DNA of 64,000 nt from Candidatus Nitrospira nitrosa (lineage in GTDB: Bacteria; Nitrospirota; Nitrospiria; Nitrospirales; Nitrospiraceae), in assembly GCF_001458735.1 (NCBI RefSeq), contig NZ_CZQA01000008.1, positions 310,001 through 374,000 on the forward strand, read 5' to 3'. A program made the translations under genes and the position numbers. The notes under the pieces were generated by a model that had not been told where the DNA came from, did not search any database, and was given only the letters and a program-made list of their open reading frames with translations. Shown here piece after piece: positions 1 through 64,000 of the stretch; the first letter of the stretch is position 1, and each line of letters starts with the position of its first letter.

Positions 1-691
1 TCGCTTCCTCACTCTCACGGCGCCGCTGCTTCAGATTTTCTCTGATTCGATCGAAAACGACCACTGTGTCGGTCAGCGAATACCCTGCCAGCGTCAAGAG
101 TGCCGTGACGATCAGGAGTGTGATTTCTTTGTCCAAGATGTAAAAGACCCCGACGACGGCCAACACATCGTGAAAGGTCGCCAGCGCCGCCGCGACTCCG
201 AAACGCAGTTCGAATCGGGCCGCAATGTACAGAATAATGCCCACAAACGAAATGACGACGGCCACGAGCGCATCTTCCTGAAGTTTCTTGCCGATGGTCG
301 GGCCGATCTCGGTGGTGGAGTCGACCACGAACTTATTATTGGGGAACTCCTTAGAGAAGATGGCCACCACACGTTCCGCCACTTTTTCCTCAATCGTCGT
401 GGACGCCTTGACTCGGATCAGCAACTTATTGTCCTGCCCGAATTCCTGTAACTCCGTCTCACTGAGACCGTTGGTCTCCAGCACCTTCCGCGCTTCGTCG
501 ATCCGAACCGGCTGGTCGAACTTCAGTTGAACCGCGGTTCCTCCGGCGAAGTCGATCCCCAGATTGGCCGCGCCTCGCGCAATCTGCACGAGCGCGATCA
601 GCCCAAGCAGCACCATGATGCCCGAAAAGAGAAAGGCGAACCGGCGCTTACCCATGAAATCAAAGTTGGTTTTCCCTAGAATCTCTAACAT
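1..691 (-). CDS. secF: Protein translocase subunit SecF (3' part missing at window edge)
   Basis: Inner-membrane SecF, which with SecD forms the RND-type complex that uses the proton gradient to pull proteins through SecYEG. About 230 residues are visible from an ATG at 691; the C-terminal end lies beyond base 1. The start is followed by a first membrane helix, then the family signature LGIDFAGGTAVQLKF, the small periplasmic domain, and the hydrophobic block with the SLTDTVVVFDRIREN motif, which is near-diagnostic for SecF. It lies 62 bases downstream of secD and is very likely co-transcribed with yajC and secD. Nothing unusual is seen. The family call is secure; only the truncation by the window limits it. 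Confidence 0.96.
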   Translation of the reverse strand, partial: MLEILGKTNFDFMGKRRFAFLFSGIMVLLGLIALVQIARGAANLGIDFAGGTAVQLKFDQPVRIDEARKVLETNGLSETELQEFGQDNKLLIRVKASTTIEEKVAERVVAIFSKEFPNNKFVVDSTTEIGPTIGKKLQEDALVAVVISFVGIILYIAARFELRFGVAAALATFHDVLAVVGVFYILDKEITLLIVTALLTLAGYSLTDTVVVFDRIRENLKQRRRESEEA

Positions 692-753
692 GCGCGCTCC
701 CTTTTGATAGCCCTGAGCTTCACCTTGGACAGTCAGTACCGATGGCGTCATGG

Positions 754-2391
754 TTAAATGCTCAGCGCTTCAACCTTCTGCTTCTGATACAAGAGATCAA
801 AAATCACTTTCGTCCCGACCAATGCCGTAAAGAGATTGATCGCGATGCCTAAGCACAGCGTCACGGCGAATCCCTTGATCGGTCCGGTCCCAAAGAGAAA
901 CAACGCCACCCCTGTAATCAAGGTCGTGACGTGTGAGTCGATAATGGTGAGCAAGGCCTTGTCGTACCCGGCATCGATGGCCGACCGCACCGCCTTCCCA
1001 CTTCGAAGCTCTTCTCGAATACGCTCAAAGATCAAGACATTCGAGTCGACCCCCATCCCGATCGTCAACACGATGCCGGCGATCCCAGGGAGGGTCAATG
1101 TCGCCGTTAAGGCCGACAACGCCCCCATCAGACAGATGAGATTCAAGGCTAAGGCGAAATCTGCAATGAGCCCGGACAGCCGGTAATACACAATCATGAA
1201 CACGACGACCATGACCCCAGCGATCAAGGTCGCCCTGACTCCCTTGTCGATAGAGTCCTGCCCCAGCGATGGGCCCACCGTCAAATCTTGAACGATCTTC
1301 AGCGGTGCCGGGAGGGCACCGGCCCTCAGCACGATGGCCAGATCGTTGGCCTCCTGCGTGGTGAACGTCCCTGTAATTTGCGCTCGTCCTCCGGCAATCC
1401 GTTCTTGGATGACCGGCGCGGAATAAATCGTGTTATCCAACACCACGGCCATGCGCTTTTTGACATGTTCCGCAGTGATGCGCTCGAACTCTTGCCCACC
1501 CTTGGAATCGAAGGTGATCGACACGTACGGATCGTTGAATTGGCCGATGGCGACCCGCGCGTCGCTCAGAACATCACCGGTCAACATTACGCGCTTCCTG
1601 ACCACGTAGGGAGCGCGAAACTCGACCCCCGTGTCCTTGTCGACTACCCGCTCGAACAAGATCTGATCGCCTTCGGGCAGTTTACTCTCAAACTGCTGCA
1701 GCACCTCAGCCTCTTTATCCTTCGAAACATGCCCGGGCAAATCCAGCCGGATGTCTTCATCCAACATTTTGAATTCGAGCAACGCCGTTTCTTTGATCAA
1801 ATCCTTGGCACGCTTTGGGTCCTTGACACCTGGAAGCTGGACGACGATCTGCTTCAATCCCTGCCGCTGCACGATCGGCTCCGCCACCCCGAATTGATCG
1901 ATTCGGTTTCGAATGGTTTCCAACGCTTGATTGATTGCGGAGTCCTTGATTCGCTTGGTCTCCGCCTCACGCAACACCCACACGACGGTTGCCGCGGATT
2001 CCGCCGATTCGTTCTCGACGAAACTCGGGAAGTTGTCGATCAGCTTTTGAGTCGGAGATTTGGCATCCGCATTCTGAATCTGGACCGTAATCTGTTCATG
2101 GCCGACGCGCTTCACCGAGTCGACGGCGATCTTCTTCTCCGTCACAAGATCTTGCAACGCCGTGACCGATCGATCCACGGCGATTTCCACGGCGCGATCC
2201 TCGTCCACTTCCAATACCATATGAATGCCGCCCTGCAGATCCAACCCAAGGGTAATGCCCTTATTCGGCAGCACCGTCTTCAACCAGCTCGGCATGGCTT
2301 GATAGAGCGGCGGGTAGGAGGGAAGAAATGAGACAAACGATCCCACCAACACCAGTGTCAACAACCATAAGCGCCCACCTACTTTTTTCAT
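754..2391 (-). CDS. secD: Protein translocase subunit SecD
   Basis: Full-length 545-residue SecD. An N-terminal membrane helix is followed by the sequence LGLDLQGGIHMVLEVD, which is the SecD family signature. A large periplasmic P1 domain follows, and then five C-terminal helices with the RND motif containing GMGVDSNVLIFERIREE. It works with SecF to complete export and release of periplasmic and outer-membrane proteins. The order yajC-secD-secF is the usual bacterial arrangement. Start ATG at 2391 gives the normal Sec family N-terminus. Long open frames antisense to it are coding shadows. Confidence 0.98.
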   Translation of the reverse strand: MKKVGGRLWLLTLVLVGSFVSFLPSYPPLYQAMPSWLKTVLPNKGITLGLDLQGGIHMVLEVDEDRAVEIAVDRSVTALQDLVTEKKIAVDSVKRVGHEQITVQIQNADAKSPTQKLIDNFPSFVENESAESAATVVWVLREAETKRIKDSAINQALETIRNRIDQFGVAEPIVQRQGLKQIVVQLPGVKDPKRAKDLIKETALLEFKMLDEDIRLDLPGHVSKDKEAEVLQQFESKLPEGDQILFERVVDKDTGVEFRAPYVVRKRVMLTGDVLSDARVAIGQFNDPYVSITFDSKGGQEFERITAEHVKKRMAVVLDNTIYSAPVIQERIAGGRAQITGTFTTQEANDLAIVLRAGALPAPLKIVQDLTVGPSLGQDSIDKGVRATLIAGVMVVVFMIVYYRLSGLIADFALALNLICLMGALSALTATLTLPGIAGIVLTIGMGVDSNVLIFERIREELRSGKAVRSAIDAGYDKALLTIIDSHVTTLITGVALFLFGTGPIKGFAVTLCLGIAINLFTALVGTKVIFDLLYQKQKVEALSI

Positions 2392-2430
2392 CTGGCCCCC
2401 AACCCCTTATCCTGTTTGACCGATGCGACT

Positions 2431-2772
2431 CTACTCCTTATCCTCGTCTTCCGTTCGCAGTCGAGAAACATTCTCCCGCTGCATCTTGATCTTGGTATTG
2501 TCCGCAATTTGCAAGGTAACAGTATCTTTCCCAAGATTGGTGACGGTTCCCCAAATACCTGAGGTGGTGATCACCTTGTCGCCCTTTTTAATGGCGTCCA
2601 ACAACGTCTGTTGCTGCTTTTGCTTCTGTTGCTGCGGCCGAATAAGAAGAAAATAAAAAATCACAAAGATGAGCAGAAAGGGGACCAACGACAGAATCCC
2701 TCCTGCCCCGCCACCCGCTGCTGCACCGCCTCCACCCGTTCCCTCCGCCCATGCCAGTGATTCCATCAACAT
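2431..2772 (-). CDS. yajC: Preprotein translocase accessory subunit YajC
   Basis: Small (113-residue) single-helix protein of the SecDF-YajC subcomplex. It has a glycine-rich N-terminal segment and one membrane helix (FLLIFVIFYFLLIRPQQQKQK), with the characteristic RPQQK boundary. A short cytoplasmic SH3-like domain with GDKVITTSGIWGTV completes it; all are hallmarks of YajC. An in-frame ATG two codons downstream is an equally possible start. It lies 39 bases upstream of secD and 15 bases downstream of tgt, so tgt-yajC-secD-secF reads as one operon, as in many bacteria. Confidence 0.96.
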   Translation of the reverse strand: MLMESLAWAEGTGGGGAAAGGGAGGILSLVPFLLIFVIFYFLLIRPQQQKQKQQQTLLDAIKKGDKVITTSGIWGTVTNLGKDTVTLQIADNTKIKMQRENVSRLRTEDEDKE

Positions 2773-2787
2773 CGCACATCTTCCCTT

Positions 2788-3966
2788 CTATGTCTGATAA
2801 CTGTTTTCGCATTCCTGGTGAGTGTTCGGCTCACCTTCCCCAGAACGTTCTCCCGCGGCCTGTCGATCACGGTGATGATAAAAGGCCTCGCGAAACGCTG
2901 GAAACTTGTTTTCCCGCACGGCCTCCCGAATACCACGCATCAGCTCGGCGAAATACCAAAGGTTGTGGATCGTGTTGAGCCGAGCCCCCAACATCTCCTT
3001 GACCATGAACAGGTGATGCAGATATGCCCGGGAATACCGGGCGCACACCGGGCACCCACAATCGGAATCGATCGGCCGTTCATCACCCGCATATTTCGCC
3101 TGCTTAATTACAACCCGCCCTGATGTGGTAAAGAGTGACCCCGTTCTCCCGTGGCGTGACGGAACGACACAGTCAAAGAGATCAACTCCTCGAGCCACGC
3201 CCTCGACTAAGTCTTCAGGAAGTCCCACACCCATGAGATACCGAGGTTTCGACTCCGGCAACTCTGGAACCGTGACATCAAGCATCCGATACATGTCCGC
3301 CTTGCTTTCACCAACGGACAATCCACCGATGGCGTAGCCCTCGAACCCTAAGGTCACCAAGTCTCGAGCCGATAGGACGCGTAGGTCAGCCTCCAATCCA
3401 CCCTGAACGATCCCGAACAACGCCTGGTCCGTCCGACGACGAGCGGCTTGACAGCGCTCCGCCCAGAGCCTGGTCCGACGTACTCCCTCCTGCACAACCT
3501 CCCGGCCGGCCGGAAGCGCCACACACTGATCAAGCACCATCATGATGTCGGCCCCTAAGGCTTCCTCAATCTCGATCGCCTTCTCCGGGGTGATGACGTG
3601 CGTCGAACCATCGATATGCGATTGGAACGTGACACCATCATCAGTGATCGCGCACAATTTTGCCAAACTGAAGATCTGAAATCCTCCACTATCCGTGAGG
3701 ATGGCCCCGGACCAACCGGTAAAGGCATGCAGTCCGCCCATATCTGCGACAATCTTGTGCCCAGGACGCAGGTACAGGTGGTACGCATTGTTGAGCATCA
3801 AGCCAAACCCTAACTCCTGAAGATCCTGAGGTTCAAGTCCCTTCACCGGACCCAGGGATCCTACCGGCATGAACGCCGGTGTCTCGATCGTGCCATGGCC
3901 TGTCGTCAAGCGGCCGATGCGACCTTTGCTATGTGAGTCACGTTGGTGAATGTGGTACTGCATCAT
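2788..3966 (-). CDS. tgt: Queuine tRNA-ribosyltransferase (TGT)
   Basis: Exchanges guanine 34 for the queuosine precursor preQ1 in the anticodon of tRNAs with GUN anticodons. The TIM-barrel family signatures are visible: ATGHGTIETPAFMPVG near the N-terminus, LTDSGGFQIFSL around the catalytic region, and GGLSVGESKADM. The zinc site CGCPVCARYSRAYLHHL is complete. The 392-residue length is slightly longer than usual because of a polar C-terminal tail after about residue 370. Two adjacent ATG codons make the start ambiguous by one residue. It lies between argS and yajC, in the common tgt-yajC-secD-secF order. Confidence 0.97.
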   Translation of the reverse strand: MMQYHIHQRDSHSKGRIGRLTTGHGTIETPAFMPVGSLGPVKGLEPQDLQELGFGLMLNNAYHLYLRPGHKIVADMGGLHAFTGWSGAILTDSGGFQIFSLAKLCAITDDGVTFQSHIDGSTHVITPEKAIEIEEALGADIMMVLDQCVALPAGREVVQEGVRRTRLWAERCQAARRRTDQALFGIVQGGLEADLRVLSARDLVTLGFEGYAIGGLSVGESKADMYRMLDVTVPELPESKPRYLMGVGLPEDLVEGVARGVDLFDCVVPSRHGRTGSLFTTSGRVVIKQAKYAGDERPIDSDCGCPVCARYSRAYLHHLFMVKEMLGARLNTIHNLWYFAELMRGIREAVRENKFPAFREAFYHHRDRQAAGERSGEGEPNTHQECENSYQT

Positions 3967-3984
3967 GTACGTGGAAGGTGATGG

Positions 3985-5748
3985 CTACATCTGTTCAGGA
4001 GCTGAAAGACCTAATACGTCGAGCCCACTGTGAATCACCTGCTGAACTGCTCCCATCAAGACCAGCCGCGCTGCAGTACGGCTGGGTGTGAGCACCTCAG
4101 CCGCTACCGACTCATTCGTGTCAGGCTCCCCGGCGGGAGGGAGAATCCGGTGCTTGTTATAAAAGGTATGCAGGAGCGCTGCCAACTGCTGCAAGTAATA
4201 GGTCACCCGATGCGGTTCAAATGCCAAGGCACTCGTCTGAATCACCTCCGGATACGCAGCTAACTTCTTGATCAAACCCAACTCGTCCGGATCCGTGAGC
4301 ACCGTGAGATCCACGTCTCTCGCGGATGGACGGGCAATTCCCCGCTCAGAGGCGACACGCCACAGGCTGGAAATTCTCGCATGGGCGTACTGCACGTAGT
4401 ACACTGGGTTGTCGCTGGAACGCTGCTTGGCCAACTCCAAATCAAACTCCAAGTGGGTCTTGGAATCCCGCATGAGAAAGTAAAACTTCGCCGCGTCAGC
4501 CCCAACCTCATCAATCACTTCCCGCATGGTGATGAAATCGCCTGTCCGCTTGGACATCTTCACTTCAATGCCATCCCGGAGCAGCTTCACTAACTGCACC
4601 AACACGACGTGCAGTCGCTCTTTCGGATGGCCATACGCCTGCACCGCAGCTTGCATCCGGGGGATGTAGCCGTGGTGGTCGGCCCCCCAGACATCAATCA
4701 GCAGATCATAGCCACGCCGCAGTTTGTCGTGATGATAGGCGATATCAGAGGCCAAGTAGGTATATTCCCCGTCCTGCTTTTTAACGACGCGATCCTTCTC
4801 ATCTCCGTACGTCGATGACCGAAACCACCAAGCCCCTTCTTCCTGGAACAAGAGATCCCGGGCCTTCAATTCATCGCAGGCTCGTTCCACCGCCTGCGAC
4901 TCCAGGAGAGAGGCTTCGCTGAACCATGCGTCGAACTCGATGCCAAAGGCCTTGAGGTCTTCGCGAATGTGCCCCAGCAGTTCTTGGTACGCAAGCGCTC
5001 GGCAACGAGTCTGGAGGTCCTCCGAACTCAGCTCGCCAGCGACCCCATCAAGTTGGCCCTTTATTTTTTGCGCCACTGCCGTAACGTAGGCCCCGTGATA
5101 CCCATCCTCCGGAAACGTGACGGGTCGACCTGACAATTCGAGGTATCGTGCGTACACCGACGCACCCAACAGTTTCATCTGCCGTCCGGCATCGTTGATA
5201 TAGTACTCGCTCGCAGCATCATATCCGATGGCCTGCAACAGCCGCCCGACGGCTTGTCCGACCGCAGCCCCTCGGCCATGTCCAACATGCAATGGACCAG
5301 TTGGATTGGCGCTCACATATTCCACCAACACTCGACGGCCGTTCCCAACATCTGTCCGACCATAGGACCGGCCCTGGGCCGCGATTTCCAGGATAACTTC
5401 CTGCCAAAGCGTTGGCTTGACCGTGAGATTTAAAAACCCAGGCCTGACGATTTCCACACGATCAAACAGTTGGTCTCGCCCAACAAGGTTGTCGACAATG
5501 ATCTGCGCAACGTCATGTGGCGCCTTCTGCTCAGAAGCCGCCAATGACATCGCCACGGTTGAGGCCAGGTCTCCCCATTCTGGCCGCTTAGGCGCGTCCA
5601 GGCTCAGCGTCGGCCAAACCGGCGTCCGGAGCTGCCCTTTTTGTTTTGCCTCATTGAGCGCAGTGAGCAGGGCCGATGTTACCTTTTCTTGCACGATACC
5701 TGGCGACAATACAATTCTCCTCAGCCGTGACAACCAAACGGAAATCAA
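3985..5748 (-). CDS. argS: Arginyl-tRNA synthetase
   Basis: Class I aminoacyl-tRNA synthetase that charges tRNA-Arg. The HIGH-type motif appears as HVGHGRGAAVGQ after SANPTGPLH. The KMSKS-type loop appears as VKMSKRTGDFITM. The C-terminal anticodon-binding DALR domain runs to the end. Length 587 is normal. The ATG at 5748 adds about 18 residues before the usual family N-terminus. A GTG at 5694, preceded by an AGG box and giving an N-terminus that starts at VQEKVTSALL, may be the true start. Gene spacing to tgt (18 bases) suggests co-transcription. Confidence 0.97.
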   Translation of the reverse strand: MISVWLSRLRRIVLSPGIVQEKVTSALLTALNEAKQKGQLRTPVWPTLSLDAPKRPEWGDLASTVAMSLAASEQKAPHDVAQIIVDNLVGRDQLFDRVEIVRPGFLNLTVKPTLWQEVILEIAAQGRSYGRTDVGNGRRVLVEYVSANPTGPLHVGHGRGAAVGQAVGRLLQAIGYDAASEYYINDAGRQMKLLGASVYARYLELSGRPVTFPEDGYHGAYVTAVAQKIKGQLDGVAGELSSEDLQTRCRALAYQELLGHIREDLKAFGIEFDAWFSEASLLESQAVERACDELKARDLLFQEEGAWWFRSSTYGDEKDRVVKKQDGEYTYLASDIAYHHDKLRRGYDLLIDVWGADHHGYIPRMQAAVQAYGHPKERLHVVLVQLVKLLRDGIEVKMSKRTGDFITMREVIDEVGADAAKFYFLMRDSKTHLEFDLELAKQRSSDNPVYYVQYAHARISSLWRVASERGIARPSARDVDLTVLTDPDELGLIKKLAAYPEVIQTSALAFEPHRVTYYLQQLAALLHTFYNKHRILPPAGEPDTNESVAAEVLTPSRTAARLVLMGAVQQVIHSGLDVLGLSAPEQM

Positions 5749-5822
5749 CGGAGCACTCTAGCATTATGAGATAGCCGGAGACAAGGCGGTTTACTTTGAA
5801 TTCCGAGGGGTTCCGACGAAAA

Positions 5823-6839
5823 CTACGTTAATCCAGCGGCTTTGAGCGACGTGAAAATCTGATCTGTCGGCACAGCTAAGCACGGCTTCTCGTGACATGC
5901 TCGCGCATCATCCCATGATGGGCAGCGACAGGATGGCCCTCGTACAATCGTCACATGATCCCCAAGCGGTCCCCATCTCGCTGGATCGGTTGGCCCAAAG
6001 ACGGCAACCGTACGCACGCCGAGGAGAGCGGCCAGATGGGTCACACCTGAGTCATGACCGAGCAAGAATTGGGCTCGCACGAGAACACCAGCAAGCGTGG
6101 GGAGAGCAAGATTTTGAAGGATGAGGGGTCTTGAGTTGATGACCTGTAAGACGCGCTCAACCGCAGGCTGATCAGCCGGTCCCTCGACGATAACCGGGAA
6201 CAGGCCATTTTGAACAAGCCGCTGAATAATATCCGCAATGGCGATTGGATGAAGACACTTATGCGCGCTGCCGCTTCCAGGATGCACCAGCACAAATGGC
6301 CGTCCTCTCGGAATCCCGATACGCTCAAGACAGGCGGTGCCTTCTTCGACAAGGTTTGGTGGGACCTGAATGAACCTCTCCAAGGATCCATCATCGGGTG
6401 GCTCCTCCACCGTTTCAAGAAAACGATGGCTCTGATGCCTCGTGTGCAAGACGGGAGAGAATGGGGACTGAATCCGTACTTCTGCGACCGCGAATTCTTC
6501 GAAAGTGGCACGAAGGGCGTCTTGCTTGTCATCCATCCAAGCAACTGCCATATCACATCGATTCAACCACCCCTTGAGTTTACAGGGCAGTGGAACGCCG
6601 CTTGAAAAAAGCCCAGTCACAGCTGGTCCATCCCACGACATCCAGTCATTGATGATGCCACAGGCAATGAGCAATCGACCGATCGACTCCTGAGCCACCA
6701 GTAGAATCTCTCGCCCGTTGTCCCGAGCTCCAAGTCGGCGGATAGCGGGTACTGCCAGCAGAACATCTCCCAAGGAACCTGGATGCACAATGACGAGCGA
6801 TCGTGTCATGCGTGGTCCGAGGGGCACCCTATCGATCAT
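5823..6839 (-). CDS. Family 9 glycosyltransferase (heptosyltransferase-like)
   Basis: 338 residues in the ADP-heptose:LPS heptosyltransferase fold (GT9). Visible signatures are VIVHPGSLGDVLLAVPAIRRL at the N-terminus, LVHPGSGSAHKCLHP in the middle, and LLGHDSGVTHLAALLG followed by AVFGPTDPARWGP in the nucleotide-sugar-binding half. It probably adds a heptose or related sugar to lipopolysaccharide or another glycan; the acceptor cannot be told. The start chosen, ATG at 6839, has a GGTGAG box upstream and overlaps the end of mobA by 11 bases. ATG 6809 also fits the family. A longer reading from 6896 overlaps mobA heavily and is less likely. Confidence 0.88.
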   Translation of the reverse strand: MIDRVPLGPRMTRSLVIVHPGSLGDVLLAVPAIRRLGARDNGREILLVAQESIGRLLIACGIINDWMSWDGPAVTGLFSSGVPLPCKLKGWLNRCDMAVAWMDDKQDALRATFEEFAVAEVRIQSPFSPVLHTRHQSHRFLETVEEPPDDGSLERFIQVPPNLVEEGTACLERIGIPRGRPFVLVHPGSGSAHKCLHPIAIADIIQRLVQNGLFPVIVEGPADQPAVERVLQVINSRPLILQNLALPTLAGVLVRAQFLLGHDSGVTHLAALLGVRTVAVFGPTDPARWGPLGDHVTIVRGPSCRCPSWDDARACHEKPCLAVPTDQIFTSLKAAGLT

Positions 6840-7443
6840 CCATGAGCTCACCGCAGAGAGCGCGAGCTCGAACAAGGTCAGACGGTGTATTGACATTCAG
6901 AAACGAGCGCCCGTCGGGATCAATTTCGCGAACCTCATCCTCCGTGACCAGACGAACACGAAGCGACGGGTTGGCAAGCAGCCGCTGTAGTTTTAGGTCG
7001 CCGCTTCGAATAAGTTCCTCCACCACCGCCTGACAGTTTTGGTTGTAAACCGCATGAGTCGGCTGAGGTCGACCATTCCAATCGGCGAGAACAATATCCA
7101 CGTCGTCTTTTTGGCCGACCATATACTGGACGAGGCCCTCATGGATAAAGGGCATGTCGCAGGCGGCGAGAAAGATATAGGGCGTTGTGGCTTGCTGTAG
7201 ACCGGTATACATGCCTCCTAGACTTCCGGAAGATGGGATGAGATCACGCAAGACCGGGATCTGAGCCTCGAGGGGCGGACTATCCTGGGCGATGACGATA
7301 CACACACGTTCAAAAATCTGAGAAAGAACAGTGCAGCTTCTCTCCAGCAAGGGCCGCTCCCCCACGGTAAGGAAACGTTTATCGGTACCCATTCGCCGAC
7401 TCTTTCCACCCGCCAAAAGCACCCCGGTGACATCGGAGATCAT
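6829..7443 (-). CDS. mobA: Molybdenum cofactor guanylyltransferase MobA
   Basis: 204-residue NTP-transferase that attaches GMP to molybdopterin, making the bis-MGD cofactor needed by DMSO-reductase-family enzymes. In a Nitrospira these would include nitrite oxidoreductase. The nucleotide-binding loop GVLLAGGKSRRMGTDKRFL is at the N-terminus, LAACDMPFIH provides the metal-binding aspartate, and NVNTPSDL near the C-terminus is typical. ATG at 7443. It overlaps slightly with the downstream glycosyltransferase gene and stands just beyond the terminator of the respiratory operon. Confidence 0.93.
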   Translation of the reverse strand: MISDVTGVLLAGGKSRRMGTDKRFLTVGERPLLERSCTVLSQIFERVCIVIAQDSPPLEAQIPVLRDLIPSSGSLGGMYTGLQQATTPYIFLAACDMPFIHEGLVQYMVGQKDDVDIVLADWNGRPQPTHAVYNQNCQAVVEELIRSGDLKLQRLLANPSLRVRLVTEDEVREIDPDGRSFLNVNTPSDLVRARALCGELMDDR

Positions 7444-7467
7444 GAAACCATCACAATCTAAAATAAA

Positions 7468-7496
7468 AAAGGGGGTGGGTTATCCCCACCCCCTTT
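7468..7496 (-). terminator. Rho-independent terminator of the respiratory operon
   Basis: Perfect 12-bp inverted repeat, AAAGGGGGTGGG (7468-7479) and CCCACCCCCTTT (7485-7496), with a five-base loop. Read on the minus strand it is followed by TTTTTTATTTT. It lies 36 bases past the stop of the last cytochrome gene, so it ends the operon that begins near 14159. Confidence 0.93.
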
Positions 7497-7531
7497 CACA
7501 GAATAACACCTACTCGCAGTTCAAGGAAAAA

Positions 7532-9304
7532 CTATAAGGTCTTTCCCTTTTTCCTATTTGAACGGCGGGTCAACACCCATCCCTCCAAGAGAACCACACC
7601 GACCGCGATGACGACCGGATAAATGTACGTCTCCTGTGGGACCGGCGGATTCATAAAGGTGTAGTAGAAGGCCGACACAGCCATCTTCCGTCCTGCATCA
7701 CCATTATGACCATCCCAGGCAAAAAAGACGGTCGGGATGTATTGGCCCACTTCAAAGAAGGTATCCTCATCGTAATCCTGGTCCTTCTTATTTCCTACCG
7801 GCCGCTGCATCATGACGTACCACCGACCATTCTTCCATTCCGCCTTTAGCAGCTTCATGGCCTCTTCGTAATTGTCACGCTCTTCAAAATCCTTGTCCCA
7901 GCCAGTCCCTTTGAAGGCACGAAGAGATCCATCTGCTTCCCACTTCACGATATCCACGGGGAACTGCTCGTTCGTACCGAACAAGTAGCGTGGCTTAATC
8001 GGAGCTGGAAGTTCCTTCCACTTGACGGCGGTTTCAATGGCAATGGCGTCATTATAGACCGCGTAGTTATTTTGCTGAGCCGCGATGGACCCTTCTTCAC
8101 CAGTCTTAGGATCCTGTTCTTTGATATCGATATTAACTTGTGTTGGAGCCCAAGGTAGTTTCCCTTCGGCCACACTCTTCGTTCGATCATCCCACTCAAT
8201 CAGATAGACAATGTGTTTATCGTTGTAGAGCGATCTCACCCAAATATCATCCAGCCGATTTACAAAGTTCCTTGGCTTGTGGGTAATCTGTCCCCCCATT
8301 GCCACGTATCGCTTTGGAGCCTTTTTCCATGCCTCATGCTCAAGATCGGTTGGGATTTCCCCTTCCACCATATCCGATGGAATGACGAAATTAATTTTCG
8401 GCTTATCAGTCAAGGGATCGATTGGTAATGGGTTACCCAATGGATCTCTCTCACAAAGAGAGTTCACAAAGTTAGCAATATCCCAACGCTCGTCCACGCT
8501 GGTGTTATCCGCGAAGGATGGCATTGGAGTACCATTGACTCCGGTAGAGAAAGTTCGGAAGATATTACTTACATTGTATGGATCTTGCCTACTCCCTCTG
8601 AAGTTCCAACACTTGTGCCAGTTAGCCGGCTGAATGGAAAAGCCCCAGTCATCCTTTAGATTGAAGGCATTCCCATCGCCCCGACCTTCCATACCATGAC
8701 ATTCAACACATTTTTTTTCGACGATTAACTCACCACCACGCTTCTTACTTTCGTCGGTGGCAGGTTTCGGCTTCAAATCAGCCAATTGGAGTACGGTCTG
8801 GCTCTCTGACTGCTTATCGTTGAATTTTCTATCCTTGACGAGCTGCGTCGTCACAAAAGAAAGAACTTGCTGACGCTGTTCTTCGCTTAAGATACCTTCC
8901 CACGGGGGCATCGCAGAGCCAGGAAGACCGTGCGTGACCGTTTCGAACAAATCGTTCTGACCTGGAATCGGCTTTTTGGCGTCAAACAACGGCAATTCGC
9001 CGCTGGCCGTATGCCGGATCTTAAACGTTCCTTGATTGAAGTTACGTGGACGAGGCCAGAGACGATCAGCACCAGGCCCGTCACCTGCTCCATCAACCCC
9101 ATGGCACCACACGCACTTGGTGAAATAGACTCGCTTCCCTGCTTCAATCATTTCTGCAGAGGGTTCAGGAGCCAAATCACCCTTCTTAAATCCCTCGGGC
9201 AGCCCTTGCGCTGAAACCGACGAATATCCAGCACTCGATACTAAAACCACTCCGAAGGCTGCAGCCGCGATGATCCCGGCCTTCTGAGTCATACTGTCCA
9301 TCAT
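7532..9304 (-). CDS. Two-haem cytochrome c with ethylbenzene-dehydrogenase-type haem domain
   Basis: 590 residues. A signal peptide (hydrophobic to about residue 25, ending VSAQG) is followed by two cytochrome c domains with CVWCH (64-68) and CVECH (199-203), and methionine candidates in SAMPPWEG and TPMPSFAD. The C-terminal half resembles the haem b-binding gamma-subunit domain of ethylbenzene dehydrogenase/type II DMSO-reductase enzymes. A last membrane helix precedes a basic tail (RRSNRKKGK), so the protein is exported and membrane-anchored. Start ATG 9304 is preferred: a TGAGG box lies six bases upstream, and the longer reading from 9427 would overlap the preceding gene. It is the last gene of the bd-like oxidase operon and probably passes electrons to or from that complex. 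Confidence 0.88.
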   Translation of the reverse strand: MMDSMTQKAGIIAAAAFGVVLVSSAGYSSVSAQGLPEGFKKGDLAPEPSAEMIEAGKRVYFTKCVWCHGVDGAGDGPGADRLWPRPRNFNQGTFKIRHTASGELPLFDAKKPIPGQNDLFETVTHGLPGSAMPPWEGILSEEQRQQVLSFVTTQLVKDRKFNDKQSESQTVLQLADLKPKPATDESKKRGGELIVEKKCVECHGMEGRGDGNAFNLKDDWGFSIQPANWHKCWNFRGSRQDPYNVSNIFRTFSTGVNGTPMPSFADNTSVDERWDIANFVNSLCERDPLGNPLPIDPLTDKPKINFVIPSDMVEGEIPTDLEHEAWKKAPKRYVAMGGQITHKPRNFVNRLDDIWVRSLYNDKHIVYLIEWDDRTKSVAEGKLPWAPTQVNIDIKEQDPKTGEEGSIAAQQNNYAVYNDAIAIETAVKWKELPAPIKPRYLFGTNEQFPVDIVKWEADGSLRAFKGTGWDKDFEERDNYEEAMKLLKAEWKNGRWYVMMQRPVGNKKDQDYDEDTFFEVGQYIPTVFFAWDGHNGDAGRKMAVSAFYYTFMNPPVPQETYIYPVVIAVGVVLLEGWVLTRRSNRKKGKTL

Positions 9305-9359
9305 GTTTGGCCTCATAATCTTCATTATGTTTGGTTTGGCATTCTCAGAGATATGGCGA

Positions 9360-10397
9360 CTAATCCCAAGTCCGTGGATAGTAGCCGGTGTGCCAATATT
9401 CAAACAAAACGACTTTCCAAATTTCATCCACGGTCAAGTGTTGTTCCCATGGCGGCATGACTGAAGCCCACGGGAATCCTTCGTTGGGCAATCCGATACC
9501 GCCCTTCGAAACGCGCCAGAAGATAAATGTCTCTTGCAACTGCGCAATCGTGCCCGGATCGGTAAAGTTTGCAGGAATTGGATTGAAGGCAAAGGCGTGC
9601 AGCCCTCTCCCATTCAGGTTGTCACCATGGCAGAAATGGCAATTTTGAAAGAAAATCTCTCCGCCTTCTCTCACGTATTTCAGATAACCTTGGTTCTTCT
9701 CATCCCAGGGGTTGGCATTTGGTTTCATCAAACGCCCCATTCCCTGTTCCACAATATTGGCATTGGAGAATTCTTGATCGTACTTCCCTTCCGGATTAAC
9801 TCGGTAAGGGTTCTGCGACGTTTGCAGCGTATACGTCTTCCCATGAACCTTCGTGCTGGCAGGAGGCGCCGGGTGAACCGTCCGAAGCTCAATAGGCTCT
9901 TCAGACTTCGGCATCATGGCATTGAAAGAAAATCCACCCACAAGGATTGGAATAAACACAAGGTATACGTACCTCAGGAGCCTATTCATTCCGGTCTGTG
10001 CATCAAGCACATTCATAATGGGCTGCTTAAACTTATTCCAGTCCTCTTCATTAGCAGACACCCACATGAACACCGTGACAAGACCCACCGTTCCGTACAT
10101 CGCACGTACGCTGAAAGGGATCGGAGGATACACCCGGAACTTCAAATACATCATCAAGAAGACCCAGAATCCAATCCCTTGCCAGAACCTCGGGAGAGCC
10201 ATCCCCATTGCACTCATCATGTAGCTCAGCCCAGTAAAACCGATCACAAAGCATGCCACTTCGAGCAGCAGCTGGATCGGCATATACCCTTCGACTAATC
10301 GCACAGTATTGGATGGAACAACGTCAAAGATCATCCCACCCAAAAGAAGCAGCCCCGCTACTCCAATCAAGGCTCCGAGAGACATCAATGCTTTCAT
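9360..10397 (-). CDS. Membrane-bound mono-haem cytochrome c
   Basis: 345 residues. About five predicted membrane helices fill the first 160 residues, followed by a periplasmic cytochrome c domain with one haem motif, CHFCH (253-257). A probable distal methionine lies in SVMPPWEQHL, and a WHTGYYPRTWD C-terminus follows. ATG at 10397 is preferred because GGGAG lies seven bases upstream; the TTG two codons earlier is unlikely. It sits between two other cytochrome genes in the bd-like oxidase operon. The helix bundle plus cytochrome c suggests an electron-transfer subunit of the same complex. I do not recognise the helix bundle as a named family. Confidence 0.85.
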   Translation of the reverse strand: MKALMSLGALIGVAGLLLLGGMIFDVVPSNTVRLVEGYMPIQLLLEVACFVIGFTGLSYMMSAMGMALPRFWQGIGFWVFLMMYLKFRVYPPIPFSVRAMYGTVGLVTVFMWVSANEEDWNKFKQPIMNVLDAQTGMNRLLRYVYLVFIPILVGGFSFNAMMPKSEEPIELRTVHPAPPASTKVHGKTYTLQTSQNPYRVNPEGKYDQEFSNANIVEQGMGRLMKPNANPWDEKNQGYLKYVREGGEIFFQNCHFCHGDNLNGRGLHAFAFNPIPANFTDPGTIAQLQETFIFWRVSKGGIGLPNEGFPWASVMPPWEQHLTVDEIWKVVLFEYWHTGYYPRTWD

Positions 10398-10439
10398 CGG
10401 CAAACTCCCTTTACTCTCCGCATGACAAACAACCGGGTC

Positions 10440-11744
10440 CTAGGAAATCTTTGGTGGCGGCGCTCCGGTTTTCACTTGCGATAAGTAGTCAACGATTTTC
10501 TTCAATGCCCCAGCGCTCAATTTCTGACCGAAAATGGCCGGCATTGTTTTATCTGGGAATGGTTTAACAACGTACGCGCTTGGATCAACGATGGACTCCA
10601 TAATATATTCCGCCGGTGATTTTGCGGTGCCCTTGTACGTTGGATCCTTTATGCGCTGTGCTGCAGTGGTCCCTTCCTCAAGCTTCGGACCGATGGTCCC
10701 CATGGCTCCAGGAATACCAGGGATCGTATGGCAAGAGACACACTGAGCTTTAGCGAAAATTTGATCGACAGGCTCTGATCCATCCGCCAGCAGTGAGGTG
10801 GCTCCTGCAGGCTTATCATCCGCCTGCTTTGGACGGTCGGCTTCAGGAACAAACTTCTCATACGACTTCACGATGTCATCGAATGATGGAGGCTCAACTC
10901 CCTCCCGGGCGTACATCCAAGTATCAACTGCCGCAAGCTCTGCGAGACTGAGCGATATCGGCGGCTTATGAATCGAGGGCATCGGGCTTTCTTTATCATT
11001 CGTACCTTTCACCCCATAACCAGCAACGACATAGCAACTAGGACAGGCATGAGATTCTGCAATGTATTCCTGCACAGTCTCTGCGGTGCCTGAACCAGGG
11101 AAAGCTTCCTTAACTGAATATTCACGCTTTGATGGGTTACCCTTGGAATACTTAGGATCCTCTAAGCGCTCTTTGCGAGTTGGTAGACCCAACAAGTTTG
11201 GCGCTCTCTCACCGAGCATACCAGCGTGGAAAGCATGGCAAAGTGGACATTGCCCTTTACCGATCGCACCTTGCTCCTTATTCTTTCCGACGCCACCAAA
11301 GATAATTTCCTCACCCTTGTCAGCCAGCTGCTGAGTGGTCATGGTTTCCCACGTCACCTTCTCCTCTACCGGCGGAAAACCACCTTCCACCTGAGGAAGC
11401 CAATTTCCATAGCCAGAAAGGAACGCAGCTACGAAGAACATCATGCCACCGATCTTCAGTAGGGCGCTCAGGTTGGTGAAGTACAACGCCATAATGAAGG
11501 TTGTCACCGTGATCATCACTAAGGAGACAGGTAGCAACCGGCTTTCGCCATAGAAGTTAGTTTTGTAATTGGCGATCGCCATAAAGAGAAGAAAGCAGGA
11601 TACCATCCCAATGAACGTCTTAAAGACTGCGCGCTTCTTCGCAGCCGGGTCGCTGATGCTTACTTGAAAGTAAACAAGCAGACCCGCAATGATGGCCAAA
11701 GCCATCCAACCCATCGACAGTGCTTCTGCAATCAAGTTACCCAA
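10440..11744 (-). CDS. Membrane-anchored cytochrome c with two haem motifs and an extra CxxC
   Basis: 434 residues. About four membrane helices occupy residues 1-112; two related cytochrome c domains follow. Haem motifs are CPLCH (166-170) and CVSCH (335-339), with methionine candidates in SPMPS and KTMPA. A third pair, CPSCY (234-238), lacks the histidine. It falls where the second domain has DPSAY, so it is not a haem site by position. The start is a TTG at 11744, supported by GGAGGT eight bases upstream; no better ATG is near. It lies directly downstream of the bd-like oxidase gene. It probably carries electrons to or from the oxidase subunit. Confidence 0.87.
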   Translation of the reverse strand: MGNLIAEALSMGWMALAIIAGLLVYFQVSISDPAAKKRAVFKTFIGMVSCFLLFMAIANYKTNFYGESRLLPVSLVMITVTTFIMALYFTNLSALLKIGGMMFFVAAFLSGYGNWLPQVEGGFPPVEEKVTWETMTTQQLADKGEEIIFGGVGKNKEQGAIGKGQCPLCHAFHAGMLGERAPNLLGLPTRKERLEDPKYSKGNPSKREYSVKEAFPGSGTAETVQEYIAESHACPSCYVVAGYGVKGTNDKESPMPSIHKPPISLSLAELAAVDTWMYAREGVEPPSFDDIVKSYEKFVPEADRPKQADDKPAGATSLLADGSEPVDQIFAKAQCVSCHTIPGIPGAMGTIGPKLEEGTTAAQRIKDPTYKGTAKSPAEYIMESIVDPSAYVVKPFPDKTMPAIFGQKLSAGALKKIVDYLSQVKTGAPPPKIS

Positions 11745-11827
11745 GGTCGTGACCTCCTACAGCTACAACTCAAGTGGGGACATATCCCCACTCGATCCGT
11801 TGAGCCGACTATCAAAGAAGACACAGA

Positions 11828-13744
11828 TTAATGACTGGTAGCCGGCTGCGGAACACTACCAGGTATTCCCGCCTTAGATTCCACAGGAACTTTCTTCGCC
11901 GTTAAGCTACCCAGCCAAAAAACAAATAGAATTGTAATCCAAAAGAACAACACATTCGCTGAAATCATATTGGCGGCAAATCCTACCGTATGGGTATAAG
12001 CCCAAGGAGAATTGTCTCTCATGATTTCATTGACATGCCAAAAGAGTCTGACGGATGAGCGAATATAGCCCATCAGTGCCATCATCCAGGTAAATGCTGT
12101 CGCCAACATAATAAGGGCGTATTGGGATCGAGCGGAAATCTTACCCCACTCGATCGCCCCCATTTGCTTAGCACCTCTCATCATGACGCTATTCAATGCA
12201 AACATGAAGAAGAGACAAGACAAGGTTGTCGCTACTTGAGGAACAGACAGACCCACACGAACGTTTGCCGGGATATAATATCCGTACACCGCAAGGAATA
12301 TAATATTGAAATAGGCGCAGCCGAAGAACACACCCATAAAGATGTTACCGAACTTCGCCCAAGATACAGTTGAGACTTTATTGCCTCGCATATACCAGAC
12401 GAAGCTCAACACCGTGGTTGTAATAATGACGTTAATGCCTCCGTTTTTCGCAGACATAACCCCATAGTTACCCAACACTGGGTGCTGCTGACCTCCCATG
12501 GCTTTTAACTCCGCTGGAGTCATCACCATGGTATGCGGAGTAATGAAGACCATATAGCCACAGGCAAGCAGAAAGACCAGGTACTTAATATATCGCTGAT
12601 ACTTCTCTGCACCACGCATACGCCCCATGGCCTGCCAGAGATAGTAATTTGTGCACAAAAACAGAATACCGATCATGGTGGCTTGAATAATGAACAACCA
12701 AGCAAGCAAACCACCCATCAAGGTGATACCCATTTGCTGACGATAGGCATAGACCTCGCGCATGAGCCAATATCCGGCAAATGGCAATGGGATCAGAAAC
12801 GCCACACCCAAAGCCATAGCGATATAGCCCATCCAATCATAGTGGGCTCGATCCTCATCCGTTTTGGAAGCCAAAAACTTATACGCAGCATAGGCCGCAA
12901 CCACGCCGCCACCAAACGCCATATTACCCAGGATTCGGTGCAGATTAAGCGGATTCCACAGTGCGGTATGAATCACATGCCAAATATTCCCAAGGTACCG
13001 CCCCTGCTCATCAACGCCGGCAGGCGACATCATGAAACCGATCCAAGAATTTGCAAGGAACATGAGCAATGTTCCTATCACGTTCAAAACCACCGACATG
13101 CTCAAATGGATCCACTTCAAGAAACCCTCTCGCATCTTGTCCCATCCATAGTAGTAGATGTAGAGAGTCCCACTCTCCGCCACAAACATCAATGCATAGA
13201 TGTGCATGACAGGGCGGAAGATACCCGACAGATATGAGAAGAAGGATGGATACAGAGTCAAGAAGGTAAAGATCAGAATACCTCCTAGAATAGCAGTAAG
13301 AGAGTAGGCAGTAAGACTGATCTTAATGAAATCATAAGCCAATTGATCATAGCGCTTCGCGAGCGCTTTATCCTTCGTGACAACCCCCATAAACTCGATG
13401 ATCATGCAAAAAATCGGAACGGCCAGCACGAAGCTGCCGTAGTAGAGGTGCTGCTGGTTCGCAAACCAGAGCAAGACTCGACTTTCAAAGTTATATCTCG
13501 GATAGTCCTTAACACCATCCGTCGTCTTAGGAGCGGGAGCACCAGACACGATTCCTTCTGTCTTATAATAGACATCCCGACCCTTTTCGACCTTATCTCC
13601 ATCCTTCTTTGCCGCATCGCCCGAACGAGTCTCTTCACCGATAGCCAGTGAAGGCAACGCCACGACGACCGGAAGCAGAAGGAGGCCGACCATCATGCAG
13701 AGCGCCACAATCGAAAATACGCGCTTGCCGGCTAAAAGGCCCAT
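11828..13744 (-). CDS. Cytochrome bd-like oxidase subunit (copy 1)
   Basis: 638 residues, mostly membrane helices, distantly related to CydA of cytochrome bd quinol oxidases. Visible CydA-like or Nitrospira-type blocks include QQHLYYGSF near residue 95, MMSPAGVDEQGRYLGN, the histidine-rich IWHVIHTALWNPLNLHR, TPHTMVMTP, and GNYGVMSAKNG. A FWHVNEI stretch and YTHTVG lie near the C-terminus. An N-terminal hydrophobic segment followed by a charged linker precedes the core. As I recall, bd-like proteins of this kind were proposed as unusual terminal oxidases in the Nitrospira defluvii genome study; the biochemical role is not shown by sequence. Start ATG has GGAGG upstream. There is no CydB-like partner; cytochrome c genes take that place. 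Confidence 0.88.
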   Translation of the reverse strand: MGLLAGKRVFSIVALCMMVGLLLLPVVVALPSLAIGEETRSGDAAKKDGDKVEKGRDVYYKTEGIVSGAPAPKTTDGVKDYPRYNFESRVLLWFANQQHLYYGSFVLAVPIFCMIIEFMGVVTKDKALAKRYDQLAYDFIKISLTAYSLTAILGGILIFTFLTLYPSFFSYLSGIFRPVMHIYALMFVAESGTLYIYYYGWDKMREGFLKWIHLSMSVVLNVIGTLLMFLANSWIGFMMSPAGVDEQGRYLGNIWHVIHTALWNPLNLHRILGNMAFGGGVVAAYAAYKFLASKTDEDRAHYDWMGYIAMALGVAFLIPLPFAGYWLMREVYAYRQQMGITLMGGLLAWLFIIQATMIGILFLCTNYYLWQAMGRMRGAEKYQRYIKYLVFLLACGYMVFITPHTMVMTPAELKAMGGQQHPVLGNYGVMSAKNGGINVIITTTVLSFVWYMRGNKVSTVSWAKFGNIFMGVFFGCAYFNIIFLAVYGYYIPANVRVGLSVPQVATTLSCLFFMFALNSVMMRGAKQMGAIEWGKISARSQYALIMLATAFTWMMALMGYIRSSVRLFWHVNEIMRDNSPWAYTHTVGFAANMISANVLFFWITILFVFWLGSLTAKKVPVESKAGIPGSVPQPATSH

Positions 13745-13814
13745 GGAATACCTCCTTAATACCCTACGTTAAATGTATGATTTTCAGAATACTCGACAAT
13801 ACCTTCAGGAGGGC

Positions 13815-13946
13815 TTAGTTTTTGAAGAGATACCAAAAGTCCAGCCCCTGCATATCCATGAGGTAGTGATCAACCATCACAAAATAACCAACGACAATAA
13901 CAAGAGAAACAACAAATGCAATGACTGGATTGTTAAGAGCGCTCAT
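13815..13946 (-). CDS. 43-aa single-helix membrane miniprotein of the oxidase operon
   Basis: Reads MSALNNPVIAFVVSLVIVV and continues with a polar, aromatic tail ending FWYLFKN. One membrane helix spans about residues 8-24. A strong purine-rich ribosome site (AGGAGAGGAAGAAG) lies directly upstream of the ATG at 13946. It sits 70 bases before the bd-like oxidase start, in the same orientation. Its size and position recall the CydX/CcoQ-type small subunits of oxidases, but I see no sequence match that proves this. Too short for most gene callers. Confidence 0.8.
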   Translation of the reverse strand: MSALNNPVIAFVVSLVIVVGYFVMVDHYLMDMQGLDFWYLFKN

Positions 13947-14030
13947 CTTCTTCCTCTCCTCTGTCGACCAATGCCATCAATCAGTTAAGCCGGACAGATC
14001 CCCCATGCAAGGCCAAACTCCGCACAAAAC

Positions 14031-14159
14031 TCAACAAGGGCACTGAATACCGGCAAACCAATAGAAAAACCATAATCCGACAGCACAGGTAATATAAAAA
14101 ATCATCTTTCCGATTTTTACCTTTAGTTCGCTATCAGGGGTAGCTGTTGCCATCGTCAT
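14031..14159 (-). CDS. 42-aa membrane miniprotein, first gene of the oxidase operon
   Basis: Starts MTMATATPDSELKVKIGK, then one hydrophobic helix (MIFYITCAVGLWFFYWFAG) and a short tail IQCPC. ATG at 14159; an alternative ATG at 14153 has GGGAG nine bases upstream. It lies 84 bases upstream of the 43-aa gene and is probably the first gene of the six-gene operon. The helix carries several aromatic residues and one cysteine, and the tail ends Cys-Pro-Cys, which could bind metal or a thiol. No family recognised. Confidence 0.7.
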   Translation of the reverse strand: MTMATATPDSELKVKIGKMIFYITCAVGLWFFYWFAGIQCPC

Positions 14160-14214
14160 TAACTCCCGATCAAAATAGTGAGTAAGGGCTAAATTTTGGA
14201 ATTACCGCATTTTC

Positions 14215-14243
14215 TTGACAGGCATCCGGCCCTGTGTTATCAG
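14215..14243 (+). promoter_or_regulatory. Sigma-70-type promoter for the 34-aa gene
   Basis: A consensus -35 box TTGACA (14215-14220) is followed after 17 bases by TATCAG (14238-14243), a plausible -10. The predicted start of transcription near 14250 leaves a leader of about 30 bases before the GTG at 14281. It lies in the divergent region between this gene and the respiratory operon. Confidence 0.6.
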
Positions 14244-14280
14244 AATTTCTCAACTTTCAACACGAATTAGCGAGGAAATT

Positions 14281-14385
14281 GTGTCGAAAAACTCAAAAGT
14301 GTTTGACATTATAGTTTTGGCTGGAATGGTTGTCAACATCATTTTGGCCGTGTTTTTGATCCTTTACTACTTTGATTTTCTGTAA
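14281..14385 (+). CDS. 34-aa single-helix membrane miniprotein, divergent from oxidase operon
   Basis: GTG start with CGAGGAAATT directly upstream, encoding about 34 residues beginning MSKNSKVFDIIVLAG and ending ILYYFDFL. Nearly all of it after residue 8 is one membrane helix. A strong promoter lies just upstream. Its last 47 bases overlap the 3' end of the convergent SUMF1-fold gene, which is unusual but tolerable. No family recognised. Its place beside the oxidase operon and its kinship in size with the 42- and 43-aa proteins suggest a small subunit or assembly factor; this is inference. Confidence 0.6.
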   Translation: MSKNSKVFDIIVLAGMVVNIILAVFLILYYFDFL

Positions 14386-15286
14386 GTTCTTCCGGCTTTC
14401 CCTTCTCTTCACCTACCGTACCGACAGGTGAATTTGCACAGCGAAATCCGATCGTTTCATCTCGAAAGTCTTGCATCATCTTGCTTCGACTGGTAATTCG
14501 AACATCGCCACCTGCCGTCGTATATCCTCCCCCACGAAGCACCCGGTAGGTGCCGTACTCAGGACTCGGTGGATTCTGATCCGGCGAGCTCTTATAGTAG
14601 GTCTCATCGTACCAATCCGCCACCCACTCCATGACATTACCGGCACCGTCCATCACTCCATAGGGACTCTTGTCGCTCTGAAATGTACCGACACGCGCCG
14701 ACGCTTCATGACCATCCTGCACACGAGCCCAATTTGCCCCATCAGGTTGCTCCGTATCTCCCCATGGCCAGAGCCTTCCATCCGTACCGCGCATCGCCTT
14801 TTCCCACTCAGCTTCGGTAGGCAGCCGTTTCCCCTTCCATCGACAGTACCCGTCAGCGTCGTCCCATGACACATAAACAATGGGCTGATTGATCCCACGC
14901 ACCCTGGCTCCGCTCTTGGCATAGCGTGAAGGAAGTCCTGGTTTTCGATGCCCTGTGGCCACAACAAACTGCTGATACTGATAGTTCGTCACCTCGTACC
15001 GGTCAATCGAGAATGCATCCAGATAAATGGTTCGTTGGGGACGCTCATCGAAACCTCCACCCTCAGTTCCACGAATGAACGCCCCTGCTGGAATCGTGAC
15101 CATCTCACCCGAAAACGGTTCTTCTCCTGGCGCACTATCCGCCGTCGACACAACTTCAGCGACGGTATCAGACGTCGGCTTCTCATACGGAGTGACCGTC
15201 GTCCCTCGCATAATGGCGACAATGGGCATGGCCGCGCAGGCCAAGACCACAAACAGGAAGACCAGTTTAAATTTCGAATCGAGCAT
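14339..15286 (-). CDS. SUMF1/formylglycine-generating-enzyme-fold protein (copy A)
   Basis: 315 residues. An N-terminal membrane anchor (about residues 7-26) is followed by a full FGE-sulfatase (SUMF1) domain: EMVTIPAGAFIRGTEGG, IDRYEVTNYQYQQF, VSWDDADGYCRWKGKRLPTEAEWE, GNVMEWVADWY and VLRGGGYTTAGG. The catalytic cysteines of true formylglycine-generating enzymes, expected after the RGGSW block, are absent, so sulfatase activation is unlikely. It lies 13 bases from a second SUMF1 gene, with which it shares obvious homology; the pair probably arose by tandem duplication. Likely faces the periplasm; role unknown. Confidence 0.88.
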   Translation of the reverse strand: MLDSKFKLVFLFVVLACAAMPIVAIMRGTTVTPYEKPTSDTVAEVVSTADSAPGEEPFSGEMVTIPAGAFIRGTEGGGFDERPQRTIYLDAFSIDRYEVTNYQYQQFVVATGHRKPGLPSRYAKSGARVRGINQPIVYVSWDDADGYCRWKGKRLPTEAEWEKAMRGTDGRLWPWGDTEQPDGANWARVQDGHEASARVGTFQSDKSPYGVMDGAGNVMEWVADWYDETYYKSSPDQNPPSPEYGTYRVLRGGGYTTAGGDVRITSRSKMMQDFRDETIGFRCANSPVGTVGEEKGKPEELTENQSSKGSKTRPK

Positions 15287-15299
15287 GCCGGCCTATCAC

Positions 15300-16229
15300 T
15301 CAGCTCCCAGCTGAAGCTGGATCTAAATCGCTCGCACAGCGAACACCGATCGTGACATCGGTACGCCAATGCTTAGCGGCAAATCTCTTGGACAACCTTG
15401 CCTGATGCTCCGTCTCCCTCCAAGATCCTCCCCGTACGACTTTCAAATCTGCATTGTCCGGCCCCTTGGGGTCACGAAACGGAGATTTCTTGTAGTAATG
15501 CTCGTCGTAGGAGTCCTCGACCCATTCCGCCACATTTCCCGTCATGTCATGAATGCCGTAAGGACTGCGCCCACCCTCAAAGACTCCGGAAGGAGCCAAG
15601 TACTTATAGCCATCTTCCGTACCATCGACATTGGCCGCATTGACGACGAACTTGTCTCCCCATGGATATCTTCGCTTACTCTCGCCACGACCGGCTTTTT
15701 CCCATTCCGCTTCCGTAGGCAGACGCTTCCCCGCCCACTTGCAGTAGGCTATCGCCTCGTCCCACGAGACACTCATCGCCGCAAACTCGGGCTTCAAGAT
15801 CTTTGATTGATCATCGTCAAACACCTCGATTCTCGGCATCCCCCGCTTCGTCATCTTGGCAAACCGCTGATATTCTTGTTGCGTGACCTCGTTCCGGTCG
15901 ATATAGAACCCTTTCAAGTAGACCTGATGCTCGGGTGCCTCATCGGGATCACCGTCATTGCTTCCCATCGTGAAAGGCCCTTCCGGAACTTGCACCATCT
16001 CCCGCCCTTCGTCTCCGATTCTTGTCTTGTACATGGAGAAATCCTGAGAAGGCAGACTGCTGGCCGTCGGTCGCGCTTCGGACGCCACTGACGCCGCAAG
16101 CTGTTTCATCTGCTTGGCCTTGTATGATTCGTAAGCCAACAGACCGATCATGAGAAAGAAGGACGCAAACACAAAGATAATGGAGCCGACTAAGACACCT
16201 TTATTTTCCACAAACACCTCGACAATCAA
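15300..16229 (-). CDS. SUMF1/formylglycine-generating-enzyme-fold protein (copy B)
   Basis: 309 residues with an N-terminal membrane helix (residues 13-33) and an exported SUMF1 domain: MVQVPEGPFTMGSNDGDPDE, IDRNEVTQQEYQRF, VSWDEAIAYCKWAGKRLPTEAEWE, GNVAEWVEDSYDEHYYKKS and VVRGGSWRETEHQ. The FGE catalytic cysteine position after RGGSW is not cysteine. The start at 16229 is a TTG; a GTG six codons later lies just after a GAGG box and may be the real start. It sits between a small membrane protein and the other SUMF1 copy, in the run containing the second bd-like oxidase. Confidence 0.87.
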   Translation of the reverse strand: MIVEVFVENKGVLVGSIIFVFASFFLMIGLLAYESYKAKQMKQLAASVASEARPTASSLPSQDFSMYKTRIGDEGREMVQVPEGPFTMGSNDGDPDEAPEHQVYLKGFYIDRNEVTQQEYQRFAKMTKRGMPRIEVFDDDQSKILKPEFAAMSVSWDEAIAYCKWAGKRLPTEAEWEKAGRGESKRRYPWGDKFVVNAANVDGTEDGYKYLAPSGVFEGGRSPYGIHDMTGNVAEWVEDSYDEHYYKKSPFRDPKGPDNADLKVVRGGSWRETEHQARLSKRFAAKHWRTDVTIGVRCASDLDPASAGS

Positions 16230-16241
16230 GACCCATGAGCT

Positions 16242-16604
16242 CTACGACGGCGACGTTCCTGCCTGCTCTGCTGCCGCCGCCTTCCTCGCTGCACGCACAT
16301 CGAGCAACATCGAAATCTGGACGCCAAGAAACCCGCCCATGGCTGCTCCAGCCCCGGCACCAACCCAGATCCGCTCAGCACCGGCCATCAACCAGGCCAA
16401 CAATCCCCCGATAATCGTCCCGACCAGAATGCTCACGAGAAACCGGCGACCACCAAGAAAGCCGATCACCACACCCAGGCCGAGCCCAACGAGGATGGCG
16501 ACCGGCATGAGCCCTCCACCCATCGTCGTCCCGATCAGGGTCCCCACCGTCCCCATCACAACGATTCCGAGGGCAATATCAACAACCGTACGACTCACCA
16601 TCAC
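16242..16604 (-). CDS. Small glycine-rich membrane protein
   Basis: 120 residues with about four short glycine-rich membrane helices (for example [18 protein letters not shown] and [16 protein letters not shown]) and a short alanine/lysine-rich cytoplasmic tail ([11 protein letters not shown]). Two ATG codons at the beginning make the start uncertain by one residue. It lies 12 bases upstream of a SUMF1 gene and 27 bases downstream of the DUF3047 gene, so it belongs to the same transcript. The glycine patterns resemble helix-packing glycine-zipper proteins. No function can be assigned. Confidence 0.78.
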
Positions 16605-16631
16605 ATCAATCTCTTAGCGTCCGCGCATGCC

Positions 16632-17282
16632 TCACTTCCCTGGAAGGGCAACGAGTGGACCAAAATCGATCTCCACTCCAGGCGCGGCGATGATAGAAAT
16701 TCCCCAGGCCTTCTCCGCCGGTTCATGCTTATGAATCCGCTTAAAGTCTTCGTACACATTGACCCGCTCTTCAAACCACTGTCCGATCTCCTTCGTCCCA
16801 GACTGGACAACGATCTCGGATCCACTGAACATCCCACCTTCGGTCAACGTGCCATCCGGTTTTGATTCACTCCAGACATACTTCGTGAACACCGGAATAA
16901 ACAAAAGATCCGTATCGAGCGATGCATAGACGGCCGCGAGCGGCTCGTTTCCGGTCGCGGCTTTGGTCAGGCGCCAACGCCAGGTCAGAACCGGATAGGC
17001 TTTCGGATCCCAATCGATTTTCTTTTTCTTGATCCGTTGCCCCGCATCCTTGGCCGACAAAAAGCTGACCCCGTTCTCCGTCCGTACCTTGTACGCGTCA
17101 CGGCCTTTTGCTTGGCTACGTTGATTTTCGTGATCCCACAACGAAGGAAAACCATCCGCTTCTTTTGCTTGAAAATCTTCCAGCACCAGCGTCGGCTCTC
17201 CCGTGATCGCAGGCGTCACCCCAATCACGAGAACCGTTGAGCCGAGCACGGCTGCCGCAGCCATCAACACAGTCCGTATCAT
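16632..17282 (-). CDS. DUF3047 family exported protein
   Basis: 216 residues. Signal peptide at the N-terminus (MIRTVLMAAAAVLGSTVLVI), then a DUF3047 domain: VLEDFQAKEADGFPSLWDH, KAYPVLTWRWRLTKA, IPVFTKYVWSESKP and a C-terminal WGISIIAAPGVEIDFGPLVAL. ATG 17282 is chosen because it gives a clean signal peptide, has AAAGGG upstream and avoids overlapping the oxidase gene; a longer reading starts at 17354. The domain's function is unknown. It follows the second bd-like oxidase gene closely and is likely periplasmic. Confidence 0.85.
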   Translation of the reverse strand: MIRTVLMAAAAVLGSTVLVIGVTPAITGEPTLVLEDFQAKEADGFPSLWDHENQRSQAKGRDAYKVRTENGVSFLSAKDAGQRIKKKKIDWDPKAYPVLTWRWRLTKAATGNEPLAAVYASLDTDLLFIPVFTKYVWSESKPDGTLTEGGMFSGSEIVVQSGTKEIGQWFEERVNVYEDFKRIHKHEPAEKAWGISIIAAPGVEIDFGPLVALPGK

Positions 17283-17298
17283 GCCCTGAATCCCTTTC

Positions 17299-19173
17299 TT
17301 ATGTTTCTTGCGATGGAATCGGAGCCAGTAACGGTGACTCTTTCTCACTCGCATCTTCTACCATCACCGGCTGCTGTCCCCGTTCGCACATCCAGAACAA
17401 TGCGAGAACCGCCGCCCAGAACACCACCATATTCAGTGTCACCATTTTGGTCGCATATTGGAGGTCCGGAGTGAAGGCCCAGGGCGAGACATCGGCCATC
17501 AACTCGCTGACGTGCCATGATAACCTCCCCGAGGAACGGATGTATCCCATCAACCCCATCACCCAACTGAACGATGCCGCTAACCCAAATAATCCGACCA
17601 TGCCACGCAGCGGAATCTTTCCCCACTGAATCGGGCCATGCACCATCGCACGCCGGAGCATCAACCGATTGATCACCACTCCGACCAGAATAACCGTGAA
17701 CGTGGTGAAAGCCTGCGGAGCGGACAGACCGACGCGAATTTTCGCCGGCAAATAGAAGCCATAGATCGATAGCCAAATGATGTTCACTGCGCCGACCACA
17801 TACAGCACCGTGATGAGGATATTGCCGGTCTTGATCCATGAGATAGTCATGGTGCGATTCGCACGACGATAATAGAGGAAGCTCAGTGCGGTCACGAGGA
17901 TCAGGATATTGACCGCTCCGTTCTTAGCCGACATGACCCCGTAGTTACCGATGACCGGGTGTTGCGCACCGCCCATTGCCTTAGCCTCACTGGCAGAGGT
18001 CAGCAATGTATGCGGCGTCAACCAAATAAAGAGCGCCACCATCAACACGCCCAAAAGGAGTTGATAGTAAGGCTGATACCGCTCTCCACCCTTGATCCGC
18101 GCCATGCTCTGCCACAGATAATAGTTGATCCCCAAAAACAAGACACCGATCAAGAGGGCCTGCACCACAAAGAGCCAGGTGAGTAGCCCGCCCATCATCG
18201 TCACCCCCATGGTCTGGCGAAACATGAAGACTGACTTCATCAGCCAGTACCCGGCAAACGGCATGGGAATGAGAGCGCACACCGTGACGAAGAGGAACAC
18301 GTATCCGACCCAATCAAAATAGGCCCGTTCCTCGTCTGTTTTACTGGTAAAAAATCGGTAACAGGCATAGGCAAGCACCACGGCCCCACCGGACATCATA
18401 TCCGCCAGAAAGCGATGGACGTTCAGAGGATTCCAGAGTGCGGAGTGCAACAGATGCCACGCGTTTCCGAGAAACCGCCCCTGCGCATCAACCCCGGCCG
18501 GCGACATCATGAACGCAGACCAGGCGTTGGCCATCATCAATAATGCGGTCCCCACGATGTTCGTCAGAATACCGATCGCGGCATGAATCCATTTCATGCC
18601 ACGGTCTGTCATCCGGTTCCAACCGTAATAATAGATCACCAGCAGCAGCGCTTCTCCGAAAAATACGGCGGCATAGGCCGGCATGAATCCCTTGAATGTT
18701 CCGCCCATATACTTCATGAAACTCGGATAGAGCATGATAAACATCGTCAGCATCAGACTGCCGATCAGTGCAGTGACCGACATGGCCAAGACCGCCACCT
18801 TCGCAAGATCTCTCGCCAAACTATCGTAACGAAGGGCCAAGGCCGGTTTGTTTGTGAGAAGCCCCAAAAACTCGAGCAATGCGCAAAACAACGGCAAGGC
18901 GAGAACGAATCCGCCGAAATAGGTATGCTGCTGTGTCACGAACCACACGAGTAGCCGGCTATCCAGTGACCCGACTTGGGGGTAGACCGTTTCTTGAGGT
19001 GTTGGAGCCGCCGGCCCCTGCGGAATTCCCTCGGTTCCGAAGTACACATCGGTGGAAGCGTCGGCATAAGACAGATCGGGGTCATACCCCAGAGAACCAA
19101 GGGTGATCGAGACGACTGCAATGCCCAGTGCCACACGAAGCAACAAACCATTTATTCTGAATCCTTGGCCCAT
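17299..19173 (-). CDS. Cytochrome bd-like oxidase subunit (copy 2)
   Basis: 624 residues, collinear with copy 1 (11828-13744) over the whole membrane core. Shared blocks include QQHTYFGGF, MMSPAGVDAQGRFLGN, AWHLLHSALWNPLNVHR, TPHTLLTSA and GNYGVMSAKNG. Near the C-terminus copy 1 has YTHTVG, where this copy has FTPDLQ, so one conserved histidine position is lost; WHVSEL is kept. An N-terminal hydrophobic segment and a short YFGTEGIPQG linker precede the core. No cytochrome c genes adjoin it. Instead a multi-helix membrane protein lies four bases upstream and a DUF3047 gene follows. It may use a different electron donor or have a non-oxidase role. Confidence 0.87.
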   Translation of the reverse strand: MGQGFRINGLLLRVALGIAVVSITLGSLGYDPDLSYADASTDVYFGTEGIPQGPAAPTPQETVYPQVGSLDSRLLVWFVTQQHTYFGGFVLALPLFCALLEFLGLLTNKPALALRYDSLARDLAKVAVLAMSVTALIGSLMLTMFIMLYPSFMKYMGGTFKGFMPAYAAVFFGEALLLVIYYYGWNRMTDRGMKWIHAAIGILTNIVGTALLMMANAWSAFMMSPAGVDAQGRFLGNAWHLLHSALWNPLNVHRFLADMMSGGAVVLAYACYRFFTSKTDEERAYFDWVGYVFLFVTVCALIPMPFAGYWLMKSVFMFRQTMGVTMMGGLLTWLFVVQALLIGVLFLGINYYLWQSMARIKGGERYQPYYQLLLGVLMVALFIWLTPHTLLTSASEAKAMGGAQHPVIGNYGVMSAKNGAVNILILVTALSFLYYRRANRTMTISWIKTGNILITVLYVVGAVNIIWLSIYGFYLPAKIRVGLSAPQAFTTFTVILVGVVINRLMLRRAMVHGPIQWGKIPLRGMVGLFGLAASFSWVMGLMGYIRSSGRLSWHVSELMADVSPWAFTPDLQYATKMVTLNMVVFWAAVLALFWMCERGQQPVMVEDASEKESPLLAPIPSQET

Positions 19174-19177
19174 AAAC

Positions 19178-20245
19178 CTACCCCTTCATCCCAGTCTTAT
19201 CGAGTGCCAATTCCCCAGATGCATCGGTGGAGCCGATAGTCTTGCCCAGAATGCCCATCACAAACGGGCATCGCAACATTCCACTGGACAGTTGAGGCGC
19301 TTGTTCGTCTTCCACATGGCGGCGATCACCAAGATAGTACCCGTACAACGCCATGATGGCTGTCACGATTGCCCCCATGGCCACTGCCGAACCGGTCGTG
19401 ATCATCGGCTGACGCAGGACAAACAACAGCAACCCCATCGCGACCAGGTAATAGGTCGAGGCAAAGGCCATCCCAGGCCACCACCAGTATTTCACTAGCT
19501 CACCTGGTGCCATCCGGCGAAGCGTCTCCGCCCACGGAGTCGATGGATAGAGCCCACCAAAATACGCACAGAGTGTCAGCCCTCCGCCAAGAACGGTCAC
19601 GGCGAACAACTGGACCAACGCCGCTCCCTGAACATCCTCAATGAGCATCCCCGGAAAGGCTGCCAGCATACCCAAACCAAGTCCGGCAAGGATCCACGGC
19701 CCCAGCTGCCCGATCTTGTGCTGTAGCAGCACCCGAAGCGGAGTGCCATCCGGAAACGTGAGAAAGGGCCGCCCCATCTGTGCGAGCCGACGCACATGCC
19801 CAATCTCAAATGCATCGCGTGCGACGGATGTACAGGAGATGATGATGGCCATCATCGCCGGTCCATCAGGATGCTGGAGATAGCTATAATTCATAATCCA
19901 CAAGAGAGTCAGCACCAAGAGAGAAAGCTGAATACCATAGACGGCACCGATCCATCCGACGAGCCAACTGAGCAACCGGACGCCATCATGGCGTATGATC
20001 TCCGACCAGGGCGCAGCACGCCCGACCCGATAAGCCAAGACCGCCGTCACCATGGCGACCAGCGCACTCACAGCCAAGAGCACCAGCGGCTCAGCAATTG
20101 GAACAAGATGTTTGGCAAGGCGATAGACCCCGAAGGCAATCAGCCCAGGGACAAACATCACGATGCGTTTTTTCTTGCGCACGGCCTCTTCCGTTACCGC
20201 CAAACTCAAGCTCGGAAGTACCCGCAGCGCCATTCGATGAAGCAT
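19178..20245 (-). CDS. Polytopic membrane protein of unknown function
   Basis: 355 residues with about eight predicted membrane helices. The stretch between helices carries a conserved-looking loop DAFEIGHVRRLAQMGRP followed by TFPDGTPLRVLLQ. The C-terminal tail is soluble (GDRRHVEDEQAPQL and on). It ends four bases before the second bd-like oxidase gene, so the two are almost certainly translated together, suggesting a partner subunit or assembly factor. I do not recognise a family. A TTCACC/GTGAAA-type repeat lies in the gap upstream. Confidence 0.75.
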   Translation of the reverse strand: MLHRMALRVLPSLSLAVTEEAVRKKKRIVMFVPGLIAFGVYRLAKHLVPIAEPLVLLAVSALVAMVTAVLAYRVGRAAPWSEIIRHDGVRLLSWLVGWIGAVYGIQLSLLVLTLLWIMNYSYLQHPDGPAMMAIIISCTSVARDAFEIGHVRRLAQMGRPFLTFPDGTPLRVLLQHKIGQLGPWILAGLGLGMLAAFPGMLIEDVQGAALVQLFAVTVLGGGLTLCAYFGGLYPSTPWAETLRRMAPGELVKYWWWPGMAFASTYYLVAMGLLLFVLRQPMITTGSAVAMGAIVTAIMALYGYYLGDRRHVEDEQAPQLSSGMLRCPFVMGILGKTIGSTDASGELALDKTGMKG

Positions 20246-20260
20246 GCTGAACCTGTTAAA

Positions 20261-20320
20261 CGTGAAAGATAAAAGGTGAGAGGTGAATCATTCTTGTCCT
20301 CCTACTTTTCACCTTTCACG
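20261..20320. repeat. Imperfect inverted repeat (CGTGAAAG family), unit 1
   Basis: CGTGAAAGATAAAAGGT (20261-20277) is an imperfect inverted copy of ACTTTTCACCTTTCACG (20304-20320), 14 of 17 positions pairing. The right arm contains the stop codon of the PCP_red-domain gene. Related words occur at 21651-21667. It could form a terminator-like hairpin or be a dispersed intergenic repeat. Confidence 0.55.
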
Positions 20321-20807
20321 TCTTTTGAGCGCCCATCCCAAAATATTTCGCTTTAATCTCTTCCATCAGCGACACGGTGATGCGAGACAATCCGCGATCT
20401 GTCGCGGTTCGTTCAAGTTCAACCCGTGCCATCGCGCGAACAGGGGCTGGCACCCGGTCCAATCGCCGTTCCGCTTCCGGGTCCCATTCGATGCGTTCTC
20501 CCGTACGGGGACGGAGCAACGTTTCATAGGTGACCACTCGTTCTCCTTGACTACGGAGATGTTGCTCCACCTCATCTCGAACCAGCGGTGCCACATAGGG
20601 CGGCATGCGGGCCAATCGATGCAGCGCCTCATCGGTCCAGAATAATCGATCGATGAGCCCTCGAGTCTGACCCTCCGGCACATCGACACCGACTTTCAAC
20701 CCACAGCCTCGGCACTCCGAGCGGATGAACCAGAACGCACCAGCTTCACCACCACGTTCCTCAATCCCCTCGGTATGCATCCAGCGACCACACCCGCAGG
20801 TCAGCAT
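20316..20807 (-). CDS. Protein with zinc-ribbon-like N-terminus and two PCP_red domains
   Basis: 163 residues. Cys4, Cys6, Cys32 and Cys35 (CGC ... CRGC) look like a zinc ribbon. Two copies of the PCP_red fold (light-independent protochlorophyllide reductase C-terminal type) follow: WTDEALHRLARMPPYVAPLVRDEVE (part seen from residue 57) and WDPEAERRLDRVPAPVRAMARVE (from 108), the second ending with the typical ITVSLMEEIKAKYFGM. No chlorophyll-synthesis genes are near, so the domain probably serves another purpose, perhaps metal- or redox-related. It lies between DUF420 and polytopic membrane protein genes in the second oxidase run. Confidence 0.8.
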   Translation of the reverse strand: MLTCGCGRWMHTEGIEERGGEAGAFWFIRSECRGCGLKVGVDVPEGQTRGLIDRLFWTDEALHRLARMPPYVAPLVRDEVEQHLRSQGERVVTYETLLRPRTGERIEWDPEAERRLDRVPAPVRAMARVELERTATDRGLSRITVSLMEEIKAKYFGMGAQKT

Positions 20808-20816
20808 AAATCCTCA

Positions 20817-20834
20817 AGCTGTCAGCTGACAGCT
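20817..20834. repeat. 18-bp perfect palindrome
   Basis: AGCTGTCAGCTGACAGCT reads the same on both strands. It stands in the 42-base gap between the DUF420 gene and the PCP_red gene and is followed by a partial third copy (ATTAGCTGT). It looks like a dispersed intergenic repeat or hairpin; no T-run makes it a clear terminator. Confidence 0.7.
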
Positions 20835-20849
20835 ATTAGCTGTGAGCCA

Positions 20850-21563
20850 TCATCCGATCTTGCCTGGGTACAGGATGTATAACATCGTATAGGTGAAACT
20901 TCCGGTCATAAAGAGCACACAGTAGATGACCATCGTGAATCGGCCCAGCGCCCGATGCCGCCGTGCGCCGTCCGGCCAGATTCGCTGGATCGTCATCTCA
21001 ATCGCGAACACAAAGGCGACGAGTGCAAGGAAGATCAGGTAGACCTCCATCTTGCGCATCGAAAATCCGGCAGTCGCCACGCGCGAAAAAAACAACCCCA
21101 ATACGATCACGGCCACGACACCGAACACGATTCCGATCTTCTTCCACGTGGTCATGAGCCGTGACTCCCGGAGCGACCGCACCCCGTCGATGAATTGCTG
21201 AGAACGAAACCCCAAGACCATCATATACACCGCCATGATCAGCCCGATGATGACAAGGATGATATGGAGCGTCAGGACAGGGATGAAGACGTAATCATAG
21301 AGCGATTGTGACCCACCGAACCCTTCCTTCCCCTCAAAAGCCAGAACCCCCAGCTGCCGAAAGAGATAGTACGCGATAAAGAAGCTCAACATGGCGATCA
21401 TGCCGCCCAACATCAGCCAATGGTGCGCATCGGCCTTTCGCTTGCGTGCCTGAAACCATCCGATGACAAAGAGTCCGGTAAAGAGCGTGGCCATCAGCTG
21501 ACTGAGGTCCGCTCCGACCGTCGCATGGGTCCCAAAGAATCCCGGTTCTCGCAACCAATCCAT
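20850..21563 (-). CDS. DUF420-like membrane protein
   Basis: 237 residues, about six membrane helices. The N-terminal block ATVGADLSQLMATLFTG and HHWLMLGGMIAMLSFFIAYY, followed by VLTLHIILVIIG and, late in the protein, RRHRALGRFTMVIYCVLF, resemble DUF420 proteins, a family that includes the oxidase-maturation protein CtaM. The conserved histidines in membrane helices are compatible with haem or copper handling. By context (second bd-like oxidase run) it may help assemble the oxidase. Start ATG 21563; upstream gap of 92 bases contains an inverted repeat. Confidence 0.78.
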   Translation of the reverse strand: MDWLREPGFFGTHATVGADLSQLMATLFTGLFVIGWFQARKRKADAHHWLMLGGMIAMLSFFIAYYLFRQLGVLAFEGKEGFGGSQSLYDYVFIPVLTLHIILVIIGLIMAVYMMVLGFRSQQFIDGVRSLRESRLMTTWKKIGIVFGVVAVIVLGLFFSRVATAGFSMRKMEVYLIFLALVAFVFAIEMTIQRIWPDGARRHRALGRFTMVIYCVLFMTGSFTYTMLYILYPGKIG

Positions 21564-21584
21564 CGCCTACTCTTCGTCGCTCGT

Positions 21585-21667
21585 CGCTTGTGAAACGTAT
21601 CTCGTCATCGTGCCCATAGTCGTCTTGCCGCAAGTTGCGCTTCACAAGCGCTACTTCACGTTTCACG
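21585..21667. repeat. Inverted repeat plus CGTGAAA-family word, unit 2
   Basis: CGCTTGTGAA (21585-21594) pairs perfectly with TTCACAAGCG (21641-21650). Directly beyond it CTACTTCACGTTTCACG (21651-21667) resembles CTACTTTTCACCTTTCACG at 20302-20320. On the minus strand the word includes the last codons and stop (ACG TGA) of the methyltransferase gene, as unit 1 includes the stop of the PCP_red gene. Confidence 0.55.
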
Positions 21668-22663
21668 CGATTTCACCCCCTGCACCACCGCCGTCTTCTC
21701 CAGTTCCACCACAGAGCTGAACCCGGCCGCGTAGAGCCATTGCATCGCTTCACTGGCTTGGAAGCAGCTCCCCTTCTGGGTGTTGACGAGAATGTGGACG
21801 GCAAAGGCCGTCGTCCAGGCAGGGCCTGTCCCGGCTTCGTCCAAGAATCGATCCTTAATGACCAACCGCCCACCCGGCACCAGAGCGCCATATACCTTTT
21901 TGACCAGATCCTGATTCATTTCAAAGGTTTGATAATGCAGAATATCCGACATCAGGACCACGTCGTAGGGTCCACCGAGCGGATTCCGATTGAAGTCGCC
22001 GGGGTGCAGGGTGATCCGTGATTCCAGACCTGCCTCTTTCACTGTTTTTTCCGTCAGCTTCAGCGTTTCCGGAAGGTCGAAAACAGTCGCATGCAGGTCG
22101 GGATACACCTGGCAGAACGCAATTGCATTCGTCCCGGCGCCACCGCCGAGATCACACATCCGCTCACGCCCAGCCAACTTCAACCGCTTGGCCAAATCAG
22201 GGCCACTCTGCTGGCCAATACGATTCAGTACCGCCAGCACATGGCTACCCAACTCAGGATCAGTCTCGAACACATGGCGATCCACCGTCCGCTTCCCCGT
22301 ACGAATCGTCTCTTCCAGTTTGCCCCAGTTGTTCCACTCGGCGTCGTGTAAGAGCAGCAAATGGCCGACATACTGCGGCGACGACCGGACCAAATACTTG
22401 ATCGCGATCGATGAGTTCCCGTACAGCTCCGCTTCTTTCGTCAGCAGCTTCATCGCGACCAGCGCATTTAAGAGAAGGCCCAGGGTAGGAGGATCGGCCT
22501 GCAGTCGTCCAGCAATGTCCTGATCGGATTTCGGCCGTTCATCGATGGCCGAAAAGACATCCAGTTTCACGGCCGTGAGTAGGATCTTGGTCTCCCAGTA
22601 ATAGCCGAGCTGAAAGATTTCCGCGAGTGAGAGTTCTCGTGACACACCAGCCCCCTTGGACAC
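21656..22663 (-). CDS. O-methyltransferase, family 2 (SAM-dependent)
   Basis: 335 residues. An N-terminal winged-helix dimerisation domain (GYYWETKILLTAVKLDVFSAI) precedes a class I SAM-binding fold: DLGGGAGTNAIAFCQ (motif I), ATVFDLPETLK, HPGDFNRNPLGGPYDVVLMSDILHYQ (part) and LVPGGRLVIKDRF. This is the plant caffeate/hydroxyneurosporene O-methyltransferase type. The substrate cannot be told. It heads the minus-strand run that leads to the second bd-like oxidase. It could modify a quinone or other lipid, but nothing in the sequence shows this. Confidence 0.85.
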   Translation of the reverse strand: MSKGAGVSRELSLAEIFQLGYYWETKILLTAVKLDVFSAIDERPKSDQDIAGRLQADPPTLGLLLNALVAMKLLTKEAELYGNSSIAIKYLVRSSPQYVGHLLLLHDAEWNNWGKLEETIRTGKRTVDRHVFETDPELGSHVLAVLNRIGQQSGPDLAKRLKLAGRERMCDLGGGAGTNAIAFCQVYPDLHATVFDLPETLKLTEKTVKEAGLESRITLHPGDFNRNPLGGPYDVVLMSDILHYQTFEMNQDLVKKVYGALVPGGRLVIKDRFLDEAGTGPAWTTAFAVHILVNTQKGSCFQASEAMQWLYAAGFSSVVELEKTAVVQGVKSRET

Positions 22664-22823
22664 AGAAAACAGCCCAGAAACAAGGATCTTACCTAGATCA
22701 GAAACGAAAAGACAAGGCAGGGGATTTGCCGCTTGAGGCTAACCCGATTACGTTGAAGCCCCTTGGAAACGACGAAAGGACTGGCTTTGGTAAAACGGCA
22801 GTCATCGGGAAATACACGACCCG

Positions 22824-23603
22824 TCACGCGTCTTCCAGCTGTATGACTTCCACATGGACTCTGGCGGTGCCCTGTTCCACAAACCCTAGTTGTTCAGCGG
22901 CGCCTCGGCTGAGGTCAATGACCCGCTTGCCGGAATCGGGGTTGTGATCACTCGGAAAGGGACCACGGTCATTCACTCGGACAACGATCGACTTGCCGTT
23001 TTCCAGATTCGTCACCTGCACATGGATCGGCAGCGGCAAATATTTATGCGCTGCCGTCAGTCCATTGGGATTGAAGAGTTCACCGTTCGCCGTCATGTGG
23101 CCGCCCGGCAGACGCCTGGTTTCCTCCCCGTACCACGAGGCCAAGCCCGTTTCCTCGTACGTCTGTGCATTCACCATGTTCATCGGCACGTACTGCTGGC
23201 CCTTGACGGTGTAGGGCGCCGCCTTGACCCGCCCTAGCCGGATCGCCTCTTTCACCGGAAGCCCATCGATGGTCTGAATATCATCTCGGATCAAGGGATA
23301 CTCCAATGGGGCCCGGACCACTTCAAAGGTAAATTTCCCGATATGATAGACCAGCCTGCTCGCCCCCTTCGTCAACTCATACGCTCCGCTCACCACCCAG
23401 ATCGTGCCTTTAACCGTCTTTTTCACGACACGATAGCCGGTTTTGGCAACCGAAAAGGTCCCCTTGAGTACGGAGAACGCCCCGTCAATGACGGAGCAGG
23501 AGGCATTAGTCAGAAGAGTAGGGACAAGGAGCAGTAGGAGGGCAAGCCTCGTTCGTCGCAGCACTTGATCCGCACCTCCGGCCATGAGGAAATGGAAGAT
23601 CAT
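22824..23603 (-). CDS. rlpA: RlpA-family septal ring lipoprotein
   Basis: 259 residues. A hydrophobic signal with lipobox-like LTNASC gives a likely lipidated cysteine near residue 36. A 90-residue linker rich in repeated hydrophobic words follows. The C-terminal double-psi beta-barrel runs ETGLASWYGEE, RLPGGHMTANGELFNPN, VRVNDRGPFPSD, VIDLSRGAAEQLGF. NDRGPF contains the catalytic Asp of lytic transglycosylase RlpA. It has no SPOR domain. ATG at 23603; ATG 23585 gives an equally good signal. It probably cleaves glycan strands lacking stem peptides at division sites. Confidence 0.88.
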   Translation of the reverse strand: MIFHFLMAGGADQVLRRTRLALLLLLVPTLLTNASCSVIDGAFSVLKGTFSVAKTGYRVVKKTVKGTIWVVSGAYELTKGASRLVYHIGKFTFEVVRAPLEYPLIRDDIQTIDGLPVKEAIRLGRVKAAPYTVKGQQYVPMNMVNAQTYEETGLASWYGEETRRLPGGHMTANGELFNPNGLTAAHKYLPLPIHVQVTNLENGKSIVVRVNDRGPFPSDHNPDSGKRVIDLSRGAAEQLGFVEQGTARVHVEVIQLEDA

Positions 23604-23735
23604 AAACCGCCCCTCTCAACTGGATAATCCGGTCATGACCGCACTATGTATCACATCAAAAAGCTGAGACGGATAAAACCCTGAAACGAGAAAGCCTGTG
23701 TAGGAAGACTCTGTGGGGGAAATGGGCTGAAAACA

Positions 23736-23767
23736 CGAAGGGCAGCGGGTTGCCCCGCTGCCCTTCG
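23736..23767 (-). terminator. Rho-independent terminator
   Basis: Perfect 14-bp inverted repeat CGAAGGGCAGCGGG (23736-23749) and CCCGCTGCCCTTCG (23754-23767) with a TTGC loop. Read on the minus strand it is followed by TGTTTTC. It lies 25 bases beyond the stop of the 23793-24587 gene and terminates it. Confidence 0.9.
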
Positions 23768-23792
23768 ATGACTCAGACTTGCTGAAACGATC

Positions 23793-24587
23793 TTACTTGA
23801 TTTCAGCCTGGAGCTTGGCAGCCCCACCATCAGTCACATCCACTTCGAACTCGACCTTCTTGCCCTTTGCGGCGAATGGATGCCAAGCAATCACCTTATG
23901 CTTGCCGGCCGGCACATCCTTGATCTCGAACGAACCATCGTCCTTCGCCACGGCGAAGTGTGCATTCGACACCGGGAGGAAGAAGGACTGCATGAACTCA
24001 TGTTGGTCGCACTGCAAGCGGTAGTACCCTTCCTTCTCCGCACCGCCACGGAAGGTCACCGGCTTATCCAACTTATCGCCCTTCTTTGCGAGACCGATGT
24101 TGAAACCAGTCGCGGAAGAGCTTCCCTTCACGGTAAAGCTGTGGGGATTGTGCAGCACGCCGGCCACCGACTTAGGATCTTCGGCATCGGCATCGGTGTT
24201 TTCAACTTTGAATGGGCGGGTATTCACCACCACGCCACTGAACGGCTGGAAATCACAGAACGCTGCCACGACTTCCGTTCCGGCATAGCCGTCCATCCAG
24301 GCCTTATCCTCGATGTCCACAACGGCCACGACAGCACCCTTCAATCCGCCGTCCTTGCTCACTTCGATCTGCTTCAAGAACCGCTTATCGCCATCCGCTT
24401 TGCTCTTGTCAGGAATCTGGGGACAGAACTTCGGGTTCGGGAACTTGGAGAAGAGAAATTCCTTCTGCTCCGCCTTCCCGGCAAATGTCACCTTCCCCGA
24501 AATCGTTCCGCCGGCGTACGAGGTGAGAGGCGCCGCGACCAAGGCGACGGCTGCGACACCAAACATCATTGATAACGCACTCTTCAT
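23793..24587 (-). CDS. Exported cupredoxin-like / carboxypeptidase-regulatory-domain protein
   Basis: 264 residues. Signal peptide to about residue 25 (AAVALVAAPLTSYAGG), then a beta-sandwich opening GTISGKVTFAGKAEQKEF. A middle domain resembles the copper-binding cupredoxin-like domain of methylamine-utilisation-type proteins: AFCDFQPFSGVVV, VLHNPHSFTV, YRLQCDQHEFMQSFFLPV. A C-terminal carboxypeptidase-regulatory-like repeat follows, DDGSFEIKDVPAGKHKVIAWHP. Histidines and cysteines in HNPH and CDQHEFM could bind copper. Single gene with its own terminator. Possibly abundant, since it has a strong terminator and no operon partners. Function unknown. Confidence 0.8.
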   Translation of the reverse strand: MKSALSMMFGVAAVALVAAPLTSYAGGTISGKVTFAGKAEQKEFLFSKFPNPKFCPQIPDKSKADGDKRFLKQIEVSKDGGLKGAVVAVVDIEDKAWMDGYAGTEVVAAFCDFQPFSGVVVNTRPFKVENTDADAEDPKSVAGVLHNPHSFTVKGSSSATGFNIGLAKKGDKLDKPVTFRGGAEKEGYYRLQCDQHEFMQSFFLPVSNAHFAVAKDDGSFEIKDVPAGKHKVIAWHPFAAKGKKVEFEVDVTDGGAAKLQAEIK

Positions 24588-24881
24588 TGGACTGCCTCCT
24601 TGTAATTAACGAACATCCTGCCTCCGAACCAACCCGTCTCTCTGGTTTTCATTCACCAAAGTTCTTCTGATTCAGGCCCTATTGTACCCTCGGTCACACT
24701 GTGACGAGTCGAGATAGACCGAGTATGTATATGAAATCTTACCGTCCGCTGTCAACCGAAACAAGAGGGACCTGAATGGGCCATCCAGAGTAGCTATTTC
24801 CACATCGTCCTGGTACATTTGGCAGAAATTGCACGTCTAGGTGAACCTCCGACTCATGTCACATCCCTCGCGTGAACCACA
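24588..24881. promoter_or_regulatory. Divergent intergenic region with 13-bp palindrome
   Basis: Region between the exported cupredoxin-like gene (minus) and the desaturase (plus), so it must hold both promoters. GTCACACTGTGAC at 24693-24705 is a perfect palindrome around one central base, of the sort bound by dimeric repressors. It is not the CRP consensus, whose half sites have the opposite order. I cannot place clear -35/-10 pairs. Confidence 0.45.
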
Positions 24882-25760
24882 ATGATCGCGTCAACTGTCT
24901 CTACCGGCGGGCTTAAACGTACCTACCCGGTCTATGTCACGGTGATGCTCTTCAGCATTATCGTGGGAAGCGCCGTGATCGGAGTACCGTTATTTGGTTT
25001 CCTCTATGGATACACGTGGTTCGACTGGACGATGTTCGCGCTCCTCTATGTCATCACGGGATTAGGCATTACCGTGGGATACCACCGCCTCATCTCACAC
25101 CGCAGCTTCAGCTGTCCTGATGGGATCAAGGCTGTCTTACTCATCGCCGGAGGATGGGCGCTTCAACAGTCCGCGCTCAAGTGGAGTGCCGATCACATCC
25201 GCCACCACGCGGCCTGCGACCAGGATGCAGATCCCTACAACGCGAAGCTTGGGTTCTGGCACAGCCACTGTGGATGGCTCTTTGCAGACAAGAAGTACTC
25301 GGACGAAAAATATGCGACCAGGCTTCGGCAAGATCCGGTCGTGATGTGGCAACACCGATACTACACCCTCATCTTCCTCTCGGGATTGGCGTTCCCATTC
25401 CTGGCAGGCTATCTGTACAACGGCTGGGTTGGGGGGATGAGCTGCTTTATGTTGGCCGGTATCGGCCGAACCTTCGCCGTACTGAATTCGACATTTTGTA
25501 TCAACTCAGTCTGTCATCTGTGGGGAAACCAACCCCATGGCCAAGCAGATTCAAGTCGAGACAGCTGGGCAGTTTCCCTGCTGACATTCGGTGAGGGCTA
25601 TCACAATTACCATCACACCCATCCAACGGACTACCGCAACGGTCCCCTCTGGTACAACTTTGACCCATCAAAATGGGTGATTTTCACCCTTTCCCTCCTG
25701 GGGTTAGCCTGGTCCCTTCGGACAGCCAATGCAGCTGACCCGCAGGCTTCGAACCTATAA
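24882..25760 (+). CDS. Fatty acid desaturase (acyl-CoA delta-9 type)
   Basis: 292-residue membrane di-iron desaturase. The three histidine boxes are complete: HRLISHR (H68 and H73), HIRHH (105-109) and EGYHNYHH near residue 240. About four membrane helices lie in two pairs, with GYLYNGWVGG between the second pair. The similarity is to bacterial stearoyl-CoA-type desaturases that place a cis double bond in membrane acyl chains. It is the only plus-strand gene between 14 and 39 kb and ends 53 bases from the convergent ureD. No terminator between them is visible. The ATG start lacks a clear ribosome site. Confidence 0.92.
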   Translation: MIASTVSTGGLKRTYPVYVTVMLFSIIVGSAVIGVPLFGFLYGYTWFDWTMFALLYVITGLGITVGYHRLISHRSFSCPDGIKAVLLIAGGWALQQSALKWSADHIRHHAACDQDADPYNAKLGFWHSHCGWLFADKKYSDEKYATRLRQDPVVMWQHRYYTLIFLSGLAFPFLAGYLYNGWVGGMSCFMLAGIGRTFAVLNSTFCINSVCHLWGNQPHGQADSSRDSWAVSLLTFGEGYHNYHHTHPTDYRNGPLWYNFDPSKWVIFTLSLLGLAWSLRTANAADPQASNL

Positions 25761-25813
25761 TCTTTCACCGAATCTCGCTCAATCAGAAAAGAGAACAGGG
25801 AAGGACTGCCTGC

Positions 25814-26779
25814 TTAGTATTTCCGTAATGAGATAGGCGGGAGCTTCAATACAGCTTCGCGAGCGGCGGCCCATAAGGCCTCCATCATCGCCAAGAGATC
25901 CGGAGCCGTTCTGGCCAAGAGCTTGACGGCAAGGCCTGGTACCGGTGGGGTTGAGACGCCGCCTAATACGGCTCCTGGCTTGGTATCCAAGAGCGCAGCA
26001 ATGGTCGACTCCAATCCAGTCCAGACCTCTGGGGCCAGTGCGTCGTTCACGACGTAGAACGAGGCCACATAATCCCATTCCTCGGCCAGACCGACCACCC
26101 CTAAGTCCGTTGCCGGATCAAGGGCATATCGCTCGAGCAGCGAATTCCCGTTGGCCGTCGTGATTAGGATTTCGTTTTCCAGGTCGGTAAAGGCCCACCG
26201 TTCTCCCCTCGCAATGCGGCCTGAGGCAAGCGCATCCCACAAGAAGAGGGTTGCGCCAGGCCCAACCGTAGCCCTAAGACTCTGCCGAAACCGAGATCCG
26301 GCAAAGGGAATCGTATGCTCAGGAAACCATTCGAGAATCGCGCCGGGCTCGACCGCGATGGCGACATGCTGTTCAGATACCAGGCCTTCAGTTTGATACA
26401 CCCGGTTGGCTGAGGGAGCTGAAATGATGACATGCGCATGCTGCTCCACCGTCATATCAAGGGACAGATGGTCACCCCCAACCAGACCACCGGATGGATT
26501 GACCAGTAAGGTATAGGCAGACCCGGTATCGTCGAGATAGATAGGGGGCAGCAGTTTCCAGGGCGTAGTGAAATACGAGTGAGAGATCACCGTACGGTGA
26601 TCAAGCTTTGTGTACGTCAGCTTCAGCTCACCGACCCGTCCGACTAACTCTGTCGCAAACCGTTCAGGAGATTTTTTCTTCCGGACAGACGTACGTGTTC
26701 CAGACGATGCCCTTGGTTGAGACGTACCCGTTTTCCGAGCCGCCCGCTTCCGCTGTCCCTGCTCTGTCGGCATGGTCAT
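25814..26779 (-). CDS. ureD: Urease accessory protein UreD
   Basis: 321 residues; scaffold that with UreF and UreG loads nickel into apo-urease. The UreD core is recognisable from [24 protein letters not shown] (start of this stretch) through [44 protein letters not shown] and LLERYALDP. The first ~45 residues are polar and basic, an extension not needed by the core. Its start codon overlaps the ureG stop by four bases, so translation is coupled. It is the last gene of the urease cluster. Confidence 0.94.
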
Positions 26780-27447
26780 GAACGCTTGACTCGTTGCGGG
26801 ATGCGTTGCTCAACCCACGCCACCACCGCATCCATCCCCTCGCCGGACAGGATATTGGTGAAGGCAAAGGGAAGCTCCCCACGCATCTTACGGGCATCCC
26901 GATCCATGACGGAAAGATCTGCGCGCACATGCGGGGCCAAATCCATTTTATTGATGACGAGGAAATCAGATCGCGTGATTCCCGGTCCACCCTTCCGTGG
27001 AATTTTGTCACCACCGGACACATCAATCACATAAATGACATAGTCCACCAGTTCGGGGCTGAACGTGGCCGCAAGATTATCCCCGCCGCTTTCCAAGAAG
27101 ATCAGCTCAACATCCGGATGCCGGCGCAACAGATCATCGATGGCTTCCTGGTTATGGGATGCATCTTCACGGATCGCCGTATGGGGGCAGCCCCCTGTTT
27201 CCACACCAAGAATCCGATCGACCGGAAGTGCGGCACGCTTGGTCAGGATTTCAGCATCAATTTTTGTAAAAATATCGTTGGTCACGGCTGCAAGGCTGAA
27301 ACGATCGCGCAGCCGCTGACACAATGCTTCCACGAGCGCCGTCTTTCCCGATCCAACCGGCCCGCCAATACCAATGACCGGAATACCTTGTTTCCTCGCC
27401 TGAGTCGGAGTCCAATTGTGATTATGTTCACGATTGAGATCATGCAT
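26776..27447 (-). CDS. ureG: Urease accessory GTPase UreG
   Basis: 223-residue SIMIBI GTPase that drives nickel insertion into urease. The P-loop is [15 protein letters not shown]; the metal-binding motif is [34 protein letters not shown] and [11 protein letters not shown] are the other GTPase signatures. The N-terminus is short with three histidines ([14 protein letters not shown]), perhaps a minor nickel-binding tail. No ureE is found in the cluster, so nickel delivery to UreG must come from elsewhere. Sits 94 bases downstream of ureF. Confidence 0.97.
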
Positions 27448-27541
27448 GTTTACGCCTTACGAGCAGATAGCAAAGACTAGACGAGCCCTCACCACCTGTT
27501 CCGTTCCTTTCTTAGGTCTGACGATGTTCGCAGGTCTCCCA

Positions 27542-28228
27542 TTAAGAGCGAAACAGTCTCCACTCTAGAGAGCCATGACGCATCGCATAAATATCTTGGA
27601 TAGGTGACCACGAGCTCATTGCCGTATCGAGGTCAACCTCCCGACTAATCCGTTCAATCAATGGAAGCCATTCGCTCAGGATACGCTGGCCCTCATGTTG
27701 ACCGATAGGACTCAGCCGCATCGCGGAGGAGATGAACCCCACGGCCGTTTGGTACAAGAAGGCGCCGGCGGTTTCTTCAGGATTCCAGCCACACGAACCC
27801 ATGGTAAGTCCAAACGTCACCGCGAGATGACCTGGGGCGCGATCGGCTTCTACTTCATCACGATATTCATTCAGGATCGACTTGGCTCGCATCTGATCCG
27901 CCGCGACCCTGATCACTTGTCGCCCCATCTGGCGGCTGGCCATGCGCGATTCTCGACCAAGCTTGGTCGCCTCAAGCGCTCGATCGATCTGAACCGCAAC
28001 CTGCAGCAATCCCTTCGAAGCCGCGCGATTCGCTTGCTTGACGGCAAGCACCTCCCGGCGGCTCATCCCGCCACGCAGCAGATCCTCAACATACTTGGCC
28101 AGCTGATCGGACGTCTTGACAGCCCCGCCCTGGACCGCTGCTTCCAGCCCTGAGGAAAAGGCATAGCCTCCGGATGGGAAAAACGTATCGACGAACCGTA
28201 ACCCTTCAAGCAATGCGGGGGTATTCAT
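27542..28228 (-). CDS. ureF: Urease accessory protein UreF
   Basis: 228 residues; binds UreD-urease and regulates the UreG GTPase. Family signatures are RFVDTFFPSGGYAFSSGLEAAVQ near the N-terminus (beginning of block), FGLTMGSCGWNPEETAGAFLYQ (middle part), AVGFISSAMRLSPIGQHEGQ and, at the C-terminus, the AMSSWSPIQDIYAMRHGSLEWRLFRS region (end part), where RLFRS is the usual UreF end. ATG 28228 is chosen because it gives the normal N-terminus; a longer reading to 28288 adds an unrelated 20-residue head. It lies 84 bases from ureC. Confidence 0.95.
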   Translation of the reverse strand: MNTPALLEGLRFVDTFFPSGGYAFSSGLEAAVQGGAVKTSDQLAKYVEDLLRGGMSRREVLAVKQANRAASKGLLQVAVQIDRALEATKLGRESRMASRQMGRQVIRVAADQMRAKSILNEYRDEVEADRAPGHLAVTFGLTMGSCGWNPEETAGAFLYQTAVGFISSAMRLSPIGQHEGQRILSEWLPLIERISREVDLDTAMSSWSPIQDIYAMRHGSLEWRLFRS

Positions 28229-28312
28229 GTTACACGAGGAAAAGACAACAACAGCCGGCCGACTACCGTGACAATCACTCCAAACCAATAGTCGAGCCGG
28301 CTGTCTTGTTTC

Positions 28313-30037
28313 TTAGAACAGTTGATACCGTTGAGCCAACGGCAACACAATGGCCGGCTCACAAATGAGCGGCACACCATCCGCGGTCACAACGTAGGTC
28401 TCTGGATTCACTTCCATTTTCGGAAGTGCGTCATTCAGCTTGAGATCGCGCTTGCCGATGTTCCGGCAGTTCTTGACCGCCGCCACCCGTCGCTGCAAAC
28501 CAAGCCGCTTTGGAATCTCATGATCTATAGCCGCCTGTGACAGGAAAGTGAAGCTGGTGCTCGTTAACGCACGGCCAAAAGCGCCGAACATCGGCCGACT
28601 GATGGTCGGTTCCGGTGTTGGGATGGATGCATTCGGATCACCCATCTGAGCCTGTGCGATAAATCCATTTTTCAAGACCATCTCGGGTTTTACCCCGAAG
28701 AACTCCGGCTTCCAAATCACCAGGTCCGCTATTTTCCCGACTTCTACAGAACCAACTTCATGGGCAATACCATGTGTAATGGCCGGATTGATCGTATACT
28801 TGGCCACATACCGCCTGGCACGGAAATTATCGTTCTGATCGGAGTCTCTCCCACTAACCGGCTTGAGGTGTCCCCGCTGAACCTTCATCTTATGCGCCGT
28901 TTGCCACGTTCTCGTGATGACCTCTCCGATGCGACCCATGGCCTGTGAGTCCGATGACATGATGCTGATCGCACCCATATCATGCAGGATGTCTTCCGCG
29001 GCAATGGTTTCACGTCGGATACGGGACTCAGCAAATGCGACGTCTTCCGGGATCCGTGAGTTGAGATTATGACACACGATCAACATGTCCAGATGCTCGT
29101 CCATCGTGTTGATCGTAAACGGCATCGTGGGATTCGTTGAAGACGGCAGCACATTCGGCTCTCCGCAAATCTTGATGATGTCCGGCGCGTGACCACCACC
29201 CGCACCTTCCGTGTGGAAACTGTGGATCGCTCGCCCCTTAATCGCCTTGATCGTATCTTCGATATATCCGGCTTCATTGAGTGTATCGGTGTGGATGGCG
29301 ACCTGCACATCGTAGCGGTCAGCCACGCTCAAGCAGGTATCGATGGCCTTGGGGGTTGTTCCCCAGTCCTCGTGCAGCTTCAAGCCGATCGCGCCTGCTT
29401 CAATCTGCTCGTTCAAGCCCTCGGGACGCGAGGCATTGCCCTTCCCTAAGAACCCAAGATTGATGGGAATACCTTCCGAGGCTTCCAACATCCTATGGAT
29501 GTTCCAGGGGCCAGGCGTACAGGTCGTGGCACTGGTTCCGCTTGAAGGACCCGTTCCACCACCGATCATCGTGGTCAAACCAGCCGATAACGCCTCCCAA
29601 CATTGCTGTGGGCAGATGAAATGGATGTGCGTATCCAGTCCACCAGCCGTGATGATCTTGCCTTCGCCGGAAATCGCTTCCGTTCCTGGGCCGATTTCCA
29701 TACCTGGAGTCACACCCGGCATGAGATCCGAATTGCCCGCCTTACCGATCCCGACGATCCGGCCGTCCTTAATGCCGATGTCAGCCTTGATGACGCCGGT
29801 GTAGTCAAGGATGAGGGCGTTCGTGACTACACAGTCGAGCTGCCCGCTGGCGCTGGTCGCACGAGCAGACTGCCCCATGCCATCACGAATGGTTTTTCCG
29901 CCGCCGAAAACGGCTTCTTCTCCGGGGACGGTCCGGTCTTCTTCGACTTCGATGATCAAGTCCGTATCGGCAAGCCGGACACGGTCGCCGGTCGTGGGTC
30001 CATACAGAGATGCATATTGTTTGCGTGGAATTTTCAC
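28313..30037 (-). CDS. ureC: Urease alpha subunit UreC
   Basis: 574-residue catalytic subunit that hydrolyses urea at a dinuclear nickel centre. [13 protein letters not shown] carries metal-binding histidines. [15 protein letters not shown] carries the lysine that is carbamylated to bridge the nickels. [20 protein letters not shown] holds further active-site residues. In the mobile flap the usual VCHHL appears as IVCHNL: the cysteine and the first histidine, the important catalytic one, are kept, and the second is asparagine. Its start overlaps the ureB stop by four bases. It has no signal peptide. Confidence 0.98.
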
Positions 30038-30708
30038 CGGGCGCCTCCTTTTCCAAATCCGCGATCAGCGGCGAGTCCAACAGCCTTGGCTTTGACTTTC
30101 GGATCATCCAACAACCCTTCGGTCAATCCATTCACACCCTGAGCCAGCCGGTTACCGGCAAGAGCCACGAGCGCCACCTTCTTTTCTTCGCCCGGCTCAA
30201 AGCGGACTGCCGTGCCGGCCGGAATGGCGAGCCGGAACCCGAAGGCCTGCTCGCGGTCAAACTTGAGCGCGCGGTTAGACTCGAAGAAATGGCAGTGTGA
30301 ACCGACTTGTATTGGACGATCACCCAGATTCTTGACTGTCAGGTCTTTCGTTTCCCGTCCCTTGAATACCTCGATATCACCGCCGACCGTCGTTATTTCG
30401 CCAGGGATGATCGGAGCGTTCAACTCAGCCTTGACTGCCGCAGCTAACGCTTCCCTTGTTCTCGTGGTTGCATCCTGGAGCTTCTTCTGCTTCGCCGCTC
30501 CCGCGCCACTGACCCTCGTAATCAAGGATTCATTTGCGGCAAACACCATACCAGGGTGAGCTGAATTGCTGAGGAACGACGCCGCTCCAACCCCAGCCGC
30601 CACACGTCCGCTGTTCGCGAGAAACTGGCGCCGGGACGGGCCAGCTTTCTCGGAAGCCGCTTCATTTCCAATATCCTTTCCAGGAACTTGGGGCTCGTTC
30701 ATTTTCAT
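30034..30708 (-). CDS. ureB: Urease beta subunit UreB with N-terminal Tat signal
   Basis: 224 residues, whereas UreB is normally about 100-120. The usual UreB starts only at [16 protein letters not shown] (about residue 100), and the rest ([32 protein letters not shown]) is ordinary. The extension begins with a twin-arginine signal, [18 protein letters not shown] (25-42), followed by a hydrophobic stretch and a VFAANE site that fits signal-peptidase cleavage near 57-58. A basic helical linker follows. The ATG has AAGGAG nine bases upstream, so the extension is translated. The partner subunits UreA and UreC have no signal. Either the folded urease is exported by Tat or the signal is no longer used. 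Confidence 0.93.
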
Positions 30709-30770
30709 GTCACGTCACTCCTTCTTCATGCCGGGTTGATATGCAACCCTTCGTTAAGGTTCCTACGAAT

Positions 30771-31073
30771 TTACGGAATCGGATTGTGAACGGTCACGAG
30801 CTTGGTTCCATCTGGGAACGTCCCTTCGACCTGAAAATCACGAATCATCTCCGGCACGCCGGGCATGACATCATTGCGTGACAGAAGCTTCGTCCCGTAG
30901 GTCATCAATTCCGCAACCGTTTTGCCTTCACGAATTCCTTCCAATACGGCAGCGGTCATATAGGCGACAGCCTCCGGATGGTTCAGCTTGAGACCGCGCC
31001 TCTTGCGGTCGCCCGCAACCTGCGCCGCCACATAAATCATCAGTTTGTCCTGTTCTCTCGGACTTAGACGCAT
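30771..31073 (-). CDS. ureA: Urease gamma subunit UreA
   Basis: 100 residues, the normal length of a separate gamma subunit. [20 protein letters not shown] at the N-terminus, the block [21 protein letters not shown] and the C-terminal [20 protein letters not shown] (start of region) are all typical. AGAGGAGGAGCT lies directly upstream of the ATG, a very strong ribosome site. First gene of ureABCFGD, 62 bases from ureB. A consensus promoter is seen about 120 bases upstream. UreA, B and C assemble as a trimer of trimers. Confidence 0.98.
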
Positions 31074-31198
31074 AGCTCCTCCTCTCTAACAGATGAGATT
31101 GGTTTCTACTTCAAGACACGCATCGAACGACACTAGACTACTGCTGAGAACAATGACTTGCACACACATCAGAATCTCTAACTAAAAGACCGCGCGAA

Positions 31199-31227
31199 TA
31201 AATAAGCAATGCAAACAAAAATGTCAA
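31199..31227 (-). promoter_or_regulatory. Promoter of the ureABCFGD operon
   Basis: On the minus strand a perfect -35 box TTGACA (31227-31222) is followed after 17 bases by TATTTA (31204-31199), a passable -10 box. Transcription would start near 31192 and leave a leader of about 118 bases before ureA. The surroundings are unusually AT-rich for this window. Confidence 0.55.
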
Positions 31228-31228
31228 C

Positions 31229-31252
31229 AGCCAAACGGTTCACTTGTTGGCT
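31229..31252. promoter_or_regulatory. Inverted repeat next to the urease promoter
   Basis: AGCCAA (31229-31234) and TTGGCT (31247-31252) form an inverted repeat with a 12-base spacer, ending one base from the -35 box of the ureA promoter. The position suits an activator of the LysR type or similar, but no regulator gene is adjacent. Inference only. Confidence 0.4.
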
Positions 31253-31395
31253 TCTTTAGCACAGCATATCTCTAACTCAAATGACCCCCAAAGATAGCCC
31301 ACAGGGTTCAGGAGCACAGCTTTCGCCCAATCCGCAGAAGCAAGCCTATCGCTATCCTATGCCTACTATCCCACTGTACAGAGCAGCTCGCAGGC

Positions 31396-32103
31396 TCAAT
31401 TCCCCGTAGCCGACCGTGCCAACGTCACCAACATCCAGAGGCCTACCGACACGCTGGCAAGACTGGCTGCTCCCTGCACGCCCCTGAACAGTCGCTGATT
31501 GAGCGATCGTGAATAAATAACCGGAATACTGATCGTCAGACCGATCATCATCATACCGATGATCGAACCGATGCCGAAGATCAGAATCGACAAGAGTCCC
31601 GACGTCATATCGGTTGTCGTCGCAAGAATCATCAACATCAATGCCGCTGATCCGGCCAACCCGTGCGCCATCCCGATACAGAGAGGACGGATCGACTCCA
31701 CGATCCAATGCCGATGACCGTGACCTTCTTGTCGTTGATGGCTATGGAAGTGTACGTGCTGCTCGCCATCGTGCTGATGGCTGTGCACGTGCCATCGCTC
31801 CCGATAGAGTTTTCTGGCGAGCGTCCCACCGAGAATAATCAGGAGCAGGGCGACTCCCGCTTCGGCGGCCATTTCGAATTGAGCAGGAATGTGCAGTCCC
31901 CAGGCAAGCACGACCGATCCGACAAGTAGCAGCGTCAGGGTATGCCCGATTCCCCACCATAATCCAACCGCTCCCGATGCCAGGAGCGAGGGTCGCTCGG
32001 CAAGCACAGTCGACACCGCCGCAAGATGGTCGGTATCCAAGGCATGCCGGAGCCCAAGCAGGAAGCCAACCCCAAGTAAGGTCAACAATTCTGTTTCAGG
32101 CAT
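31396..32103 (-). CDS. ureH: Nickel permease of the NicO/UreH type
   Basis: 235 residues with six predicted membrane helices. The family signature for nickel/cobalt permeases, GLRHALDTDHLAAV, is in helix 1-2, and WWGIGHTLTLLLVG is the second conserved block. A cytoplasmic histidine-rich loop HVHSHQHDGEQHVHFHSHQ (about residues 104-122) is likely to gather nickel. It lies between urt and ure genes in the same orientation, so it is very likely the nickel supply for urease, perhaps compensating for the missing ureE. Other NicO-family proteins import cobalt, but the location favours nickel. Confidence 0.88.
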   Translation of the reverse strand: MPETELLTLLGVGFLLGLRHALDTDHLAAVSTVLAERPSLLASGAVGLWWGIGHTLTLLLVGSVVLAWGLHIPAQFEMAAEAGVALLLIILGGTLARKLYRERWHVHSHQHDGEQHVHFHSHQRQEGHGHRHWIVESIRPLCIGMAHGLAGSAALMLMILATTTDMTSGLLSILIFGIGSIIGMMMIGLTISIPVIYSRSLNQRLFRGVQGAASLASVSVGLWMLVTLARSATGN

Positions 32104-32514
32104 ACAATGCTAAGAGAAGCTTGCTCATGGATGACCTTCTCCACTACGAGCAACCAGCCCTGCACGGAGCGCATACAGATATAACTGAACCTTCTAGTAA
32201 ATCGCCCCATACAATAACACGGTTGACACCGTAGCCGAATCTACCAAAAATTTCAAATCTTTTTTTCCTCCCTGAAGATGCCATGACCTTTCTTCTGAGC
32301 CTGAGGGGATTGGCAACGCCTTGAACCTGATGCGACGTGGGGAGTTGAGGATCGGGATTTCGAAAGGACAAACCTTCTCGCTGAGCAGCCCTCACAATTT
32401 TCGCAAGCAAAAGAACGAATGAGGAAGGGGAGAAGTCGACACTTTCCACTTTTCCTCAAGGATTACTGCAGCACAGGCACGAACGCGCGGAACATTGAGT
32501 GGCCGTACGTGGCC
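32104..32514. other. Intergenic region between urtE and ureH
   Basis: 411 bases without a supported gene. A 101-codon open frame on the minus strand (32144-32449) has no signal, domain or ribosome site and is not called. No clear promoter pair or terminator hairpin is visible, though a promoter for ureH is expected here. Confidence 0.5.
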
Positions 32515-33249
32515 TTACACCGTGAGGTGCTGCCTGACCATATCGGCGCTCAGCTCGTCGCTCTTGCCCTGCGCCATCACCGCTCCTTTAGCCATAATGA
32601 CGTACTTCTCTGCCAGGCGCGCGGCAAAATGGAGGCCCTGCTCCACCAACAGAATGGCAAACCGGCGCGACTGTTTGAACCCGATGATGACGTCCTCGAT
32701 TTGGTCGACGATCGACGGCTGAATGCCTTCAGTGGGTTCATCCAGCAACAAGAGTTTAGGGCTTGAGAGGATGGCCCGCCCGATCGCCAGCTGTTGCTGC
32801 TCACCGCCACTGAGCACACCCCCAGGCCGGTGAAGAATCTGCGTCAGCTTCGGGAACAACTGATAGACCTCGTCGAACGCGTCTTTTTCGGAGACGTCTC
32901 CGCTGATGACCGGACGATTCCAATAGCCGAGCTGCAGATTTTGGTACACCGTCAAATGCGGAATGATCTCACGGCCCTGCGGAACATACGCCAACCCTTG
33001 TCGCGCCCGGAGATCCGTCCGGTCATGGGTGATCTCCACCCCATCGAACGTGATCTTGCCTCCCCGCACGGGAAGCAACCCGGTCAGCGTTTTCAGCGTC
33101 GTGGTCTTGCCGACCCCGTTTCGCCCCATAAGACACACGACTTCACCCGGGTCAATCGTAAAGGACACATTCCGGAGAATATGGCTTTCCCCGTAGTAGG
33201 CATTGACGTTCTCCAGCGTCAGCGTGACCCGTTTCGTGTCCTGTACCAT
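32515..33249 (-). CDS. urtE: Urea ABC transporter ATP-binding protein UrtE
   Basis: 244-residue ATPase of the high-affinity urea importer, LivF type. Walker A is GRNGVGKTT, the ABC signature is LSGGEQQQLAIGRA and Walker B is LLLLDEPTEGIQPS. The N-terminal LTLENVNAYYGESHILRNVS is typical of UrtE. Last gene of the urtABCDE set, 24 bases downstream of urtD. Confidence 0.95.
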   Translation of the reverse strand: MVQDTKRVTLTLENVNAYYGESHILRNVSFTIDPGEVVCLMGRNGVGKTTTLKTLTGLLPVRGGKITFDGVEITHDRTDLRARQGLAYVPQGREIIPHLTVYQNLQLGYWNRPVISGDVSEKDAFDEVYQLFPKLTQILHRPGGVLSGGEQQQLAIGRAILSSPKLLLLDEPTEGIQPSIVDQIEDVIIGFKQSRRFAILLVEQGLHFAARLAEKYVIMAKGAVMAQGKSDELSADMVRQHLTV

Positions 33250-33273
33250 GCGTCACCCCACTCCTTTTCTCGA

Positions 33274-34038
33274 CTAATGGGCGACTTTTGCCCGTCCAAG
33301 GTAGATGGCGCGGACGTGTTCATCCGCTTGCACGGTTTCGACCGTGCCTTCGCACACGACCGTCCCTTCAGCCAGCACGGTGACGATGTTCGCGATCTGT
33401 CTCACAAAGTCCATGTCATGCTCGATCACGACGATCGCTTGTTTCCCCGAGAGTTTCGTCAGTAACTGACCGGTCTGCTCCGTTTCCTTGTCGCTCATGC
33501 CGGCCACTGGCTCATCAACGAGGAGGAGAGATGGATCCTGCAAGATCACCATCCCGATCTCCAACCATTGCTTCTGCCCGTGCGATAAGGAACCGGCGCG
33601 ATCATGGGCATGCTCCATCAATCCAATGGTTTCCAACGTCTCATCAATCCGTTCACGTTCCGCAGGAGTCGACCGTCCCATCAAGGTCGGAAATACGCCC
33701 TTGCTCGCTCGCTTGACCGACAAATCTAAATTCTGCCACACGGACAAGTTGGCATAGATGGATGGGGCTTGGAACTTCCGTCCCACGCCGAGCTTCGTGA
33801 TGTCCTCCGCATTCTTGCCGACCAGATTGATCCCGTTCCCGAACAGGACCTTGCCCGACGTCGGCTTGGTTTTCCCACAGATCACATCCAGCAAGGTGGT
33901 CTTGCCGGCCCCGTTGGGACCAATCACGACACGGAGCTCGTTGTAATGGACGCTAAAGTTGCAATTGTTCAACGCCTTGAATCCGTCATAATCCATGACG
34001 ACGTTTTGGCAGTTCAGAATCAGATTGTCGTCCGTCAC
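33274..34038 (-). CDS. urtD: Urea ABC transporter ATP-binding protein UrtD
   Basis: 254-residue LivG-type ATPase. Walker A is GPNGAGKTTLLDVICGKTKP, the signature is LSHGQKQWLEIGM and Walker B is LLLVDEPVAGMSDKE. The H-loop is VIEHDMDFVRQIA. The replacement of the usual Gly-Gly in the signature by His-Gly (LSHGQ) is common in UrtD. The start overlaps the urtC stop by four bases. Confidence 0.95.
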   Translation of the reverse strand: MTDDNLILNCQNVVMDYDGFKALNNCNFSVHYNELRVVIGPNGAGKTTLLDVICGKTKPTSGKVLFGNGINLVGKNAEDITKLGVGRKFQAPSIYANLSVWQNLDLSVKRASKGVFPTLMGRSTPAERERIDETLETIGLMEHAHDRAGSLSHGQKQWLEIGMVILQDPSLLLVDEPVAGMSDKETEQTGQLLTKLSGKQAIVVIEHDMDFVRQIANIVTVLAEGTVVCEGTVETVQADEHVRAIYLGRAKVAH

Positions 34039-35168
34039 GCTGCGGTACTCCCTTCCGCTTTGATCAACGGTGCTGGGGTCTTTTTTCGCTCGGTCAATTT
34101 CCTGATCATCCCGAGAAGCCCGTCCGGAAACATGGTCACCACAATCACAAAGAGCCCCCCGAGGATAAACGGCCAGGCCTCCGGGAAATAGTTCGTTAAG
34201 ACACTGCGGCCATAGTTGACGGCCACCGCCCCCAAGATCGCCCCAATCAGTGTCCCGCGCCCACCAACCGCCACCCAGATCACCACTTCCAGCGACGGCA
34301 AGACCCCGATCTGAGCCGGGGTGATGATGCCGACCTGCGGCACATAGAGCATTCCTGATAGCCCCGCGAGCCCGGCTGCCACGACAAACACGAACAGCTT
34401 GAACATCCAGGGCGTGTATCCTGAAAAGGTCACACGTGATTCACTATCTCGTATGGCAATCAACACCTTCCCCGCTCGTGATGCGACAATCCATCGACAG
34501 AAGAGATAGGCCGCGCCCAGGGCCAACACGGTCATGATGTACAACCACCGTTGCGTCGAGGGATCGGACAGCCGGTAGCCCAACAACTGCTTGAAATCCG
34601 TCAGTCCGTTGGTTCCACCAAGTCTGGTCTCATTCCGGTTGAACACCAGCCAGGCCGCAAACGCCAAGGCCTGCGTGATAATGGCAAAGTACACACCCTT
34701 GATCCTGCTGCGAAACGCGAGAAACCCAAATATCGTCGCGAACAGGACAGGAACAAGAATCGCTCCCAAGAGAGCACCGGCAAAACTCTTGAACGGATAC
34801 CAAAAAAACGGCAGTTCCTTGACCTGCGTCCACACCATGAAGTCTGGGAGCTCACTGCCATAGACGCTCTCTTTCCCGATCTGCAGCGCCAGATACATCC
34901 CCATGCAATAGGCGCCGAACCCGAAAAAGACACCCTGGCCCATGCTGAGCACACCGCAATAGCCCCAGATCAGGTCGAGCCCAAGCGCGAGAATGGCAAA
35001 ACAGAGAAACTTGCCGAATTGATTCAATCGAAAGTCCGAGAGATAGAGCCAGGAATCTTCGCTAGGCAACACATTCAATACAGGCAAGACGACCAACAAC
35101 ACGAACCCTGCGACATAAAAGGATAACGTTTCGCGGTTGTTTTGGTGAGTGACCACTGGTTCAGGCAT
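34035..35168 (-). CDS. urtC: Urea ABC transporter permease UrtC
   Basis: 377-residue LivM-type permease with about ten membrane helices. LGLDLIWGYCGVLSMGQGVFFGFGAY (part) and the cytoplasmic EAA-like loop around SRAGKVLIAIRDSESRVTFSGY are the characteristic blocks. ATG 35168 is chosen: it overlaps the urtB stop by eight bases and has GAAAGGA ten bases upstream. The ATG at 35192 is possible but gives a longer overlap. Confidence 0.94.
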   Translation of the reverse strand: MPEPVVTHQNNRETLSFYVAGFVLLVVLPVLNVLPSEDSWLYLSDFRLNQFGKFLCFAILALGLDLIWGYCGVLSMGQGVFFGFGAYCMGMYLALQIGKESVYGSELPDFMVWTQVKELPFFWYPFKSFAGALLGAILVPVLFATIFGFLAFRSRIKGVYFAIITQALAFAAWLVFNRNETRLGGTNGLTDFKQLLGYRLSDPSTQRWLYIMTVLALGAAYLFCRWIVASRAGKVLIAIRDSESRVTFSGYTPWMFKLFVFVVAAGLAGLSGMLYVPQVGIITPAQIGVLPSLEVVIWVAVGGRGTLIGAILGAVAVNYGRSVLTNYFPEAWPFILGGLFVIVVTMFPDGLLGMIRKLTERKKTPAPLIKAEGSTAA

Positions 35169-36741
35169 CAGCGTTGCGTCCTTTCGCGGCAAACAGGCCT
35201 TGCGGTCGCCATTGCAGGAATAAAATCACACCCACCAAGATAAAGACTTTTCCATAGACCGCTCCGCTGACCGGTTCAATCAATTTGTTCAGCCCGCCGA
35301 TTCCCAACGAAGCCCAGATGGTTCCGGCCAGTTTTCCGACTCCACCCGTCACCACGACCATGAAAGCATCGACGATATAGTTCTGCCCGAGTCCGGGATC
35401 GACATTTCCCACCATCGTCAGCGCCCACCCTGCGATACCAGCCAATCCAGACGCGAAGGCAAATGTGTACGAATCGACTTTTCTGGTCGGAATACCGAGA
35501 CACGCACTCATGTTGCGATTTTGTGTGACGGCTCTTACGCGAACCCCAAGATTGGATCGGAACAAGAGGAAATAGATCCCGAGGACACAGATGATCGACA
35601 GAATGATGATAAAAATTCGGTTAAAGGGAAGATACACCCCAACCATGACTTGCACTCCGCCTCGCAAGGCTTGTGGGGCAATGACAGCGGTCAAATCACC
35701 GAAGTACACACGAGCCGCCTGCATCAGGATTAAGCTCACACCCCAGGTTGCCAAGAGAGTTTCGAGCAGTCGCCCATAGAGAAAACGAATCACGGTGGCT
35801 TCCAGCACTAATCCGAACAGGGCAGCCGACAAAAACGCGACGGGCAAGGCCACGGGGAAATACCAATCGAAGCTCTCTGGAGAAAACCAGGCGATGAACG
35901 CCTGTTGGGTCACAAACGTGGCATAGGCTCCCACCATCATTAACTCGCCGTGCGCCATGTTGATGACGCCCATCAAGCCGAAGACGATGGCTAACCCCAG
36001 AGACATGATCAAGAGAATAGAGCTGAGGCTGATGCCTCGGAACAATGTTTCAACGGCACCTGCCCACCAACTCCAGGAATCGATTTGTCCGATGGACGCT
36101 TGGGCTGAATCCGCCAAGGCTCGCTGTTGCTCGGTAGCTCCACTTTGCGTTCCTGCTTCCAACAATTCCTTGAGCGCCGACAGCCCATTCTGACTCCTGA
36201 GTTCTCCGAGTTTCTTGACGGCTGACAGTTTGACGGCATGATCCTCAGACCGAAGCTGGATCAGCTGGGCAGACTCCTCCATCGTATACTTGACCCACCA
36301 CACCTGTTCCTTTGCCGCAGCCTCTTCAAGCCATGTAGTGGCCTCCGGCCGGCCGGTGCCCACTAGATCTGCGGCGGCGGAGCGTCTGGTATCCGCCTGT
36401 TCACTGGTCAGATTTGCATGGTTCTTAAGCAGATCGATGACCGGCTTAATGGCTTGCCGAGTAGCCCGATCAGCCTCGGCACGAATCTCATCGAGTTTAG
36501 GCAGGAGACTGGCATCTCCTTTTTCAATGAGAAATGCCGCCGCCGCGCTCCGGACTGCCGCATCTTCACTCTTGATATCAATGAGCGCTTGTTCAATTGG
36601 ATTGGCCGGCGAAACCAACCCTAAGGCGGCAGAGGGCACCCCATCGGCAGCCAGTGTTGACGTGGAGAGAATACCTATCGGGAGGATGGCCGAAAGAGCG
36701 AGTGTAAAGACATATTTCGAGACAGGGTCCAGACCTATCAC
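35161..36741 (-). CDS. urtB: Urea ABC transporter permease UrtB
   Basis: 526 residues. UrtB differs from LivH by a long exported N-terminal domain, seen here as a signal peptide followed by HEAT-like alpha repeats (about residues 40-205). The permease half then carries GLAIVFGLMGVINMAHGELMMVGAYA (part), a MLVGV-type core and RAVTQNRNMSACLGIPTRKVD. The start is placed at a GTG (36741) or adjacent TTG because AAGGAGGT lies five to eight bases before them. A reading from a TTG at 36768 would put that ribosome site inside the gene. Confidence 0.93.
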   Translation of the reverse strand: MIGLDPVSKYVFTLALSAILPIGILSTSTLAADGVPSAALGLVSPANPIEQALIDIKSEDAAVRSAAAAFLIEKGDASLLPKLDEIRAEADRATRQAIKPVIDLLKNHANLTSEQADTRRSAAADLVGTGRPEATTWLEEAAAKEQVWWVKYTMEESAQLIQLRSEDHAVKLSAVKKLGELRSQNGLSALKELLEAGTQSGATEQQRALADSAQASIGQIDSWSWWAGAVETLFRGISLSSILLIMSLGLAIVFGLMGVINMAHGELMMVGAYATFVTQQAFIAWFSPESFDWYFPVALPVAFLSAALFGLVLEATVIRFLYGRLLETLLATWGVSLILMQAARVYFGDLTAVIAPQALRGGVQVMVGVYLPFNRIFIIILSIICVLGIYFLLFRSNLGVRVRAVTQNRNMSACLGIPTRKVDSYTFAFASGLAGIAGWALTMVGNVDPGLGQNYIVDAFMVVVTGGVGKLAGTIWASLGIGGLNKLIEPVSGAVYGKVFILVGVILFLQWRPQGLFAAKGRNADA

Positions 36742-36789
36742 CAAGATGACCTCCTTACAGGACAGCAACAGTCGGTACAGATCCGGAGA

Positions 36790-36817
36790 CTGACCTCTCT
36801 CAATCGAGAGAGGTCAG
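36790..36817 (-). promoter_or_regulatory. Intercistronic hairpin between urtA and urtB
   Basis: Perfect 12-bp inverted repeat CTGACCTCTCTC (36790-36801) and GAGAGAGGTCAG (36806-36817) with an AATC loop, in the 148-base gap between urtA and urtB. No T-run follows on the minus strand, so it is more likely an mRNA-stabilising or attenuating hairpin than a full terminator. This would let the binding protein be made in excess over the permease, as often seen for ABC importers. Confidence 0.65.
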
Positions 36818-36889
36818 CGCATCCCAACAAACACCGGACTCACTATCCAGAACGACCGTGACACTCAGAGCCGCTCTGCAGCCCCAGTC

Positions 36890-38260
36890 TTATTTCTTTT
36901 GATAGGTCCCTTGATGACTGATCCAGTCGCAACCCTTTTCCGGGTTCGTATACTCACTCCAGGGTTCAGGCTTGACGAGCCCTTTGGACCGGTGAACAAC
37001 CTTAAATTGGCCGTTTTTCAAAATCTCACCGATCAGCACCGGTTTGTGGGTATGCTGGTTGCAGCAATCCATCATGATTTCCCCACCCGGTGCCAGGAAC
37101 TTCTGGTTGTACACCGCCGCACGCACCTTATCGACTTCGATTGAGCCGGCCTTCTCAACCGCCTGCTTCCACACATACACGCCGAAATAGGCCGCCTCCA
37201 TCGGATCGTCCGTCACCCGATTCTCGCCATCCGGCAGATTGTTCTTCTTGCAATAGGCTTTGAAGCTCGTCACAAACTTCTTGTTCTGCGGCGTGTCCAC
37301 GCTCTGATAGTAATTCCAGGCGGCCAAATGCCCGACGAGTGCACTGGTATCCATGCCGCGCAGTTCGTCTTCCGCCACGCTGAACGCCATGATCGGGGCA
37401 TCTTCCGCACGCAAGCCCTGGTTGCCGAATTCCTTATAGAACGGGACATTGCTGTCCCCGTTGATGGTACTGATGACCGCCGCCCCTCCACCGGCGGCAA
37501 ACTTCTTAATCTTGCCGCAAATGGTTTGATAGTCCTGGTGGTGGAACGGGGTATATTCTTCCTCGATATTGGCGGCAGAGACCTTCTTGGCCAACAGCAT
37601 CGCACGAAGAATTTTGTTGGTCGTGCGCGGATAGACATAGTCTGTCCCGAGCAGGTAGAACTTCTTGTAGCCGCCCCCTTCGGGACTCATCAAGTATTCG
37701 ACCGCCGGCGCCGCCTGCTGATTGACGGCCGCCCCGGTGTAGAACACATTTCGGGAGCACTCTTCGCCTTCGTATTGGACGGGATAGAAGAGCATCCCAT
37801 TATTCTTTTCGAAGACCGGCAGCACCGATTTGCGGCTGACTGAGGTCCAGCAGCCGAACACCACCGAGACTTTATCTTCGAGGAGTAACTGCTTGGCCTT
37901 TTCTGCGAAGAGATCCCAATTCGAGGCCGGATCGACGACTTTGGCCTCAACCTGCCGACCCATCACACCGCCCGCCTTATTGATCTCCTCCACCGCCATC
38001 AAGACGACATCGCGGAGCGAGACTTCGCTGATCGCCATCGTGCCGCTCAAGGAATGCAGGATCCCGATCTTAATCGGTGGGCCACCGGCCGCGTAAGACA
38101 GCGCATAGTTGCCCAGGTTCCCTAATAGCGCCGCCACGCCGACTCCGGCCGCGACTCTCCCGCTCCGTCCAAGAAACTCTCTTCTCGACGACCCAGTCTG
38201 TTCCGTAGTGGCAGTGGCTTTTTTGATGCCTGGTACATCTTGAGGCAGGGTTTTGTCCAT
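36890..38260 (-). CDS. urtA: Urea ABC transporter substrate-binding protein UrtA
   Basis: 456 residues. A Tat signal, [20 protein letters not shown] (24-43), directs it to the periplasm; the Live-type periplasmic binding fold follows with PPIKIGILHSLSGTMAISE, GCWTSVSRKSVLPVFE, EGEECSRNVFYTGAA and LLGTDYVYPRTTNKILRA. These blocks match the UrtA/AmiC-type urea and short amide binders. AAGGAGTGATGCAAC precedes the ATG. It is first in urtABCDE. The signal resembles that of UreB in the same region. Confidence 0.96.
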   Translation of the reverse strand: MDKTLPQDVPGIKKATATTEQTGSSRREFLGRSGRVAAGVGVAALLGNLGNYALSYAAGGPPIKIGILHSLSGTMAISEVSLRDVVLMAVEEINKAGGVMGRQVEAKVVDPASNWDLFAEKAKQLLLEDKVSVVFGCWTSVSRKSVLPVFEKNNGMLFYPVQYEGEECSRNVFYTGAAVNQQAAPAVEYLMSPEGGGYKKFYLLGTDYVYPRTTNKILRAMLLAKKVSAANIEEEYTPFHHQDYQTICGKIKKFAAGGGAAVISTINGDSNVPFYKEFGNQGLRAEDAPIMAFSVAEDELRGMDTSALVGHLAAWNYYQSVDTPQNKKFVTSFKAYCKKNNLPDGENRVTDDPMEAAYFGVYVWKQAVEKAGSIEVDKVRAAVYNQKFLAPGGEIMMDCCNQHTHKPVLIGEILKNGQFKVVHRSKGLVKPEPWSEYTNPEKGCDWISHQGTYQKK

Positions 38261-39088
38261 GTTGCATCACTCCTTATTCGAATGCGTGAGTTGCAGACTT
38301 CCGGTGGATGCCGTTCTCCTCGAATCCTGTCCAGACCAGTCCCCTGCACGGGCGCCAGTGGTTCGTCCTTGAGCCTTGTTCAACACAATTTCGGCACAAG
38401 ACTAGACTGACCGACTTGGCCCATGCTCAGACGCATTCCCTCCTTTCGCAACAGGATCTGAACGCTGGTGGAAATCAGGCGACACATACGTGAGGCATAT
38501 GAACAACGCCTTAGAGCCGGCGTCACAGGCCATTGGGAGGTAGATTTACTCAAATCTGACATAGGCTCCGACACAAGTACGCCCATAAAGACTCGCCCGA
38601 CAATTTGGATGCAAGAGTGTATACATTACTATTCACCGCGTCAAGGACTGTTCCTTATCGATTGAAAAAGGCTGCTGCTTGCAAAGCCAAGCTGAAAAAC
38701 CACTCCCGCCAATACAACTATTTCGTCTTCCTCTTCAAAAAACAATCTCTACACGTGCGGTCAAGACTCCGTCGAAACCTCAGCGATCGGATGAGTGGCA
38801 AGCCGCCAGGTCTGCTGAGATCGGTTATCTGCACATCCTTCTCCGCAACAAAACGATCCAACCCTGCCGTCGAATACTTTCAACAGAGCCAGTCCATTAG
38901 GCCCCTCACCTATGCTCGTTTTGGTTCGTTCACGACGGGAAGATCGACCACACAGCACGAAGAAAGCCGACTCTTGATTGACGTACGAAGATCCGAGATC
39001 TGCCGAGAGTCGACACGGCACATTTTTGTTTTTACCGACTCTTCCTGCTACACTACGTATCGTTTTTCACACACGAGCACACAATACG
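38261..39088. other. Intergenic region upstream of urtA
   Basis: 828 bases between divergent urtA and a plus-strand lipoprotein gene. It must contain the urtA promoter, but no clear consensus pair is seen. A 238-codon plus-strand frame (38605-39321) runs through its right half and into the lipoprotein gene in another frame; it has no domain, signal or ribosome site and is not called. Nothing else recognised. Confidence 0.5.
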
Positions 39089-39997
39089 ATGAAGCACACA
39101 CCATCCCGATCATTCACGTTGAAGTTGAGCCTGCTCATACTGGGCGGCCTACCTCTCTTGATGGCCGGGTGTGCCGGCTCACACCCAACGACCCCGATTC
39201 AGGAGACTTCCATTGGGTCGGTCTTCCTCGAGCCTGTTTCAGACAGCTCCTTCCAGGCGTCACACCCCATCAAGCTGTCAGAAACGACTGTTGGAGATGT
39301 CTTACGAGGCATCCACACTAAAGAAAAATCCGGACTTCTGTTACTCCTCGGCAAAGCCGCGAAATCGACGAACTTGAACGATATTCGGACGTTCTCCGAG
39401 GATGAGATCGCCTTCCTGACTCCGCATATTACCGCTGCCCTGGCCCAAGCCAATGCCACGCAACGCATTGGGTTCCGCATCTATTCCACACCGCACCTCG
39501 CCCCATCCGCCAAGACCGCTCAACAGCGGGAGACGACTGCGGGCTACCTGTTCGCGGACGGCCTGTCCTTGCATGTTACCTTGACGCAATACCGCCACTA
39601 TCCGGGGAAGCGACCGACCGCAAGTCAAAAGGAGCCACGCCCGCTCCCGGACACCGATGGTCTCCGAGACCGAGAGGTGACGTTCTTGCCGGAAGGAGCG
39701 GTTCGCTCTGACGTCTATGATCGATCGAGTTGGATTGGAAAATCAGAAGATCGGTCGCTCGCCATCGATTATCAACTCTTGGCCAGGCTGCTCACGCCTC
39801 CTCCACCGCCCGTTCCAGCTCCACAACCGGTCCCGGTGGTGACGGCACCGCCTCAAGCCCAACCGGTCGTGAAGCAGGATACTGAGCTGCAGGCGTTTAA
39901 GGAAGAAATGAAGGCGCTGCGAAAGAAAGTTGACGAGCAGGAAGCTGAGCTTCAGCGATTGAAGAATCCACCGCTCAAGAAAAAGCCCACTCCGTAG
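39089..39997 (+). CDS. Lipoprotein with proline-rich linker and C-terminal coiled coil
   Basis: 302 residues. Signal peptide with lipobox LLMAGCAG gives a lipidated cysteine at about residue 27. The middle domain contains SDTDGLRDREVTFLPEG-like text and resembles no family I know. A proline-rich linker (PPPPPVPAPQPVPVV) follows, then a charged coiled coil (EEMKALRKKVDEQEAELQRLKN) to the C-terminus. ATG 39089 is chosen over an upstream ATG at 38978 because it begins a clean signal peptide. Probably anchored in a membrane with the coil reaching into the periplasm. Confidence 0.8.
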   Translation: MKHTPSRSFTLKLSLLILGGLPLLMAGCAGSHPTTPIQETSIGSVFLEPVSDSSFQASHPIKLSETTVGDVLRGIHTKEKSGLLLLLGKAAKSTNLNDIRTFSEDEIAFLTPHITAALAQANATQRIGFRIYSTPHLAPSAKTAQQRETTAGYLFADGLSLHVTLTQYRHYPGKRPTASQKEPRPLPDTDGLRDREVTFLPEGAVRSDVYDRSSWIGKSEDRSLAIDYQLLARLLTPPPPPVPAPQPVPVVTAPPQAQPVVKQDTELQAFKEEMKALRKKVDEQEAELQRLKNPPLKKKPTP

Positions 39998-40094
39998 CCA
40001 ACTATGGCAGGCTCAGCATCAGGGGTGCAGCTCCGCTTCTGAGGACCGAAGCGAGGAGTGAGCCTACTCCTTATCTATTGCGATAAGTGTTGTT

Positions 40095-40928
40095 TCAGGA
40101 TTGAGAGGTTGGGATCGGATCTAAACTCTCCTCGAGAGGAACAGCTATTTGCAGCTCACCGTTCATTGACGGTTCCGCCTCTGCATCGATCGTCTGGACC
40201 TCCCCATCTGCAAACTGAATGTCGCTACCATCCATCGGTAAGAGTGCCTGTTCGGCCTCGCCAAGCTCTTTGAACTCACGCAGGGGGGGCAATTGCGAGA
40301 GATCGCTCAACCCAAAGTGCTCAAGGAAGAACTTGGTCGTCCCGTACATGATCGGCCGGCCTGGGACTTCTTTGCGCCCGACGATTCGCACCAGCTTTCG
40401 CTCTAACAGCGTTCGCAAGACGCCGGAGGTTTCCACGCCTCGGATTTCTTCAATCTCTCCCCGCACCAACGGCTGTTTGTAGGCGATGATGGCCAGTGAT
40501 TCCAATGCAGATCGTGACAGCTTTGCCGCCGTCTTGGCCTTGTCCAATCGTTTCACCCACGAGGCATAATCCTGTTTGGTCACAAGGCGATAGCCACCAG
40601 CGACCGCCACCAATCGCACGCCCCGCCCTTCTTGATCGAGCGCCCGGCCGAGATGGTGCAAGGCCTCCTCGATTTCCCCCTTCGAGACCGTGCCGATCGC
40701 AGCGACAAGGCGAGTTGCGGGCAGCGGCTCGGCTGAGATGAAGAGCAGTGCCTCCAGAATGCCTTGGAGCTCGGCCATACTTTGGGGCCGATCATCAGTG
40801 AAGCCCTCCGAATGCGGCGCTTCATTCACCTCTTCCACCGTCACGATATCTTCCGTACCCGCAGTAATCACAGCCTCGGTGTCCGGCACATCCATCTCAT
40901 CAACCGCATCCGCCGTCAGTGGCGTCAT
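40095..40928 (-). CDS. scpB: Segregation and condensation protein B
   Basis: 277-residue winged-helix partner of ScpA in the SMC condensin complex. LEALLFISAEPLPATRLV, the block LSRSALESLAIIAYKQPLVRGEIEEIRGV (part) and RPIMYGTTKFFLEHFGL are ScpB signatures. An acidic N-terminal extension of about 45 residues and a C-terminal tail of similar composition flank the core. ATG 40928 overlaps the scpA stop (ATGA) and has GGAGGGG upstream; ATG 40940 is an alternative. Confidence 0.94.
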   Translation of the reverse strand: MTPLTADAVDEMDVPDTEAVITAGTEDIVTVEEVNEAPHSEGFTDDRPQSMAELQGILEALLFISAEPLPATRLVAAIGTVSKGEIEEALHHLGRALDQEGRGVRLVAVAGGYRLVTKQDYASWVKRLDKAKTAAKLSRSALESLAIIAYKQPLVRGEIEEIRGVETSGVLRTLLERKLVRIVGRKEVPGRPIMYGTTKFFLEHFGLSDLSQLPPLREFKELGEAEQALLPMDGSDIQFADGEVQTIDAEAEPSMNGELQIAVPLEESLDPIPTSQS

Positions 40929-41734
40929 GCTCCCCTCCATTCCGCATCAACATCGTCCAGCTCTGCTGGATCGGGCACCAACGAGAACATCCGCGAGACC
41001 AGAATCGGCCCGAAGGTTTCGGCTTGGAACACGCGGGCGACTCGCAACCGCATCAATTCCAGCAACGCCAAAAACGTCACCACCACCATCATCCGATGGA
41101 TCGATCCTTCAAACAGCGCCGCGAACGAGACCGAGTCTTTGCCCTCAAGCGTTTCCAGGATGAGATTCATCCGTTCCCGCACCGTGAGATTGTCGGGCAC
41201 GATCTCGATGAGCCGGCTGTCCGGATTACGCTCAAGCACTTTTTTGAGTGCATCAACCAGATCGAACAATGAGACATTTTCGAGAGGAAGATCCTCTTCA
41301 GCGACTGCTTCGATCTGATAGGCGTCCTCACGCCAAAAGATCTCACGCCACATTTTCTCTTGATCATCGAGCTGCCGCGCAGCCTCCTTGTAAGCCTTAT
41401 ATTCAAGCAACCGACGGACCAGCTCTTCCCGCGGATCAGGCCCCTCCTCTTCGTCGTCGGTGACCTCGTCAGCGGGCAACAGCATCTTGGACTTGATTTG
41501 CAACAGCGTCGCCGCCATCACTAAAAAATCTCCCGCGACATTGAGGTTGAGTTCTTCCATCGCCTCCAGGTACTCGATGTACTGCTGGGTAATCAGAGCG
41601 ACGGGAATGTCGTAAATATTGATCTCATTTTTCTTGATGAGATGGAGCAGGAGGTCCAGTGGTCCCTCGAAATTTTCGATGCGGACCTTATACGGCAGCT
41701 CTGTTTGCTCAAACCCGTCGGCTTGGGATTCCAC
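40925..41734 (-). CDS. scpA: Segregation and condensation protein A
   Basis: 269-residue kleisin that bridges the SMC heads. YKVRIENFEGPLDLLLHLIKK at the N-terminus (most of it), DIPVALITQQYIEYLEAM and VAGDFLVMAATLLQIKSKMLLP (part) are family signatures. The C-terminal winged helix has VTFLALLELMRLRVARVFQ. Translation of scpB is coupled to it by a four-base overlap. A conserved acidic stretch (VTDDEEEGPD) follows the N-terminal domain. Confidence 0.95.
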   Translation of the reverse strand: MESQADGFEQTELPYKVRIENFEGPLDLLLHLIKKNEINIYDIPVALITQQYIEYLEAMEELNLNVAGDFLVMAATLLQIKSKMLLPADEVTDDEEEGPDPREELVRRLLEYKAYKEAARQLDDQEKMWREIFWREDAYQIEAVAEEDLPLENVSLFDLVDALKKVLERNPDSRLIEIVPDNLTVRERMNLILETLEGKDSVSFAALFEGSIHRMMVVVTFLALLELMRLRVARVFQAETFGPILVSRMFSLVPDPAELDDVDAEWRGA

Positions 41735-41805
41735 GGCCTGGTTATATCAACTTATGGGGAGGTGGGCAAGCCTGATTCTATATATTGGGGATAACTGACC
41801 GTACA

Positions 41806-43005
41806 TCATTTGAGCCTTATCGCATAGGCCACAAGCAGCGCTGCCGCCACGAGCAACCCGAAGGTGAGGACATACTGACCATTCTTGGTCTGAAGGAAAC
41901 CGTCAGGTTGCGGCGGCGCAAGCCGCTTTGCCTGAGTAAACAAGGGCGGATGATCGAAGCGTGCCTGAGCAAGATCGTCTTGTTGCCTGAACTCGGCATG
42001 CGAAAAATCTGCGGACCCCAGAAATTGGGAACCGGCAAACAGGGCTTCCCCCGTGAAAATCGTAAAGGTAAAGAAGGTTTCACGGCTGAAGATCGCGTCG
42101 CGAAAACTGATACGACTCTTGAAGTGACTGCCGGAAAATCCTGTCCCCAATCCGAACCTCGACCGTTCAAACTCCACCGGCTGTTCACCTGTGACTTCCA
42201 AAAATTCCGCCATCCCGTCGAAGAGCGCGCCGGTACAGTCCATCGAGCCTCGAAACGCCGATCGATGAAATCTCGTACTCGGACCGAACCTTGTCTCTCG
42301 ACAGGCCAACGGGCCGACAAATTGTCCTTGAACAAAATGGGCCTCTTTTTCAAAGACAGCCCCGGAGAGATCAACCGCTTTCTGAAAAACCGACCAGGAG
42401 AGATCCACCCCTTCTTTAAATCGAGAGCCCTGAAAATCAACAGGCCCTTCAAACCGGAGGGTACTACTGACCGAACGATGACGTACCGCTCCCTGTACTA
42501 TGGAATCTCGTATTCTCAGTCCCGCAGGAACCCGACGCTCCTCCTCGCTGCGGGCAGGCTTGCCCTGACTCGGGAGCTCGGATGTCATCGATGATTGAGG
42601 AATTGCCTGAGGAGTGAGGCGATCAAACAGGATATCCCCCTGAATAATCACCCCAACAAGATCGACGGAATGCCCTTTCCGAAGCGCATCCACAATCCTT
42701 TCGCCGCGTAGGCTATGCGCATCCCGCTCCGCCTGCGTACAGGTAGGCGGGAGATGGAGGACAAGTCCAACCTCTTCTGCTTTCGTCGCTTCTCCCTCGG
42801 CCACACAAGCGGCGCCGACGTCAGACACACCAAGACTGATCGCAAAGGTGACCACTAGGACCGCCCCTACATAAGTCTTTCTTTTCCTGAACATGAGAAT
42901 CTGCACAAGCGCTGAGCGAGCGCGCCGACGGGGAGTCTTGTCTTCCAGCTGAATGACGAGGAGATACTGAAGAAACGCCCGAACATCGCTGCTGGATCGA
43001 CTCAT
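41806..43005 (-). CDS. Exported pentapeptide-repeat-like protein with C-terminal helix
   Basis: 399 residues as read from ATG 43005; ATG 42894 would start directly at the hydrophobic signal (YVGAVLVVTFAISLGV) and may be correct. Residues 190-350 are a run of A(D/N)LxF-like pentapeptide units, for example FEGPVDFQGSRFKEGVDLSWS, FQKAVDLSGAVFEKEAHF and FLGSADFSHAEF, predicting a right-handed quadrilateral helix. A C-terminal membrane helix (VLTFGLLVAAALLVAYAI) anchors it. Two cysteines lie in the signal-proximal part. No function assigned. Confidence 0.75.
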   Translation of the reverse strand: MSRSSSDVRAFLQYLLVIQLEDKTPRRRARSALVQILMFRKRKTYVGAVLVVTFAISLGVSDVGAACVAEGEATKAEEVGLVLHLPPTCTQAERDAHSLRGERIVDALRKGHSVDLVGVIIQGDILFDRLTPQAIPQSSMTSELPSQGKPARSEEERRVPAGLRIRDSIVQGAVRHRSVSSTLRFEGPVDFQGSRFKEGVDLSWSVFQKAVDLSGAVFEKEAHFVQGQFVGPLACRETRFGPSTRFHRSAFRGSMDCTGALFDGMAEFLEVTGEQPVEFERSRFGLGTGFSGSHFKSRISFRDAIFSRETFFTFTIFTGEALFAGSQFLGSADFSHAEFRQQDDLAQARFDHPPLFTQAKRLAPPQPDGFLQTKNGQYVLTFGLLVAAALLVAYAIRLK

Positions 43006-43131
43006 ATTCCAGCAGCGATACAGGACAGTAAGATTAGACCCAAGGCTGAAATCCTTACCCGTACGATAGGTTCCGTGTACCTAACGGCGCGAGCAGAGAC
43101 TGTACCGGGGCTATCACCAAACTCCGGCCAA

Positions 43132-43656
43132 CTAACTATGCCGATAATCGTCGTCCAGCAATTCTTCGGACTTGTCGATAAGCTCATCCCCGTCATCATC
43201 CGTGTCGAGATCCAACTCATCTCGCACGTCGTCTTCGTCGAGCTCATCCTCCATCTCTAACTCATCATCAACGACATCTTCATCTTCCAAATCAGCCTCA
43301 TCCGGCTCCATCGGCATGGCCGGCTTTACCGAAGAGAGAGCCTTTCGAGGAGTCATCTCCTCTTCATCCGCAACAGGCTTGGCCGGTGCGCTCGAAGGGA
43401 TGGACTTCTGGGGCGTCTTCTTGGCTGGCCTGGCAGCCGTTTTCTTCGCCGATTTGCCGGCTGGTTTCTTGGCCGCCGGTTTCTTCTTCGGGGCGGGCTT
43501 GGACGCCTTGACAACCGCTCGCTTCTTCACGGCCTTCTTCACCGCTGCCTTCTTCGTTACCACTTTCTTAGCTACTGCTTTTTTCTTCGGCAACGATACG
43601 GCCTTTTTCGTCTTGGACGACGCTTTCGCGACGGCTTTCTTCTTTTTGTTCGCCAT
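43132..43656 (-). CDS. Histone-H1-like basic protein with acidic C-terminal tail
   Basis: 174 residues. GAGGAGGATCGGA precedes the ATG, a near-perfect ribosome site, so the longer frame from 43767 is not used. The N-terminal ~110 residues are lysine/alanine repeats (KKAVAKKVVTKKAAVKKAVKK, AAKKPAGKSAKKTAARPAKK) like eukaryotic histone H1 tails and bacterial AlgP/Hc1 proteins. The last ~55 residues are almost all Asp and Glu (EDEDVVDDELEMEDELDEDD). Probably a nucleoid-binding protein whose tail restrains its own basic arm. Single gene. Confidence 0.8.
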   Translation of the reverse strand: MANKKKKAVAKASSKTKKAVSLPKKKAVAKKVVTKKAAVKKAVKKRAVVKASKPAPKKKPAAKKPAGKSAKKTAARPAKKTPQKSIPSSAPAKPVADEEEMTPRKALSSVKPAMPMEPDEADLEDEDVVDDELEMEDELDEDDVRDELDLDTDDDGDELIDKSEELLDDDYRHS

Positions 43657-43957
43657 TCCGATCCTCCTCTTCGTTTCAGCGCGGCGCAACGGCCTCCATC
43701 TAGCATGAACGAACAGGCTCTTGCAACCACCTCCATCATGATTTCTACGACCCTCCGCAACTCTCATTACTTTGGGTCCAATCAGAAACTCGCGCGCCGC
43801 CGATGACGAGAAAGATGAACGCCGCCGGGCGCCTCAGACACACAGGTCAAACACTCAGACGGCAACATGCTATGATGAAGGCCCGGAGAAGACACAGCTG
43901 AATCCTTAGCTATTTTCAAGGCTCTTACTCAACTATCAATACATCGCACTGAGGAGT
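43657..43957. other. Divergent intergenic region
   Basis: 301 bases between the histone-H1-like gene (minus) and the cupredoxin gene (plus). It must hold both promoters. No consensus pair, palindrome or RNA gene is recognised. Confidence 0.5.
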
Positions 43958-44344
43958 ATGACCCCTGTGAACCGACTGCACATCCTGACCATCGCCCTAG
44001 GGATTGGGGCTACTGTGGGAGGGCCGGCCCTTGATTTTTCTCCAGCCACACAGATTCTTATGGAAAATGGCTCGCCCTATTACGTTCCGGCTGCCGCGAC
44101 TGTGGTGAGTGGCACACCCATCCGCTGGGAGAATCCAACACCAACGCACCACACGGTGACGCATAATGGCTGTGTGAACGACGAGAGCACCTGCCTCTTC
44201 AATTCTGGAACGGTTCCCCCAGGGGGACAGTTTACCATTCAAGGCCTCCCTCCTGGTCGATATGCCTATCACTGTGGAATCCATCCCATTATGCGCGGGC
44301 AGCTGATCGTGACCGAGGATTCCTCAACCCCCGCTCGCTTGTAA
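43958..44344 (+). CDS. Plastocyanin-like cupredoxin
   Basis: 128 residues. Short signal segment, then a type 1 copper fold: PTPTHHTVTHNGC supplies the first histidine (64 or 65), and YHCGIHPIMRG supplies Cys106, His109 and Met112, the complete copper set. GAGGAGT lies close before the ATG. It is followed after 80 bases by a methyltransferase gene on the same strand. Soluble periplasmic copper proteins of this sort carry electrons between respiratory complexes; the partner is not shown here. Confidence 0.88.
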   Translation: MTPVNRLHILTIALGIGATVGGPALDFSPATQILMENGSPYYVPAAATVVSGTPIRWENPTPTHHTVTHNGCVNDESTCLFNSGTVPPGGQFTIQGLPPGRYAYHCGIHPIMRGQLIVTEDSSTPARL

Positions 44345-44424
44345 AACAGCACCCATTGCCGGCTTGCAGAGATGCCGACCGCTCCTGTAGCTTACCGACT
44401 GTTCTACACAGAGAACTTGTGATC

Positions 44425-45915
44425 ATGAAAGCCGTTGCCGCCATCCGCGATCCATTGATCCTGACCGGAGAAACACTGACCCTATTGGCCTGGCATATTC
44501 CGGACCTGGTCGCCTACCAGCACCAACCTGACGAATGGTGGTTGGCTCCACTTGATGACGACCTCCCGTTGATCCGGCTGAACCAGACCGGGTTGGACCT
44601 GCTCAAGGCCATGAATGGTCATACAGCCGTGGGAACTCTTCTTGAGCAATACGGCACGAAGATCTGCGGGCCCGATGGGCAGCCTGGGTCCTGGCACTTG
44701 GCACGATGGGCGACCCCCAACTATTCTCTCTGCTATTACGGGACTGAACCACCTGGAGGCCACAGACACAAAGCCAAGTGGGATGTCCTGCTTCAACAAG
44801 TCCGTGAAGGCTGGTCCGGGCAAGACGGCTTCGAAGGTGAGCACCACCTGGAAGAATTCCATCACCACGAGCTGACCGAGAGCTCGGAGGACGACGGCCA
44901 TTTTGATCTGATTGAAACTACTGTCTCCCATCTCTTCCGAGAACCCAGCGAGGCTTTGGACAATCTGACTTATGGTCGACTGCTCATGCGACAACTCAGG
45001 CGACTCGGCTGGTTCACGCCTAAGCCGAAAGTCCTGCTGGAGATCGGGGGTGGCCTCGGGTACCTTGCACAGGAACTCGGGAAGGATCTGCTCCCATTTG
45101 AGAAGCAAGGGATCAACTACCTCTCGCTCGATATCACCCAACCATTTCTGAAACGCCAAGTTACTCGGGCCAAAGCAGGCGGATGGGCTGTCACCGGCAC
45201 CAGAGCCAATGCTGAACAGCTGCCCTTTGCCGATCTCTCTGTTGATCTGGTGATCGACAATGAAAATATGGCTGACATGACGCCGGTGCAGCTGAGTAAG
45301 AAGGAACTGGTATCTGGAACCGGAGAAACCCCACAACATCAGGAAGCGCTCGATTGGATCAGGCGGCTTCGCCTCCCCATCGAGGTCAACCCACCGGACT
45401 CGGTGATCTTTAACGTAGGGCCGATTCGCTTTGTCGCCGAATTGTGGCGGGTCCTCAAACCGGGTGGGCGAGCGTTTCTGACCGAGTTCGGCATCGAAGA
45501 AGGCTGGCCGGCTCCTGTGAAGTTACCAGGCCACACCGAGTACGAAGTGCAATACAGTCACCTGCGACAAGCCGTGCGCTGGCTGGGGTTCCAAGAACGC
45601 TATCTATCACTCCCACAGTTTCTCGGCCTCAAGCCAAACACAAAAGTGCTCTGCACCGGTGCCACCTATACCATCCAGCGATTCTGTCAGGCCATCAACC
45701 ATCCTTTCGCCGTGCGTGCCTACAGCGAAAAGGAATTACAACAGGCGCTAGGCGACATCCTCCCCAAGCTGCAAGGCCTCCATTACCACGACCTTGCCGA
45801 CCCAGCCTGGTTCGGCCTGCAAGATTTTAAGGTGTTGCTGCTGGAAAAGCCGGGCGGCGCGCCAAAAGCCCAGTTCACCGAGAACAAAGGCTATCGGTGG
45901 TATTCGCAGAAGTGA
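44425..45915 (+). CDS. SAM methyltransferase with N-terminal PqqD-like domain
   Basis: 496 residues. Residues 20-85 resemble a PqqD-type peptide-binding domain (ending LLKAMNGHTAVGTLLEQYG). The middle contains a SAM-binding core: VLLEIGGGLGYLAQELGKDL (motif I), LSLDITQPFLKRQ, and ELWRVLKPGGRAFLTEFGIEE, which includes the usual post-motif. ATG 44425 is chosen for the N-terminus, since upstream codons to 44356 show no domain. Possibly modifies a peptide or protein substrate; no radical-SAM or precursor gene is nearby to show which. Confidence 0.75.
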   Translation: MKAVAAIRDPLILTGETLTLLAWHIPDLVAYQHQPDEWWLAPLDDDLPLIRLNQTGLDLLKAMNGHTAVGTLLEQYGTKICGPDGQPGSWHLARWATPNYSLCYYGTEPPGGHRHKAKWDVLLQQVREGWSGQDGFEGEHHLEEFHHHELTESSEDDGHFDLIETTVSHLFREPSEALDNLTYGRLLMRQLRRLGWFTPKPKVLLEIGGGLGYLAQELGKDLLPFEKQGINYLSLDITQPFLKRQVTRAKAGGWAVTGTRANAEQLPFADLSVDLVIDNENMADMTPVQLSKKELVSGTGETPQHQEALDWIRRLRLPIEVNPPDSVIFNVGPIRFVAELWRVLKPGGRAFLTEFGIEEGWPAPVKLPGHTEYEVQYSHLRQAVRWLGFQERYLSLPQFLGLKPNTKVLCTGATYTIQRFCQAINHPFAVRAYSEKELQQALGDILPKLQGLHYHDLADPAWFGLQDFKVLLLEKPGGAPKAQFTENKGYRWYSQK

Positions 45916-46048
45916 GGGCTTGAGGGTAGCCTGGGTCGCTCTCAGTGCTCGCTGACCGCGCTCCCGTCGTACCCGATGGACCCAGAGCGGCTTTGAGAGA
46001 ACTCACCAGAAGCATCTCGAGGCAAGAAGGCAAGCAGAGGACGGAGAT

Positions 46049-46083
46049 GGCCTGGTCGTCTTCTCAGGAAGATCGACCAGGCC
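46049..46083. terminator. Convergent hairpin (terminator-like)
   Basis: GGCCTGGTCG (46049-46058) pairs with CGACCAGGCC (46074-46083); inside it TCTTC (59-63) pairs with GAAGA (68-72), giving a long hairpin with one bulge. It stands between the plus-strand methyltransferase and the minus-strand peptidase. No strong T-run follows on either side. Confidence 0.55.
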
Positions 46084-46090
46084 GCTGCGG

Positions 46091-48079
46091 TTATTTCGAT
46101 CGCCCTTTTCCACCCCTGGTCTTCACCGTGTAGGTGACAGCTACCGTATTGCTCAGCCCCGACTCATTTCCCACTTGATCGACGGCAGTCACGCCATAGG
46201 TGTAGAGCGCCCCGCCTGTCCCCGTCCTATCGCTGTAGGAAAGTTCGGTAGTCGTCCCCAACAACACCCCGTTGCGGTAGATGTAGTAACTCTTCAGACC
46301 TGAACCACTGTCGGACGCCGCGTTCCAGGAGAGGGCCACCCCTCCAGTTTGCACGGCTGCCCCCGTCAACCCACTCGGAGCCGTAGGGGACGACGCATCG
46401 ACATTGATCTGGGTCGTACCCACACCATCCTGACTGTGAATCGGATCCTGGCCGTCGCCATCATGAGCCGTAAGGGTCACAGTACCGGAACTCGTTGGAG
46501 TCACCGTCACGGTTGCCGACCCCACTTGCCCGGAGGTGAGCGGTCCTACAGATCCCGGATTCACGCTGCCGATCCCACTGGTCGACAGGACAAAGGTCGT
46601 CCCATTACAACCACTTGAGTCGCGATTCGTGATTTGCCCGCTTAAGGACACGGTACTTCCTGGTTTCACCCAAACAGAAGCCGGCGTAAGCGACACCTCT
46701 GGCGGGTTCGCGGCACAACCGAACGACACCTGTACCGTAGCACTGCCGCTCCCGTTCGTCACCGGCACGACGGTAATCCCATTCGCGTTGTCCATGAACA
46801 GTCCCGTCGTGGACAGGGATTGGAGGAAATAGGTGTAGCCATACCCTGATCCCTTATAGCGATGAACATTCACCCCCTGCGTGTAGGTGGAGGGCAGGCT
46901 TGCATCCCATCCTGTCGCCTGCCGATACGAGAGGTAGTAATACTCATTGGTGTTCGGCTTGAAAATTCTCAACGCCTGCGGGAGAGTGCCGTCCGGCGTC
47001 GTTCCGATAGCCCCCAGTTGATATGACCCGGACGTCGTGACCGTCTGCACGGCATTGGGAAAGACGTTGAGCCACCCCATCTGGTGCAGATGCGGGCTAT
47101 TGAAGTTGCGCAGCGCCCTCGAGCTGCCCATAGGATCCGAGGAATCGCCATACTCCACGTTCATCACCCCGTCATTTTCCGGGTCTGTCCCAGCATGTGC
47201 CATATTGAGGTTGTGGCCCAACTCATGGGCATACACCATCATGGACTGGGGCTCAGCGATATAGGACTTACTACCACCAATATAGGCCAACCCAGCCCAG
47301 CCGCAGTCCGGCAACTGTGAATGGGGCGGCAACACATAGATACGGTGTTGATAGAGCGTCAAATCGATACCAGCCGCCTGAGCCGCGCTGTCGGCAGCAT
47401 TCCCCCACGAGGACCAGTTACAGCCGACCTTGGATAGGGACAGGTTGAACGGTCCCACCACATCCGGCTGCCCGTTGCCGTCGGTATCGGTCTTGAACGT
47501 CACTTGCCCGTAAGAGCTGTTGAGATACAGCGCTCGCATAGATTGCGTCGCGGTAAAGATCTTGTCTCCCACGTAGGCCGGTGTATAGGTGCACGCCGTC
47601 ACGTCACTGCAGAGTGTCGCGTCATTCAGATTGACGAGAATGGCGATGGCCGTCCGCTCGGACAGCACCGGCGCCGTCGCCGTGCTGTCCTGTGTGGTGG
47701 TACCACCGGAATCCAGTGCGGCCACATCCTTGACCCAGACCACGGAGTTCTGCTGCCGCCCACGCACCGTGACCCGTCGCCCCGTGAGCAGACCGACCGA
47801 CGAAGGGTCATCGAAACCGAGCTCAAACAGTTCATGCGTCGTAACGTTCCGCACGAAATAGCGAACGAAGGAATGGGCGACGTCGGCACCATCTCCATGA
47901 ATCACCTCCACATCGCCGTCGAATTTCACAGGCTGCCCACCGACAAAGGGCTGGGGCCTGCCTTGTCCCAGCAACTGATGGAGGTCGCCCTCATGCGCGT
48001 AGGCGGTTCCAAAGAGTCCTAGCATGAACAAACCGGTCACCATTCCACTCACTGCCGACGATCTCGTGCTCCGCGTCAT
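46091..48079 (-). CDS. Secreted M11-type (gametolysin-like) metallopeptidase
   Basis: 662 residues. GGAGGTGTTGT directly precedes ATG 48079, so a longer frame from 48184 is rejected. A signal peptide (GMVTGLFMLGLFGTAYA) is followed by a propeptide and a metzincin domain with HELGHNLNMAH at 285-295 and a Met-turn DPMGSS, which place it in M11. Downstream lie a beta domain, a stretch like an Ig/big domain (LTPASVWVKPGSTVSLSGQI) and a C-terminal fibronectin-III domain (PTAPSGLTGAAVQTGGVALS). It probably cleaves extracellular proteins. Confidence 0.87.
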   Translation of the reverse strand: MTRSTRSSAVSGMVTGLFMLGLFGTAYAHEGDLHQLLGQGRPQPFVGGQPVKFDGDVEVIHGDGADVAHSFVRYFVRNVTTHELFELGFDDPSSVGLLTGRRVTVRGRQQNSVVWVKDVAALDSGGTTTQDSTATAPVLSERTAIAILVNLNDATLCSDVTACTYTPAYVGDKIFTATQSMRALYLNSSYGQVTFKTDTDGNGQPDVVGPFNLSLSKVGCNWSSWGNAADSAAQAAGIDLTLYQHRIYVLPPHSQLPDCGWAGLAYIGGSKSYIAEPQSMMVYAHELGHNLNMAHAGTDPENDGVMNVEYGDSSDPMGSSRALRNFNSPHLHQMGWLNVFPNAVQTVTTSGSYQLGAIGTTPDGTLPQALRIFKPNTNEYYYLSYRQATGWDASLPSTYTQGVNVHRYKGSGYGYTYFLQSLSTTGLFMDNANGITVVPVTNGSGSATVQVSFGCAANPPEVSLTPASVWVKPGSTVSLSGQITNRDSSGCNGTTFVLSTSGIGSVNPGSVGPLTSGQVGSATVTVTPTSSGTVTLTAHDGDGQDPIHSQDGVGTTQINVDASSPTAPSGLTGAAVQTGGVALSWNAASDSGSGLKSYYIYRNGVLLGTTTELSYSDRTGTGGALYTYGVTAVDQVGNESGLSNTVAVTYTVKTRGGKGRSK

Positions 48080-48898
48080 ACAACACCTCCGTGAGTTCGT
48101 AGAATCCCTCACATCGACTAGTCGCGAGCGCGTCGCCCCCTCAATCACTTCGTCCCTGGAACGGATCGAGCGACGCGGACGCATCTGACACGTGAAACCG
48201 GTGCGGCGAACGGCACAGCACGAGCGTGATCAATACCATCGATTCCCTCACTCTGTTAGAGATTGACGGATCAGAATACGTACGGTCTTGGGAGGTCAGC
48301 CCCCTTGGCCGCATGAGCGAGAGGAAAATGAGCAAGCGACGTGCCGGTAGGTTAGGCTTCCTAAAATCCACGAGTTCGAAGAATGGGCTCCACCCTGACA
48401 GCACAAATTCGGCAAGGGATCTGGAGTAATTGTACGGTCACACCTCCGGTGGTGCCCATATTTGAACAACCCAGAGCCGCGCACCGCGTCGGAGGCTCTG
48501 TCGGTTGAGAGCCATTCAGCATCATCTCAAGCGTACGATGTCGCAATTCACGAAGGGCGTCACCCGGCTCGCCGCGTGTGGTCACCTGTCAGCACGGGCT
48601 CAGTGGCGCCGCCTGACTCAGAGCCACAACGCGACTCCGCATCATTGAGGGATGATAAATCGTGAGAACCCGGCGGGCTAGACGGCAAGACAGGCACATG
48701 GAATCTGGCTGATTATGGGAAACGCCGGTTGGACGGGACAATGAGTTTCAGGATAAGTACGCAGACAGAGGGAGAGCTGCTTTCATGATCGCCACGTCTG
48801 GGGAATCCACCTCTCCGGCTGGAATCGGCTGTCGCCGCAGGATTGCGGCGAGGCTCAAGCCAGACATGCATTCACGTAACCCTGGCCGGATGGGGCCC
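48080..48898. other. Intergenic region upstream of the M11 peptidase
   Basis: 819 bases. A perfect 8-bp hairpin TCGCCGCA/TGCGGCGA with a GGAT loop (48832-48851) lies 48 bases past the stop of the TolC-like gene and may end the secretion operon, though no T-run follows. The rest holds no supported gene; short frames here have no ribosome site or domain. Confidence 0.5.
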
Positions 48899-50242
48899 TC
48901 AGTTCTGAGCCATCCACCCGTTGATTTCTTCTATATCCGTGCGCGTGAGGGTCCCGCCCCAAACCCGCAGGGCGACGAGCGACCGCAGATAGTCGTAGCG
49001 AGCCTTAGCAGAGGCGAACCGTGATTTCAGGAGGTTTTTTTTGGCTTCGAGCACGGCCACGATAGTCGCCGCCCCCAACTCATACCCCCGTTGCTGCCCA
49101 TCCCGAGCCTTGATCCGCGCATCCACTTCGCGCATCGTCGAGGCGATCCGCGAGTAGCCCGTTTGCGCATTGAGATAGGCCGTCCTGGTCTCCCGTTCGA
49201 CCTCCCGCTGCTTTTCCAGGTGCTTGTATTTGGTCATTTCGAAGCGGGCCACGGCTTCACGCTCGGCGGCACTCGTGCCTCCCCCGGAATACAACGGCAC
49301 ATTGAGCTGCACCCCCAAGGTCCCCACCGTGTAGGGATCGAGCTGGCGGTTGTCGAACCCCCCGTTTTTGGCATAGATCCCCGACATCTGCAGCGACACC
49401 TGGGGCAGATGGTTCGCCCACTGACTGGCAATGGTCTTGGCCGAAGCTTCCATCGCATACTGCAACGCCTGAATCGCCGGATGCCGCCTCACGGCGTCCG
49501 TGACCCACTGGTCGGCCTGGCCGGGCACCGGCGGCAACGCCTCGTTCGCGAGCCGCGCCAAATCAGCCACCGGCACGCCGACCACCTCCCGCACCTTTTC
49601 CAGCGCCACAGCCTTGGCATTGTGGATTTCGAGTTCGCGCGTCTTGAGCGTTTGATAGTAGGCCTCGACCTCATACAGATCCGTCACCTTCGCCATCGCG
49701 CGTTCGTACATGCGGCGGATCCGCTGCATCTCGCCGTCCGTCAAGTCCAGCTCACTCTGCACATAGCCGGCTTCGTCATGCGCCTCCAAGAACTCGAGGT
49801 ACCGATCGACCAAATCCGTGGCCAGCTCCATCCGGGCGCTCTCCAAGTCCTGCTCGGCCTGCTTCACGGTGAATCCCGAGCCTTGATAGGCGCGAAACGA
49901 CGATAGGTCGAAGAGGGCCTGGCGGGCCTGCACCACACCGCGTAGTCCCTGATACTGCGAGGTGACATGCCCGGTCTGCCCGGTGAAACGGTTGGGGATT
50001 TCCTGGGTGAATTCGTTCCAGGAGACGAACCCCGTGCCGGAGACTTGAGGCAACAGTTTGCTGCGCGCCTGATCTTTTTGCGCCTCCGCCTGCGCCACGC
50101 CATATTTCCGGCCTTCCACCACCGGATTGGTGGCCAGAGCCAGATCGTAGAGCTGCAGCAAATTCGTCGGTGGTCCGTCGGCCGCCGCCGCCGCCGGAAG
50201 CAGGATGGTGAAGAGCCAGATGAGCCGCAATCGATTCCACAT
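48899..50242 (-). CDS. TolC-family outer-membrane protein of a type I secretion system
   Basis: 447 residues. Signal peptide MWNRLRLIWLFTILLPAAAAA from ATG 50242; the ATG at 50278 adds a head without meaning. Two halves of TolC-type repeated helices follow, with AQAEAQKDQARSKLLPQVSG, a DLVDRYLEFLEA block and ASAKTIASQWANHLPQVSLQMS (part). LYSGGGTSAAEREAVAR is the typical second-half signature. It forms the outer-membrane channel for the HlyD and ABC proteins encoded just upstream. Confidence 0.9.
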   Translation of the reverse strand: MWNRLRLIWLFTILLPAAAAADGPPTNLLQLYDLALATNPVVEGRKYGVAQAEAQKDQARSKLLPQVSGTGFVSWNEFTQEIPNRFTGQTGHVTSQYQGLRGVVQARQALFDLSSFRAYQGSGFTVKQAEQDLESARMELATDLVDRYLEFLEAHDEAGYVQSELDLTDGEMQRIRRMYERAMAKVTDLYEVEAYYQTLKTRELEIHNAKAVALEKVREVVGVPVADLARLANEALPPVPGQADQWVTDAVRRHPAIQALQYAMEASAKTIASQWANHLPQVSLQMSGIYAKNGGFDNRQLDPYTVGTLGVQLNVPLYSGGGTSAAEREAVARFEMTKYKHLEKQREVERETRTAYLNAQTGYSRIASTMREVDARIKARDGQQRGYELGAATIVAVLEAKKNLLKSRFASAKARYDYLRSLVALRVWGGTLTRTDIEEINGWMAQN

Positions 50243-50317
50243 AGGTGTCTCGTCGGTACTGGGCCGCGCCATCAGCATGCCGAACCGGCTTGCCGGGCCC
50301 CCGGTTTGTGCCGGCGT

Positions 50318-51667
50318 TTAATCCTCGATAAAGGAGCGTTTGAAGCTGTCCGTCAGGGGTTTCAGCAAATACTGCACCAGGGTCCGTGCCCCGGTGTTGA
50401 TGAGGACCTCCACGGGCATCCCCGGCACCAAGTCGAGTTCGGCCCTGCGCAATGCCTCTAGTCCCTCTGAGGAAACTTCGACGCGGGCCAGGTAGTAGGC
50501 CGTCTCGCCGCCTCGGCTTTCCTTCTTGTCTTTGCTGTCCTCGACGATCCGATCCGCCGACACACTGATCAGCGTCCCTTCGATCGTCGGAAGATCGCGG
50601 CTCTTGAACGCGCTGAATCGCACTTCCGCCACCTGTCCCACCTTGACCCGATCGATGTCGATAGGGGCCACTTGGGCTTCGATGATGAGCTTCTCATCTT
50701 GTGGCACCACATCCAGCAGCCGCCCCCCTGGAGGGATCACCGCCCCGATGGTATGCAGGGTCAACCCCAGCACCATCCCAGAAACGGGAGCCTTGATGAC
50801 CGACCGGTTGACCGTACTCTCCAGCGACTGGACTTTTTCCCGCACTTCGAACAAGCCAGACTGTACCTCGCTTAGCTCTTTGGCGACTTCCCGTTGGAGG
50901 TCCTTTTGCAATTGTAAGATTTTCAGCTCGATTTCCCCGATTTGTAACTCGCTCGCCGCAATATCAGAGACGAGTTCCCCCCGCTGCCCCTCACTCTGTG
51001 CCAAGGCACGATCCATTTCCTCGACCTTCTGCTTCTCGGTGAACCCTTCCTGCAAGAGGCTCCTGAAGTCGGTGACGTCACCCCGGTAAGACTCCACGAG
51101 ACGATCCTTGCTGTGCTTCTGCGCCTGGAGCCCCTCTATCTTGGCCCGAAGTTGCTCAATCTGTCGGCCATACACCGCACTCTCCCCGTCGTTGGCCGCC
51201 TGGCGTACTTTGAAGGTCTGATCCTGCAGCCGCATGGCTTCCTGCACACGCGGATCGCTTCGGTGCGCCAGCAATTCCTCGGGATACCGCACAGCCCGGA
51301 GCCCGTCGCGCTGGGCCGCCAGGCGCGCTTCCTGCGCAACCAGGATATAGAGCTGCCCCCGCAGGACCTCGAGCTGCGCGCGGGGTTGGGTATCGTCCAA
51401 GGTGGCGAGGACTTGATCATACTTCACAGGGTCGCCATCATGCACCGCGAGCGTCCGAATGATGCCTCCCTCAAGGTGCTGCACGGTTTTGCGGTAATGT
51501 TGCACGGTGATGACTCCAGGCGCCAAGGCAGCACTGTTGAGCGGCGCGAGCGAGGCCCAGGCCCCGAAGCCGCCGAAGACCACCAGCACGAGCGCCAGCC
51601 CCTGTCGGCGAATCGCTCGATCGTCACTCAACAGGCGTGGGGGACTTGTCAGCAAGTGTTCAGCCAC
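50318..51667 (-). CDS. HlyD-family periplasmic adaptor of a type I secretion system
   Basis: 449 residues. One N-terminal membrane helix (GLALVLVVFGGFGAWAS) is followed by the lipoyl half-motif GVITVQHYRKTVQHLEGGIIRTLAVHDGD (part), long coiled coils, and the second half with VIKAPVSGMVLGLTLHTIGAVI (part). The end GMPVEVLINTGARTLVQYLLKPL (part) matches the HlyD/PrtE C-terminus. It bridges the ABC transporter to the TolC-like channel. Confidence 0.93.
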   Translation of the reverse strand: MAEHLLTSPPRLLSDDRAIRRQGLALVLVVFGGFGAWASLAPLNSAALAPGVITVQHYRKTVQHLEGGIIRTLAVHDGDPVKYDQVLATLDDTQPRAQLEVLRGQLYILVAQEARLAAQRDGLRAVRYPEELLAHRSDPRVQEAMRLQDQTFKVRQAANDGESAVYGRQIEQLRAKIEGLQAQKHSKDRLVESYRGDVTDFRSLLQEGFTEKQKVEEMDRALAQSEGQRGELVSDIAASELQIGEIELKILQLQKDLQREVAKELSEVQSGLFEVREKVQSLESTVNRSVIKAPVSGMVLGLTLHTIGAVIPPGGRLLDVVPQDEKLIIEAQVAPIDIDRVKVGQVAEVRFSAFKSRDLPTIEGTLISVSADRIVEDSKDKKESRGGETAYYLARVEVSSEGLEALRRAELDLVPGMPVEVLINTGARTLVQYLLKPLTDSFKRSFIED

Positions 51668-51746
51668 AAGACACCGTTCCCCTCCAGACAGCCATGAGCA
51701 TTCCCCTTCCCACCTTCGGCCCCAACACCACGGGTATGACAGGATC

Positions 51747-53501
51747 CTAGGCCGCCCCGATCGCCGGTCGTGATTGGCTCCCCTGGGACTGGGCGCGGGC
51801 CAGCGCCGCTAAAACCTCATCACGCGGACCATACACAAGCAGTTTGCCGTCACGCACGACGGCAATCTTGTCCACCACTTTCAGCACGTTCGGGCGATGG
51901 GTGACCAGGATGACCGTGCCTCCGCTCTTCTGTACTTGCTTGAGCGTCGCGGTCAGCGCTTCTTCTCCCTCCGCGTCGAGGTTGGCATTGGGTTCATCGA
52001 GCACCACGACTTTCGGGTTCCCATAGATGGCTCGCGCGATCCCGATGCGCTGTTGTTGTCCCGCCGAGAGCGCGACGCCTCCCCCGATCAGGGGCGTATC
52101 GTAGGCCTGGGGCAAAGTCAACACCATCTCGTGGATTCCCGCCCATTGCGCGGCTTCGATCACCCGCTCGGCCTCCACGTCACCGAAGCGCGCGATGTTC
52201 TCCGCGACGGTCCCGTCGAGTAATTCCACGTCTTGGGGCAGGTACCCCACATAGCGTCCCAGCTGAGTCCGATCCCAATTATGCACATCCGCGCCATCCA
52301 GACAGGCCCGCCCCCGCGCCGGAGGATAGAGGCCCAGGAGCGCCCGTGCCAAAGTGGATTTGCCCGCAGCACTCGGCCCGATGAGGGCCACCGTCGTGCC
52401 TGGCTCGATCGTCAGCGTGATGCCCTTCAGAATGGGTTCCGTCCTGCCCGGGACGGCGACAACGAGCTCTTCCAAGGTGACTTGCCCCTGGAGCTCCGGC
52501 AACGTCATGTGGGACTCCCGCTCGGGAATCGTGCGAAGCAGCGTATCGAGCCGCTGGTAGGCCTCGCGCGCGCCGAGAAACCCCCGCCAGCCCGCAATCA
52601 TTTGGTCGAGCGGGGCCAGGGCCCGCCCCAAGAGAATCGAGCCGGAGATCACCAATCCCGGGGAGATATCCTTCCGAATGGCCAGATAGGCCCCGAGCCC
52701 CAGCGCCAACGATTGAATCGTCAACCGATAGGTCTTGGAGAGGGCATTGATCAAGCCCCCCTTCGTACTGGCCTGGGCTTGCAGCGCTAAGACCCGCAGC
52801 TGTTTCTCCTGCCAGCGCGCCCGCAAGCGCGGTAACATGCCCATGGCCTCCACCACTTCGGCATTGCGAAGATTGCGCTGGGTGAACTGGGTGGCCTCGA
52901 TCGATTCGCGGTTCGCCTCCGCGAGATCGGCGCGGGTCGACAGCTCATTCCAAATCGCCAGGCCCGCCAGAAAGAGCATCGAGCCGATCGCCACGAGCCC
53001 GAAGTAGGGATGGAAGAGAAACATGAGCCCAGCATAGATCGGCATCCAGGGCGCATCAAAGAAGGCCAGCAACCCCGGACCGGTCAAGAATTGCCGGATC
53101 TGTAAGAGATCGTTCAGCGGTTGTGAGGTCGCTTTGGCTCCACTGCTGGCCAACGACTGCCGGAAGATCGCGTCGAAGACTCGTTCGCCCAGGTGTTCAT
53201 CGAGCCGCGCACTCGTCGCCACCAAGATCCGCGTGCGGATCCATTCCAGGCCGCCCAGCACGAGAAAGAGAAACACGGCGATCCCCGTGAGCATCATGAG
53301 CGTCGACTCACTTCCGCTCATCAACACCCGGTCGTAGATAGCCAGCATGTAGATCGCCGGCACGAGCATCAGCAGATTCACGAACAGACTGAAGAAGGCC
53401 GTCGTCAGAAACGACTGCCGGCAGGCCGCGATCGCCTTCCCCAGATCGGACAAGGGGCTCATTAAACTAGCTTTTTGGAGAGGCATGCGTGGATTCGTCA
53501 T
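51747..53501 (-). CDS. Type I secretion ABC transporter (PrtD-like)
   Basis: 584 residues: six membrane helices then an ATPase domain with Walker A GPSAAGKSTLARALLG, signature LSAGQQQRIGIARAI and Walker B VVVLDEPNANLD. It has no N-terminal C39 peptidase, so it is of the PrtD/LipB class that exports proteins by a C-terminal signal rather than a cleaved leader. HlyD- and TolC-like genes follow directly, making a complete secretion apparatus. The likely cargo is the 990-residue protein at 54779-57751. Confidence 0.94.
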   Translation of the reverse strand: MTNPRMPLQKASLMSPLSDLGKAIAACRQSFLTTAFFSLFVNLLMLVPAIYMLAIYDRVLMSGSESTLMMLTGIAVFLFLVLGGLEWIRTRILVATSARLDEHLGERVFDAIFRQSLASSGAKATSQPLNDLLQIRQFLTGPGLLAFFDAPWMPIYAGLMFLFHPYFGLVAIGSMLFLAGLAIWNELSTRADLAEANRESIEATQFTQRNLRNAEVVEAMGMLPRLRARWQEKQLRVLALQAQASTKGGLINALSKTYRLTIQSLALGLGAYLAIRKDISPGLVISGSILLGRALAPLDQMIAGWRGFLGAREAYQRLDTLLRTIPERESHMTLPELQGQVTLEELVVAVPGRTEPILKGITLTIEPGTTVALIGPSAAGKSTLARALLGLYPPARGRACLDGADVHNWDRTQLGRYVGYLPQDVELLDGTVAENIARFGDVEAERVIEAAQWAGIHEMVLTLPQAYDTPLIGGGVALSAGQQQRIGIARAIYGNPKVVVLDEPNANLDAEGEEALTATLKQVQKSGGTVILVTHRPNVLKVVDKIAVVRDGKLLVYGPRDEVLAALARAQSQGSQSRPAIGAA

Positions 53502-54169
53502 CGCTGCAGTGGGTTCATAAGACAGTGGGTGTTCGTCGGTAATTACTCACATTACGAGAACACGCATGTACCCAAGGTGTGTCACCTAATTGGAAGGCTT
53601 GATGATACCTCACTCACGCAAGCAAATTCAAGCCATTCAGCCATGCCATTTACACCTATTGCGCATGCTGACGATGGATTCGGCTCACAAATGGAAGAGA
53701 TTCCTTATCGTACGAGTCGCGCTGCGGAGTCACTCTTCGTCCATCCGCCGAAGCTCTTCCAGATTGGGAACCCACCATGAGATCCCAAGCTCATGACATG
53801 GCTCTCCGGTTCCCCCTCTGCCCTCAACGATACCTGGCCCACTTGGACGGGCTCCACCGCAAATTTGGCATCCAACTTCGGCCCGGTCGTACCGCCCGGC
53901 TTGGTGGTGGTTGATCGTGACCGTGAGTGTGTCGAGCCTGGGATGGCGGCGGAGTGCGTGGTTGTTCTTCAGTCGGCTCATGGGTTAAATCCGGCGTCAG
54001 CGGCCCACGTTGCCACCCGCTCATGTTGGGGCGGCGTGAACGTGACACGACTGTGGTGAACTCCTCCGCGTGAGGCCAAGACACAAACACCTCGTCAGAC
54101 CTGTTCGATCCAACGAGGCGTCTTTCATAGTAACTGTTCGCTTAGGCTATCGCGCGAACTCGGTAGCCA
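53502..54169. other. Intergenic region upstream of the ABC transporter
   Basis: 668 bases. Short frames on both strands (for example minus 53730-53981 and plus 53793-54059) overlap each other and show no ribosome site, domain or signal. Their composition is atypical and a decayed element is possible, but I cannot name one. Promoter not placed. Confidence 0.45.
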
Positions 54170-54544
54170 CTACGCAGAAGCCGTCTTCTGCTGAGTACCT
54201 CGGGCAGGTGCGTTCTTTAGGAGCTGGTTCAACTGCTGCACCAGCTGCGCCGCCGTATCCGGTGGCAAAGCCAAGCGGCAGATGCGTTGGCCGCCGATCG
54301 AGTCGGGTGGATTGGCGCCGCTTCGTGCGGCCTTCGCCACTGCATTCAAGCCTCCCGGTTCGATAAACCCGAATTCAACGAGCACCAACCCGCCGGCATC
54401 CGCCACCCCACTGAAATTGCACAGCACCGGCTGCGTCGACGGCTCACTCGGCGAGAGGCGAATGCCCACCTGCACACGCCGATCTGTGCCCTCCTGACCA
54501 GCAACCTGCGCCTCACTCTTGACACTGTTACCTTTGTCGGCCAT
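54170..54544 (-). CDS. Small protein, DUF3467-like
   Basis: 124 residues. Begins MADKGNSVKSEAQVAGQEG (polar), then a beta-rich core with VQVGIRLSPSEPSTQPVLCN, VLVEFGFIEPGG, and RLALPPDTAAQLVQQLNQLL, reminiscent of DUF3467 proteins. The resemblance is weak and a novel family is possible. GAGG precedes the ATG by seven bases. It lies between the 990-residue gene and the type I secretion genes in the same orientation, so it may help secrete or chaperone that protein. Confidence 0.65.
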   Translation of the reverse strand: MADKGNSVKSEAQVAGQEGTDRRVQVGIRLSPSEPSTQPVLCNFSGVADAGGLVLVEFGFIEPGGLNAVAKAARSGANPPDSIGGQRICRLALPPDTAAQLVQQLNQLLKNAPARGTQQKTASA

Positions 54545-54721
54545 ACGAATACCTCATCTCTGTTGAAAAATCCTCACCAAGACAGAACGACAGACATGCC
54601 TACACATCGCACACACCACAGGGGAAAATCTTGAAGATTTCAGCAGTACAACGCAACGCCCACCGGGCATTCATCAGACAACCACCACCTCGATCAAGCC
54701 GGCACACGTCCTCAAAAACTT

Positions 54722-54747
54722 GGGGGTAGGCCCGTTGGCCTACCCCC
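54722..54747 (-). terminator. Rho-independent terminator of the 990-residue gene
   Basis: Perfect 11-bp inverted repeat GGGGGTAGGCC (54722-54732) and GGCCTACCCCC (54737-54747) with a CGTT loop. On the minus strand it is followed by AAGTTTTTG. It lies 32 bases past the stop of the gene at 54779. Confidence 0.88.
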
Positions 54748-54778
54748 GCTGTCATTGAGAGGGACAGCTCTCGACTAA

Positions 54779-57751
54779 CTACACCAACCCGTTGACGCCC
54801 TGCCAGTCGGCCCAGCTTGTGTTCTGGCTCGAGAGTCCGAGTAGGATAATGTCGTCGGGCGTCGCCCCGATGAGTTCCTTACCTTCCCCATCGTGCCCGC
54901 CCACCAGTCGACAATTGTTGAAGTCGTCGACGGCCTCGTGAATGATACTACCGGACAGGCCGCTCGTAAGCGTTTGCCATGCCGCATCGTTCGCCTTCAC
55001 CTTTGTACCGTCAAAGACGTTCGTCGAGTCGTTGTAGTCGGCGATCCAATCGCCATTCGTATCGACATCGCCGGACTTACTGCCGAAGGTATCATACGGC
55101 GATTGCGCCGTTAACCACTTGGCTGCTTCCGTGATGAGTCCGTCCGGATCGACGACGCCGTTGTTGATGTTCAACTGCAAGGCGATCGCATCGCGTGACA
55201 TCTTCACCCGTTGATCGGCGTTGATCGTCGATGCGCTGGCGTTGATGAGATCCTGCGCGTCGATCAGCTCAAAGAACACGGTTGTCTCACCTGCATCTTT
55301 CAGCCCATTGTGATTGAGATCGCCGACCAGGACGCCGGCTTGGTCATTCCCGTCGATGACGCCGTCTCGGTTCGAATCGACCGGAATCAGGACGTCTTCT
55401 AGCGTTAGGACATCGTCAGCCACCAGTTTCGAGGCTAGCGTCTTGCCTTGGCTGTCCACCTCCCCATCCGTGGACGAATTGCCATCCCAGGCCCACAGGT
55501 GCTGGCTCCAGAATCCAGGCGTCAGCCCGCAGACACCTGCATCGAAGCCAAAGTAGTTGGCATCGTCCATATCGCTGACCGTGCTCCCGTTAAAGGTGGT
55601 CGATGCCGTACCGGTATCGGTGTGTTGACCAACTGTAGCAGCGCTTTGCGTGTACAAGATGTCTACTGAACCACTCGGTGCGAGGGTCGCAATCTGGTAC
55701 CCAGCCAGTGATCCATTTGCATCACCGGTGAGTCCACTCAGATCAAAATCACTGTCAGACACCGTGATATCCGACAATGTGACGTTCCCCGTGTTGGTCA
55801 CCGTGAACTTGAACTGAACCGGTGTTCCTTCGAACGTATTCGGCCCGGTAGCAGTATCCGCATCCACAAAGGCAGTGGCACCGTCTACCTTGACCAGCTT
55901 ATCGATCACCAATGCCGGGGTCAGATTCAACGGCACCACCTCGCTGTCACTGCTCGGCCCCGTCTGATCACTGTCCGCCGTCGCCGTGTTGTCGATGTCG
56001 CCATCGCCCCCGCCGTTGCCGTCCACGTCAGCCTGGCTGATCGTGTAGGTGCTGGCGAAGTCCTTGGACGCCCCCACCGCAATGGTCTCGGCGCTGATGT
56101 TCTGCCCCGTCAACGGATCCACCACCGTCACCCCCGTCAACGTCACGTTCCCGGTGTTGCTCACCTTCACGTTGTAGTTGATGACGTCGCCCGCATCGGT
56201 CAGCCCGTTGCCGTTGGTATCCGTCACCGACGCGACGGTCTTATCGATCACCAATGCCGGGGTCTGTTCGATTGTTGACGCAGGAACTTCGGCGTTTGCC
56301 GACTTCGGCCCAGTCTGGTCGGTATCAGCCGTGGCAACATTCTGGATCCCTGAGGTTCCGTTACCAAACGTGCCGGCCGTGTTAATGTCGTCCTGGGTGA
56401 CCGTGTAGGTCGTCGAGTACGTCCAGGTCTCGGTGGTCTCAAGGATGTTGTTGCTATTGGTATCCCCACCTGTGCGCGTCACCGTGGTTGCTGTGGTACC
56501 CTCAACCAGGTCGCTCACCGTAACCCCTGTCAAATCGACATCGCCGGTATTATCAACGGTGATCGTATAGACAATCTTGTCTCCGGCTTGATTCACGGTA
56601 GATCCACCATCCGAATCGTCAGGATTGAGAATGTCCGCGACCACCTTGGTGATGGTGAAATCTGGGTTAGACGGCACCACCGCAGACGCAGAAAGTGACC
56701 GATCCTGATTGCCAAGTCCCTCTACAAGCCCATTCTCGGTAAGCGCCAACAAGCGCATATGATACGGTGACCCGCTGATATCGGACGCGGTTTGCACGGT
56801 TTCCCCCTGATCATCTCGCCAATCAAGGGATGACGCGATATGCCCCCCCCACGCGAGGACAACGGCATCCGCAGTGTCCCCAGAGCCTCCTGTGTAGGTA
56901 AAATTTACAGTAATGGAGGCCTTGGTCAAATCGGCATTGTACGAAACGCCGCTGGTTGACAGCCCTGCCACTGACCCAAAGAACGTAAAGGCTTGAGCTC
57001 CCGACGGTTGCCCGGATGACAAACCATCAGTGATGCCATGACCAAATCCCGTGAGCAACTGGGAATCGCTCGGAATCCCAACGGTGGACACTCCGTTTGA
57101 GCTTAATCCGGGATCACTTTGTGGCGTGAAGAAAGTCGGGTTCACATCTGGTTCGAGAGGGTGTTTGGTACCATCAAAGGTAAAGTTGTAGCTGGTGAGG
57201 TAATCAATAGCATAGGCGGCACTATCAACGGTGTCCCACTGAATCGTTAGCGCATAGACCGCATCCGGGGTTAAATCATTGAGCACCGCGCGATAAGGGA
57301 TAGCCTCTCCTTCTGCATAATGGGCCCCCTGTTCATTCAAGTTGCCGTTTTGCCACACCTCATCATCATTCCCGGTTCCGTTAGCATCAGGCGCAGGGCC
57401 GTTTCCCCATTGATCAATAGTGGCGCTCACCGCATCCGTAAACGTTGTCGACGCGACCACGGTGCCGCTGTCATCGGTCGCGTTCAGATTGAGTGTCGCG
57501 TTGCTCGCGCTGCCGTCTGTGGGAACCGTCCATGTCGTGGTGATCTTGCCGTCAGCTGCTCCGTCGGCATCACCTGCACCGCCATCCACCGCCTGGAATG
57601 AGTAGGTGTTCACGACATTATCATCACCTGGATCATTGGGATCATCCGTGATCCTGAAGGTGTAAGTCCCTCCAAGCGTGATATCTACCAATGTAATAGT
57701 GACGACCTCACCGGGACTATAATCTTGCTTATTCGTAGAGACTGATGCCAT
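54779..57751 (-). CDS. 990-residue repeat protein, candidate type I secretion substrate
   Basis: No N-terminal signal (MASVSTNKQDYSPGEVVTIT). A DUF-like beta-rich head of about 370 residues is followed by two similar repeats of about 130 residues and a related third (PALVIDKTVASVTDTNGNG, NTGNVTLTGVTVVDPLTG and DNTATADSDQTGPSSDSE are their landmarks), of the kind called conserved repeat/DUF11 domains. Near residue 780 come EF-hand- or dockerin-like calcium loops (DSNRDGVIDGNDQAG, DLNHNGLKDAGE). Acidic, almost free of cysteine, with no RTX nonapeptides. GGAGGGTCTC precedes the ATG. The absence of a Sec signal beside a complete type I system argues for secretion by it. Confidence 0.85.
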   Translation of the reverse strand: MASVSTNKQDYSPGEVVTITLVDITLGGTYTFRITDDPNDPGDDNVVNTYSFQAVDGGAGDADGAADGKITTTWTVPTDGSASNATLNLNATDDSGTVVASTTFTDAVSATIDQWGNGPAPDANGTGNDDEVWQNGNLNEQGAHYAEGEAIPYRAVLNDLTPDAVYALTIQWDTVDSAAYAIDYLTSYNFTFDGTKHPLEPDVNPTFFTPQSDPGLSSNGVSTVGIPSDSQLLTGFGHGITDGLSSGQPSGAQAFTFFGSVAGLSTSGVSYNADLTKASITVNFTYTGGSGDTADAVVLAWGGHIASSLDWRDDQGETVQTASDISGSPYHMRLLALTENGLVEGLGNQDRSLSASAVVPSNPDFTITKVVADILNPDDSDGGSTVNQAGDKIVYTITVDNTGDVDLTGVTVSDLVEGTTATTVTRTGGDTNSNNILETTETWTYSTTYTVTQDDINTAGTFGNGTSGIQNVATADTDQTGPKSANAEVPASTIEQTPALVIDKTVASVTDTNGNGLTDAGDVINYNVKVSNTGNVTLTGVTVVDPLTGQNISAETIAVGASKDFASTYTISQADVDGNGGGDGDIDNTATADSDQTGPSSDSEVVPLNLTPALVIDKLVKVDGATAFVDADTATGPNTFEGTPVQFKFTVTNTGNVTLSDITVSDSDFDLSGLTGDANGSLAGYQIATLAPSGSVDILYTQSAATVGQHTDTGTASTTFNGSTVSDMDDANYFGFDAGVCGLTPGFWSQHLWAWDGNSSTDGEVDSQGKTLASKLVADDVLTLEDVLIPVDSNRDGVIDGNDQAGVLVGDLNHNGLKDAGETTVFFELIDAQDLINASASTINADQRVKMSRDAIALQLNINNGVVDPDGLITEAAKWLTAQSPYDTFGSKSGDVDTNGDWIADYNDSTNVFDGTKVKANDAAWQTLTSGLSGSIIHEAVDDFNNCRLVGGHDGEGKELIGATPDDIILLGLSSQNTSWADWQGVNGLV

Positions 57752-57873
57752 GAGACCCTCCGTTTAAGGTTAATGATTTTAGATTCAAACTCTTCTCGAT
57801 CACGATCTTGCCTTGATTCATTACCCTAGGCGCTTCCATTGCCCTGGTTCGCTCCCAACTTGCCGCAATAAAA

Positions 57874-57910
57874 AAGGCTGATGCCCGGCAATGCCGAAAC
57901 CATCAGCCTT
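57874..57910 (-). terminator. Rho-independent terminator of the DUF2292 gene
   Basis: AAGGCTGATG (57874-57883) pairs with CATCAGCCTT (57901-57910); CGGC/GCCG form an inner stem. On the minus strand it is followed by TTTTTTATTG. It lies 48 bases past the stop of the gene at 57959. Confidence 0.85.
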
Positions 57911-57958
57911 CGTGCCGCCAGTTGGTGCGGACCAACTACGTGTCGATCTGGCTAGAGA

Positions 57959-58141
57959 CTATGCGTCCTGCTGAGGGGCGATGACTGGCCCCTGGTGCCA
58001 TGGGCGTAATTCCTGATTCACGGCTAAGCTCTGTACCCCCCCTTGCGAGAAACGAATTGTGACGGTCCCTGTGATTTTCTTCCCTGCGAGCAACCGGAGC
58101 ATCTGCTCTACCCATTGAAGGGTTGGCGTGGCGACTTCCAT
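57959..58141 (-). CDS. Small DUF2292-like protein
   Basis: 60 residues starting MEVATPTLQWVEQMLRLLAG. GAGGTAAAA precedes the ATG at 58141, so the longer frame from 58537 is not used. The core KKITGTVTIRFSQGGVQSLAV resembles DUF2292 (YezD-type), a small beta domain of unknown function. A hairpin (58196-58213, CGCCGCC/GGCGGCG) and a duplicated ~340-bp region lie upstream. Ends with a strong terminator, so it is a single-gene unit. Confidence 0.75.
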   Translation of the reverse strand: MEVATPTLQWVEQMLRLLAGKKITGTVTIRFSQGGVQSLAVNQELRPWHQGPVIAPQQDA

Positions 58142-58389
58142 TTTTACCTCAGAATAGCCTTCAGCTCTGATGGCGCACCAGACACTCAGGAAACCGCCGC
58201 CGCCATCAGGCGGCGTGATACATACAGAACATGAGCGCGTTTTGTCAATATACGTAAGCATACGTCTGTCAGCAATCCTAATTACGTTGACTTTCATTTC
58301 AGAGCATCGCGTGCATCGGCCGCACTCTGGCATTGACCTTGTTGCCGCAAGTGCGATGTATGAATCATATTCATCCCTTGCATTTCTCC

Positions 58390-58730
58390 TTGCGACAGGC
58401 GCCTTACTACGATCCCCATCACATTCTGACCCAAGAGTGCCGGGAGTGTTCGCCTTATTCAGACAGGACGTTCGGTTCATGCGGACCCTAGAAGAAGCGA
58501 ATTTCATACCAGCACTCGAAAACTCCGCGCGCTTCACCGTCGCCTACATAAATGACCATCAGCTTTCTCAGGAATCGGTCTAACATCTCGTATTCGTGAC
58601 GTCTGTTTCGCCTGGCTTGTGATGCTCCAGCTCACTGACCCGGAGGTCACATGCGGCAATAGTCTTCCAGCACGAGTACCTGTATCCAAATAGATGCTGT
58701 ATCTCTTTCCACTCACCCGATCGGCACAGT
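58390..58730. repeat. Duplicated upstream region, copy 1
   Basis: About 340 bases that match 60380-60721 with constant offset (1990-1991 bases) and roughly two-thirds identity. The best-kept blocks are AAGCGAATTTCATACCAGCAC (58495-58515), ATGACCATCAGCT, TATTCGTGACGTCTGTTT-like and TGTATCCAA. It is upstream of the DUF2292 gene, starting about 250 bases before its ATG. It carries the sigma-54-like site. Confidence 0.75.
58496..58511 (-). promoter_or_regulatory. Sigma-54-like promoter, copy 1
   Basis: Minus strand TGGTATGAAATTCGCT has GG and GC ten bases apart, as at -24/-12, and differs from TGGCACRNNNNTTGCW at three of the defined positions. Every base is conserved in the second copy. It lies about 355 bases upstream of the DUF2292 ATG, a long leader. 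Confidence 0.4.
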
Positions 58731-58879
58731 CGTTGAAACAGCGGTCTGCAGGGCGACGCTGACCATCCCAACCCAACTCAAGCGCGTGCAATGACAACGC
58801 GGCCGATCCTGGCTAGCTCGTCCTCCTTCATCTTCACCATACGGACTCGACACCACGGGATTCGGCCCCTTGCAGGCCA

Positions 58880-59161
58880 TTACAACTTCACGCCGGCTGC
58901 GAGCGGCGCCGAGTGATCCACCCGTTTCCAGCCCTTGCGCTCCACACAGACTTGCCAGGGATCGAGACGGCCTTTCGCTTCTTTTACATATTGCGCCCAG
59001 GCCGGTGTCTGCAGCTCATGATTGCAGGTCTGCTGATCTTCCGCCAAGGCCCGCCTACTGCCGGCATTCTCAAAATCCATCGGCTCACCGCACCCAGTAC
59101 CAAGAACCAGCACACAACATGCGGCAACACTCTTCCATGACCACACCATCTGATAGTCCAT
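58880..59161 (-). CDS. Small lipoprotein
   Basis: 93 residues. Signal with lipobox VLGTGCGEP gives a lipidated cysteine near residue 24, then a short mature domain with two further cysteines (CNHELQTPAW and VCVERKGWK) that could form a disulfide. ATG 59161 has no clear ribosome site; ATG 59149 is an alternative. It lies 54 bases upstream of the terminator that ends the lysyl-oxidase gene. No family recognised. Confidence 0.65.
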   Translation of the reverse strand: MDYQMVWSWKSVAACCVLVLGTGCGEPMDFENAGSRRALAEDQQTCNHELQTPAWAQYVKEAKGRLDPWQVCVERKGWKRVDHSAPLAAGVKL

Positions 59162-59215
59162 ACTCAGGTTGCGATGCAGCGCTCCCCTGCTCCATGTTCT
59201 TGGCCAAAAGAAAGA

Positions 59216-59246
59216 GGGCGTCCGGCGCGGATTGAGCCGGACGCCC
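59216..59246 (-). terminator. Rho-independent terminator of the lysyl-oxidase gene
   Basis: Perfect 11-bp inverted repeat GGGCGTCCGGC (59216-59226) and GCCGGACGCCC (59236-59246), followed on the minus strand by TCTTTCTTTT. It lies 74 bases past the stop of the gene at 59321. Confidence 0.85.
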
Positions 59247-59320
59247 TTCTTAATGGGCTTTTTTGCCCACTGCGTTTCCTGAGTCTTCTTTTCCTACAAC
59301 CAGATCTTTCGACGTATGAC

Positions 59321-60346
59321 TTACGGAGTCACCGTAAAGGCTTGCCTAAACACTCCACCGGACCCAACGCGCACGTTCCACACCGGGTTGCGGCCCAACT
59401 GCTTCTTGTAGGGGATGGTGACCGTCGCCGTCAGCATATCTACCGAATCCGTATTCGAGATGATTTGCACCTGACTCGCGACGGGCCGTGGGCCACTGCC
59501 ACCTTCAAACGTGACTGTAGTGCCGTCTGTAAACCCGTACCCGGTGATGGTAACCTGCACTGTCGTGCCGCGTTGAGCGCTGTTGGGCGAGATCGCGGTC
59601 ACGGTCGAGCAACTGCCGCTACTATCCAATACGCGTACCGTACTTGGCTTCTTAATATCGAGCAACACGCAGGACTCGTTGTCGTTGTCATTGCTCTCAA
59701 TAAGGTGGCGGTCCGGGTCAATGACGATCTTCAGAGAGTAAATCCCATCGGCATTGTCGGTGAAATCAATCTCCTGACCAGCCAGTGAGGCCCCGTAGGT
59801 GTCGCCCCAACCCACGGACATGCCTTGGATCGTTCGGCCACAGCTGCTGTAATGGGCCGAACCGGGCGCACCGGGCAACGACGTGTTGACGGCCGTCGTG
59901 TCCATGACGCAGAAGGTCGTCTTCTGGCCATAGCGCTCGGACCCGCCTGGGGCATTCACCGGCTGCAGGACATAGTCCGCGTACCCGTTAAAGTGGAAAT
60001 GGTTATGGAGCTCATGCCACTCAAACCAGCCTGCCAAGAAGGTCGCCGATGACCCGTCATTATTAAAGATCCGCTGGTACACCTGCTGCTTCGGAGGATT
60101 TTGCCCGGTATCGACGCTCCCCGCCTCAAGCTGTACGGGGCCAGTCCCGTTGTTCCAACTCGTGGTGGCGAAGCGAAGATCCAGCGTCCCGTCTGCTTGA
60201 GTGACCAGTGAAAAGTTGGAGGCCGGCATCGGCTTCAGATTCGGCGGCAGCGCCGTCTGCGCGGCAACACCGGTGGCCCACAACAGGACGCCGGCAAGCA
60301 TGGCGCCACGCGCGATTGTTTGACCATACGCAAGAACAGTATTCAT
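59321..60346 (-). CDS. Secreted lysyl-oxidase-like protein with TIG domain
   Basis: 341 residues. Signal peptide cleaved about residue 30 (VAAQ). The lysyl-oxidase domain shows the copper site as His111, His114, His116 and His118 in HELHNHFH, then KTTFCVMDT, QGMSVGWGDTYGASLAGQ and a DPDRHLIESNDNDNESC stretch. A C-terminal IPT/TIG domain (AISPNSAQRGTTVQVTITGYGF, part) follows. GAGGAG precedes the ATG by nine bases. It would oxidise lysine side chains on extracellular proteins or peptides if active. Copy 2 of the duplicated upstream region adjoins it. Confidence 0.88.
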   Translation of the reverse strand: MNTVLAYGQTIARGAMLAGVLLWATGVAAQTALPPNLKPMPASNFSLVTQADGTLDLRFATTSWNNGTGPVQLEAGSVDTGQNPPKQQVYQRIFNNDGSSATFLAGWFEWHELHNHFHFNGYADYVLQPVNAPGGSERYGQKTTFCVMDTTAVNTSLPGAPGSAHYSSCGRTIQGMSVGWGDTYGASLAGQEIDFTDNADGIYSLKIVIDPDRHLIESNDNDNESCVLLDIKKPSTVRVLDSSGSCSTVTAISPNSAQRGTTVQVTITGYGFTDGTTVTFEGGSGPRPVASQVQIISNTDSVDMLTATVTIPYKKQLGRNPVWNVRVGSGGVFRQAFTVTP

Positions 60347-60379
60347 GATGCATGTCTCCTCATCGTTACGAGTCTCATC

Positions 60380-60721
60380 CCATCAACAGGCGACTTGCTG
60401 CAGCCCCGTCAGCTTCTGGCCTAAGAATGTCGGGAGCGTTCATTCCACCCAGGCAGAATGTTCAGCTCGTGCCCATACCGGATCAAGCGAATTTCATACC
60501 AGCACCACAAGCTCCCGCCCTCTTTACCATCCCCCGCATTGGATGACCATCAGCTCCTCCGGCAATGCAGCTAACACATTGTATTCATGACGCCTGTTTA
60601 GCCTGCATTGCGTAGGGTTGACTTACTGGGTAGAAGATCACGAGTGGAGGCATTCATACAGTACGGAAACTTGTATCCAAGAAGATGCTGGATCTTTTTC
60701 GATTCACTCGATCTGCACAGC
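60380..60721. repeat. Duplicated upstream region, copy 2
   Basis: Collinear with 58390-58730; the identical block AAGCGAATTTCATACCAGCAC is at 60485-60505. It lies 34 bases or more upstream of the lysyl-oxidase ATG. Confidence 0.75.
60486..60501 (-). promoter_or_regulatory. Sigma-54-like promoter, copy 2
   Basis: Minus strand TGGTATGAAATTCGCT, identical to copy 1, here about 140 bases upstream of the lysyl-oxidase ATG, a more usual leader length. GG and GC are ten bases apart. Confidence 0.42.
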
Positions 60722-60992
60722 ATCTGAAGGAGAGGAGGAGGGGTGGAAGATGTCGGAAGGCGGAGGTGCAAGACCCTGTCCGACTCACACCATGACTGGC
60801 ATGCAGGTTTTTGTAAGGCTATGGAGGACCGACGGCCAATGTGGCACAGCCTGATCCGGCAAGAGGCTCTCGCAGGCCCAATCGCAAGGCGCAGAGATGC
60901 TCTAGGTTTTAGCGGATAGAGTGGTGCGGCAGAGCTTGGAGAATCAGGGCCTTCTCACCTTGTCAGACCCGACCTTGCCCCACGGACGATGA

Positions 60993-61943
60993 CTACGGTC
61001 CCGTTATCGCCAGATTGATCAGCACACCTTCTCTTAATCCCGTATCACTCACCAAACATTCGTTCTGCCCCAGCGTCTCCATAATCGTCCGGATAATGAT
61101 CGCGCCGGCGGCGATGACTTCTTCGCGATTCTTTTCCAAGCCAGGAAGTTCAACTCGCTCGGACTTCGTCCTGCTGAGGAGGGTATGCGCCAGATCTCGA
61201 ATGGTTTCCAACTTGAGCCCATAGTTGTGGATTCGAGCCGGCTCATAGATCGGCAGCTTCTGAGCCATGGCGGCGAGAGCAGTGATCGTTCCGGCCGTCC
61301 CAACGAATCTCGCCTGCCGATAGTCGCCCATATTCGCCACAGCTGCTTTTGTCTCTCGCGCCACCCACTCGCGTGCCTGCCTGACTTCCTCATCAGTCGG
61401 AGGATCATGGCGCAAGAGACGCTCGCAGAGACGGACCACGCCGATATCGATCGAGCAAACGATTGGCTTCTGCCCTACCCGATCGAGAATGAATTCCGTA
61501 CTCCCGCCGCCGATGTCCAAGGCCAGGATATCTGTCACCCCAATCGGCAAGCCGGAACGAATGCCGAGCAAAGTCCGTCGCGCTTCTTCCTCACCCGAGA
61601 TGAGTTCGACCTGAAAGCCACATTCTGCATTGACTCGATCCAAAAACTCCCCTCGATTGCTCGCATCGCGAACGGCACTCGTGGCCACGACAGCGGTCGC
61701 TTGAACTTGATGACTATCGATGACCTTCCGCCATTCTTGGAGACAGTGAATCACGCGATCCATCGCCGCCGGACTTAGTCGTTTCGATTGATCAACGCCT
61801 TCTCCTAGTCGGAGAATCCGCCGTTCAGAGCGAAGTTCTTTGAGAGGATTCCCGGGGGTATGCTCTGCAATCAATACACGACAGGTGAGCGTTCCGATAT
61901 CGATACCGGCCAGTCGTCGCGTACGCTTGGCCGGCTCGCTCAT
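60993..61943 (-). CDS. Ppx/GppA-family exopolyphosphatase
   Basis: 316 residues of the sugar-kinase/actin fold: GIDIGTLTCRVLIAE at the N-terminus, ALDIGGGSTEFILDRVG and FVGTAGTITALAAM are the phosphate-binding loops. It has only the two-domain core, as in short Ppx/GppA proteins, and lacks the long C-terminal region of E. coli Ppx, so whether it hydrolyses polyphosphate, pppGpp or both is not decided by sequence. Its stop overlaps the next gene by four bases. Confidence 0.88.
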   Translation of the reverse strand: MSEPAKRTRRLAGIDIGTLTCRVLIAEHTPGNPLKELRSERRILRLGEGVDQSKRLSPAAMDRVIHCLQEWRKVIDSHQVQATAVVATSAVRDASNRGEFLDRVNAECGFQVELISGEEEARRTLLGIRSGLPIGVTDILALDIGGGSTEFILDRVGQKPIVCSIDIGVVRLCERLLRHDPPTDEEVRQAREWVARETKAAVANMGDYRQARFVGTAGTITALAAMAQKLPIYEPARIHNYGLKLETIRDLAHTLLSRTKSERVELPGLEKNREEVIAAGAIIIRTIMETLGQNECLVSDTGLREGVLINLAITGP

Positions 61944-62263
61944 TGCTCGTTCCGAATGGCTTCCATCTCAGCTTCCATTTTTTTCTGCGACTCCTTCACA
62001 GCCTCGATCTCTTTGACGAGGCGCACAATCTCGGCATCGTAGACAACACGCTCGGCCGTTTCGCCACGCTCCTTGATGTCGACGGCTCGTTCACCGATAT
62101 CCTTGTAGAGATCGGACAGTTGCCGATCGAGCTTGCGGAGTTCCAGCCGGATGCGGAGTAGTTCCGTCTCTTCCAGCGCCCGCCCTGCTGCATGGACAGT
62201 CCCGAGACGAAGCGTTGCGATCCCCGCCCGCAGATCGTCCTTTATCCGTTGAAAGAGTCCCAT
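61940..62263 (-). CDS. Small coiled-coil protein
   Basis: 107 residues starting MGLFQRIKDDLRAGIATLRL, then almost entirely charged helix (ELLRIRLELRKLDRQLSDLYKD, VKEIEAVKESQKKMEAEMEAIRNE) predicted as a coiled coil. It lies between recG and the Ppx/GppA gene, overlapping the latter by four bases (ATGA), so they are co-translated. No family recognised. Confidence 0.75.
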   Translation of the reverse strand: MGLFQRIKDDLRAGIATLRLGTVHAAGRALEETELLRIRLELRKLDRQLSDLYKDIGERAVDIKERGETAERVVYDAEIVRLVKEIEAVKESQKKMEAEMEAIRNEQ

Positions 62264-62270
62264 TATTCGC

Positions 62271-64000
62271 CTAACTTATCGATCCGAGCTCGAGCTTCTT
62301 CTCCCACTTGCGGAGCATGGCCTCGCGCAGCCCCTGATGGGCCGGTTCTTTCAATCCGGGATCAGCTTGTAGCAACGAAAACGCCTCCTGCTTGGCCTCC
62401 TCCAGCAGCTCACCATCGCGCACCAGATTGGCGACACGAAACTCCGGCACCCCCCACTGCCGCAGCCCAAAGAACTCACCCGGTCCCCGAATGCGCAGAT
62501 CGTCCTCGGCAATGACGAACCCATCGTTTGACCGGACGAGCGCCTCCAGCCGTTCCCTTGCCAGCGACATTGGTTCTTCACTGCCCAGGGTCCGTCTGCT
62601 CGATTCCGTTTTCCCCCGTCCTAGATTCTGCGCCATCAGTAGACAATAGGCTTGATGGTTGCTCCGTCCGACTCGACCACGCAATTGGTGCAACTGCGCG
62701 AGTCCGAATCGTTCGGCATGTTCAATCAAAATGACCGTCGCATTCGGCACATCCACTCCAACCTCAATGACGGTCGTGGCGATCAACAGCTGAATGGTCC
62801 CCGCCTTAAAATCAGCCATCACCGCTTCTTTTTCAGACGCCTTCATGCGTCCATGCAATAGGCCGACACGAAATTCAGAAAATTCTCCATTCTGTAACTG
62901 TTCGGCGCCCTGGAGCGCAGCTTGAAGGTCGACCTTCTCCGACTCCTCCACCAGGGGATAGACGATGTAGGCTTGTTTTTCAGCCAGCAATTCATCCCGC
63001 ACAATCTGGTAGGCCCTCCGCCGTTGTCCCTCACTAAACAGGAACGTCCGCACCGGCTTCCGTCCCGGGGGCAGGGCATCGATGATCGAAACATCAAGGT
63101 CACCGTAGACAGTCATCGCGAGCGTTCGAGGAATAGGAGTCGCGGTCAACACGAGCACGTCCGGTCTATAGCCCTTTTCAATCATTGCCTTCCGCTGCAA
63201 CACGCCAAACTTGTGCTGTTCATCGATGACCGCCAAGCCCAGGTTCTTGAATGTGACACCTTGCTGCAGAAGGGCATGGGTCCCGATCGCCACCTGGACA
63301 TCTCCCGCAGCCAGCTGCTCAACCTGCACATTCTTGATCGAGGCTTTCTCACCACCACGCATCAAAACCGTCCGCAGCCCCAAGGCCTGTAACATTCCTG
63401 AAAGGTTGCGATAGTGTTGTTCCGCAAGGATCTCCGTCGGAGCCATCAAGGACGCCTGATAGCCTGACCCACAAGCCATGACGATGGCCTGTAATGCAAC
63501 AGCCGTCTTGCCTGAGCCCACGTCACCCTGGACCAATCGATTCATGGGGCGTGGCGAAATCATGTCTCGAAATATTTCGCGAATGACTCGTTCCTGCGCC
63601 GTTGTGAGCTGAAACGGCAAGAGACTCGTCAACCGTGCAAGCAGCGGGGTCCTGGGATTGAACCGGATCTCCTTCCGTTCGTCATGGACCGATCGGTGTC
63701 TGGACGCTAACGCCAGTTGCAACAGTAAGAGCTCCTCAAACGCCAACCGGCGATGGGCCGCCGTCTTTCCTCGCGCCAATAGATGGTCGTCAGTTCCCGC
63801 CTTTGGGAAATGAACATCCTGGAACGCTTCATTGATCGAGATCAACCGCTGCCTCGCGCGCAGCGACAGCGGCACATGATCGATAAGATCCATCCCATGG
63901 TCCGTCAGGAGGTTCCGCACGAGCACCCGCATCTGACGAGACGTCCACCCTTTGGTTTCATGATAGACAGGAACAATTCGGCCGACATGCAGCGCCGATT
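62271..64000 (-). CDS. recG: ATP-dependent DNA helicase RecG (5' part missing at window edge)
   Basis: 576 residues visible; the frame stays open to base 64000, where it reads HVGRIVPVYHETKGWTSRQ, the middle of the RecG wedge-helicase junction. An ATG at 63932 is internal. Helicase motifs are QGDVGSGKTAVALQ (Walker A), AVIDEQHKFGVLQR (Walker B), VLVLTATPIPRTLAM and the RGRVGRSNHQAYCLL stretch. RecG reverses stalled forks and processes recombination intermediates. The N-terminal wedge lies outside the window. Confidence 0.96.
   Translation of the reverse strand, partial: SALHVGRIVPVYHETKGWTSRQMRVLVRNLLTDHGMDLIDHVPLSLRARQRLISINEAFQDVHFPKAGTDDHLLARGKTAAHRRLAFEELLLLQLALASRHRSVHDERKEIRFNPRTPLLARLTSLLPFQLTTAQERVIREIFRDMISPRPMNRLVQGDVGSGKTAVALQAIVMACGSGYQASLMAPTEILAEQHYRNLSGMLQALGLRTVLMRGGEKASIKNVQVEQLAAGDVQVAIGTHALLQQGVTFKNLGLAVIDEQHKFGVLQRKAMIEKGYRPDVLVLTATPIPRTLAMTVYGDLDVSIIDALPPGRKPVRTFLFSEGQRRRAYQIVRDELLAEKQAYIVYPLVEESEKVDLQAALQGAEQLQNGEFSEFRVGLLHGRMKASEKEAVMADFKAGTIQLLIATTVIEVGVDVPNATVILIEHAERFGLAQLHQLRGRVGRSNHQAYCLLMAQNLGRGKTESSRRTLGSEEPMSLARERLEALVRSNDGFVIAEDDLRIRGPGEFFGLRQWGVPEFRVANLVRDGELLEEAKQEAFSLLQADPGLKEPAHQGLREAMLRKWEKKLELGSIS

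Follow-up and report, generated by a model that had tools for sequence, protein, structure and literature searches.

A Tat-type leader on the urease subunit UreB of Candidatus Nitrospira nitrosa and its likely origin from the neighboring urtA gene

An Extended UreB in a Urea Importer and Urease Cluster

The genes described here lie in a 64,000-nucleotide stretch of contig NZ_CZQA01000008.1 of Candidatus Nitrospira nitrosa (assembly GCF_001458735.1, positions 310,001 to 374,000), hereafter the window. They follow the order urtABCDE, a NicO-type gene, ureA, ureB, ureC, ureF, ureG, and ureD (Table 1), and the presence of ureA, ureB, and ureC with accessory genes in one cluster identifies the enzyme as a UreABC urease. 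Three-subunit bacterial ureases of the Klebsiella type are cytoplasmic. The window's urease shares with them the UreB core, UreA, UreC, and the accessory genes ureDFG, whereas its UreB carries 99 extra residues that include a Tat-type leader.

Table 1. Features of the cluster, with positions in the window
Feature	Position	Strand	Evidence
urtA, urea ABC transporter substrate-binding protein	36890..38260	-	TIGR03407 566 bits, over cut-off
urtA 5' end, Tat leader residues 1-58, likely source of the ureB leader	38087..38260	-	
urtE, urtD, urtC, urtB, remaining urea importer	32515..36768	-	ORFs; named by eye and by position; same order in related loci
NicO-type gene between urtE and ureA	31396..32103	-	PF03824 29.7 bits, cut-off 27.7
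ureA, urease gamma subunit, without leader	30771..31073	-	profile matches
Ribosome site AAGGAG, 9 nt 5' of ureB ATG	30718..30723	-	sequence; same kind of site 5' of urtA
ureB, 224 residues including Tat leader; coordinates include stop codon	30034..30708	-	ORF, translation, Urease_beta match; ATG start
ureB Tat leader, residues 1-57, predicted cut VFA/ANES	30538..30708	-	invariant residues, selection profile, match to UrtA only
Codons of twin arginines R26 R27 in ureB	30628..30633	-	
ureB linker, residues 58-99	30412..30537	-	codon table, internal-start scan
Canonical UreB, residues 100-224	30037..30411	-	Urease_beta match, 1fwa_B alignment
ureC, urease alpha subunit, without leader, overlaps ureB stop	28313..30037	-	TIGR01792 963.8 bits, cut-off 680
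ureF, accessory protein, start codon uncertain	27542..28288	-	profile match
ureG, accessory GTPase, CobW/HypB/UreG domain	26776..27447	-	profile match
ureD, accessory protein	25814..26779	-	profile match

An earlier note on this DNA had described ureB as a canonical sequence beginning only at about residue 100, preceded by a Tat-type leader with a cleavage site and by a ribosome site ahead of the extended start, and each of these elements is borne out. Urease_beta (PF00699) covers residues 102-198 (137.7 bits, cut-off 25), TIGR00192 scores 139.8 bits (cut-off 90.3), and residue 1 of the urease beta chain 1fwa_B aligns to residue 100. The leader features SRRQFL at residues 25-30 and, after R35, a run of 24 uncharged residues ending in VFAAN just before E60. 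An AlphaFold2 model of the protein had a mean pLDDT of 44.9 and was not used as evidence. The nearest named record (96%) belongs to Nitrospira sp. UW-LDO-01, which the available part of a paper on Ca. Nitrospira nitrosa (PMC5596200) treats among its comammox genomes.

As in a Tat hitchhiker complex, the partner subunits have no signal of their own: neither UreA nor UreC matched a Tat model among the families listed (the best 25 of 34 for UreC), and none was seen by eye. UreD, UreF, and UreG likewise gave no Tat-model match. The genome (4.42 Mb, 15 contigs) encodes one UreB, one UreC, and two TatC proteins, so its only urease bears the tag. Since it also carries AmoA, AmoB, and AmoC, the organism is very likely an ammonia oxidizer.

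Separately, Rfam model RF02514 (5_ureB_sRNA) matches the plus strand at 29597-29892, antisense to ureC, with 101.7 bits; this match most likely reflects ureC coding similarity.

Distribution of the Leader

Of the family's 175 genomes, 118 contain UreB, with 123 matches in total. The N-terminus was read at every match: the window's own and 122 others, the latter from 130 rows that included 5 repeats and 3 rows from beyond the family. In three of the genomes the N-terminus is cut off by a contig end (G013, G148, and G163), which leaves 115 readable. This comparison, which the earlier note had proposed, locates the Tat leader in 23 genes from 22 of the 115 genomes, all within the window's genus; one genome, G124, has two such clusters. 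Two further loci flagged as Tat-like by script (L090 and L196) were rejected on reading, because their arginines precede the likely start or belong to a Lys-rich tail. An assembly artefact or a wrong start is ruled out by the recurrence of the leader in 23 genes of 22 genomes, including the single-contig genome G115.

UreB lacks the leader in the remaining 93 readable genomes. These proteins resemble the window's in the type of cluster and in the related end of the linker (...SLAAxIKAEL.P.IPGE), whereas in place of the leader most feature a short Lys-rich N-terminal tail of approximately 30 residues (MPKKTKR..., MKKKTKAKQ...; L063-L092, L120-L198). Some have neither, e.g. L064, L065, L080, L129, and L136. 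In one locus (L191, genome G143) UreA and UreB sequence share an open frame, which may be a natural fusion of the two or the result of a deletion in the assembly.

Across the phylum, UreB was found in 101 of the 395 genomes drawn, 25 of them outside the family. The three N-termini read among these 25, including the only two frames longer than 200 aa, have no signal; in the other 22 genomes the open frames do not exceed 186 aa, which is too short for the leader-linker-UreB layout. Five loci read among 22 listed from other phyla also lack the leader.

The genomes with the leader almost all carry amo genes, with AmoA or AmoC in 21 of 22. A provisional view that the leader is not linked to ammonia oxidation, which arose because AmoA is missing in 8 of the 22, was dropped once AmoC was found in 7 of those 8 (in G072 as fragments only); G083 has none of AmoA, AmoB, and AmoC. 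By hand count, fragments included, AmoA or AmoC is also present in 29 of 37 UreB-bearing leaderless genomes of the window's genus, so ammonia oxidation does not need the leader and an association cannot be asserted outside a single lineage. The presence of amo in the Tat genomes is a fact about that lineage rather than a statistic. It suggests, but falls short of showing, a periplasmic urease that would feed ammonia monooxygenase (AMO).

The Leader Is Conserved Like a Signal Peptide

Tat signals follow the consensus S/T-R-R-x-F-L. Near the N-terminus of all 23 proteins of the clade we found SRR[QE]FL, and the twin arginines, the F, the L, and Ala57 (position -1 of the predicted cut) are invariant. 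The cut site itself occurs as VFA, AFA, AYA, SFA, VHA, or AHA, so that the uncharged stretch, 24 residues in the window's UreB, leads to small residues at both relevant positions, with A, V, or S at -3 and Ala at -1 in 23 of 23.

Pairwise dN/dS among the 23 genes was 0.42 in the n-region, 0.09 in the RR and h-region, 0.20 in the c-region, 0.11 in the linker, and 0.06 in the core, ratios that are rough since synonymous differences are high (pS 0.47-0.60). The ranking of the regions matches that of signal peptides that are in use, and purifying selection acts on the leader. The NCBI model TIGR01409 matches 20 of the 23 clade members at E<=0.5 (best 0.0024); for the window it scores UreB at 14.9 bits and UrtA at 16.5, each slightly below the curated cut-off (16.7). 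The interpretation in the earlier note is partly supported, as regards a real, selected leader in a genome with two TatC genes.

The Leader Likely Derives from urtA

When residues 1-60 of UreB were compared with the whole genome, the only match besides UreB itself was UrtA (E 2.4e-8); the next (E 0.79) has a stop inside. The corresponding DNA match spans both the ribosome site and the leader, with a score of 26 where 300 single-base shuffles never exceeded 15, and in a related locus (L102) the similarity of ureB to urtA reaches 36 nt upstream of the start codon, with E-values that refer to a tiny set. UreB and UrtA of the same cluster have a near-identical leader and ribosome site; beyond the leader the proteins have nothing in common, UrtA being a solute-binding protein that is expected to reside in the periplasm.

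In a tree of 49 leaders (23 UreB, 26 UrtA), those of UreB group together as a single clade (100/100), which is nested within a set of 20 UrtA leaders from the window's genus. Six UrtA leaders fall outside this joint cluster, four from other genera and two from the window's genus (G054 and G055). Given the midpoint rooting and a long-branch warning from the program, capture from urtA by ureB is the likely direction rather than a proven one. This direction is also economical, because the motif is present in 26 of the 28 urtA genes retrieved (the remaining two begin at contig ends) and absent from most UreBs. The UreC tree groups the 22 Tat rows used into a single clade (SH-aLRT 94; L116 was omitted as too short); on this tree one of the two G124 clusters (L112, G124:C101) branches first. 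The gap between ureA and ureB measures 47-54 nt in 12 of 13 non-Tat loci (542 nt in G055), and that between ureA and the leader 61-202 nt in Tat loci, wider as expected after an insertion. A single capture of the urtA leader by ureB is the simplest reading of these data, and the likely origin of the leader from the neighboring urtA is a new finding.

A Putative Internal Start and Solitary ureB Copies in Sister Lineages

In 16 of the 23 clade genes, the linker holds an in-frame AGGAGG-7nt-ATG at codon 73/74. The codons of this site read Gly-Gly-Ala-Lys-Met, and in 16 of 16 such genes (those encoding KMKK) both glycines are GGA, so that the AGGAGG occupies two of only three fixed-codon Gly columns among 24. 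The same kind of AGGAGG-ATG site is present in 1 of 169 copies of neighboring genes, some of them partial. Synonymous shuffling of a gene produces AGGAGG at this place in 4-33% of draws, so that any one gene is of little evidential value; the weight lies in the 16 of 16, the glycine columns, and the rarity among neighbors; the genes are related and do not amount to 16 independent cases. Because the true ureB start of the non-Tat locus L134 looks alike (AGGAGGAGGCCA-ATG), the internal site may be the old ureB start, either a fossil or still used. The site is a new observation, and it could yield a second, cytosolic UreB from these 16 genes.

The window's ureB has no internal start with a Shine-Dalgarno match, reading GGA GCG GCG AAG CAG at this site, and so lacks the combination expected of dual targeting that is present in the 16. 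It is one of six genes with CAG or CAA in place of the ATG; L112, which is also without part of the linker, has no internal start either.

Three genomes that possess a Tat ureB also have a solitary ureB without Tat leader and with no ureA or ureC nearby (L126:2892-3434, L127:7898-8338, and L128:264-746). Their DNA similarity to the Tat ureB begins near the cut site in L126 (nt 175) and L127 (nt 161), and at nt 216 in L128. The L126 and L127 copies keep an AGGAGG-type site ahead of that ATG, and L126 has more in-frame starts further upstream. By eye, the L126 and L127 copies adjoin deoxyhypusine-synthase-like and LOG-like genes, and that of L128 a gene resembling a pyruvoyl-dependent arginine decarboxylase. 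A search of the window's genome for the neighbor gene of the solitary ureB gave no match. The possibility raised in the earlier note that urease is made in both places hence receives support from sister lineages, through the internal start and the signal-less second ureB, and none from the window's genome, which has neither.

A Proposed Route to a Partly Periplasmic Urease

We consider it moderately probable that ureB took the urtA 5' end once, that the leader is a working Tat signal, and that part of the UreB-containing urease is exported, with urea hydrolysis taking place in the periplasm as well. In this proposal the ribosome site, Tat leader, and cut site of urtA would have passed to ureB in a single event, in an ancestor within the window's genus and, most simply, one already oxidizing ammonia. 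UreABC would then be built and nickel-loaded in the cytoplasm by UreDFG, and part of the UreB-containing urease, as at least one alpha-beta-gamma protomer, would be exported by Tat and freed by signal peptidase, to split urea on the side of the membrane where AMO is thought to take its ammonia. The data show the gene, the leader with its conservation and selection, the resemblance of the leader to urtA alone, and its clade, and from these we infer the direction and singleness of the capture, the export, its passenger, its partial extent, and its benefit. Export of a UreB-containing urease is our best reading because the Tat leader is real and selected and two TatC proteins are present. In Tat hitchhiker complexes such as [NiFe]-hydrogenase, one signal serves the partner subunits as well. 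Here too a single subunit of a metal enzyme is tagged, and by this principle it is plausible that the UreB signal would carry UreA and UreC.

The conflict with the UrtABCDE importer that the earlier note had foreseen persists. The importer is kept, and on another contig of the window's genome (C9) an arginase-family gene, by eye a guanidinase, follows a permease-like gene (L199:22-2376); it is a likely source of urea inside the cell. A scan of L199 and L200, which left out the stretch before the permease, found no guanidine riboswitch. From the kept importer and the guanidinase-like gene beside a permease, we argue that some urease stays inside the cell. For most of the clade, a tentative scheme, possible although we would not lean toward it, is that full-length UreB is exported by Tat while the internal start, probably the old ureB start, gives cytosolic UreB, and one operon would serve both cytoplasmic assimilation and the periplasmic supply of ammonia to AMO; the window's subgroup (6 of 23) would have given up the internal start and would rely on the exported form or on incomplete export.

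A genuine leader may also have negligible consequences. If urease assembles too fast or is too large for export, the most that the leader would do is tether it near UrtBC, on the cytoplasmic side of the membrane. A full urease, with three alpha-beta-gamma units totaling about 250 kDa, is large for Tat, which counts against export; the retention of the importer, the likely internal urea source, and accessory proteins UreD, UreF, and UreG encoded without a Tat-model match are consistent with the same outcome. However, the cut site is kept along with the twin arginines, with A57 in 23 of 23 genes, and would be needless for a mere tether; we regard negligible export as rather unlikely. Export of UreB alone, without UreA and UreC, for some other purpose or as a by-product, would accord with a leader found on UreB only and with the solitary ureB genes of three relatives, but UreB is normally part of a complex and those solitary copies are the ones without a leader, and we judge this improbable. 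That the leader is not made at all, translation really starting downstream, is highly improbable: the strong AGGAGG and ATG within 16 sister genes would allow it there, whereas the window's gene offers no comparable start, and its leader has a ribosome site of its own and is under selection at the protein level.

Implications

Passages in two recent papers call nitrifier urease cytoplasmic, among them PMC11410670 (2024), which speaks of cytoplasmic ureases. PMC13109103 (2026) suggests urease products as a periplasmic buffer, in passages that do not place the enzyme itself there. Among open-access titles and passages, supplements excluded, we found no report of a Tat-tagged or periplasmic urease, and the exact phrase "periplasmic urease" and related phrases gave 0 matches in the open-access literature; an earlier report elsewhere is possible.

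UreB offers a clear case of a protein whose destination seems to have changed when its gene acquired the leader of a cluster neighbor. Nitrifier urease is treated as cytoplasmic, and accounts of urea-fed nitrification and cross-feeding build on import with subsequent release. Were part of the enzyme periplasmic, these ammonia oxidizers would be able to use urea that had not been imported, with ammonia arising directly at the place where AMO works and within reach of neighbors.
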